DNA of 31,798 nucleotides from a virus. Under the pieces are notes generated by a model. The model was not told the origin of the DNA. It was given only the letters and a program-made list of their open reading frames with translations, and did no database searches. The position numbers and the translations under genes are program-made. The stretch spans positions 1 through 31,798 of the IMG/VR virus record IMGVR_UViG_3300043313_000670. One strand, 5' to 3'. This document shows positions 1-31,798 of the stretch, in pieces; position 1 is the stretch's first letter; each line of letters starts with the position of its first letter.

Positions 1-712
1 GCTTGATCACCAGCCACTCGTCGCCCTCGCGCTCCAGAATCCGGGCCGCGAGGTCGTCCTCGTGCCAGCGGGTCATGATGATGAGCTGGAGCGCGTTGGG
101 CTTCAGGCGCGGGATGAAGTCGAACAGGTACCAAGCCCAGAGCTTCTCACGGGCCGTCTCGGACTGCACGCTCTCCTTGCCCTTCACCGGATCGTCGATC
201 AGGCCCAGGTCGCCTCGGAATCCGGCGATCGCGCTCCCCGAGCCTGCCGCGAGGTACTCGCCCTGGAACGGTCCGCCATCGAGCTTCCAGCGCCCGGTCG
301 ATCGCTGGGCCGGGTCGAGGCTGATGCCCAGCGGGCGATGGTGGAGGTCGATGAGGGACTTGATGCGGAACGAGAACCGCTCGGCGAGGTCTTCGGAGTG
401 GGAGGCGGCCAGGACCGACTTGGTGGGGTTGTTCGCCATGAACCAGGGCGGGAACAGGATGCTGCCATACGTGCTCTTGGCCGAGCCCGGCGGCATGAAG
501 ATCATCACCTTGCGCCTGGGGAATCCGTCCGGGCCGGTGAGCCTGCCCTCGGTCAGCCGGGTCAGCGTCTCGGTGATCAGCCGATGGTGCATGGCGGGCT
601 CGAACCCGCACAGCCTCGCCCAGTCGTTAAGGCTGCGCTTGGTCAGGATGAGCTGACGCTGCCTCGTCCTCAGACGCAAAAGCAGCTCGTCGCTCTCGCT
701 CCAGCCGTGCAA
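1..712 (-). CDS. terL: Terminase large subunit, N-terminal part (cut by window edge)
   Basis: ATPase motor that packages phage DNA into the prohead. The visible 237 residues include a Walker A motif PPGSAKST (residues 74-81), a Walker B-type stretch LGLIDDP (about 169-175) and the coupling-type motif MTRWHEDD near the left edge. These fit the terminase family that carries FEPAxHH near its N terminus and TRWHxxDL after the Walker B motif. The nuclease half lies outside the window. I chose the TTG at 712-710 because an AGGTGGAG Shine-Dalgarno sits 8 bases upstream, and the first ATG (592) would delete the conserved N-terminal FEPAMHHRL. The gene therefore overlaps the small terminase gene by 86 bases. 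Function is firm; the start is inferred. Confidence 0.93.
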   Translation of the reverse strand, partial: MHGWSESDELLLRLRTRQRQLILTKRSLNDWARLCGFEPAMHHRLITETLTRLTEGRLTGPDGFPRRKVMIFMPPGSAKSTYGSILFPPWFMANNPTKSVLAASHSEDLAERFSFRIKSLIDLHHRPLGISLDPAQRSTGRWKLDGGPFQGEYLAAGSGSAIAGFRGDLGLIDDPVKGKESVQSETAREKLWAWYLFDFIPRLKPNALQLIIMTRWHEDDLAARILEREGDEWLVIK

Positions 713-1097
713 TCTCGCGCTCCACCTGTTCGAGGGTCAGCTCGTCGATGTCGCCTGCGCTGGTCGACGGGTCAAGTTTCGGCTCGCGCCAGGACTTCAG
801 CCGGGGCTGGAGAATCGCCTGGGAGGCGCGCAGAGCCACGCCGGGATCACGGTCCTGGGCGGAGAGCGCCAGGACGCGCTGGGCGGCCTTGAACAGGATC
901 GCGTCCTCACCCAGCTCCAGCTCGTCGGGATACCAGTATTCCAGCTCAGTCAGGCTGATCTTGAGCGCCATGGCGATGCGCTGGTGGGGCGTGCCGTTGA
1001 ACTTGAGGATGACAACCATCTCGCGGTGGGCGTCGGTGGGCTGGTAGGCCCCGAGGCCGAGGGCGATGAGCTGGCGTCTGGGGTTGGATTCGCGCAT
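627..1097 (-). CDS. terS: Terminase small subunit (putative)
   Basis: 156 residues, immediately upstream of and overlapping the large terminase gene, which is the usual place for the DNA-recognition subunit. Residues about 27-58 (MVVILKFNGTPHQRIAMALK onward) read as a helix-turn-helix. A helical middle with RASQAILQPRL follows, then a charged C-terminal coiled-coil-like tail (EQVEREIARLERERR), as expected for a subunit that oligomerises and contacts the motor. Its ATG abuts a CTAG-centred palindrome (1098-1109), so its Shine-Dalgarno (GAGG) lies unusually far away, about 13 bases. The assignment rests on position and overall architecture rather than a diagnostic motif. Confidence 0.75.
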   Translation of the reverse strand: MRESNPRRQLIALGLGAYQPTDAHREMVVILKFNGTPHQRIAMALKISLTELEYWYPDELELGEDAILFKAAQRVLALSAQDRDPGVALRASQAILQPRLKSWREPKLDPSTSAGDIDELTLEQVEREIARLERERRAAFASEDEAASAHPDQAQP

Positions 1098-1109
1098 CCG
1101 ACTAGCCGG
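1098..1109. repeat. CCGRCTAGYCGG near-palindrome, copy 1
   Basis: CCGACTAGCCGG lies directly against the terS start codon. With its flanks (ATCCGACTAGCCGGAC, 1096-1111) it is identical over 16 bases to the copy at 8811-8826. CTAG is rare in this window, about eleven sites. Confidence 0.6.
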
Positions 1110-1124
1110 ACCTCGAGAAATGGG

Positions 1125-1283
1125 TCACCGACGGCCCTTAGGCTTCGGGGGCGACTTGGCCCGCTTGGAGGCGTCGACGAACTCCCTGGCGACCGCCTGG
1201 GGCACGCCGGACTTCTTCGCCACCTGGGGATCGTGGGCCGCAGCCCGCATCAGCCTCGCCTGCTTCGGAGTCTTGGACGGCAT
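1125..1283 (-). CDS. Small conserved-looking phage protein, 52 aa
   Basis: A short gene upstream of terS in the packaging operon. The protein begins MPSKTPKQARLMRAAAHD and continues with VAKKSGVPQAVAREFVDASKR, ending in a basic Lys/Pro tail. This layout (MPxKxPxQARLMRAAAH, then FAKKxGVPQxVAREF) recurs in small uncharacterised phage proteins, as I recall it; no function is established. The ATG at 1283 has a GGGAGAG Shine-Dalgarno about 8 bases upstream, and codon use matches the neighbours. It is strongly basic (many Lys and Arg), so nucleic-acid or scaffold contact is conceivable but not shown. It would be the first gene read leftward from the divergent control region. Confidence 0.8.
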   Translation of the reverse strand: MPSKTPKQARLMRAAAHDPQVAKKSGVPQAVAREFVDASKRAKSPPKPKGRR

Positions 1284-1368
1284 CGCGCGCTCTCCCACAG
1301 CGCCCCTGCGGGGCAGAACAGGTTTCCGGGATGGTTTCGGGGGCAGGATAATCCTCCCCTCTGAGCGT

Positions 1369-1404
1369 TATCAAGCACTTAGCTCATGTTCGTCAGGCTG
1401 TAAC
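1369..1404 (-). promoter_or_regulatory. Divergent control element, leftward copy
   Basis: Read on the minus strand it is GTTAC-N3-CTGACGAACATGAGCTAAGT-GC-TTGATA. The 20-base core (1377-1396) is identical to the core at 1645-1664, and both flanks are conserved too. It sits upstream of the packaging genes and points toward them, so it is probably a promoter or activator/operator site for leftward transcription. Confidence 0.6.
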
Positions 1405-1500
1405 TCTATCCATCGACAACAAAGCTCAACCCTTTCAAAGGCTTACTCCCTCTATCCCCCTTTTCTACAGTTCTTTCAAAAAGGGTAAAATGGGGGTCGG

Positions 1501-1556
1501 CTGCGCATCACGTGTACGCACGTGCGCGCACGGCCCTGCGCATGACGCACGTGTTG
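1501..1556. repeat. Cluster of three CACGTG palindromes
   Basis: CACGTG occurs at 1509-1514, 1519-1524 and 1548-1553. The second is centred in the 10-bp palindrome CGCACGTGCG (1517-1526). ACGCACGTG occurs twice (1516 and 1545), and both halves of the cluster begin with CTGCGCATSACG. The arrangement is iteron-like. CACGTG is otherwise scarce in the window. Confidence 0.55.
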
Positions 1557-1636
1557 GGAGTTTGGGGGATACGTTAAAAGCCGTCGAACACCCTCTAAGG
1601 TCTTGTAATTCTTGAGGAAATCGGGTGTTGAACATT

Positions 1637-1672
1637 GTAACCCTCTGACGAACATGAGCTAAGTCGTTGAAA
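1637..1672 (+). promoter_or_regulatory. Divergent control element, rightward copy
   Basis: The plus strand reads GTAAC-N3-CTGACGAACATGAGCTAAGT-CG-TTGAAA. It is the mirror copy of the element at 1369-1404 and lies 10 bases before the first rightward start codon at 1683, so each transcription unit has the same element in the same relative orientation. A TGn followed by GCTAAG inside the core is a poor extended -10. Whether host or phage machinery reads it is unknown. Confidence 0.6.
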
Positions 1673-1682
1673 TCAGGGCCAG

Positions 1683-1880
1683 ATGCGCGAGAGCCCCGCC
1701 ATCGACCCCGCAGCGGACTGGGGAGGGATCGAGACGGGGCTCTTCATGGCCTGGGTTGTTTTCGCCCGACGGAAACCCCCAGCACCGGGACCGATGATGC
1801 GCCGATTGCTCGGCCTGGACAAGGCCCCGTGTCTCAAACTATCCTCACCGCTGCCTGAGAGGCACGGGGAGAGCCTATGA
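1683..1880 (+). CDS. Possible small early protein, 65 aa
   Basis: An open frame from ATG 1683 whose TGA overlaps the next start codon as ATGA, the coupling seen across this genome. A CAGGG Shine-Dalgarno-like stretch precedes the ATG. The protein has an acidic N terminus, a hydrophobic patch (GIETGLFMAWVVFARRK, about residues 15-31) that could form a short membrane-associated helix, and a Pro/Arg-rich C terminus. I recognise no family. The overlap and third-position GC support it being real. The close promoter-like element and the lack of any motif leave doubt. Confidence 0.5.
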   Translation: MRESPAIDPAADWGGIETGLFMAWVVFARRKPPAPGPMMRRLLGLDKAPCLKLSSPLPERHGESL

Positions 1881-2137
1881 CAACCGCCTACAATCGGCCT
1901 GACAGATTCCGCCTGAAGAGGGTCCATGGCCGCGTGGTGAAGGCCCTGGACGAGCTGCACCGCGCAGGCGGCGAGCTGTACCCGGACAAGTTCGCGCCCT
2001 TCCGCTCCCGCCTGGACGCGGCGATGGGGCAGCTCGCGGGCGTTCGCGACGAGGTGTTCCAGGCCGTGATGACACTCCCGCCCGAGCAAACCGAGCGTCT
2101 CCCTTTGGGCGACGACCTCCAGGAAGCAGCCGAATGA
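1877..2137 (+). CDS. Hypothetical early protein, 86 aa
   Basis: The ATG at 1877 follows a GGGGAGAG Shine-Dalgarno, and the stop overlaps the next gene by four bases. The protein is basic at the N terminus (PDRFRLKRVHGRVVKALDEL) and appears mostly helical. Its central stretch, FAPFRSRLDAAMGQLAGVRDEVFQAVM, would form an amphipathic helix pair. There is no signal peptide, cysteine cluster or enzyme motif, and I do not recognise the family. It is the second of five short, tightly coupled genes ahead of the primase-helicase, the place where phages often keep host-takeover or counter-defence proteins, but no function can be read from it. Confidence 0.85.
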   Translation: MTTAYNRPDRFRLKRVHGRVVKALDELHRAGGELYPDKFAPFRSRLDAAMGQLAGVRDEVFQAVMTLPPEQTERLPLGDDLQEAAE

Positions 2138-2487
2138 GCGATCACAGGAAGCAGTCTCCCGAGCTGGAGCGCATTCGCGACATGCCGCCCGAGCCCGCCT
2201 GGAGCCCCGACGACATCGAGGACCAGCCCGAGCCGGAGGACGAATCCGATCCCCTGTTCGAGGATGCGGACGACGCGCCCGAGGAGAACCCGGAGCGCGA
2301 TCAGGCGAACCATGAGCGCCGCGCCTATGGGCTCGTCATGAGTCTCCAGAACACCCTGATGGGCCTCAAGCTCGCGAATCAGTTCACGAACGAGGAGCTG
2401 CCGGGGGTCGACCTCACGGTGATCCACGAGGTCCAGGAGGGCTTGCGCCAGCTCGTGCGCGACCTCCAGGCGAAATATCCGCTCTGA
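2134..2487 (+). CDS. Hypothetical acidic early protein, 117 aa
   Basis: Coupled by a 4-base overlap to the preceding gene and by one base to the next. Residues about 15-60 are very rich in Asp, Glu and Pro (for example PDDIEDQPEPEDESDPLFED) and probably disordered. Residues about 63-117 read as two helices, LVMSLQNTLMGLKLANQF and a longer one around VIHEVQEGLRQLVRDLQAKY. An acidic N-terminal tail on a small helical domain could be a DNA mimic or a protein-partner module; this is speculation from composition only. No known family is recognised. Confidence 0.85.
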   Translation: MSDHRKQSPELERIRDMPPEPAWSPDDIEDQPEPEDESDPLFEDADDAPEENPERDQANHERRAYGLVMSLQNTLMGLKLANQFTNEELPGVDLTVIHEVQEGLRQLVRDLQAKYPL

Positions 2488-2747
2488 TGCCGGTCAAGCT
2501 CTCCGAGGTCGAGAGCCTGTTCGAGAGCTTCGATTCGGAGGCCGACGTGCTCCTGGACGAGCAGGCCGCGAACCCGTCCGAGACCGTCTCGGCGGCGATC
2601 GCCATGGGCCTTGCCATCCGCCTCGTGACGTTCGTCCTCGGCAACCACATGGCGAGGACAGAATGCGAACAGGTAGCGACCAGCCTCGTGACCGAGCTGA
2701 ACACGCTGCGGCGCAGCGTGGCGACCCGGAGCGCCGGGCCGAGCTGA
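2487..2747 (+). CDS. Hypothetical early protein, 86 aa
   Basis: Starts at ATG 2487, overlapping the previous stop codon by one base. The N-terminal part is acidic (VESLFESFDSEADVLLDEQ). The middle is hydrophobic and alanine-rich (VSAAIAMGLAIRLVTFVLGN, about residues 34-53) and could be a buried or membrane-associated helix. The C terminus is polar and helical (CEQVATSLVTELNTLRRSV). I recognise no family. It belongs to the same coupled run of small genes as its neighbours. Its last 85 bases may overlap the next gene in another frame. Confidence 0.8.
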   Translation: MPVKLSEVESLFESFDSEADVLLDEQAANPSETVSAAIAMGLAIRLVTFVLGNHMARTECEQVATSLVTELNTLRRSVATRSAGPS

Positions 2748-3025
2748 CAGGCCCGAGGCTCACGCGGGCCGCCCAGGCGGTCGAGTGGCTGCGCCGACTA
2801 GGCGAAGGCCCTCAGGACAAGGCGACAGCGGCGCACAGCGCGGCCTTCATCCGCAACATCGGATTCTCGGACGACGAGGTCCGGCACGAGGAGAGCGGGG
2901 ACCTCATGACCGCAGGCGAGGCGCGCGACCGCTTCGGGCTGCACTGGTACTTGTCCACGGAGTTCACAGGCAAAGAACGCATCACGAAGGCGGGCCGGGA
3001 CGAGCTTGCCCACCACCAAAAGTAG
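2663..3025 (+). CDS. Hypothetical early protein, up to 120 aa
   Basis: The conserved-looking part begins near residue 33 (AAQAVEWLRRLGEGPQDK) and continues with FIRNIGFSDDEVRHEESGDLM and FGLHWYLSTEFTGKERITKA. This reads as a compact alpha/beta domain ending in a basic tail. ATG 2663 has a GAGG Shine-Dalgarno 8 bases upstream but creates an 85-base overlap with the previous gene. A CTG at 2744 would give a tidy short overlap instead, so the true start is uncertain. No family is recognised. It ends 93 bases before the primase-helicase; that gap shows only a weak hairpin (ATCGG...CCGAT near 3046-3064). Confidence 0.75.
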   Translation: MRTGSDQPRDRAEHAAAQRGDPERRAELTGPRLTRAAQAVEWLRRLGEGPQDKATAAHSAAFIRNIGFSDDEVRHEESGDLMTAGEARDRFGLHWYLSTEFTGKERITKAGRDELAHHQK

Positions 3026-3118
3026 GACTAGCCTTTAGCCGACTGATCGGTGCGCGACCCCGATTGGTAGGACCCAGGACCGATGACCATGCAGAGGTGT
3101 TTTTTCTAGGAGAAGACC

Positions 3119-5320
3119 GTGACAACAACAGACTATGCCATCATCAAACGCCAGTATCCGATCCGGGATTACTTGGCGCGCAGAGGTATTCGGCTCGACA
3201 AGGACGATATGTTCTCGTGCGTGGCCCCGGATCATCCTGATAAGACGCCATCGGCTCACGTCTTCACGAAAGACGGCTATGATGCCTGGAAGTGCTTCGG
3301 GTGCGGCAGGCACGGGGACGTCATCGACCTCGTCTGCCTCGACCAGGGGCTGGAGAAACCCGAGGCCGTCGTCTACCTGACGGGCAAGGAGCCCATCAAG
3401 CCGCCGCCGCCGATCCGGGAGCAACCGAGGCTGCGCGTGGTGAATGATCTCGGACCGATCCCAGAATCCGCCCCGGTCATCCGCGCAGGCCATCCCACGC
3501 CCCCGATCACCCGGAAGGACGGCACGACGCGAAAAGGGCAGATGCCCGAGGCCGTCCACGAATACCGCGATCCGGGCGGAAAACTCCTCGCATATGTGCT
3601 GCGTTTTCCGCCCAAGGGCACCTTCAAGAAATCGACCCCGCCGGTCCGCTGGGACGTCAGCCTGTCCGGGTTCGTCTGGGCGGGCTTCGCGGGAGAGGAA
3701 CGAGCCCCGCTCTACAACGCCCCCGAGCTGGCAGCGCGGCCTCACGCGCCGGTCCTGATGGTCGAGGGCGAGGCCTGCGTGGATGTCGCCCAGGTGCTCC
3801 TCCCGGACTGGGTCGTGACGACCTGGATCGGAGGCGTCGGGCAGTTCAAGAAGGCCGACCTGACCCAGCTCGACGGACGCGAGGTCACATTCTGGCCCGA
3901 CAAGGACCCGGGCGGGTTCGAGGCCATGAAGCACATGGCGGAGAAGGTCACGACCTCACGCCGCTACTGGATCGAGCCGAAAGCCGAATGGGAGCCGGGC
4001 TTCGACATCAAGGATCTCGCAGGCCAGGGTCCGGGCCTGATCGAGCCGGTGATCGCCTCCCGGGCGTTCATGGTCCGGCCTGCCCAGGAGCTGGGCGAGC
4101 GCGATCCGATCCGGGCCTATTGGCAGACGAAGACGCGCGGCGGCTGGGTGCCCGACGAGCTGGGCGAGTCGATCGTCATGAACCCGGGCGGGCCGGTCGC
4201 TGCCAAATCCGAGTTCAACGCCTACCTCGCCTTCTGCCACCACCCACGATTCCAGAGCCTCGAATGGGACACCCTCCAGCGGGTCGTGCGCTTCGAGAAC
4301 AAGCGCCTGGAGCCCCATCAATACCGCGATTTCGCCGGGATGCTCTACGCGGCGACCAAGCTCTCGACGGGCAGGGACGCGACCAACTCCGCCGTCGCCG
4401 ATGCCGCCCTGACGCGACAGGTCAACGGACTCGCCCGCCAGCTCCGGGCGGTGCAGTGGGACAAGAAGGAACGCCCGCTCTGGCGCTACTTCGGAACCCA
4501 ATACTCGCTCTGGCACGACATGGCGCTGCGGCGCTGGATGTTCGGTCTCGCGAGGCGGATTCTGGAGCCGGGATGCCAGCACGACATCATGCTGATCCTG
4601 GAAGGACCGCAGGGCGTGGGAAAGACCTCGGCACTGCGAGCCCTGGCCTCGCCCTTCGACTACGACGGCTATGTCGACATGATCTCGCTGGGGTCGAAGG
4701 ACAATGACTGGATGAAGATCGGAGGCAAGCTCATCGTCGATTTGTCCGAGCTGGCCGCCCACCGCGCCGCAGGCGACGACGTGATCAAGGGCAAGCTCTC
4801 GAACACCCACGACAACTACCGCCCGCCTTACGCCTCCCACTTCATCGACGCCCCGCGCTCCTGCGTCTTCGCGGGCTCCACAAACCGCCAGGACGCCTAC
4901 CTGTCCGACATCACCGGCAACCGCCGCTTCGCGCCGATCGAGGTCTCGGGCAAGGTCGACATCTTCGGGCTGATCCGGGATCGGGAGCAGATTTTCGCCG
5001 AGGCGATCGTCGGGCTCGACAATGGCGAGACGAACTGGTGGTCGGATTCCGAGCTGGAGCAGCAACGCTTCCAGGTCGAGGGCCGCCGCGAGGCGACCTA
5101 TTACGAGGAGCTGATCCGGGAACTCCTCGACAGCCTTCACAAGAGCATCCGGTTCCTGACGCCCCGCGAGGTCTGGCAGAAGCTGGAAGCGCACGACACG
5201 ACCATCCGCCGCCGCATCAAGCCCGAGGTCGACAGAATCCTGTCCGCGCATGGCTGGTCGGCTCGCCCCGACACGAAGGGCATGCGTCGATCTGGATGGT
5301 GGAAGACGGGGAAAGACTAG
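3119..5320 (+). CDS. Primase-helicase: CHC2 zinc finger, Toprim, VirE-type ATPase
   Basis: 733 residues combining primer synthesis and DNA unwinding. Residues 34-62 form a CHC2-type zinc finger (C34, H39, C59, C62; WKCFGCGRHGDVIDLV). A Toprim-like region follows, with VEGE at 215-218 and the acidic pair D261/D263 in FWPDKDPGG. After a linker comes a P-loop ATPase with Walker A GPQGVGKT (496-503) and downstream motifs KLIVDLSEL and FAGSTNRQDAYLSDITGNRRF, characteristic of the virulence-associated E helicase superfamily. GTG 3119 is the start, 6 bases after AGGAG. No DNA polymerase is visible nearby, so the phage may use the host polymerase or encode one elsewhere. Family is firm; domain edges are approximate. 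Confidence 0.93.
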   Translation: MTTTDYAIIKRQYPIRDYLARRGIRLDKDDMFSCVAPDHPDKTPSAHVFTKDGYDAWKCFGCGRHGDVIDLVCLDQGLEKPEAVVYLTGKEPIKPPPPIREQPRLRVVNDLGPIPESAPVIRAGHPTPPITRKDGTTRKGQMPEAVHEYRDPGGKLLAYVLRFPPKGTFKKSTPPVRWDVSLSGFVWAGFAGEERAPLYNAPELAARPHAPVLMVEGEACVDVAQVLLPDWVVTTWIGGVGQFKKADLTQLDGREVTFWPDKDPGGFEAMKHMAEKVTTSRRYWIEPKAEWEPGFDIKDLAGQGPGLIEPVIASRAFMVRPAQELGERDPIRAYWQTKTRGGWVPDELGESIVMNPGGPVAAKSEFNAYLAFCHHPRFQSLEWDTLQRVVRFENKRLEPHQYRDFAGMLYAATKLSTGRDATNSAVADAALTRQVNGLARQLRAVQWDKKERPLWRYFGTQYSLWHDMALRRWMFGLARRILEPGCQHDIMLILEGPQGVGKTSALRALASPFDYDGYVDMISLGSKDNDWMKIGGKLIVDLSELAAHRAAGDDVIKGKLSNTHDNYRPPYASHFIDAPRSCVFAGSTNRQDAYLSDITGNRRFAPIEVSGKVDIFGLIRDREQIFAEAIVGLDNGETNWWSDSELEQQRFQVEGRREATYYEELIRELLDSLHKSIRFLTPREVWQKLEAHDTTIRRRIKPEVDRILSAHGWSARPDTKGMRRSGWWKTGKD

Positions 5321-5593
5321 GTTCGGAACCGGACGGACGCGATGCTGCCTCTTGCGCACCATGGCGTCAGTCCCTATGATTCCCCTACGCAGGGCCGACC
5401 AGCCCAGCCGTTTAAAGCAGGCGCGGTTCCCTTTAGTTGACGCGCCCTCCCAGAGTGCCTTGTCCCTCGACGGTGTCTCCTAGCACCGTGGTCATCCGAG
5501 GCACTCGACGGCCCAGGCAATGGTCGAGCAGTGACAGCCGTCGCGGGCGAAGTCATGGGGGCCGGAGTCCTTGGAAGGGACGCTCCGGCCCCC
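5320..5593. other. Structured convergent gap with consecutive hairpins
   Basis: Between two convergent genes lie several perfect stems: GGTTC/GAACC (5320-5330, on the primase stop codon); GGCGCG/CGCGCC (5420-5425 and 5441-5446); GAGTGCCT/AGGCACTC (5453-5460 and 5499-5506) enclosing ACGGTG/CACCGT (5470-5475 and 5484-5489); CGACGGC/GCCGTCG (5506-5512 and 5537-5543); and the large stem at 5557-5593. No convincing gene is seen. It could be a structured RNA or a compound terminator; the strand cannot be decided. Confidence 0.6.
5557..5593. terminator. Bidirectional terminator-like hairpin
   Basis: A perfect 11-bp stem, GGGGGCCGGAG (5557-5567) with CTCCGGCCCCC (5583-5593), and a 15-base loop, 7 bases past the end of the VRR-NUC gene and between convergent genes. 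Neither side has a clear T-run, so intrinsic termination may be weak. Confidence 0.6.
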
Positions 5594-5599
5594 GCGTCG

Positions 5600-6055
5600 T
5601 TACAGGGTGATCGTCACCCGCAGCGCGCCCCATTCCTTCAGAATCCGCAGCCCGACCTCGACGCTGTCGCACCAGCGCCCCTGGCCGCCCGCCGCGATGA
5701 CCTTCTTCAGGAAGTTGGACTGATCCTCGGTCGGCTCCTCTCCGGGCCGCTTGATCTCCAGCGCGTGGATCATCGCGATCGGCGGCCCGAACAGGATCAG
5801 GTCCGAGACGCCGGGATGGACGCCCATGCGGGCCAGCCGCTGCGCCTCGGGGCTGTAGGTCTTCCCCGTCTTCGGGTTCGTCTTGCGCGCCCGCAGGCCC
5901 TCGTTGGGCGGATGGAACGCCACCCAGCCGGGGCTGATCCACCGTGCCAGGGTGTCGGAGAGCGCGCAGTGAATCTGGAACTCGCTCGGCCCCGGCGGCA
6001 GCTTGCCCTTCTGCCGCTTCGTCTTGAGGAGGTCGAGCTGGCGCTCCTCGCTCAT
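5600..6055 (-). CDS. VRR-NUC domain nuclease, 151 aa
   Basis: A stand-alone PD-(D/E)xK nuclease of the VRR-NUC type, a fold seen in structure-specific endonucleases and many phage replication or recombination loci. Visible catalytic pattern: E25, then GVSDLILFG with D85, EIK with E100 and K102, and Q112 in the following helix (EDQSNFLKKVIAAGG). The ATG at 6055 overlaps the regulator's stop codon (ATGA), so the two genes form a coupled leftward pair opposed to both flanking rightward units. It could act with RecT, encoded just across the divergent promoter, in recombination or replication-fork processing; that partnership is inferred from position. Confidence 0.88.
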   Translation of the reverse strand: MSEERQLDLLKTKRQKGKLPPGPSEFQIHCALSDTLARWISPGWVAFHPPNEGLRARKTNPKTGKTYSPEAQRLARMGVHPGVSDLILFGPPIAMIHALEIKRPGEEPTEDQSNFLKKVIAAGGQGRWCDSVEVGLRILKEWGALRVTITL

Positions 6056-6339
6056 GCGGCGACCGCCTGGGCTCCGGCCTCGCTGAGAATCTCGCGGATT
6101 TCGCGATTGATCGGCGCATCGCAGCAGTCGCAGCGCCTCACGCCCAGGCAGAAGGCGACCTCGCCCAGGTCGAACCCGCGCAGGATGCCCTCGCGCAGGA
6201 GCGCGATCTGGATGTCGTCGGAGATTTGCCAGTCGAAGGCGTCCCAGCGACCGACGGCTGTGCGATGGACCCCGCCGATCCTGGCGATCTCGGCGGCGGA
6301 GCCGTAGAGGCTGATGAGCCTCGGGATGTTGCGCTTCAT
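6052..6339 (-). CDS. Small HTH regulator, Cro/YdaS-like (putative repressor)
   Basis: 95 residues. Residues about 14-32 (SAAEIARIGGVHRTAVGRW) read as a helix-turn-helix of the Cro/YdaS type, followed by helices IQIALLREGILRG and FDLGEVAFCLG. The C terminus has four cysteines (C64, C70, C72, C73), which is unusual and could bind metal or be structural. It starts at ATG 6339 after a GAGGA Shine-Dalgarno. It diverges from recT, and the 73-base space between the two start codons holds overlapping divergent promoters and a 21-bp palindrome also present at other early promoters. The natural reading is an autoregulated repressor of the early/middle genes. DNA binding is strongly suggested by sequence; the targets are inferred. 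Confidence 0.8.
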   Translation of the reverse strand: MKRNIPRLISLYGSAAEIARIGGVHRTAVGRWDAFDWQISDDIQIALLREGILRGFDLGEVAFCLGVRRCDCCDAPINREIREILSEAGAQAVAA

Positions 6340-6356
6340 GGTGTCCTCGGATGACG

Positions 6357-6377
6357 ATGTTGACTGAGACGCAACAT
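6357..6377. promoter_or_regulatory. Operator palindrome O1 (divergent region)
   Basis: ATGTTG (6357-6362), a 9-base spacer ending ACG, then CAACAT (6372-6377): a perfect 6-bp inverted repeat. It covers the -35 of the recT promoter and the -10 of the divergent regulator promoter, so one bound protein could control both. Confidence 0.7.
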
Positions 6378-6387
6378 AAGCTATGCT
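6360..6387 (+). promoter_or_regulatory. Sigma-70-type promoter for recT
   Basis: -35 TTGACT (6360-6365), 16-base spacer, -10 TATGCT (6382-6387). It lies 25 bases before the recT ATG and overlaps operator O1. Confidence 0.7.
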
Positions 6388-6401
6388 TCAAGGTTTCACA
6401 A
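6373..6401 (-). promoter_or_regulatory. Divergent promoter for the HTH regulator
   Basis: On the minus strand: -35 TTGTGA (6401-6396), 17-base spacer, -10 TATGTT (6378-6373). The -10 lies in the right arm of operator O1, which fits autorepression. Confidence 0.5.
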
Positions 6402-6412
6402 GGAGTCCGACC

Positions 6413-7483
6413 ATGAATGCCGTCACCCAGGCCGAGAGGCCTGCCACCGTCATCGACCTCGTCGAGCAGCGCATCCAGAGCTATGCCAGCGTGCTGCCGC
6501 CCTCGATCCCCGCCGCCCGCTTCGTGGGGGCGTTCAAGGTCATGGCCCTGAACAACCCTGACATCATGCGCGCCGATCGCCGCTCGGTCGTCATCGCGGT
6601 CGCCCAGGCCGCCCAGGACGGTCTGCTTCCCGACGGTCGGGACTGCGCGGTCGTCGTACGCTCGGGCAAGGCCAGCTACCAGCGCATGGCCGCCGGGCTG
6701 ATCAAGCTGCTCTACCGCTCCGGTCAGGTCTCGTCCGTCTCGGTCAACCTCGTCTACGAGGCCGACGACTACAGCTATGTCCTGGGCGACGACGAGCGGA
6801 TCATCCATCGCCCCTCGCGGGTCCGGGACCGGGGTCCGATCGAGGCCGCCTACGTGATCACCACGATGCGCGACGGCTCGAAGAACCGCTGCTGGATGTG
6901 GCGCGAAGAGATCGACCGCATCATGCGGATGAGCCCGCAGGGCTGGGACCGGAACGCGGCCAAGCCCAAGGGAATCTGGGCGCAGCACTATGGCGAGATG
7001 GCGAAGAAGACCGTCCTTCACAGGGCCGTGAAGCTCCTCCCCCTCGAAGGCCTCGACATGAGCGCCGAGGCTCCCGAGCCCGAGGACGCCGCGTGGCAGG
7101 AGCCCGAGGACTACGGGACCCAGCCCGACAGCGGGCCGCAGGAGCCCCAGCAGCGCCTGGAGCACCAGCCGGAGCCCGAGGAACCCTTCCCCGGCGACAC
7201 CCCCCTCCCAGACGATCCGGCTAGTCGGCTCGAGGATTCAGTCCCGACCCCGCCCGACCAGGACGTCGAGACGTGGCAACCCCGCCTCCTCGCCTTCAAG
7301 GACGAGGTCAACGGGCGGCTGACCGTCGACGGGGTCGAGGAGAGCTACAACGGCTGGATGGAGGAATACCCGGACGCCCCGGAGGATGCCAACGAGGTCA
7401 TCGCCCGGCTCGTCTCGAAGCGGGTCGCGGCGATCAAGAAGGCCAGCGAGGACGCCGAGGCCTACACGAAGGCGAAGGGCTGA
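6413..7483 (+). CDS. recT: RecT-family single-strand annealing protein
   Basis: 356 residues. The first about 215 match the RecT pattern: an N-terminal PSIPAARFVGAFKVMALNNP, then VVIAVAQAAQDGLLPDGRDC and YQRMAAGLIKLLYRSGQV, and WAQHYGEMAKKTVLHRAVKLLPL closing the core. The rest is a Pro/Glu/Asp-rich linker (about 217-290) and a C-terminal helical domain (WQPRLLAFKDEVNGRL and NEVIARLVSKRVAAIKKASE). RecT proteins anneal complementary strands during phage recombination and replication. ATG 6413 is preceded by AAGGAG and is preferred over an upstream ATG at 6383. No RecE-type exonuclease is adjacent; the VRR-NUC enzyme is the nearest nuclease. The gene carries CTAG palindrome copy 2 in its linker. 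Confidence 0.93.
   Translation: MNAVTQAERPATVIDLVEQRIQSYASVLPPSIPAARFVGAFKVMALNNPDIMRADRRSVVIAVAQAAQDGLLPDGRDCAVVVRSGKASYQRMAAGLIKLLYRSGQVSSVSVNLVYEADDYSYVLGDDERIIHRPSRVRDRGPIEAAYVITTMRDGSKNRCWMWREEIDRIMRMSPQGWDRNAAKPKGIWAQHYGEMAKKTVLHRAVKLLPLEGLDMSAEAPEPEDAAWQEPEDYGTQPDSGPQEPQQRLEHQPEPEEPFPGDTPLPDDPASRLEDSVPTPPDQDVETWQPRLLAFKDEVNGRLTVDGVEESYNGWMEEYPDAPEDANEVIARLVSKRVAAIKKASEDAEAYTKAKG
7217..7228. repeat. CCGRCTAGYCGG near-palindrome, copy 2
   Basis: CCGGCTAGTCGG within the recT linker. GATCCGGCTAGTC here is shared over 13 bases with the partial copy at 18654-18666. Confidence 0.5.
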
Positions 7484-7515
7484 ATGTTGCGGTAGACGCG
7501 ACACTGCGCTATATC
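7484..7515 (+). promoter_or_regulatory. Promoter with operator O2
   Basis: -35 TTGCGG (7487-7492), 17-base spacer, -10 TATATC (7510-7515). The operator is ATGTTG (7484-7489), 9 bases ending ACG, then CGACAC (7499-7504), in the same register to the -10 (5 bases) as O3. It begins on the last base of the recT stop region and drives the genes from 7550. Confidence 0.7.
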
Positions 7516-7549
7516 TCCTGGGCGTGCCCGACACGCTCAGGAGCCCACC

Positions 7550-7813
7550 ATGTCCCGTTACGCTGAATCCCTCCGCACCGCCGAGCCCGGCCTGATGCAG
7601 ACCTCCCTCTTCCTCGTCGGAGCGGCCCGCCCGTCCGGCATAGGCCGCATGGACGCCATCATCGAGGCGACCTCGGAGAGCTGCGCCATCGAGCTGCACA
7701 AGCATCACTTCGGGTTCTACGACGCCGAGCCCGACTACGACCTGGACGACGTCACCGTCCAGGAGCTGCCCCGCCTCGTGGGCGACCTGACCGTCACCCC
7801 CATCGACCTCTGA
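7550..7813 (+). CDS. Hypothetical protein, 87 aa
   Basis: First gene after promoter/operator O2. ATG 7550 is preceded by AGGAG about 6 bases upstream. The protein has a mixed alpha/beta look: LMQTSLFLVGAARPSGIGRM, then a short helix, an acidic YDAEPDYDLDDVTVQEL segment and a hydrophobic end. There are no cysteine clusters, signal peptide or catalytic motifs, and I recognise no family. It lies 8 bases before the DUF3846-like gene and is probably co-transcribed with it up to the terminator at 8727. Confidence 0.8.
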   Translation: MSRYAESLRTAEPGLMQTSLFLVGAARPSGIGRMDAIIEATSESCAIELHKHHFGFYDAEPDYDLDDVTVQELPRLVGDLTVTPIDL

Positions 7814-7821
7814 GGAACCCC

Positions 7822-8664
7822 ATGGCCTTCATCGTCAACCCCAACTCCAAGACCATCGAGCATTGGGAGCCGAAAGGCTCCTTCCTGCCGTCCCTCAGGG
7901 ACGCGATCGGCTGCACCCAGGTCGACTCGATCATGATCCAGAAGAACACCGTCGCCTGGGTGGACAACTTCGGGCTGCTCAAGGTCCCGCAGCGGTTCTG
8001 GCGCTTCAAGGATTCCGCGTTCCGGTTCGCCGGGACCGTGATCGTGACGGGCGTCGATCCCGACGGCATGCCCTGCAACATCCCGGACGTGCCCTTCGAG
8101 GCCATGCGCCAGCAGATCGACTGGTGCGAGGGCGATGCGGTCCTGCGGGTCCGCGAGACCCTGGAGGTCACCCCCACCGAGCAGGGTCCCTGGCCGAGGG
8201 TCGTGCGCGTGACCGACTGGAACCGCGTGATCGCGGCGGACATGCCGCCCCAGCCTGCCCAAGGCCAGTACATGGTCGCGGAATCCGAGATGCCGCTGGG
8301 CGGTCCGGTCCCGGTCTCCCCGACCGGCCCGGTAGAGCCGCCGCCAGCCACCGTCCCGAGCCCGCTGCCGTCCATGGAGGCCCTCCTGGCGACTCCGGCC
8401 CCCGAGCCCGCTCCTGCGGCTCCTGAGGCCTCCCAGGAGCCCGCCCCGGACCCGTTCGTCTGGACGGTCCTGTCGGACGACGAGAGCGACCGCTTCGTGG
8501 CGATCCAGGCTGATGCCGTGACCGGCGAGGCCACGGGCCGCCAGGAGCTGTTCGCCGAGCTGAAGGACATGACGACCTTCATGAAGGGCATCCAGGCCAC
8601 CCGCCTGCCGGACTCGCCGGACGCCTCCGACGAGGTCGTTGCGGTGTTCAGCTCGCCCGAGTAG
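7822..8664 (+). CDS. DUF3846-like N-terminal domain with long Pro/Ala linker, 280 aa
   Basis: Residues about 1-100 (beginning MAFIVNPNSKTIEHW, with SFLPSLRDAIGC, MIQKNTVAWVDNFGLLK and FRFAGTVIVTGVDPDG) resemble the DUF3846 layout found in phage and plasmid proteins. In that layout an N-terminal strand is followed by a helix leading to the Ile-Gly turn, then a strand pair and a late GTxxVxG-type strand. Function is unknown. Residues about 150-215 are a Pro/Ala/Glu-rich linker. The last 70 residues form a separate polar domain ending near the stop. It is the second gene of the O2 unit, followed at once by a strong terminator. The family match is by eye and moderate. Confidence 0.75.
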   Translation: MAFIVNPNSKTIEHWEPKGSFLPSLRDAIGCTQVDSIMIQKNTVAWVDNFGLLKVPQRFWRFKDSAFRFAGTVIVTGVDPDGMPCNIPDVPFEAMRQQIDWCEGDAVLRVRETLEVTPTEQGPWPRVVRVTDWNRVIAADMPPQPAQGQYMVAESEMPLGGPVPVSPTGPVEPPPATVPSPLPSMEALLATPAPEPAPAAPEASQEPAPDPFVWTVLSDDESDRFVAIQADAVTGEATGRQELFAELKDMTTFMKGIQATRLPDSPDASDEVVAVFSSPE

Positions 8665-8726
8665 GGTCGGTCCCGGTCACGAATCCGGGCAGTGGTCGCC
8701 CCCTGCGCTCTGCCCCGGACGCCTCC

Positions 8727-8752
8727 CCCGCCCTCACAGGCGGGTTTTTTTT
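8727..8752 (+). terminator. Rho-independent terminator
   Basis: Stem CCCGCC (8727-8732) with GGCGGG (8739-8744), 6-base loop, then eight Ts. It lies 63 bases after the DUF3846-like gene. This is the clearest intrinsic terminator in the window. Confidence 0.92.
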
Positions 8753-8781
8753 GCCCTGGTGGTCGCCTATCGGTCTACACG

Positions 8782-8813
8782 GTGTTGACGTCTACGCAGC
8801 ATCACGCTATATC
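8782..8813 (+). promoter_or_regulatory. Promoter with operator O3
   Basis: -35 TTGACG (8785-8790), 17-base spacer, -10 TATATC (8808-8813). Operator GTGTTG (8782-8787), 9 bases ending ACG, CAGCAT (8797-8802). The CTAG palindrome copy 3 starts at the last base of the -10, so it covers the expected transcription start. Confidence 0.75.
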
Positions 8814-8824
8814 CGACTAGCCGG
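8813..8824. repeat. CCGRCTAGYCGG near-palindrome, copy 3
   Basis: CCGACTAGCCGG just after the -10 box. With flanks it is identical over 16 bases to copy 1 at terS. Confidence 0.6.
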
Positions 8825-8851
8825 ACGCGACCCGGCACCAGGAGACGACCG

Positions 8852-9202
8852 ATGACCATCCGCTCGAACGAGACCAAGACCTACAAGTTCTCCCCCGCCT
8901 GCATCGAGTGCGGCGTGACCTTCCAGACCAACGTCAAGACGGCCAAGGCCTGCTCGACCGAGTGCCGCAAGGCCTTCAACAACCGCCGCATGCAGCGCGG
9001 GGCCGAACTCTACGACCTCATGATGGCGCACCGCTTCGACCGCCATAACCCGGACGCTGCCGAGCAGCGCGCCGCCATGTACCGGATGATCTCGGTCTAC
9101 CGGGACGCCGACAACGCGCTCCGCGCCGGTCGCCCCTCCTGGGACAAGGATTGCCTGGAGCAGCTCCCCCTGGCCTTCTCGACCGAGGGAGACAAGCGGT
9201 GA
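8852..9202 (+). CDS. Zinc-finger protein, 116 aa, unknown role
   Basis: First gene of the O3 transcription unit. Four cysteines, C17 and C20 (CIECG) with C34 and C38 (CSTEC), form a likely treble-clef or ribbon zinc site, followed by the basic stretch RKAFNNRRMQRG (39-50) and helices (ELYDLMMAHRFDR and AEQRAAMYRMISVYRDADNAL). The arrangement recalls small phage DNA- or RNA-binding proteins, but I know no established function. The ATG at 8852 follows CAGGAGACG. Its stop overlaps the next gene's GTG start by four bases. Confidence 0.85.
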   Translation: MTIRSNETKTYKFSPACIECGVTFQTNVKTAKACSTECRKAFNNRRMQRGAELYDLMMAHRFDRHNPDAAEQRAAMYRMISVYRDADNALRAGRPSWDKDCLEQLPLAFSTEGDKR

Positions 9203-9525
9203 ACCGGACCCTCTTCGCCCTCGCCCTCGTGCTCGCCAGCTTCGCCCCTGCCCAGGCCGCGAAGCTGGTCTACTCGCCGAACCCGCCGCCGACCATCAGC
9301 GTCAACGACCCGGTCCCGGCAGGCTATCGCCGCGTCTGGCTCCCGGATGCCCCTCAGACCGCGATCGAGCAGATTCGGACCTGGATCGCCGACCTGATCC
9401 GCCCCGCGCCTGTCCGGGCCTTCATGCTGACCCCCGAGGCCGCTCCGCCCCTGCCTTGGGAGCGGAAATGGATCGAGACCAGCCAGGGCTGGGTCCAGGC
9501 CCCCGAGGAGTTCTGCGGGCGGTGA
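9199..9525 (+). CDS. Small secreted protein, 108 aa
   Basis: Starts at GTG 9199, overlapping the previous stop as GTGA, with a GAGGGAGA Shine-Dalgarno. The N terminus is a textbook Sec signal peptide: MNRTLFALALVLASFAPAQA, with predicted cleavage after AQA (residue 20). The mature part is short, Pro-rich and Trp-containing (PVPAGYRRVWLPDAP and LPWERKWIETSQGW), with one cysteine near the C terminus. It should reach the periplasm. A periplasmic phage protein expressed with early/middle genes could modify the envelope or block superinfection, but no family is recognised and that role is speculation. Confidence 0.85.
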   Translation: MNRTLFALALVLASFAPAQAAKLVYSPNPPPTISVNDPVPAGYRRVWLPDAPQTAIEQIRTWIADLIRPAPVRAFMLTPEAAPPLPWERKWIETSQGWVQAPEEFCGR

Positions 9526-9527
9526 TG

Positions 9528-9556
9528 TAGACGTAACATCTCAGGCACGTTATAGA
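9528..9556 (+). promoter_or_regulatory. Promoter with partial operator O4
   Basis: -10 TATAGA (9551-9556) with a weak -35 TAGACG (9528-9533) at 17 bases. The right operator half GACGTAACAT (9530-9539) matches the other three promoters, but the left arm is degenerate, so repression may be weaker or regulated differently. Confidence 0.55.
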
Positions 9557-9580
9557 GGGCGGGGGCAACCCCGCCCTTTT
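9557..9580 (+). terminator. Rho-independent terminator overlapping the next transcription start
   Basis: Perfect 8-bp stem GGGCGGGG (9557-9564) with CCCCGCCC (9569-9576), a GCAA tetraloop and four Ts. It ends the unit of the zinc-finger and secreted-protein genes but begins at the first base after the -10 of the following promoter. Confidence 0.85.
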
Positions 9581-9596
9581 CGCATTGGAGCCAACC

Positions 9597-10481
9597 ATGC
9601 AAGTCGTGACCGAGACCCGCGAGCTGAACGAGGATGCCGCCCTGGCGCGCATCCTGCACCATGTCACCACCCCGCCGGAGACCTCCCGCATCTTCCGCAT
9701 CACGCCCAAGATGGCGAAGGCCCTCCTGGAGAAGTTCAACCTGGGCAACCGCCCGAAGAAGGAGGCCAATATTGCCCGCTACGTACGGCACATGCTCAAC
9801 GGCACCTGGGGCCTGACCGGGGACACGATCAAGTTCTCCGACAAGCAGCTCCTCCGCGACGGCCAGAACCGGCTCATCGCCTGCCTGCGCTCCGGCGAGA
9901 CCTTCACGACCCATGTCGTCTTCGGGATCGACGACAGCCTGTTCGACGTCATGGATCAGGGCAAGAACCGGGACGGGGCCGACGTCCTGGCAATCGCCAA
10001 ATACGCCAACACGACCACCCTGGCAGGCGCGGTACGCTGGCAGCATCTGCTGCTCGGGGATGCCAAGAGCCGCGCCTCCCTGGAGCCCCCGGAGATTCTG
10101 GCGATCGTCGAGACCAAGCTCGACAAGGAGCTGATGAAGGAGTGCGTCGGCTGGGGCATCCAGATTTACGACACCCACCGCTACCCTCGCGGACTCGCCG
10201 CCGGGGCGCTCTACGTGTTCTCGGGCCTCAATCCCCGCGCCGCCCGGGAGTTCGCGACGGGCTGGGCCTCCGGCCAGTTGGGCGGGCGCTTCACGCAGAT
10301 CGGCAACATGCACAAGGCCCTCCAGGCCCTGCATCAGGCCTCGAACGGGCGCGTCCACGACACCGTCCGGGCCGCGTATCTCGTCATCGCCTGGAACCTG
10401 TTCGTCCAGGGCAAGCGGGGCCGCAAGAGCGACTTCGACTGGGTCCCGACCCAGGACTTCCCCGAGATTCTGGCGCAGTGA
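9597..10481 (+). CDS. DGQxRL-motif phage protein, ParB-like N-terminal region (putative), 294 aa
   Basis: Residues about 30-125 contain FRITPKMAKALLEKFNLGNR, a helix with YVRHMLNGTWGLTGD, and then FSDKQLLRDGQNRLIACLRSG and VVFGIDDSLFDVMDQGKNRDGADVL. This order (helix, NGxW, GxxIxFS, L-x-DGQ-x-RL, then D-x-G-x-x-R) is a recurring phage protein pattern that resembles the ParB/sulfiredoxin fold, in which the DGxxR motif binds nucleotide. Here Asn replaces the usual His of DGQHRL. The C-terminal half is helical and uncharacterised. ATG 9597 is chosen over TTG 9585 because GGAG lies 6 bases before it. A DNA-binding or nuclease role is possible but unproven. Confidence 0.8.
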   Translation: MQVVTETRELNEDAALARILHHVTTPPETSRIFRITPKMAKALLEKFNLGNRPKKEANIARYVRHMLNGTWGLTGDTIKFSDKQLLRDGQNRLIACLRSGETFTTHVVFGIDDSLFDVMDQGKNRDGADVLAIAKYANTTTLAGAVRWQHLLLGDAKSRASLEPPEILAIVETKLDKELMKECVGWGIQIYDTHRYPRGLAAGALYVFSGLNPRAAREFATGWASGQLGGRFTQIGNMHKALQALHQASNGRVHDTVRAAYLVIAWNLFVQGKRGRKSDFDWVPTQDFPEILAQ

Positions 10482-10486
10482 TCACC

Positions 10487-10506
10487 AGGAGGGCTGCGGC
10501 CCTCCT
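10487..10506. terminator. Hairpin without T-run
   Basis: Perfect 7-bp stem AGGAGGG (10487-10493) with CCCTCCT (10500-10506) directly after the DGQxRL gene. No T-run follows, so it may be an attenuator or an mRNA-stabilising hairpin rather than a full terminator. Confidence 0.45.
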
Positions 10507-10530
10507 CCACCCCTCCATGGAGACACCACC

Positions 10531-10899
10531 TTGACCCGACGCAATCTCAACAGCCTGGGCCTCATCGCCCCGCCCATCGACGCCATCCGCTTCTATCGGG
10601 GCGTCTGGGTCCTCTGCACGACCAACAAGAACGGGGACCTCCTGCGGGCCACCCACTTCGCCGCCTGCCTCATCAGCGGTCGCTACCCGCTCTGGGCCGT
10701 CTACCGGGTCGGCGGCAAGTTCCAGCGGTTCTACGGCTCGCGCACCGAGCTGGAGACCGACTACAGCCGTCTGGTCTGGCGCAGGCTCATGGCCGAGCTG
10801 ACCTACGACACCCTCAAGGACAACTCCCTGGCCCAGCGCCGGGCCGACATCGCGTCCGCCTACAAGACCCCGATTCCCGCGCTGGAGCGGGTTGCGTGA
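10531..10899 (+). CDS. Hypothetical protein, 122 aa
   Basis: TTG 10531 is the only plausible start near a Shine-Dalgarno (GGAG, 8 bases upstream). The stop overlaps the next gene by four bases. The sequence has a basic N terminus, a hydrophobic aromatic core (IRFYRGVWVLCTTNKNGDLL and GRYPLWAVYRVGGKFQRFYG) that looks like a beta-rich domain, and a C-terminal helical tail (LVWRRLMAELTYDTLKDNSL). There is no recognised family. The strand-rich, basic first half would suit a small nucleic-acid-binding fold, but no diagnostic motif is present. Confidence 0.8.
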   Translation: MTRRNLNSLGLIAPPIDAIRFYRGVWVLCTTNKNGDLLRATHFAACLISGRYPLWAVYRVGGKFQRFYGSRTELETDYSRLVWRRLMAELTYDTLKDNSLAQRRADIASAYKTPIPALERVA

Positions 10900-11165
10900 G
10901 CAAGCGGGACATCTTCCACAAGTGTCCCTATTGCGGCGAATGGCACGACGCGGTCGCCGTCATGGACGACAAGCAGCCCCGCAAGATTCGCACGGGCGAC
11001 TTCTCGTTCTGCATCGACTGCGGCGAGTTCGCCGTGTTCGATCATGCCGCCGACGGCCTGACCCGAAAGCCGACCGTCCTGGAGACGGTCGAGATCGTCA
11101 ACGACGCCTCCATGCAGACCCTCAAGGCCGCCTGGAAAATGACCATCACCGAAGAAGGAAAATAG
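10896..11165 (+). CDS. Zinc-ribbon protein, 89 aa
   Basis: GTG start overlapping the previous stop. Two CxxC knuckles, C10/C13 in KCPYCGEWHD and C39/C42 in FCIDCGEFAVF, are spaced as in a zinc ribbon. The remaining 45 residues are an extended, partly helical tail (ETVEIVNDASMQTLKAAWKM). Zinc ribbons of this size in phages may bind nucleic acid or host polymerase, but nothing here fixes the partner. It is separated from the next gene by one base and is co-transcribed with its neighbours. Confidence 0.85.
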   Translation: MSKRDIFHKCPYCGEWHDAVAVMDDKQPRKIRTGDFSFCIDCGEFAVFDHAADGLTRKPTVLETVEIVNDASMQTLKAAWKMTITEEGK

Positions 11166-11166
11166 C

Positions 11167-11400
11167 GTGGCGAACATCACCTACAACAACAACTCCGCGA
11201 TCATCACCCCGACCGGATCGGAGGACATCCACGAGGTCGAGATCACGCGGGAGCAGGCCCGGCAGCTCGTCGACGAGTTTCCCGACATGCTCGACGATCT
11301 CATGACCGCGATCGATGTCGCCCAGGCCGAGACCGACGACGGCACGTCCGCCATCGTGCTCCTGGTCATCAAGCCTGACGCTGTTCCTTCTGCCGCTTGA
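11167..11400 (+). CDS. Hypothetical protein, 77 aa
   Basis: GTG start after an AAGGA Shine-Dalgarno. Short acidic protein with a strand-rich N terminus (NITYNNNSAIITPTGSEDIH), a helix (ITREQARQLVDEFPDMLDDLMTA, residues about 26-48) and a C-terminal strand (SAIVLLVIKPDA). No family is recognised. It is the last rightward gene, and its final 32 bases overlap the end of the convergent leftward gene, so no space remains for a separate terminator between the two transcription units. Confidence 0.8.
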   Translation: MANITYNNNSAIITPTGSEDIHEVEITREQARQLVDEFPDMLDDLMTAIDVAQAETDDGTSAIVLLVIKPDAVPSAA

Positions 11401-11596
11401 GCAGCTCGCGGCGCTCTGCGGCGAGCAAGCGTCTGACCTCGACGCTGTCGTAGCCCCAGTCCCATATGTGCCGCTTGCTCTCCGGGCTCAGTCTGTCGAT
11501 CAGGGCAAACTGAGCCCGAACCATTTGCGCGTATTGCTCCGCCTCGGATTCTGTCGCGTCGTGCGGATGTTTCGTTTCCAGAAGAGCCTGCTGCAT
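11369..11596 (-). CDS. Hypothetical protein at end of late operon, 75 aa
   Basis: Last gene of the leftward late operon. It is highly charged and helical throughout (SEAEQYAQMVRAQFALIDRL and VEVRRLLAAERRELLKRQKE), with a basic coiled-coil-like C terminus. It begins one base after the stop of the 37-residue membrane peptide gene and overlaps the rightward gene's end by 32 bases on the opposite strand. There is no signal peptide or membrane segment. Its place after endolysin suggests a lysis accessory or an unrelated late gene; no family is recognised. Confidence 0.65.
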   Translation of the reverse strand: MQQALLETKHPHDATESEAEQYAQMVRAQFALIDRLSPESKRHIWDWGYDSVEVRRLLAAERRELLKRQKEQRQA

Positions 11597-11597
11597 G

Positions 11598-11711
11598 TCA
11601 CCACCCCGAGCCGGTGGAAAGATAGGCGTCCAGGAACACCGAGGCTATGAGGCCCAGGATCGCGACCCCCGCAATCCACCACAGGCACCCGTAATCCGCG
11701 CCGCCGGGCAT
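11598..11711 (-). CDS. Small membrane peptide, 37 aa (possible lysis accessory)
   Basis: The ATG at 11711 overlaps the endolysin stop codon as TGATG. The peptide is MPGGADYGCLWWIAGVAILG followed by LIASVFLDAYLSTGSGW: one strong hydrophobic segment (about residues 8-30) and short polar ends, with the N terminus nearly uncharged. Its position in the lysis cassette and single membrane span fit a pinholin-like, spanin-like or holin-modulating peptide. It has no lipobox and is too short for a classical spanin. The coupling makes translation likely; the function is inferred. Confidence 0.65.
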   Translation of the reverse strand: MPGGADYGCLWWIAGVAILGLIASVFLDAYLSTGSGW

Positions 11712-12448
11712 CAGTCCCGGAACGCCTGCTCGACCTCGATGATCACATTCCGAGGCGTCGTGATGGTGATCTGGATCGTGATGGTCTCCTCGTCTCCGAC
11801 CTCCGGCGCGATCGCCACCGGCTCCGGGCTCCAGGCGAGATCGAGAGCCACCAGGAAGTCGCGGTGATAGCCCGCGATCAGATTCCCGATCGTCACTCCG
11901 TTCGACCAGCTCGGGACCTTGTTCTGATCCCCGTTGATGATGTTTCGCGCGCCGACCGGATCGTCGACCGTGTCGCTGAAGTGCCGCTCCAGGGTCTCGG
12001 GCTTGCCGTCCTTGACGCGGAACCAGCCCTGCTCGTGACCGAGGAAGCAGACCGCAGCCGCGACCCGCATGTCGAGCGCCTGCTCCGCGTGCCATTCCAT
12101 GTTGGTCGTGATGCCCGGGAACTGCGCGGCGATCTCCTTGTCGGCGCGCTGGTAGTTCTCCAGCCACGTGAGCTGCACGAACCCGCGTCCGTAATAGGTC
12201 TGGCCGGTCCTGGAATCCGGGACGCCATAGGCCATCCCCGATCCTTTGCCGTACTCCTCGATCGGCTGCATCGTCGACGCCGTCTCGTGCCGCGTGGTCG
12301 CCATGCAATAGGCGAGCCAGCGCAGATCGTAGCCTGCGCGATACTTCTCCCAGACGTTCAGGAACACGCCCATGCCGTCCACCTGGGACTGCGAGAGGCC
12401 GCCGAACTTCGGACGGATCGAGTCGTAGAAAACAGCGCGATCGAACAT
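11711..12448 (-). CDS. Endolysin, GH19 chitinase-like, 245 aa
   Basis: Cell-wall hydrolase that degrades host peptidoglycan at lysis. The core shows the GH19-like pattern: helix WLAYCMATTRHETASTMQPI with candidate catalytic E55 (HET) and E64 (PIEE), then TYYGRGFVQLTWLENYQRAD and a later INGDQNK segment. After about residue 200 an extra strand-rich tail (TITIQITITTPRNVIIEVEQ) may be a wall-binding or oligomerisation region. No signal peptide is present, so export should need a holin; the iron-permease-like two-helix protein encoded two genes earlier is a candidate. ATG 12448 is preferred to GTG 12451 because it overlaps the previous stop as TGATG. Confidence 0.9.
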   Translation of the reverse strand: MFDRAVFYDSIRPKFGGLSQSQVDGMGVFLNVWEKYRAGYDLRWLAYCMATTRHETASTMQPIEEYGKGSGMAYGVPDSRTGQTYYGRGFVQLTWLENYQRADKEIAAQFPGITTNMEWHAEQALDMRVAAAVCFLGHEQGWFRVKDGKPETLERHFSDTVDDPVGARNIINGDQNKVPSWSNGVTIGNLIAGYHRDFLVALDLAWSPEPVAIAPEVGDEETITIQITITTPRNVIIEVEQAFRD

Positions 12449-12675
12449 CACGGATTCTCCAGCCCGAGCTGCTTGCGGACCTCCGCACAGCTCTCCTTCA
12501 TTGACAGGAACTTCCCATCGGTGAACGTCACGACGCAGTTGACCGACGACGACAGCGTGCCGCCCGACTTCGGGACCGACAGGCTGATCACGTATTTCGG
12601 ATTGATTGCGACCTCCCGATTGTCGACCGTCTTCAACACGACCAACTCCAGCAATGCCAACACCACCCAGCTCAC
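12448..12675 (-). CDS. Hypothetical lysis-cassette protein, 75 aa
   Basis: GTG 12675 overlaps the previous stop as GTGA, and its own stop overlaps the endolysin start. It begins with a hydrophobic run (MSWVVLALLELVVL) that could be a signal anchor, though it is short. It then reads TVDNREVAINPKYVISLSVP and VNCVVTFTDGKFLSMKESCA. The alternation of NPxxIxSL, a strand, and GKxLxxKES recalls small FlbD-like beta proteins, a weak resemblance. Two cysteines (C47, C63) could pair if exported. The role is unknown. Confidence 0.75.
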   Translation of the reverse strand: MSWVVLALLELVVLKTVDNREVAINPKYVISLSVPKSGGTLSSSVNCVVTFTDGKFLSMKESCAEVRKQLGLENP

Positions 12676-12974
12676 TCGCGTATCTCCCGGATTTCGTCCG
12701 CCGTTCGTTCGTCGATGTGGCGGAATCTGTCGTCCGCCTCTGGCATAGCGCGCACCAGCTCGTCGAGCTTCACCTGGATCGCCAGCGTGTCCGCCGTCTG
12801 CGAGGACTGCAACACGAACAGCAGCAGGAGCGAGATGATCGAGATCATGAAGTTCGTCACGTCCAGGCCTGCCGTGGCCCATAGGACGGCCAGCAGGGCC
12901 GCCGACAGGATCGGGGCGAGCGGATGGGCCGCGTAAACCGCGACCGCCGTCCACGCCCTCGCCAGGGCTTTCAT
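12672..12974 (-). CDS. Low-affinity iron permease-like two-helix membrane protein (candidate holin)
   Basis: 100 residues from ATG 12974. Two transmembrane segments: PLAPILSAALLAVLWATAG (about 18-36) and FMISIISLLLLFVLQSSQ (about 42-59). The cytoplasmic tail TADTLAIQVKLDELVRAMPE is very like the C-terminal signature of the low-affinity iron permease family (PF04120), with its QN/SxQxxDTxAIQxKLDELIRA pattern. Located two genes before the endolysin and coupled to its neighbours by ATGA and GTGA overlaps. A two-span protein beside an endolysin normally suggests a holin; the family name implies ion transport. Topology and family are visible; a holin role is inferred. Confidence 0.85.
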   Translation of the reverse strand: MKALARAWTAVAVYAAHPLAPILSAALLAVLWATAGLDVTNFMISIISLLLLFVLQSSQTADTLAIQVKLDELVRAMPEADDRFRHIDERTADEIREIRE

Positions 12975-13327
12975 AGCTCGCCGATCTGCCTGAAGTAGAG
13001 GCTGTTGAGATCGGCGACATACGTGTCGAGCTGGAAGACCTCGAAGTTCTGCGGCACCAGCAGAGTCGGATCGTTCACGGCTGATCGCACTTCGCCATCC
13101 GTCGAGCACGCCACATAGGTCACGGTCGGGTCGAGGGTCTTCACGAACTCGTACCAGTCATCGCCCGCTGCATTGCGCAGGAACAGCGTGTTGACGAACA
13201 TCTGGTTGAGATGCCCCTGCGTGACCACGATGTCAGTGTCCTCCGGGTTCGGTGCCGGAGGCCGCATCGAGGGCGGCAGCTCAGTCGGTCGATAGGCTCT
13301 CCAGATTCCGAGACTGGTGGCTGTCAT
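12971..13327 (-). CDS. Hypothetical protein between fibre and lysis genes, 118 aa
   Basis: Starts at ATG 13327, three bases after the distal fibre gene, and overlaps the membrane protein gene as ATGA. It has a Pro-rich N terminus (RPTELPPSMRPPAPNPEDTD), then a globular-looking region with TQGHLNQMFVNTLFLRNAAG and DDWYEFVKTLDPTVTYVACS. There is no signal peptide or membrane helix. By position it could be a fibre-associated or fibre-assembly protein, a small structural protein, or part of the lysis block. No family is recognised and no diagnostic residue pattern is visible. Confidence 0.78.
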   Translation of the reverse strand: MTATSLGIWRAYRPTELPPSMRPPAPNPEDTDIVVTQGHLNQMFVNTLFLRNAAGDDWYEFVKTLDPTVTYVACSTDGEVRSAVNDPTLLVPQNFEVFQLDTYVADLNSLYFRQIGEL

Positions 13328-13330
13328 GGT

Positions 13331-14260
13331 TCACCCCGCGACCGTGTAATAGGTGCCGTTCCAGTACCATTGCAGATACGAGTAGGCGATCGACATCGAG
13401 TTCGCGGGAGCACCCGCGAGCGAGAGGCCCGTCATGAACGCGCCCGCCGGGACGTCCTGCTGTCGGGGCGTCGTCTGGTGACCGACATAGACGTTGCCGG
13501 TGCGCCGCATCGCGAAATAGGCCGTGAAGTTGCCAGTGCAGACCATGTAGCCCGCATAGCTCTGATCGACCTGGACGTTGAAGTTGGGCCACGCGCCCGA
13601 ATAGCCGATGTAGTTCCAGTTCTGTGACCAGACGTTGCCGCGCACATAGAAGACGCCCGCGTTCGAGCCGTCGATGTTGGCCTTGGTTGCGATCTGGTTG
13701 TCGCGATAGACGAACGAGCTGTTGAGCCACGTCGACAGGAAGTCGCCGCCCGCGCCCCAGGCCGTGCCGTAGCTGTTGCCGTCAGTGCCGAACGAGGCCG
13801 TGCCCGCCAGGACCGGACCGTTCGCCGTGATCGCCCCGCCCGCCGTAAGCGCCCCGCCGACATGGAGCGGTGCCCCCGGCATTTCGTAGCTGTCGCCGTC
13901 GTATTGCAGGAAGCGGTCCTGGGCGCTGTTGAGGAAGACCACGCCCTGGTTCGCGTCGGTGTTCCACCCGCTCGCCAGGAACGCGCCCGCCGTCGCCATG
14001 ATGCCCGCGCCTCTGACGACGCCTCCCGCCGTGATGTCGGTCTGCACTGTCATGCTGCCCAGCGCCGCCGGGTTGAGCCGGTGCAGTGCCTCGGTCCAGC
14101 CCGCGTCCTTGCGGCCATAGAGCTTGGTGTCGGCAGGCGCGTCCGGGAACGTCGATTGCGCGGAGCCCACCCAGGCCGATCCGTTCCAAGCATACGAGAC
14201 GCCTGGAGCGGGGTTGTAGACCTGACCGTTGGTCGGGCTCGCGGGGAAGTTCATCGCCAT
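13331..14260 (-). CDS. Tail fibre/receptor-binding protein, 309 aa
   Basis: Begins MAMNFPASPTNGQVYNPAPG with VSYAWNGSAWVG, a short N-terminal module shared with the adjacent upstream gene (FPSSPTTGQKYTP, TYTWTGTLW). A fibre repeat DAPADTKLYGRKDAGWTEAL follows (about residues 40-59). The remainder is Gly/Ala/Asn-rich beta-type sequence with aromatic residues (LQYDGDSYEMPG, WNYIGYSGAWPNF), typical of trimeric fibre shafts and receptor-binding tips. ATG 14260 lies after GGAGG and two bases past the preceding stop. It is probably the distal host-recognition protein, being the last fibre gene; the partner is presumably the 668-residue fibre through the shared modules. Confidence 0.82.
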   Translation of the reverse strand: MAMNFPASPTNGQVYNPAPGVSYAWNGSAWVGSAQSTFPDAPADTKLYGRKDAGWTEALHRLNPAALGSMTVQTDITAGGVVRGAGIMATAGAFLASGWNTDANQGVVFLNSAQDRFLQYDGDSYEMPGAPLHVGGALTAGGAITANGPVLAGTASFGTDGNSYGTAWGAGGDFLSTWLNSSFVYRDNQIATKANIDGSNAGVFYVRGNVWSQNWNYIGYSGAWPNFNVQVDQSYAGYMVCTGNFTAYFAMRRTGNVYVGHQTTPRQQDVPAGAFMTGLSLAGAPANSMSIAYSYLQWYWNGTYYTVAG

Positions 14261-14262
14261 GA

Positions 14263-14823
14263 CTAGGCCTCCCATCCCGGCGGCATCAGGGTCAGCTCGA
14301 CTTCGGTGTGGCCGGGGTTCGTATAGGCATACACGGTTGCCATCGAGACGATGTACCCGATCTCGTCGCCCGCCGTGAAGTCGCGGGTCATCACCGCGTC
14401 GAGGGTGATCGAGCCCGCCGCGTAGGGCGGGACCTGAACGAATCCGATGCCGTTCTCGGTTCCGTTGATGAGCAGGCCCAGCCGCCCGCCGCCGAGCGCG
14501 GCATCGGGGTTGAAGTAGACCCGGTTCTTGACGAGGTAGGTGCCGGTCTTGGGGACCTTGATCGCATTGCCGCCCAAGCCCACCACCGCGCCCGCCGTCC
14601 AGCCGCCGATGTTGACGTTATACGCACCGATGATGCCGTAGTTTCCAGCCGCGAGATGCTCCTGGCCGAGCGCGCGGGACGCGAGGCAGCGCACCGGAGC
14701 CATCGGCTTGAGCAGGCTGTTGCTCGACGGGGACCACAGCGTTCCGGTCCACGTATAGGTGATCCCGCCCGAGGGCGTGTATTTCTGGCCGGTCGTGGGG
14801 CTGGAGGGGAAATCTGCGGGCAT
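14263..14823 (-). CDS. Tail fibre-associated protein, C1q/TNF-like beta domain (putative), 186 aa
   Basis: Starts at ATG 14823, overlapping the preceding fibre's stop as TGATG. N-terminal module MPADFPSSPTTGQKYTPSGG with ITYTWTGTLW is paralogous to that of the next gene. Residues about 65-185 (AGNYGIIGAYNVNIGGWT, KVPKTGTYLVKNRVYFNPDA, LGLLINGTENG, TRDFTAGDEIGYIVS) resemble the jelly-roll C1q-like domain seen in phage fibres, where GxYxVxxxVYF is followed by L-I-N-G and a late AGDxI strand. Likely a trimeric fibre tip or adaptor. The fold is inferred from pattern only. Confidence 0.78.
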   Translation of the reverse strand: MPADFPSSPTTGQKYTPSGGITYTWTGTLWSPSSNSLLKPMAPVRCLASRALGQEHLAAGNYGIIGAYNVNIGGWTAGAVVGLGGNAIKVPKTGTYLVKNRVYFNPDAALGGGRLGLLINGTENGIGFVQVPPYAAGSITLDAVMTRDFTAGDEIGYIVSMATVYAYTNPGHTEVELTLMPPGWEA

Positions 14824-16829
14824 CACCAAATCTCGTATTTCAGGTAGGACCCGGCTTTGACGAAACCGGCATTCATGACGATGCCGATGCGGTCGACGGT
14901 CTTGGCCTCGGTGCGCGCCCCTCCGGTCAGGCCGTTGGTGTTCTGGACGCTCGCCGTCGACGAGAAGGCATATTGCGTGATCATCGCCGACGTCTGCACG
15001 CCCGTCGCCGGGTTGCCGAGCGACACCGTCCCCTTGGACGTCGTCGGCACCGCCGCGTTCGACTGATTGCCGACAAGGATGCTGGACGCATAGCCGTAGC
15101 CGGTTGCCCGCATCAGTGCGCCCGCACCCGACGAGCTGGCGAAATAGCCGGTCACGTAGTCGCTCGCGCCGGTCTTCCAGACTCCGCCCTCCATGAAGAC
15201 CATCGTCGGGTAGCTGTCGACCGTGTTCGCCACGCAGCCCAGGTCGAACTCGACCATCGTCGCGCCCGGCGGAATCATGATCTCCCAGGAGACCTCGGTC
15301 GAGATCGTCTTCTTCTGGATCGCCCGCGCCATCGGCTGCTGGATGTTGGGACTCACATCCGGCGGCACCGCGACCGCGACCCACTGGTTGGACGAGCCGT
15401 CCGCGTACCAGATCGACATGATCCCGGTGAGCGAGTTCCACCAGAGCTGGCCCGGCGTGGGGCTCGCCGGAGGCGTGTCGGAGATCGAGATTCCGGCGGC
15501 ATCGCCCAGGAACGCGAGCTGCTTCGAGACGCCCGCGTGCCGGAAGGACGGATTCTGGCCGGTCACGTACCAGACCTCGCCGTCGGCGGGAGCTGTCGGT
15601 GTGACGGTGCCGGGACGCACGACGAACGCACCGCCGCCCGCTGCGGTCGCCGCGAAGGATTGCTTGGCCGAGAAGTCGGAGTCGTGGGAGCGGAACGCGA
15701 GGCTCTTCGACGCTCCCTGGACCCGCACCGTGGGGTAGTTCGTGGAGAACCACATCATGCCGTCGGCGAGCGTCCCGGTGGGAGCGCCGGTCGTCGCGAA
15801 CTTGAGCGGCGCGAGGCTCGCCCCGGCGGCAGCGAGGTTGAGCTGGCCGGTCATCGTGTCGCCGGTCAGGTTCACGTAGAGCGCGTCCGCCTGGGCCTGC
15901 GTGAGCCCGCCTGCCGGGCCTGCCGGTCCCGTGTCGCCCGTGTCGCCCTTCGGTCCCTGCGGCCCCACCGGACCCTGCGGACCAGGAGGCGAGGGCAGAT
16001 AGGCCGCGACCCACTGCGTCGAGTCCGCGTCGGTGTAGCGGATGTGCAGCGTGCCGTTCAGCGACGACCACCAGAACGTCCCAGGATCGCCGCCAGCGGG
16101 CGCGGTGTCGGAGATCACGGCAGCGCCCGCCGCAGGCACCCAGGCCTCGTTCTTGCGCCCGTAGGTGTTCCCGTCCGCCGGAGCCTCGTCGACCTTGATC
16201 GCCTCTAACCGCTGGGCCTCCTGCTGCACCAGGACGAAGGTCTCCTGGAGCCCCGTGACGTCCATCATGGTGATCGGCAGCGTCGGCGGGAACGTGTCGG
16301 GCTTGCCGGTGACGTCGTCCCATTCGACCTGGACGCCGACGCCTGCCGCCACCACCCAGCCGCCGTTCTGCCTCCCGTAGATGCCGCCGTCCATCGGCGC
16401 TTCGATCGGGCGGATCGCCAGATCGTCGACGAGGTTGATGATGTCGGACTCTGGATGCTGGTGGTAGGCGACAGCCCCGCCTGCCAGCGCCTTCACCTTC
16501 CAGGTCAGCTTCGAGACCTCGTCCCAGATCGGCGTCCAGACGGTCGGCGTCGTGGCCGCAGGCATCTCCGCCACGGTCGTGAGATCGAGCCACAGCTCCG
16601 CGACGTCGCCCATGTAGTCGACGGTGATTCCGGGACCGCTGCGCATCCGCAGGCTGACGTTCGTCTCCAGCACCCCGACGCCCTGGAGCAGGGAGTTCTG
16701 GAACGTGTCGCCCGGCGTCTCCGGCCTCGGCGGAGCCGGAGGCACGGGAATGGCAGGCTCGGGCGCGAACTCGAAGCGGTCGGGCTTCGCCGGAACGAGC
16801 GGCGGGAGGGAGCGCGGTTCGTCCGTCAT
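14823..16829 (-). CDS. Large tail fibre with collagen-like repeat, 668 aa
   Basis: ATG 16829 overlaps the previous stop (ATGA). The N-terminal about 160 residues hold a possible virion-attachment region (DYMGDVAELWLDLTTVAE, WTPIWDEVSKLTWKVKA). Two copies of an APxDGxxYGRxNxxWVxAxG repeat follow, then one copy of SDTAPAGGDPGTFWWSSLNG with its continuation LHIRYTDADSTQWVAAY. A collagen-like Gly-X-Y stretch (GPQGPVGPQGPKGDTGDTGP) occupies about residues 282-307. A second FWW/LWWNSLTG-type module (SDTPPASPTPGQLWWNSLTG) sits near 450-490, and the C-terminal beta domain may bind the receptor or cap the trimer. Collagen-like stretches are common trimerising spacers in phage fibres. Confidence 0.85.
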   Translation of the reverse strand: MTDEPRSLPPLVPAKPDRFEFAPEPAIPVPPAPPRPETPGDTFQNSLLQGVGVLETNVSLRMRSGPGITVDYMGDVAELWLDLTTVAEMPAATTPTVWTPIWDEVSKLTWKVKALAGGAVAYHQHPESDIINLVDDLAIRPIEAPMDGGIYGRQNGGWVVAAGVGVQVEWDDVTGKPDTFPPTLPITMMDVTGLQETFVLVQQEAQRLEAIKVDEAPADGNTYGRKNEAWVPAAGAAVISDTAPAGGDPGTFWWSSLNGTLHIRYTDADSTQWVAAYLPSPPGPQGPVGPQGPKGDTGDTGPAGPAGGLTQAQADALYVNLTGDTMTGQLNLAAAGASLAPLKFATTGAPTGTLADGMMWFSTNYPTVRVQGASKSLAFRSHDSDFSAKQSFAATAAGGGAFVVRPGTVTPTAPADGEVWYVTGQNPSFRHAGVSKQLAFLGDAAGISISDTPPASPTPGQLWWNSLTGIMSIWYADGSSNQWVAVAVPPDVSPNIQQPMARAIQKKTISTEVSWEIMIPPGATMVEFDLGCVANTVDSYPTMVFMEGGVWKTGASDYVTGYFASSSGAGALMRATGYGYASSILVGNQSNAAVPTTSKGTVSLGNPATGVQTSAMITQYAFSSTASVQNTNGLTGGARTEAKTVDRIGIVMNAGFVKAGSYLKYEIW

Positions 16830-17347
16830 CCGACACCATCCGCGACAGGCAGGGTTCCCACGATCAGCGTCGTGCGGCTCTGGGACGGTCCCAGCGGCAC
16901 GCCATCGACGATCGACTGCACCGGCACGCCCCGGCGCTTCGCCAGAATCCGGGCCTCGTCCAGGGTCAGGGGATCGACCCCGAGCGGCGTGATCGCGGGC
17001 AGCGGATCGCGGAGGTAGGCCAGGGACACGCGCACCGTGCCGGGTCCCATCTGGCGCATGTAGCCCCACGGCACCCAGACGTCGATCAGGTTCGGGTCGG
17101 TGAGCACGACGACGCCCGAGCCGTCGCCCGAGGTCGCCTGGAAGAAGGGCGCGGTGACGTCGCCGGGGCCGGGCGGCGGGAAGGAGTTCGTGCGCCGCCC
17201 GTAGTCGTCCCACTGCACGAAGTCGGGCGACATCGACAGCGTGATCGCCTCCTCGGGCTCCCACTTCGCATGGCTCGCCTGGAGGAGCCGGTATTGCCAG
17301 CGCCAGTCCTGGCCGGTGGACGTGGTCTCGAAGACGACCTGTTTCAT
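16826..17347 (-). CDS. Hypothetical tail-region structural protein, 173 aa
   Basis: Lies between the collar-domain fibre and the large fibre, with a 4-base overlap into the latter. The sequence is rich in aromatic and Pro residues (DFVQWDDYGRRTNSFPPPGP, DVWVPWGYMRQMGPGTVRVS) and looks beta-rich, ending in a short alpha segment (LTLDEARILAKRRGVPVQSI). No known domain is recognised. Its position suggests a baseplate- or fibre-connecting protein or a fibre chaperone. No signal peptide is present. Confidence 0.78.
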   Translation of the reverse strand: MKQVVFETTSTGQDWRWQYRLLQASHAKWEPEEAITLSMSPDFVQWDDYGRRTNSFPPPGPGDVTAPFFQATSGDGSGVVVLTDPNLIDVWVPWGYMRQMGPGTVRVSLAYLRDPLPAITPLGVDPLTLDEARILAKRRGVPVQSIVDGVPLGPSQSRTTLIVGTLPVADGVG

Positions 17348-17354
17348 GCCGCCC

Positions 17355-18467
17355 TCACAGCTTGATGTAGAACGTCAGCAGGAGGAACGGGTCCTCCAGG
17401 CTGAAGGCCTGCCCGCCGCCCGCCGCCGCGATCGAGACCCCGGAGGCGACAGCGGCGATCGAGATGTTCGCCGGGCCGGTGTTGATGCTGATCCCGGTCG
17501 CCATGTACCGCACCGAAGCCCCGGCGACGATCGCGCCGCCCGATCCCGCGCGCAGCGCCGCGCCGCCGGTCGAGCCGCCCGTGTCCTGGCTCAGACGCAT
17601 GTCGTGGGTGTGCGTCGGATCGGTGACCCCGTGACCGTGCCACGCATCGGTCAGGACGTGGTTGTGGCCCGGATCGGTCAGGGTGTGGTTGTGGCTCGGG
17701 ACCTTCTCGATCGTGAGGGTCATCGAGGCCCGCCCGCCGTTCGCGCCGACCATCGCCGCAGAGCCGCCGATCACGGTCCCGGTGTCGAGGCCGTTGTCGG
17801 TCGTGAAGTAGGCTCCGGCCAGCCGCCCGCTGTCGAAGCCCGAGCCCATGTTCTCCATGCCGGTCGGCTGGCGGCCCTTCATGTCCGGCAGGCTCATCTG
17901 CTTGTTGGCAGTCCAGTCGCCGTCGGACGAGGCTCCCTTCGCAGGCAGCACCTTGAGCATGTTCCCGGCGTCCTGCTGCCAGAGATGCTTGAACAAGGCC
18001 TCGCAGTCCGCGTTCGCCCGCTCCGTCGCGCCCGACGTCACGCTGCCGATCGTCAGGCCGTTGCAGCGCACCGCGCCCGATCGCTGGGCCGCGTTCGAGA
18101 ACGCCATGAACATCTCGCCGGTCTTCAGCAGCGTGTCCGGGTTCACCGGCTCCGGCGGGTCCACGACCTCGCTCGGCGGAGGCGCGGGCGGGAGGTTGTC
18201 GATGTCCTCCAGGAGCTGGCCGTACTGGTCGAACGAGCGCGCCCGGTAGGGGCCGATCTCGCCGATCCAGACCGGCGGAATCCGGCCCGAGCCCGAGGTC
18301 TTCACCGGCTGGCCGTGCGGGATCGACAGGCTCGCGTCGGTGTAGACCGCGACCGGATCGAGGGTCCCGGCCTTGTAGAAGTAGGTCTCCGCCAGGAGGA
18401 CGCTCCCGTCGTAGGGATCGTAGAAGCTGGTCAGCGAGACCGGCGAAAGGGCAGATGCTCCGGCCAT
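17355..18467 (-). CDS. Tail collar-domain fibre with HxH repeat, 370 aa
   Basis: The N-terminal region (SLTSFYDPYDGSVLLAETYF, then VAVYTDASLSIP) resembles virion-attachment segments of phage fibres. Residues about 130-207 match the phage tail collar pattern: VRCNGLTIGS, NADCEALFKHLW and MSLPDMKGRQPTGMENMG. Residues 259-294 are four 9-residue repeats, each starting HxH (H259/H261, H268/H270, H277/H279, H286/H288). This is the layout that coordinates a metal ion on the fibre axis in T4 gp12-like short fibres. The C terminus is Gly/Ala-rich and ends FLLLTFYIKL. ATG 18467 overlaps the preceding stop (TAATG). Confidence 0.87.
   Translation of the reverse strand: MAGASALSPVSLTSFYDPYDGSVLLAETYFYKAGTLDPVAVYTDASLSIPHGQPVKTSGSGRIPPVWIGEIGPYRARSFDQYGQLLEDIDNLPPAPPPSEVVDPPEPVNPDTLLKTGEMFMAFSNAAQRSGAVRCNGLTIGSVTSGATERANADCEALFKHLWQQDAGNMLKVLPAKGASSDGDWTANKQMSLPDMKGRQPTGMENMGSGFDSGRLAGAYFTTDNGLDTGTVIGGSAAMVGANGGRASMTLTIEKVPSHNHTLTDPGHNHVLTDAWHGHGVTDPTHTHDMRLSQDTGGSTGGAALRAGSGGAIVAGASVRYMATGISINTGPANISIAAVASGVSIAAAGGGQAFSLEDPFLLLTFYIKL
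17586..17693 (-). repeat. Four 27-bp imperfect repeats encoding HxH units
   Basis: In-frame repeats encoding HNHTLTDPG, HNHVLTDAW, HGHGVTDPT and HTHDMRLSQ. Period is exactly nine codons; the histidine pair is invariant. Confidence 0.8.
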
Positions 18468-20515
18468 TATTCGTCACCCCCGTAGCTCTGCACCGCGCCG
18501 TAGGCTCCGGCTGTCCCGGGCCTGATTCGCTTCAGCTTGCTCTTCCGGTATGTCTCGTCCAAGGCCTTCAGGAAGGCCATACGGTCCGCCGGGACCTCGT
18601 TGTGGAGCCGGGCCATCCCGAGGTTCTCAGCCTTGGCAGCGGCCTCCGCACCCGATCCGGCTAGTCCCCTATACATCCGATCGAGCAGCCCGATGCCGAC
18701 CTGTCCGAGATTCGGGTAGGACGAGAAGGGAGGCTGCACCGCAGCCCCCACGTCGACCGGGTTGGTGACCTCCTTCTGGCCTGCGAGGCGGCCTGCCGTG
18801 GCCGACTGCTGATCCAGGCGCTGGAGCGTGCCCTTCTGCCGCGAGAGCCCCTCGATGCGCTTATAGAACGCCTCCGCCTCGGAGTCCCCGAGGAGCAGCC
18901 CCATCTTCTGCCGCCCGTAGTTCGAGCGCAGATTGCGCATCGCCGCCTCGGGCATCTCGGTCCCGCCCATGAGCTGGTCGATCGAGTCCCTGGCCCCCAT
19001 CCGCAGCGCGGTCTTCTCCTCGTCAGACATCCGCCGGAGCTGGCGCGCGAACTCGTCGGGCCGGGTCGACCGCTTGAACAGGTTCTCGCCCTCGTGCCGG
19101 GCCTCCAGAATCTGGGAATCGGTCCGGTAGGCCTTGTTCGCCGCGTGGTAGGCCGACTCGCCCTTCTGGTTTCTGGTGGCATCCTCGAGAACGTCGACCA
19201 GGGAATTGCGCACGTCGATCAGGGGGCCGGGGTTGCCGCCCGCCCTGATCTTCTCGCCGATCATGTCGTCCAGGTTCTCCTTGGTCGTCTTCAGCGACTG
19301 GAAGTCGGTCCGGTTGGTCAGCGCGCCCCGGATGTTCAGCAGCTCGCGCTCGTTCGGCAGGAGGTCGGTGGCATCCGCCGCGACCGAGGTCGGGAGCCGC
19401 TTCTCGATCGCCGTGACGATCGGCGTCGTGTCGATCTTCTTGCCCGCCGCCGCAGCTTCCGCCTCGCCATAGAGCCGGTTGGCTTCGTTCCGCCGGGCCT
19501 GCCGGACCATGTCGGTGTCGTCGGCATAGTTCGCGGCCTTGGGCTCGACATACTGGTCGAGAGCCTGGGAGAGGCTGGAGTTGTCGCCCTGGAGCTGGGA
19601 GCGCCTGCGCTCCAGCATCTCGCGCATCACGCCCTGCTGGGGTCCCGGCGTCGTCAGGAGCGCCTCACCCTGGCCCCGCAGGCGGTCGGAGAGGTCGGTG
19701 AGGGTCGCCTCCGGCCCGACTTGCTGGAACTGCCGATAGGTCGGGACCGCGCCGCCCGTGTCCTCGATCGCGCCCGCGACCTTGGCCGCCGACGATGTGG
19801 GGACCGTCCCCACACCCGGGATATTCGCGGTCCGGCCCGCCTGATTCGGTCCCATGGCTCCCGAGACCGACATGGACGTGCCGCCGCCCGCGATGGCTCT
19901 GGCCGCCCCTTCCGCCTCCGGGAAATACTTCTCGGCGAGCTGGCCCGCCAGCTCGGAGGCCGCGCCCGGCGCGAGCCCCTGCGCGATCAGCTCCTTGCCG
20001 ACCGCGACGATCGCCTCGGCCTTCGTGAGCCCCTTGACCGCCATGCCCGCAGGCAGGATCGCCCCGCCCGTGAACTCGCCGATCGTCCCGGCGAACTTTC
20101 CCGCCGTCGTCTTCGGTTCGTAGTCGACGCCCGGCACGAGCCCCGTCGCGGCTGCATCCCGGACCGCGTCGGCGGAGGTCGGCGCGTGGACGTCCTGCTC
20201 GTAGCTCTTGCGCAGCTCCTGGCCGGACGCCTCGCCCCGGGTCCGGTTGCGCACCCAGATCGCCGCCTCTTCGAGCATGCGCTGGATGTCGCCCGGCATG
20301 CCGGGAATCCCGACGACGCCCTTCGCGATGCCCGACAGGCCCGACTTCGCCACGTCCGCGCCGATGCCCGCCGTGTCCTGCGGAATCTCCCGCAGGGGCT
20401 GACGCCCGGTCGGGGTCGTCGTCGGCTGCTGGGATGGCGGCAGCGGCGCAGCCGGGGCTCCCGGCACCTGGGGAGCCTGCTGCGGGTCGTTGGGGTCGTA
20501 GAGGAGCTTGCCCAT
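18467..20515 (-). CDS. Large internal virion/ejection-type protein, 682 aa
   Basis: Second of the large proteins following the lytic-transglycosylase protein. The N terminus is Pro/Gln-rich; residues about 55-200 are Gly/Ala-rich with hydrophobic patches (GLSGIAKGVVGIPGMPGDIQ, AILPAGMAVKGLTKAEAIVA). The rest is long, charged and helical (MREMLERRRSQLQGDNSSLS, LRRMSDEEKTALRMGARDSI), ending in a basic tail. This composition and place match ejection proteins that are packed in the head and form the DNA channel across the envelope in P22-like and T7-like phages. No enzymatic motif is visible. TAATG overlaps link it to both neighbours. A partial CTAG motif lies near its 3-prime end (18654-18666). 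Confidence 0.7.
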   Translation of the reverse strand: MGKLLYDPNDPQQAPQVPGAPAAPLPPSQQPTTTPTGRQPLREIPQDTAGIGADVAKSGLSGIAKGVVGIPGMPGDIQRMLEEAAIWVRNRTRGEASGQELRKSYEQDVHAPTSADAVRDAAATGLVPGVDYEPKTTAGKFAGTIGEFTGGAILPAGMAVKGLTKAEAIVAVGKELIAQGLAPGAASELAGQLAEKYFPEAEGAARAIAGGGTSMSVSGAMGPNQAGRTANIPGVGTVPTSSAAKVAGAIEDTGGAVPTYRQFQQVGPEATLTDLSDRLRGQGEALLTTPGPQQGVMREMLERRRSQLQGDNSSLSQALDQYVEPKAANYADDTDMVRQARRNEANRLYGEAEAAAAGKKIDTTPIVTAIEKRLPTSVAADATDLLPNERELLNIRGALTNRTDFQSLKTTKENLDDMIGEKIRAGGNPGPLIDVRNSLVDVLEDATRNQKGESAYHAANKAYRTDSQILEARHEGENLFKRSTRPDEFARQLRRMSDEEKTALRMGARDSIDQLMGGTEMPEAAMRNLRSNYGRQKMGLLLGDSEAEAFYKRIEGLSRQKGTLQRLDQQSATAGRLAGQKEVTNPVDVGAAVQPPFSSYPNLGQVGIGLLDRMYRGLAGSGAEAAAKAENLGMARLHNEVPADRMAFLKALDETYRKSKLKRIRPGTAGAYGAVQSYGGDE

Positions 20516-23220
20516 TACTTGCCCGCCTTCGAGCCGTCGCTCTGGTAGACCTTGCCGTCCGGCGTCACGTAGACCGACCCGGTGGGCAGGGCGTCACCCG
20601 CCTCCATGGAGGGGACCGAGACGGGGGTCTTCATGGTCCCCTGGACCCTCGCGTTCGAGGAATCCTTGAACTCCGTCGCCTTGGCGGGTTCGCCGAACGT
20701 CGGGTCCGAGAAGTAGTTCGTCGCGCCCTTCTGGCCGTCCTCGGACAAGCCTGCGGTCTTGGCCCGGTTGCGGATGCCGTTGACGAAGCCCTTGGTCTCG
20801 CCCCACCGGGACTGACGCTGGGCCTCCGCCGCGTTCACGAAGTCGGCCTTCATCTGCGAGGTCAGGGGAGCACCGCCGTTCAGCCGGGCGACCATCCCTT
20901 GAGCCCAGCCGGGAATGCCGCCCGAGCTGGTGATCATCCCCTGCTCGTTCTGGGTGACCGTGGACGAGGGGTCGATCGCCTTCAGCACCTGGATGACACC
21001 GTTGATGTCGCCCGCCGCCGTGCCCTGCCCGAAGGCCGCCCGCATGGCGACGTTCGCCTCGGAGAGCGCCCGGAAGTTCTTCACGGTCGGATTGCTCTCG
21101 AACTGGGTCGCGAGCTGGTTCTCGCGCTCGAACGACTTCTCCTCGCGCTCGTCGAGGGGCTCCAACTGCGGGCCACGATCGGACTGGCGCACTCTCCAGG
21201 TCCGCTGGTCGCCCTCGGGAATCCCGAACTCCTTCCGGCGGGGATCGGTCTTGGAGAGGATCACGTCGCCGTTCGGGCGCGTGCCGGTGGTGTTGCCCAC
21301 CGGGACCGCCTCGCCGGTCACCTTGTTGACGCGGATCAGCCCGCCGGAGCCGTCCTTCTCGACCGACCAGTCCTGCGCCCGGCCCGTGGCCGAGCCCGCG
21401 ACAGGCTCCGCCGTGCCGGTGACCGGGTTCGTGCGGAACAACTGCCCGCCGACCTCGGTGAAGCCGTAGCCCTTCGCCCCGGTGCCGACGCCCTGGCCGG
21501 TGAGGTAGTTCTGGACCGCCGTGATCGTCGAGGCGTCACCCGAGCGGATGGCGGACGCCAGCATGGCGCGCTGATTGTCCGTCAGATTCCCGCCGACCGG
21601 GCTCGGCGGCACGCCATAGCCGCCGCCGCCCTGGAGCCCAGGCTGGCCGCCGCCGCCCGCGATCGGAGCTGGTTGGGGCTGCGGCTGCGGCTGCGGCTGG
21701 GGCTGGGGCTGCGGCTGCGGGGTCGGTTGGACAGGCGGCGGACCCGCAGGCATCGGCGAGCCGGGATAAGCCGACGTCGTCGAGTTGGGCGGGACAGGGA
21801 CCGCCGAGCCGGGATCGAGGTCGCCCGCCGGGCTCGGGAAGAGCGGCTGGTTGTTCCCCGTCACGGTCGGAGGCGCAGGAGGGGGCGCAGGGGGCTGCTG
21901 CGGAGGCGCAGGAGCGGCCTGAGGGGCTGGGCCGGGCGGTTGGGCCGCCTGGGGTGCCGGAGCCGCCTGTGGGCCTCCCTGCGGGCCTGCCTGCGAGGCT
22001 CGGGACAGCGCCTCGACCGCCTGCTGGCGCGTGGCCGGGTCGATCGTCGGGTCGTTGACGATCGCCGTCAGATTCTGGAAGACCTCCGGCGGCAGGCCGT
22101 TGGGGGTCGGCTGCTGCGGCTGGAGCTGGTCGCCGCCGGGACCGCCCGCGAGAGGTCCGCCGCCCGAGCCCTGGAGCTGCGCCTGGGGTCCCGGCCCGAC
22201 CGGAGCCGAGGGCGAGATGTTGGGATCGCCACGCGGCATGACCGGCGGCGGCAGGCCCTGCTGGCGATTGCGCTCGACCTGTTCCTCGTAGGTGAGCTGG
22301 GAGTCCGGCGGACCCGGAAGCGGAGCCAGGGGAGCTGCGGCAGCGCCCGGACCCTGGCCCGCGCCAGGACGGTTCTGCGCGCCGCCGACGCCACCCGGCA
22401 CCGCTGGCAGGGGAGCCGCCGCCTGACCGGGAAACCGCCGCGTCCACTTGGTCGCGAACTCGCCCGCCGTCATGTTCGGATTGCCGCCGTTCACCGCGAT
22501 GTTGCGCGGGCTCGTGACGTCGCCCGCCCGAGCGTTCGGGTTCTTGAGGAGCGCCAGGGCACCGCCCGCGCCCTGCTGGTGGGCAAGGTACAGCTCGCCG
22601 TCCGTCACGGGCCGCCCGAGCCCGGATTCCAGGATGCGCTTGTTGTCGAGGGCGAGCCGGGCCGCCGCGTCGACGTTCGCCTGGGGATCGCGCCGGTCGC
22701 CCTGGCCGTACTTCGCCCAGGTCCCCTTGGTGAACTGGGTCAGCCCTGTTGCCCCGGTCGAGGACACCGCGTTCGGGTTCCCCGACGACTCGATCTCGAT
22801 CAGCTTGTTCATGTAGCTCGGCGAGAGGCCGTACTTCGAGGTCGTGGTGTCGACCAGCGTCTGAAGCTCGGCAGGCAGCGGCTTGACATAGGTCTCCTGG
22901 GGCGAGGCGGGCTGGGGCTGGCCCGGATTGCCGCCGCCGCCGGACAGGCTGTTCGTGCCGCCGCCGCCGTAGATGCCGCCGGGACCGCCGAGAGCCCGAG
23001 CTGCCGCGCCCGGATCGTTCGCCAGCCTGCGCGCCGCATCCTCGCGGGCCGCGTGCGAATAGCTGTCCTTGTAGGCCGCGTTGTACTGCCCGTAGATGCT
23101 GCCCAGGCCCTCCTGCATCATCTTCGAGACGTCTTTCGGCCCCCAGTCCGAGGTCGTCGGACGGATGCCCGCGAAGGCCTGGACAGGCCCGCCGCCAAAG
23201 ATCGGAACGTTGATCGGCAT
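20515..23220 (-). CDS. Internal virion protein with lytic transglycosylase domain, 901 aa
   Basis: Residues about 120-235 form an SLT-type domain: YGLSPSYMNKLIEIESSGNP with catalytic E144, then NAVSSTGATGLTQFTKGTWA. Such domains cut peptidoglycan locally so that DNA can pass during entry. A long low-complexity region follows (about 265-560), rich in Pro, Gln, Gly and Ala and including a PQ repeat tract. A C-terminal part (GLIRVNKVTGEAVPVGNTTG, FERENQLATQFESNPTVKNF) is probably helical and structural. The neighbours are other internal proteins, supporting an ejection role rather than lysis. The length is much greater than a free lytic enzyme. Function of the domain is firm; virion location is inferred. 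Confidence 0.87.
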   Translation of the reverse strand: MPINVPIFGGGPVQAFAGIRPTTSDWGPKDVSKMMQEGLGSIYGQYNAAYKDSYSHAAREDAARRLANDPGAAARALGGPGGIYGGGGTNSLSGGGGNPGQPQPASPQETYVKPLPAELQTLVDTTTSKYGLSPSYMNKLIEIESSGNPNAVSSTGATGLTQFTKGTWAKYGQGDRRDPQANVDAAARLALDNKRILESGLGRPVTDGELYLAHQQGAGGALALLKNPNARAGDVTSPRNIAVNGGNPNMTAGEFATKWTRRFPGQAAAPLPAVPGGVGGAQNRPGAGQGPGAAAAPLAPLPGPPDSQLTYEEQVERNRQQGLPPPVMPRGDPNISPSAPVGPGPQAQLQGSGGGPLAGGPGGDQLQPQQPTPNGLPPEVFQNLTAIVNDPTIDPATRQQAVEALSRASQAGPQGGPQAAPAPQAAQPPGPAPQAAPAPPQQPPAPPPAPPTVTGNNQPLFPSPAGDLDPGSAVPVPPNSTTSAYPGSPMPAGPPPVQPTPQPQPQPQPQPQPQPQPAPIAGGGGQPGLQGGGGYGVPPSPVGGNLTDNQRAMLASAIRSGDASTITAVQNYLTGQGVGTGAKGYGFTEVGGQLFRTNPVTGTAEPVAGSATGRAQDWSVEKDGSGGLIRVNKVTGEAVPVGNTTGTRPNGDVILSKTDPRRKEFGIPEGDQRTWRVRQSDRGPQLEPLDEREEKSFERENQLATQFESNPTVKNFRALSEANVAMRAAFGQGTAAGDINGVIQVLKAIDPSSTVTQNEQGMITSSGGIPGWAQGMVARLNGGAPLTSQMKADFVNAAEAQRQSRWGETKGFVNGIRNRAKTAGLSEDGQKGATNYFSDPTFGEPAKATEFKDSSNARVQGTMKTPVSVPSMEAGDALPTGSVYVTPDGKVYQSDGSKAGK
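21677..21718. repeat. Hexanucleotide tandem repeat (GGCTGC/GGCTGG)7
   Basis: Seven consecutive GGCTGS hexamers on the plus strand, encoding a Gln-Pro tract on the minus strand inside the lytic-transglycosylase protein. It is in phase with codons, so copy-number change would alter linker length without a frameshift. Confidence 0.85.
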
Positions 23221-23229
23221 CTTGCCCTC

Positions 23230-24342
23230 CTACCCGAACAGGCCCTTGAGGAAGGTCCCGAATCCCGTCATTCCGCCGCCCGCGCCGCCGCCTGCCGCGC
23301 CAGCTCCGGCACCCGCCGCGCCCGCGCCGCCGCCGAACGCCCCGCCGAGAATCTGAGCGCCCATCTGGAGGCCGCCCATGATCGCGCCGTTCCGGTTCGC
23401 CGCCGCCTGCTGGCCCGCCTGGAAGCCCTGCTGACCCGCCGGGATCAGGGTTTGGTAATACTGGTTCACCGCGCCCGCTTGGTTCGCCCCGTAGTTCAGC
23501 TCCAGGTTCGCGAGCCCCTGGCCCTCGCCGACCCGGAGGCTCGCCTGATCCTGGCCGTACTGGTTCCGCATCTGGGCGATCGCCGCCCCGGTGCCCGACT
23601 GGAGCCCCGCCTGGGCCGCGCCGCCCTTGCCGTAGATGTCCGAGAGCTGCCGGGCCTGATCGGAGTAGAGCCCCGCCTCGCCCGCGCCCTGCTGGCTGTA
23701 GATGCCCGCCAGCCCCTGCGCCGAGTTCTGCGAGGCTCCCTGGAAGCTCTGGAGGTTCTTCTGCCAGTTGCCGTATTCCTGGTTCGCGAGGTTCGAGGAC
23801 AGGCGCGTGACCGCGTCCGCCGTGTTGCCCGAATAGAGCCCGCCGACCTTGCTCGCCGCGCGCTGCGCGCCCTTGGTCGCCTGATCGACTTGCCACTGGT
23901 AGCCGGGACCCGCCGTGAACGCGCCTTGAGCCGCCGCCGTGCCTTCCGCACCGCCCAGGCCCAGGCTGTTCTGGTACATCTGGTAGCCAGCCATGTTCTG
24001 GTCGTGCAGCGGCTGGTAGACGCCCGCCGCCTGCCCGTAGCCCTGCTGGAGCGCCTGGAGCGCCTGCCCATAGCCGCCGGTCGTCGCCCCGACTTGCTGA
24101 TTCTGCGAGTTCTGGAGCGTCTGCCCCGCCGTCCGCGACGAGTCGCGCAGCATGTTCGCAGCGGTGTTGTAGCCAGCGCCGAGATAGCCCTGCGCCCCAT
24201 TGTAGGCGGGCTGAAGCAGGCCCTTCGCGTTGGTGTTGGTCGTGCCGTAGATGTCCATGAGCTGGTCGCGCTGCGCGGCGGCCTGCTTCTCGGTCCACAG
24301 TGCGGTGTTGCGGCCCCCGGTGCCGGAAAATGAACTCGCCAT
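23230..24342 (-). CDS. Internal virion/DNA-transfer-type protein, 370 aa
   Basis: Ala/Gln/Gly-rich helical protein with recurring GY and QA units (YNGAQGYLGAGYNTAANMLR, GYGQALQALQQGYGQAAGVY, GLAGIYSQQGAGEAGLYSDQ). The C-terminal 60 residues are strongly hydrophobic and Gly/Ala-rich (IMGGLQMGAQILGGAFGGGA), as in proteins that insert into membranes during DNA ejection. ATG 24342 overlaps the preceding stop (TAATG). It precedes the lytic-transglycosylase gene with a nine-base gap. I recognise the general style of podovirus DNA-transfer proteins but not a specific family. Confidence 0.72.
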   Translation of the reverse strand: MASSFSGTGGRNTALWTEKQAAAQRDQLMDIYGTTNTNAKGLLQPAYNGAQGYLGAGYNTAANMLRDSSRTAGQTLQNSQNQQVGATTGGYGQALQALQQGYGQAAGVYQPLHDQNMAGYQMYQNSLGLGGAEGTAAAQGAFTAGPGYQWQVDQATKGAQRAASKVGGLYSGNTADAVTRLSSNLANQEYGNWQKNLQSFQGASQNSAQGLAGIYSQQGAGEAGLYSDQARQLSDIYGKGGAAQAGLQSGTGAAIAQMRNQYGQDQASLRVGEGQGLANLELNYGANQAGAVNQYYQTLIPAGQQGFQAGQQAAANRNGAIMGGLQMGAQILGGAFGGGAGAAGAGAGAAGGGAGGGMTGFGTFLKGLFG

Positions 24343-24548
24343 TACGGTAACCTCAGATATTCGAGGAGCCTGCGGTGCCAGTGCCACGTCTTCATGAGCC
24401 ACTGGTGATATTCGACGGTCGGGCGGCCCGTGCGGTCGACGATCGGAATCTGAGGCCCGAGCGGCATCGGCGGATCGCCGACGTCCTCAAGGTTCTCGAC
24501 AACTTCGCGAGGCGCTCCCATCTGCCGGGGCCGGGGAAGGATGGTCAT
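24342..24548 (-). CDS. Hypothetical small virion-region protein, 68 aa
   Basis: ATG 24548 overlaps the upstream stop (ATGA), and its stop overlaps the next start (TAATG). Pro-rich N terminus (MTILPRPRQMGAPREVVENL), a central PPMPLGPQIPIVDRTGRPTV segment and a Trp/His-rich basic helix at the end (YHQWLMKTWHWHRRLLEYLR). The PIVDxxGxPT stretch resembles short phage tail-region proteins that carry a VDxxGxPTxxF/Y signature. Function is unknown. Coupling on both sides argues that it is translated. Confidence 0.78.
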   Translation of the reverse strand: MTILPRPRQMGAPREVVENLEDVGDPPMPLGPQIPIVDRTGRPTVEYHQWLMKTWHWHRRLLEYLRLP

Positions 24549-26314
24549 GAGCCGATGTCCCTCCACGGCACGCGGTTGATGTTCCCGCCCATGCGGTTCT
24601 TGGCGTAGTCGAAGACCTGATCCTGGGCCGCCTCCAGGCTGAGATCGCCCTTCCGGTAGGCCTCCCAGATCGCCCCGACGTCCTTCTTCGCGCCCTGCTT
24701 CTGCGCCGCCGGGAAGAGCGCCCGCACGCCCTCCCAGGTCGGGCTCTGCACCTGATAGGGCTTGATGCCGTACTGCTTCGCGAGGTCACGGCCCGCGTCC
24801 GCGTACATGCCGTAGAGCCCCATCGTCCCGGTCTTGGCCGAGGATGGACCGGCGTTGCCCAGCCCCTCCTTGACCTCCATGTCCGAGCCGCCCAGAGGCC
24901 GCAGCAGCGCCGCCGCGATGTTGTGGGTGTCGCTCGTGTAGTCGTCGTAGGGGCCGTTGGGCGAGATGATGTTGTTGTAGAAGTTGCGGACCTTGTGCTG
25001 GCCGCCGACCGCGTTCGAGATCGTCTGCCGGTCGCCGCCGGAGCGGATCGACGACATCGCGTTCTCCAGGGCTCCCAGGCCCTGCCACGCCAGGGCCGTG
25101 CGGTCGCCCGTGCTCGCGTTGGTCTGGTAGCCGAGCTGGCCGCCCTCGGGGCTCAGAATCGGATACTCGTTCGGGCGCGTGGCGTCGGTGTGCGCGTAGG
25201 TGGCGAGCCCCGCCTCCTTGTCCGGCAGCTCGGAGAGCCGCATGCCCGCGAAGGGCTTCAGCGATTCCCCGTGCGCCCTCAGGTTCTGCGCATTCGAGCC
25301 CGACATGAAGCGGTTGATCAGCGCGTCGGTGATCTGCGGATTCTCGCCGTAGGTCTCGATCATCCGCCGCGCCATCTCGACGTTCTGGTACCAGTCCTTC
25401 TGAGGCGACAGGGCCGCGATCGCGCCCGCCGCCGACGAGCGGTCGATGCCGCCCTTCTGCGCCAGCTCCTCGGCGATCTTGTTGCCGCCCGGATACCACT
25501 GGATCGCCCGCTCGCGGATCGCCGGGTCCATGCCCTCGTAGAGCCGCCGCAGATTCGAGGTCATGACCTCCATGGCCGCGCCCGCCCGCTCTTCGGGGTC
25601 CGCCGAGCCCGCGACCTTCTCGGGGATGATCGAGCGCAGCGGGTTGTTCGTGGCCTTCTCCCAGAACGCCGGGTCCTCGCGCATGGCGTCCTGGTTGATG
25701 CGCAAGTCCTGGGTCGAGCCGATGTTCGGGGCCGCCGACTTCGAGAAGGGCACCCGCTGCGCCACGCGCTCGTCGGGCAGCACGGAGGCCGCAGAGCCCC
25801 CGGAGCCCACAGCGGCACTCGCCTGTGCCCCATTGGCGTGAGGGACCTCCACGGTCATCCCACCGGGTCCGACTAGTCGGGTTCCGCCAGGGAGAGCCCG
25901 CTCGACATCCCCCGCCGCCCCGACAGCCTTCCTGGCCGCAGGCATCACCGCGCCCGCCAGGGCCGCGCCGCCGTGCCCCAGCTCCGGGATCGCGTTCAGG
26001 AGCCCCGTGGCGGCCTGCCCGTAGTCCGAGCCTGCAAACCCCGCCCCGGCGTCGTAACCGCCGCGAGCGGCTGCGACAGGCGGCAGGAACTCCGCCATCT
26101 CGCCGCCGCCGGTCAGCATCTTCTGCGCCTCGGGCGAGAGCTTGCGAAACCAGTCCGAGCCGGTGATCGCCTGCCCCATGCGGTCGATCGGATTGGCCTG
26201 GGCTTGAGCCTGGAGCATGGCGGGCCGGGCCGTGCGCTCGACCGTCTGCATCGGCGAGCCCGAGAACTGCGACGGCTGCGAGCGATAGAAGGCGTCCAGC
26301 TCTTCGCGGGTCAT
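24545..26314 (-). CDS. Large internal-type protein with LSPQKDW domain, 589 aa
   Basis: ATG 26314 overlaps the stop of the gp10-like gene (ATGA). Residues about 1-180 are low-complexity and Ala/Gly-rich, with a tail-like QFSGSPMQTVERTARPAMLQ start. From about 245 to 480 there is a well-formed globular region: LRRLYEGMDPAIRERAIQWY, SSAAGAIAALSPQKDWYQNV, EMARRMIETYGE, then AWQGLGALENAMSSIRSGG and GGQHKVRNFYNNIISPNGPY. The AAGxxAxLSPQKDWxxNVxxA motif occurs in uncharacterised phage proteins, as I recall it. A last helical part ends with INRVPWRDIGS. Role is probably internal/virion-associated; an enzymatic role is not excluded. It carries the perfect CCGACTAGTCGG at 25869-25880. Confidence 0.72.
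   Translation of the reverse strand: MTREELDAFYRSQPSQFSGSPMQTVERTARPAMLQAQAQANPIDRMGQAITGSDWFRKLSPEAQKMLTGGGEMAEFLPPVAAARGGYDAGAGFAGSDYGQAATGLLNAIPELGHGGAALAGAVMPAARKAVGAAGDVERALPGGTRLVGPGGMTVEVPHANGAQASAAVGSGGSAASVLPDERVAQRVPFSKSAAPNIGSTQDLRINQDAMREDPAFWEKATNNPLRSIIPEKVAGSADPEERAGAAMEVMTSNLRRLYEGMDPAIRERAIQWYPGGNKIAEELAQKGGIDRSSAAGAIAALSPQKDWYQNVEMARRMIETYGENPQITDALINRFMSGSNAQNLRAHGESLKPFAGMRLSELPDKEAGLATYAHTDATRPNEYPILSPEGGQLGYQTNASTGDRTALAWQGLGALENAMSSIRSGGDRQTISNAVGGQHKVRNFYNNIISPNGPYDDYTSDTHNIAAALLRPLGGSDMEVKEGLGNAGPSSAKTGTMGLYGMYADAGRDLAKQYGIKPYQVQSPTWEGVRALFPAAQKQGAKKDVGAIWEAYRKGDLSLEAAQDQVFDYAKNRMGGNINRVPWRDIGS
25869..25880. repeat. CCGRCTAGYCGG palindrome, copy 5 (perfect)
   Basis: CCGACTAGTCGG, the only fully symmetric copy, inside the 589-residue protein gene. 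Copy 4 (18654-18666) is a half-match, GATCCGGCTAGTC. Confidence 0.5.
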
Positions 26315-27783
26315 GCGAGCACCTGTCGGGGTCGGGACGCCTTCGTCCGGGTCGAGATCGCAGATTCCAGGGACACCCAGACCGGGTCGACGCATTCGAC
26401 GCGGATCATCACGCCCTTGCTCGTCGAGCGGCCCAGGTTGTTCACCGTGACCTTGTTGGCATACCGGCCCTGCTGGCCGAGCGAGCGGGCGAGCGGGTTC
26501 GACCAGTTGGCTCCGCCATCGTGCGACCAGCTCACCATCACCGCCGGGTTGGTCTCAAAGGGCGAGGGCCGCTCGACCGAGCCGAGGCCGGACGTCATGT
26601 CGAAGTCGATCGAGGGAATCCGAAAGTTGACCGGGAACTGCTTCACCGGGCCGCTCTCGACCCGGTACCGCACCCGCTCGGTGTCCTCCTGGAAGTAGTC
26701 CGGGTCGATCTCGTGGATCATGCCCATGTGGATGTCCTGGCACATCCACCGCTGGCCGTAGCGGCTCGCGAACCGAGCCCGCCAGAACGGCAGCGTCTGG
26801 AAGGGCGTCGTGAGCAGCGGCGAGAACGACTCGCGCTTGTTCCAGCCCTTGGTCACGAGGTTGTATTCCCACGTGAAGTCGGGGCCGGTGAGGCTCCAGA
26901 ACGCCTGGGCGTTGAACGTGTAGACCTGGGCGAAAAGCTCGAAGTTGCGGTCCTGGCTCCGTTTGATGTCGGCGACCACGTCGTCGTTGCTCACGACCAC
27001 CGGATCGTAGCCGTGGAGCATGCGGACGGTGCAGTCCCCCGAGACCCACAGCAGGCCGTTCTCCCACTCGCTGCTCCCGCCCGCGACCGCGTAGGGACCG
27101 ATCAGCCCGGCATCGATCGAGGACTGCCGCTGGAGCGGAAAGGGATCGCCCGCGACGTCGACCCAGAACTCGATCGACTTCGAGGACATCACCGCGAGCG
27201 CGTTGCCGGTCGACTTGCAGCGGAACAGCTCGTCGGCGACGTATTCCGACGACGCCACCGAGAGCGCCTCGACGTCAGTGCTCTGAAGCTCGGAGGCCAG
27301 GATCGTGCCGTCGCGGCGCGTGAAGAAGAAGTAGCCGGAGAAGTATTCGACCGATTCCACCGCGCCCACCGCGCCCGCCGGATAGGGCTTCACGGTGTTG
27401 TCGGCGAGGTCGTAGATGAAGGCTCCCTGGTCGATCGTGACCATGACCACGTCGGGCGTGATGGGCCGCATGTTCTTGGCGAAGATGATCGGGGTCGAGC
27501 CCGCCAGGGGCGAGATCACCGCGACGTTGGTCCCGTCGGGCTGCATCAGCAGCATGCGGTCCGTCCAGGCGTTCAGGAGGGACGTCGAGACCTCGAACAG
27601 GCCGCGAGGCTTCAGGCCCGTGCCGTTGGCGAGCGCAACCTTGCGCCTCAGGCCGGGCGTGCGCCGGATGCGGATTTTCTCGCCGATGCGGGCCGCGTAG
27701 GCATTGACGAGCGTGCCCTGGCTTTCGCCGGGCTTGCGGCCCGGCTGGGCAGTGATCGGCCAGGGGATGTCGACTTGGGCCAT
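26311..27783 (-). CDS. P22 gp10-like DNA stabilisation / tail hub protein, 490 aa
   Basis: Closes the portal channel after packaging and forms the tail hub in P22-type podoviruses. Family features visible: an N-terminal GESQGTLVNAYAARIGEKIR stretch with IRRTPGLRRK, then a beta-propeller-like series of strands (MLLMQPDGTNVAVISPLAG, YFFFTRRDGTILASELQSTD, LWVSGDCTVRMLHGYDP). The C-terminal signature is SWSHDGGANWSNPLARSLGQ with QGRYANKVTVNNLGRST. Length is close to P22 gp10 (about 470). ATG 27783 is chosen over an in-frame upstream start because GAGGAG lies 5 bases before it. The adaptor-like gene lies immediately upstream, as expected for neck components. Confidence 0.9.
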   Translation of the reverse strand: MAQVDIPWPITAQPGRKPGESQGTLVNAYAARIGEKIRIRRTPGLRRKVALANGTGLKPRGLFEVSTSLLNAWTDRMLLMQPDGTNVAVISPLAGSTPIIFAKNMRPITPDVVMVTIDQGAFIYDLADNTVKPYPAGAVGAVESVEYFSGYFFFTRRDGTILASELQSTDVEALSVASSEYVADELFRCKSTGNALAVMSSKSIEFWVDVAGDPFPLQRQSSIDAGLIGPYAVAGGSSEWENGLLWVSGDCTVRMLHGYDPVVVSNDDVVADIKRSQDRNFELFAQVYTFNAQAFWSLTGPDFTWEYNLVTKGWNKRESFSPLLTTPFQTLPFWRARFASRYGQRWMCQDIHMGMIHEIDPDYFQEDTERVRYRVESGPVKQFPVNFRIPSIDFDMTSGLGSVERPSPFETNPAVMVSWSHDGGANWSNPLARSLGQQGRYANKVTVNNLGRSTSKGVMIRVECVDPVWVSLESAISTRTKASRPRQVLA

Positions 27784-27796
27784 ACGCTCCTCGGCA

Positions 27797-28147
27797 TCAG
27801 ATCCTCTCGGACCTCTGGACGGCATAGGTGGGCAGGCGCGTCCGCTGGAAGCGCAGAGCGCCCTCGGCTCGTGCCGCCTTCGCCTGGACGGTCGCCAGCT
27901 CGGTGTCGCCCAGGCCGAACGTCTGGGCGTATTCCCCCGCCATGTAGGCCGCGATCTCGGTCAGGGCCTCGTCGGGGATGTAGTCGGGCGTGTCGACGGA
28001 ATAGACGCGCGCCTTCGCCATCGCGAGCAGGCGCGCATCCAGAATCTCGTCGACCGCGCGATAGTCCTCGGGCGGCAAATCCTGGCCCGCTTGGTACGAG
28101 CCCAACTCTTTCAGGATTTCGCGGACCAATGCCGCCCGAGTTGCCAT
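27797..28147 (-). CDS. Head-tail adaptor-like protein (P22 gp4 position), 116 aa
   Basis: Small helical protein: MATRAALVREILKELGSYQA, then PPEDYRAVDEILDARLLAMA, IPDEALTEIAAYMAGEYAQT and a basic C-terminal end with TRLPTYAVQRSERI. A helix bundle with a hydrophobic C-terminal tail encoded between capsid genes and the gp10-like hub is what an adaptor below the portal would look like. P22 gp4 is longer (166 residues) and sequence similarity is slight, so the call rests on gene order and fold style. ATG 28147 overlaps the preceding stop as TGATG. Confidence 0.65.
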   Translation of the reverse strand: MATRAALVREILKELGSYQAGQDLPPEDYRAVDEILDARLLAMAKARVYSVDTPDYIPDEALTEIAAYMAGEYAQTFGLGDTELATVQAKAARAEGALRFQRTRLPTYAVQRSERI

Positions 28148-28608
28148 CAGTCGCCCTTCCGGGACGACTTAGACGTCGAGGGGCGACGTGCGCCCGAGTC
28201 GGATTCGAGCTTCATCTCGTCCGGGCCTTCCCAGTCGTCCGGCGGCGGCTTGAGCGTGTTCAGCTCGCCCTCGGGTCCCTTGTAGGAGCCCTCGCGCTTC
28301 TGCCGCTCCTCGTCCTGCTGCTGCTGGCTCGCCTGGAGGTCTTTGGCGTCCTGCTCCTCGGCCTGGGCCTTCTGCTCGGCCTGCTGCTTCCAGTCCGGCC
28401 CGCCGTCGACCTTGAAGAAACGGTTCCCGGCGAGGGAGGCGAGATGGCTCGCGGCCTCCTTCTTGCCCATGCGCTCTTCGAAGTTCACGGCCTTGCCCGG
28501 CAGCATCTGGATTCCGGCATAGGTGACCGGGTTCTTGTCGTTCTCGTCCTCCGGCGTGTAGGTCACGTTGGGGCCGAGCTTGGGGGTGTCTTCCTGGGTT
28601 TCCGACAT
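28147..28608 (-). CDS. Hypothetical head-region protein with coiled coil, 153 aa
   Basis: The N-terminal about 65 residues could form a small domain (NVTYTPEDENDKNPVTYAGI, FEERMGKKEAASHLASLAGN). Residues about 72-108 are a Gln/Glu/Lys-rich coiled coil (WKQQAEQKAQAEEQDAKDLQ). The tail is charged and disordered with a Ser/Lys/Arg end. No family is recognised. Its location between the small head proteins and the adaptor suggests a virion or assembly factor. It begins ten bases after the previous gene and overlaps the adaptor start by one base. Confidence 0.78.
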   Translation of the reverse strand: MSETQEDTPKLGPNVTYTPEDENDKNPVTYAGIQMLPGKAVNFEERMGKKEAASHLASLAGNRFFKVDGGPDWKQQAEQKAQAEEQDAKDLQASQQQQDEERQKREGSYKGPEGELNTLKPPPDDWEGPDEMKLESDSGARRPSTSKSSRKGD

Positions 28609-28618
28609 CGATCTCTCC

Positions 28619-29059
28619 TCAGTCGAACTTCGAGTAGTAGTACAGCAGGACGCTGAAGATGGACCCCGACAGGTCGGAGGCTCCCTTCAGCGTGAGGCAG
28701 ATCGGCGTGTCGGCGTCCCCGATGTAGCCCGCGTTGGTGATGAAGTCGTCGTCGATCAGCTTCGCGTTCAGGAGGAAGCCCGACCCGAACCGGGTCGGTG
28801 CGGCGAGGGTCCCGACGTCGAGGGTCGCCGCTCCGATCGTCGGAGCCTGGATGCAGATCGTCGAGCCGAACAGCAGCGACTTCCCCGGAATCGTTCCGAA
28901 CAGCACCGGGGTGTTGAGCTTCAGGAGCGCCGAGGGCGTCTGAATCCCGAACCCGGTGTTGATCGGGGTCGAGTCGTAGTCGTAGCGGATGGCCTGGACC
29001 GCATTGATGTTGGGGTAGTCCCTGGCCGGAGGCGGCTTGTTCTGGGTGGTGACCGGCAT
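28619..29059 (-). CDS. Small head protein, paralogue of the next gene, 146 aa (possible decoration)
   Basis: A beta-rich protein: TPVLFGTIPGKSLLFGSTIC, then ATLDVGTLAAPTRFGSGFLL, DTPICLTLKGAS and a C-terminal FSVLLYYYSKFD. The order FGTIP-strand, TLxVGT, an extended loop, a late T-x-x-L-x-L strand and a final aromatic strand parallels the 147-residue protein encoded four bases upstream, suggesting duplication. Small beta proteins encoded just after the capsid gene are often capsid decoration or cement proteins. Abundance on the virion is not shown by sequence. The start follows an inferred Shine-Dalgarno; there is no signal peptide. Confidence 0.78.
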   Translation of the reverse strand: MPVTTQNKPPPARDYPNINAVQAIRYDYDSTPINTGFGIQTPSALLKLNTPVLFGTIPGKSLLFGSTICIQAPTIGAATLDVGTLAAPTRFGSGFLLNAKLIDDDFITNAGYIGDADTPICLTLKGASDLSGSIFSVLLYYYSKFD

Positions 29060-29063
29060 GGGC

Positions 29064-29507
29064 TCAGTCCTTCTGGATGTAGAAGGGGATCAGGAACTCC
29101 GCCGCGCCCGTCGTCGCCGCCGTGTTGATGAGGGCGAACAGCACCAGCTCGGTCTGCGCGAGGCCGGTCTGGAGCCCGACGAGGCCCGACGTGACCGAGA
29201 CCGTGGTCAGGCCGGAATCCGCCGCCTTGAGCACCGCCTCCGGGTCCAGCTCGGTGCCGATCTTCAGGGTTGGCGTCGTGCCGTTGAAGACGGTGATCAC
29301 CTGACGGAACGTCGGCAGGATGAAGGCCCCCTTGGGGATCGTCCCGACATGGACGGGCTTGCCGTTCGACAGGGCGATCGTGCCCAGCGGGACCTGTCCC
29401 GTCGGGTCCGGGACCGGGGCCTGCTGGAGCCGCAGGCGGATCGCCATGATGGTGTTGGAGCTGGGATAGCCTCTCCAGGGCTTCGTGACTTTCGGGTAGG
29501 TCGCCAT
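29064..29507 (-). CDS. Small head protein, probable decoration paralogue, 147 aa
   Basis: First gene after the major capsid gene. Beta-rich: IMAIRLRLQQAPVPDPTGQV, then VPLGTIALSNGKPVHVGTIP, FRQVITVFNGTTPTLKIGTE and the C-terminal AAEFLIPFYIQKD. It shares with the 146-residue neighbour the VxxGTIPxG strand, the TLxxGT strand and the closing hydrophobic/aromatic strand. An 85-base gap with a hairpin and a parS-like site separates it from the capsid gene, so its expression may be set separately. The decoration role is inferred from place and fold style. Confidence 0.78.
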   Translation of the reverse strand: MATYPKVTKPWRGYPSSNTIMAIRLRLQQAPVPDPTGQVPLGTIALSNGKPVHVGTIPKGAFILPTFRQVITVFNGTTPTLKIGTELDPEAVLKAADSGLTTVSVTSGLVGLQTGLAQTELVLFALINTAATTGAAEFLIPFYIQKD

Positions 29508-29545
29508 TGCCTGTCCTCTGCTTATCCGAAGGGGTTGGGCAGCTA

Positions 29546-29567
29546 CCGGGGGGACGATTCCCCCCGG
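29546..29567. terminator. Strong hairpin after the capsid gene
   Basis: Perfect 8-bp stem CCGGGGGG (29546-29553) with CCCCCCGG (29560-29567), 6-base loop. No T-run on the minus strand, so it is more likely an attenuator or mRNA-processing/stability hairpin between capsid and decoration genes than a full stop. Confidence 0.5.
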
Positions 29568-29569
29568 AT

Positions 29570-29585
29570 TGTTTCACGTGGAATA
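29570..29585. promoter_or_regulatory. parS-like ParB-binding site (15/16)
   Basis: TGTTTCACGTGGAATA matches the bacterial chromosomal parS consensus TGTTTCACGTGGAACA at 15 of 16 positions, differing only at position 15. It lies in the largest gap of the late operon, two bases after the hairpin. ParB binding is inferred from the match alone. Confidence 0.65.
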
Positions 29586-29592
29586 GCCGAGC

Positions 29593-30768
29593 TTATGCGT
29601 CCGGCTCGGAGGCCACGAACAGGGTCACGACACCCCATTGGATGAGCTGGGTCGTGGCGGCGGAGGCCTCGGGATCGCGCTTGGTGTAGACCTTGCCGAC
29701 CCCGTAGACGGACTCGACACCGCGACCGTTGAGGAAGCCGTAGTCGTCCTCGGCCCGCTCCGTCGGGCGAGGCATCTGGCCCCAGCCGACTGCTACTGCA
29801 TTACGCCCGCAGACGAAGATCGGAGCCACGTCGACCGTCGACGTCGCCCCGGCATCGACCAGGGTGCAATAGTCGTCGATCTCGGGGACCTCCCGGATGA
29901 TCACGCCACGATACAACAAATCACCATCCTGGAAGATGGGGTTGTCGTCCATGCCGGAGCCCTCGCGAGGCCGGGCGTTGAGGTTCGCCTGATAGATCGC
30001 CGGGTCGGCAGCAAGATCGCGCATGGCGTTCTGGCCGCAGAAAGCGACGAAGTATTCCCGGCCCTTGGTCTCGGAATCCCGATAGGGCGAGATGCCGGGC
30101 TTGGCGGAGCGGGCGCGGCGCTTGGCGAGCAGGATGTTCGCGGCGGACGCCTTGTCGCCTGCCGCCGTGATGGTGGCGAGCGATGCGGCGTGGTTGCCCA
30201 CGATCATGTTCGAGATTTTCGACCCGTAGACGATCCGGTCCTTGTTGTCGGTCTGCCACTTGTTGAGCTGCGCAGGCGTGGCGGCATCGTAGAGAATGCC
30301 GTTGACGCGCTGGCCGCCCGTGGACTCGTTGCCGAGGTTGACGGGAGGGGCTTCGGTCGGCAGCGCGAACAGCGCCAGGACGATCTCGTCGCGGAGCAGG
30401 CCGTTCTGCCAGTCGGTCAGGAGCGGACGAACCAGCTCAAGCTGCTCGAACGCCGATTTGCGCATCTGGGCGCGGGTCAGCAGGATGGCGTTGCGGCTCC
30501 AGTCGACCCAGAGCCTCATGCCATAGTTCGCCATCTTCTCTTCGTTCCCGGTCAGCGGACCCGTGCTGACGCCCGGACCCTTGAGGGCCGAGACGATCGG
30601 AATCGAGAGGATGTCGCCGCCATCCGTCAGCTCGCGCGTGACCTGGATGATCGACGTCGGCGAAGAGCCCATGTAGGGCGAGAAGAAGTTGCCTCGGGTC
30701 CATTCCCGGAAGACGCTCTTCCGCCACTTGATGAGCTGGTTGTTGATGTGCGTGGAAGTCGTAGCCAT
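29593..30768 (-). CDS. Major capsid protein, N4-gp56 type, 391 aa
   Basis: Shell-forming protein. Family features: TRELTDGGDILSIPIVSALK with the GPGVSTGPLTGNEEKMANYG stretch, RLWVDWSRNAILLTRAQMRK and LLTDWQNGLLRDEIVLALFA, the typical N-terminal half of N4-gp56-like HK97-fold capsids. The C terminus includes EYFVAFCGQNAMRDLAADPA and an AVAVGWGQMP segment, also typical. ATG 30768 follows GAGAGG. The scaffold-like gene lies 26 bases upstream and the small head proteins downstream, the standard head-gene order. No N-terminal delta-domain-like extension is seen, consistent with a separate scaffold. Confidence 0.92.
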   Translation of the reverse strand: MATTSTHINNQLIKWRKSVFREWTRGNFFSPYMGSSPTSIIQVTRELTDGGDILSIPIVSALKGPGVSTGPLTGNEEKMANYGMRLWVDWSRNAILLTRAQMRKSAFEQLELVRPLLTDWQNGLLRDEIVLALFALPTEAPPVNLGNESTGGQRVNGILYDAATPAQLNKWQTDNKDRIVYGSKISNMIVGNHAASLATITAAGDKASAANILLAKRRARSAKPGISPYRDSETKGREYFVAFCGQNAMRDLAADPAIYQANLNARPREGSGMDDNPIFQDGDLLYRGVIIREVPEIDDYCTLVDAGATSTVDVAPIFVCGRNAVAVGWGQMPRPTERAEDDYGFLNGRGVESVYGVGKVYTKRDPEASAATTQLIQWGVVTLFVASEPDA

Positions 30769-30794
30769 CGTGAGCCCTCTCGCGAGGGACAGGC

Positions 30795-31763
30795 TTATCT
30801 CCGTTCAGGTTTGGCCCATCCCGATGCAAAGATTGCATCCTCGCTGCCGTCCTCGGGCTCGATCACGGTCCCTCGACCGGATGCACCAAGCCTCGATGTG
30901 GCAGTCGGAAGACGCACCTCATGCCTGGGGGCGTATCGACCATTGGCTCCGCGTGGGGCGTCGTCATCCGCCGGGGCTGGTGCCCGGCCTCGACCGTTGC
31001 CGTTGCGCGGCGGGGGCGGCTCACCCATCCCCATCTCCGCCAGGAGTTCCGCTCGGACGCGGTCCCGGTACCCGTTCAAGTCGGTCCCGATCTCGGTCTG
31101 AATCCGTCGCCCGTTGTGCCACTGCATCAGGGCCTCGCCGGGATTCGGCGAGCCCATGATCGACCAGTAGGTCTGGGGGTCCGGGTTGGAGCGGTCGCCG
31201 ACCTGTCCGAACCACGTCCGATAGGCTTCCCGGAAGTCATCGCCGTATTTGATCTCGGCGACCTGGAAGGCGAAGTCGGACCGGAGGTTCTGGACCTCCT
31301 GCTGGAGCGGGTTAACCTTCTGCTCCACGAGGGAGCCGATGGTCGGCTCGGGGTCCTCGAAGATGCGCTGGTTGAACGGGGCCGGTTGGGCCTGGGGGTT
31401 GCGGATGTCCTGAATCTGGCGCTCCAGCGCCTGCCGCGCCCGCCGTTCCTCGCGCAGCTCGGCCAGGATGCCGTTGGCATCGAGTCCCTGCTGTTGAGGG
31501 CGTCCCCCGTCGTCCGGCTCGCGGGGAGCTGGCTCGCGGGATTCGCGGCGGATGGCGGGAGGCCGGGGGCGGCGATCCTCAGGCGTGATCGGCTCGCGTT
31601 GCAGCGACTGAATCATCGCTGAGACGACGTCCGATTCCTGGTGGTCCGGGACGATGACATCTCGCCCGCTGGGAGCCGGTCCCCGATCGTCGGGCTCCAG
31701 CTCGAAAGCGGATTCAAAGATGTCGGATTCGTCGGTGCGGACGCCTGCCATTGGTTTCTTCAC
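30795..31763 (-). CDS. Scaffold-like head assembly protein, 322 aa
   Basis: Acidic N terminus (TDESDIFESAFELEPDDRGP), long polar Pro/Arg-rich region, a coiled-coil segment (ILAELREERRARQALERQIQ, about residues 99-120) and a helical VEQKVNPLQQEVQNLRSDFA followed by the conserved-looking KYGDDFREAYRTWFGQV (about 173-190). The tail is Gly/Pro/Arg-rich. This composition, directly upstream of the major capsid gene, fits an internal scaffold. The GTG at 31763 overlaps a possible upstream stop as GTGA and is preferred over ATG 31751. No protease motif is visible. Confidence 0.78.
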   Translation of the reverse strand: MKKPMAGVRTDESDIFESAFELEPDDRGPAPSGRDVIVPDHQESDVVSAMIQSLQREPITPEDRRPRPPAIRRESREPAPREPDDGGRPQQQGLDANGILAELREERRARQALERQIQDIRNPQAQPAPFNQRIFEDPEPTIGSLVEQKVNPLQQEVQNLRSDFAFQVAEIKYGDDFREAYRTWFGQVGDRSNPDPQTYWSIMGSPNPGEALMQWHNGRRIQTEIGTDLNGYRDRVRAELLAEMGMGEPPPPRNGNGRGRAPAPADDDAPRGANGRYAPRHEVRLPTATSRLGASGRGTVIEPEDGSEDAIFASGWAKPERR

Positions 31764-31798
31764 CCTGATCCTGTCGCGTCGGATCGGCCACGATGGGC
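31760..31798 (-). CDS. Probable C terminus of an upstream gene (portal?), cut by window edge
   Basis: Only 12 codons and a TGA are visible, in a frame that ends as GTGA with the scaffold start, the overlap type used throughout this operon. The residues (AHRGRSDATGSG) are uninformative. Gene order in P22/N4-like genomes would place the portal here. The call rests on context only. Confidence 0.35.
   Translation of the reverse strand, partial: AHRGRSDATGSG

Follow-up and report, generated by a model that had tools for sequence, protein, structure and literature searches.

A PF04120 membrane protein with a shortened inter-span loop in a phage endolysin cassette: lysis protein or passenger?

What does a protein named for iron transport do in the late operon of a phage, two genes away from an endolysin? 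The window in which this question arises is an entire IMG/VR record of 31,798 bases. It is probably a fragment, and neither a portal nor a large terminase was identified in it. The first-pass annotation assigned a 100-residue protein at positions 12672-12974 to the low-affinity iron permease family (Pfam accession PF04120), a name that derives from the fungal transporter Fet4, and placed it in the holin position of a lysis cassette: either the family name is misleading and the fold is that of a holin, or the phage has recruited an ion-permeation protein to trigger lysis.

The gene itself, its length of 100 residues, and its two membrane spans were borne out; the strand, which had not been given, is minus, with an ATG at 12974 and a stop at 12672. 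The product, which begins MKALARAW and ends EIREIRE, matches the PF04120 profile at 50.6 bits (E = 2.2e-13), twice the curated gathering score of 25 bits, and phrog_3485, a "membrane protein" family that PHROGs places in its moron category, with E = 2.5e-5. The family signature is present as DTLAIQVKLDEL; W, G, N, F, and QxSQ of both spans are followed by DxxAIQxKLDEL, and all seven residues that are invariant among aligned PF04120 members are kept. GC content by codon position (0.65/0.43/0.87) follows the pattern of the neighboring genes, as expected of coding DNA of this genome. Hydropathy and an AlphaFold model (helices 20-35 and 39-76; mean pLDDT 84) both give two spans, and the model has a long, charged cytoplasmic helix; the packing of the protein is uncertain because the pTM is only 0.41. 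Judging from the charges, both termini would lie inside. No holin profile of PHROGs matched the protein at E 0.1, a fold search of BFVD and the PDB returned no usable match, and a profile search of PDB sequences gave matches at chance level only.

The cassette is part of a leftward late operon (minus strand throughout) that runs from the capsid (phrog_334) through head closure and tail genes to the tail fiber. After the tail fiber come a tail fiber assembly-like protein of 118 residues (12971..13327; phrog_136, E 3e-10), the PF04120 gene, a 75-residue protein with a hydrophobic N-terminus and an FlbD-like domain (12448..12675; FlbD E 0.04, below the cut-off), a GH19-like endolysin of 245 residues (11711..12448), a 37-residue protein with a single span (11598..11711), and, as the last gene of the run, a soluble 75-residue open reading frame (11369..11596). 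The description of the PF04120 gene as lying two genes before the endolysin in a coupled cassette therefore holds: an ATGA overlap joins it to the gene directly upstream, its stop overlaps the GTG start of the 75-residue FlbD-like gene (GTGA), and TGATG-type overlaps lead into the endolysin and into the 37-residue gene, which starts at the endolysin stop. A promoter scan of the cassette found nothing.

The endolysin matches phrog_181 ("endolysin", E = 6.9e-20) and groups with that family as well as with GH19-like lysins from phages of Alphaproteobacteria and Acinetobacter. It has neither a transmembrane nor a SAR segment, and thus a membrane-opening partner is expected. The only spans around it belong to the 100-residue protein, the 37-residue protein, and, weakly, the N-terminus of the 75-residue FlbD-like protein. 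No spanin genes were recognized in 11369-13327 (minus strand); the endolysin relatives come from phages of Gram-negative hosts, and spanin genes could be missing or could be located beyond the ends of the fragment. A search with the 682-residue protein of this phage found no near relatives. Elsewhere in the window, a tail-region protein of 901 residues (20515-23220, minus strand) carries a transglycosylase domain (phrog_4067, phrog_2013) and probably serves cell entry.

The PF04120 protein differs from its family in the loop that joins its two spans: W and QxSQ are 24 residues apart, as against 33 in 73 of 79 cellular loci (36 in one other; not measured in five). About nine residues of the loop that PF04120 members have in common, GPxFxxSDTWQLxINT, are gone, and in an alignment of 19 members the window protein is the sole row without the GPxFxxSDTWQ stretch. 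The window protein is therefore a divergent member, and the loop is not needed to pass the profile cut-off. No relatives sharing the short loop were found: viral contigs and the 79 genome loci yielded members with the ordinary loop only. The trimming suggests a changed function. The resulting tight hairpin resembles a two-span holin, although the trimming by itself proves nothing.

We then asked where membrane proteins sit around related endolysins. Eighty relatives were collected with their flanks, and 64 non-redundant loci, including the window and a second PF04120-bearing locus, L019, were compared. Of the 64, 46 have a membrane protein starting close to the endolysin stop and 10 have one ending close to the endolysin start, which makes the position after the endolysin the most conserved slot for a membrane protein. 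In the window, this slot is held by the 37-residue protein, and in four close relatives (L030, L034, L035, and L036) by similar one-span proteins of 31 to 54 residues. Thus, "holin position" was apt in that the PF04120 gene lies within the endolysin cassette, but the conserved slot is a different one, and the window holds two holin candidates. The first-pass annotation had counted a separate holin elsewhere in the genome against its proposal, and within this fragment the 37-residue protein right after the endolysin is such a candidate. Other holins may lie outside the record, because it is a fragment without an identified portal or large terminase. Downstream proteins in the relatives also include a family of about 100 residues with three spans (PPPxPKLLDYPASxG...TIPTDEI) that starts at the endolysin stop (L050:4170-4472; similar in L051, L059, L062, L085, and L098); it is likely a class I holin, its similarity to PHROG holins being weak.

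No PF04120 gene was found among the 80 loci of the window endolysin's relatives. A second set of 80 loci, gathered from the L019 endolysin, contained the family in L019 itself only, so that the window and L019 are the only cases with a GH19-like endolysin among about 130 non-redundant cassettes. What this second set does contain, in 27 of 67 loci and no more than 2 kb from the endolysin, is a two-span protein of about 70 residues; a two-span protein of 65 to 75 residues occurs in 3-4 of 62 loci of the other endolysin group. This family (L281:3663-3887, L283:3684-3884, L274:2492-2710, L272:2804-3004, L019:1711-1923) has no confident PHROG or NCBIfam match, and one member weakly resembles Thivi_2564, below the cut-off; it is likely an unannotated holin family. 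It is absent from the window, which has the PF04120 two-span protein. A common origin of the two was considered and rejected, as no homology is detectable, and L019 has both.

The 75-residue FlbD-like protein also recurs. Homologs lie near the same endolysin type in eight other loci and adjoin the endolysin start in L281, L283, and L295; it is a true companion of the cassette. The family, of about 78 residues (hydrophobic N-terminus, INPxxV ... DGxxxxxxExCxxV; window 12448-12675 on the minus strand, L281:2765-3004, L283:2768-3004, L274:2256-2495, L295:1177-1443), recurs near GH19-like endolysins, and several members overlap the endolysin start. L283 has FlbD-like, endolysin, one-span, and two-span genes, the same kinds of parts as the window in another order.

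Beyond these cassettes, a first round of alignment searches yielded 26 viral PF04120 loci and a later one 80; the comparison drew on 75 that were non-redundant. A tblastn search with three members against 50,697 phage records gave no match. The genes found most often nearby encode large terminases (clusters of 9 and 8 loci) and the replication proteins DNA polymerase or primase (9 and 7 loci), and the identities of representatives were confirmed. The first-pass annotation had proposed a survey of how often the family neighbors phage endolysins. Fifty PF04120 records, most of them fragments, were compared with GH108, GH24, phrog_181, and amidase profiles, and a lysin was found in eight. In those eight records, the PF04120 gene lies within 2 kb of the lysin in three (L019, L148, and L013) versus 1.2 expected (P = 0.09), which is not significant. 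L019, which is independent of the window, has the order PF04120, two-span protein, GH19-like endolysin, and the gene adjoining its endolysin is this other two-span protein, not PF04120. In L013, PF04120 is followed by a 243-residue protein with a C-terminal span and then by an amidase; in L148, a GH108 lysin is about 1.1 kb away from PF04120. In G043, G047, and G048 the distance is 7 to 28 kb. A phrog_1356 holin (DUF7940) adjoins the lysozyme of G043; in G020, PF04120 lies about 3 kb away and the phage has a lysozyme and Rz-like spanins of its own; and in G048, judged by reading only, the lysozyme is followed by a gene with a span and then by a lipoprotein-like one. Since viral members lie mostly near terminase or replication genes and some carriers have separate lysis sets, PF04120 is not a general holin family. 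Small two-span genes directly precede PF04120 genes in L018 (7790-7960) and L269 (1140-1355), and the family may travel with such genes in phages.

Cellular homologs come chiefly from Bradyrhizobiaceae and other Proteobacteria. Bacterial members have about 100-150 residues and two spans, and functional evidence for them was not found in the literature searched; nor was any literature joining the family name with phage and holin. The suspicion that the family name misleads is therefore probably right, whereas the idea that PF04120 proteins in general have a holin fold is not supported, given the neighborhoods and separate holin or spanin genes described above. Recruitment of a PF04120 protein for lysis in this one phage is possible.

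Our best reading, which we hold tentatively, is that the protein is a two-span lysis protein, either a holin or a holin partner of the 37-residue peptide. It would be made late, alongside the endolysin, as a small inner-membrane hairpin with both termini inside and a long cytoplasmic helix, and would act like a class II holin or as a two-span partner or timer of the one-span protein; the opening of the membrane by these proteins would let the soluble endolysin out of the cytoplasm. The role is plausible in view of the gene overlaps that tie the gene to the endolysin, the order in L019, and the loss of the loop, and because related cassettes often hold a two-span (65-75 residues) or three-span protein. 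Class II holins such as the phage 21 pinholin are likewise small, with two spans and, by charges, the same topology, and sit in endolysin cassettes; they differ in that no sequence or profile match connects them to the window protein, and pinholins require SAR endolysins (PMC13056207), whereas the window endolysin is soluble. F1 mycobacteriophages provide a precedent: a two-span and a one-span protein from a single lysis cassette (LysF1a/LysF1b) jointly govern lysis (PMC13056207), although the host is Gram-positive and the protein families are others. Against a lysis role stand the rarity of PF04120 beside GH19-like endolysins, the non-significant proximity to lysins, the separate lysis sets elsewhere, and the failure to match a holin profile, the two-span cassette family, or a known fold. 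The seven invariant residues are also kept, as if the ancestral function persisted. A stronger version, that this phage has made a holin, or an essential partner of one, out of the widespread cellular PF04120 family, helped by the trimming of the loop and in place of the unrelated two-span protein of related cassettes, is doubtful.

Almost as likely as a lysis role is that the gene is a passenger ("moron") that came from the alphaproteobacterial pool, entered the late operon, and retains its cellular role, perhaps in membrane or ion stress or in exclusion of other phages. The holin would then be the 37-residue protein, which occupies the slot most often filled by a membrane protein in related loci, or would lie outside the fragment. 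The cellular distribution, the terminase and replication neighbors, the PHROGs category, and the separate lysis genes of G043 and G020 all speak for a passenger. On the other hand, coupling by overlap on both sides, with no promoter of its own in sight, makes the gene part of the late cassette; the shortened loop hints at a changed function; and L019 repeats the gene order. As the cassette encodes two candidate membrane proteins, the protein could also be an antiholin or lysis inhibitor that delays triggering by the 37-residue holin and forms no holes itself; the long charged helix of the model could be regulatory, and the two-span protein of F1 mycobacteriophages needs its one-span partner for efficient lysis (PMC13056207). 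This is improbable, and the same paper states that its two-span protein is not a pure antiholin. It is very unlikely that the protein is a functional permease for iron or divalent metals, brought along as an auxiliary metabolic gene, since only the Pfam name suggests it; the late position between tail and endolysin genes, the mere two spans, the largely lost family-conserved loop, and the literature searched, in which no functional evidence for bacterial members was found, all argue against it.

Should the protein have no part in lysis, the locus would caution against naming a membrane protein near an endolysin a holin from position alone, as the 37-residue protein may already be the holin of this cassette. 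If it does work in lysis, a family now labeled iron permease would gain a holin-type role, and a bacterial family without known function would gain a simple lysis assay. If the conversion into a holin is true, it would hint that the cellular PF04120 family itself makes or gates membrane pores.
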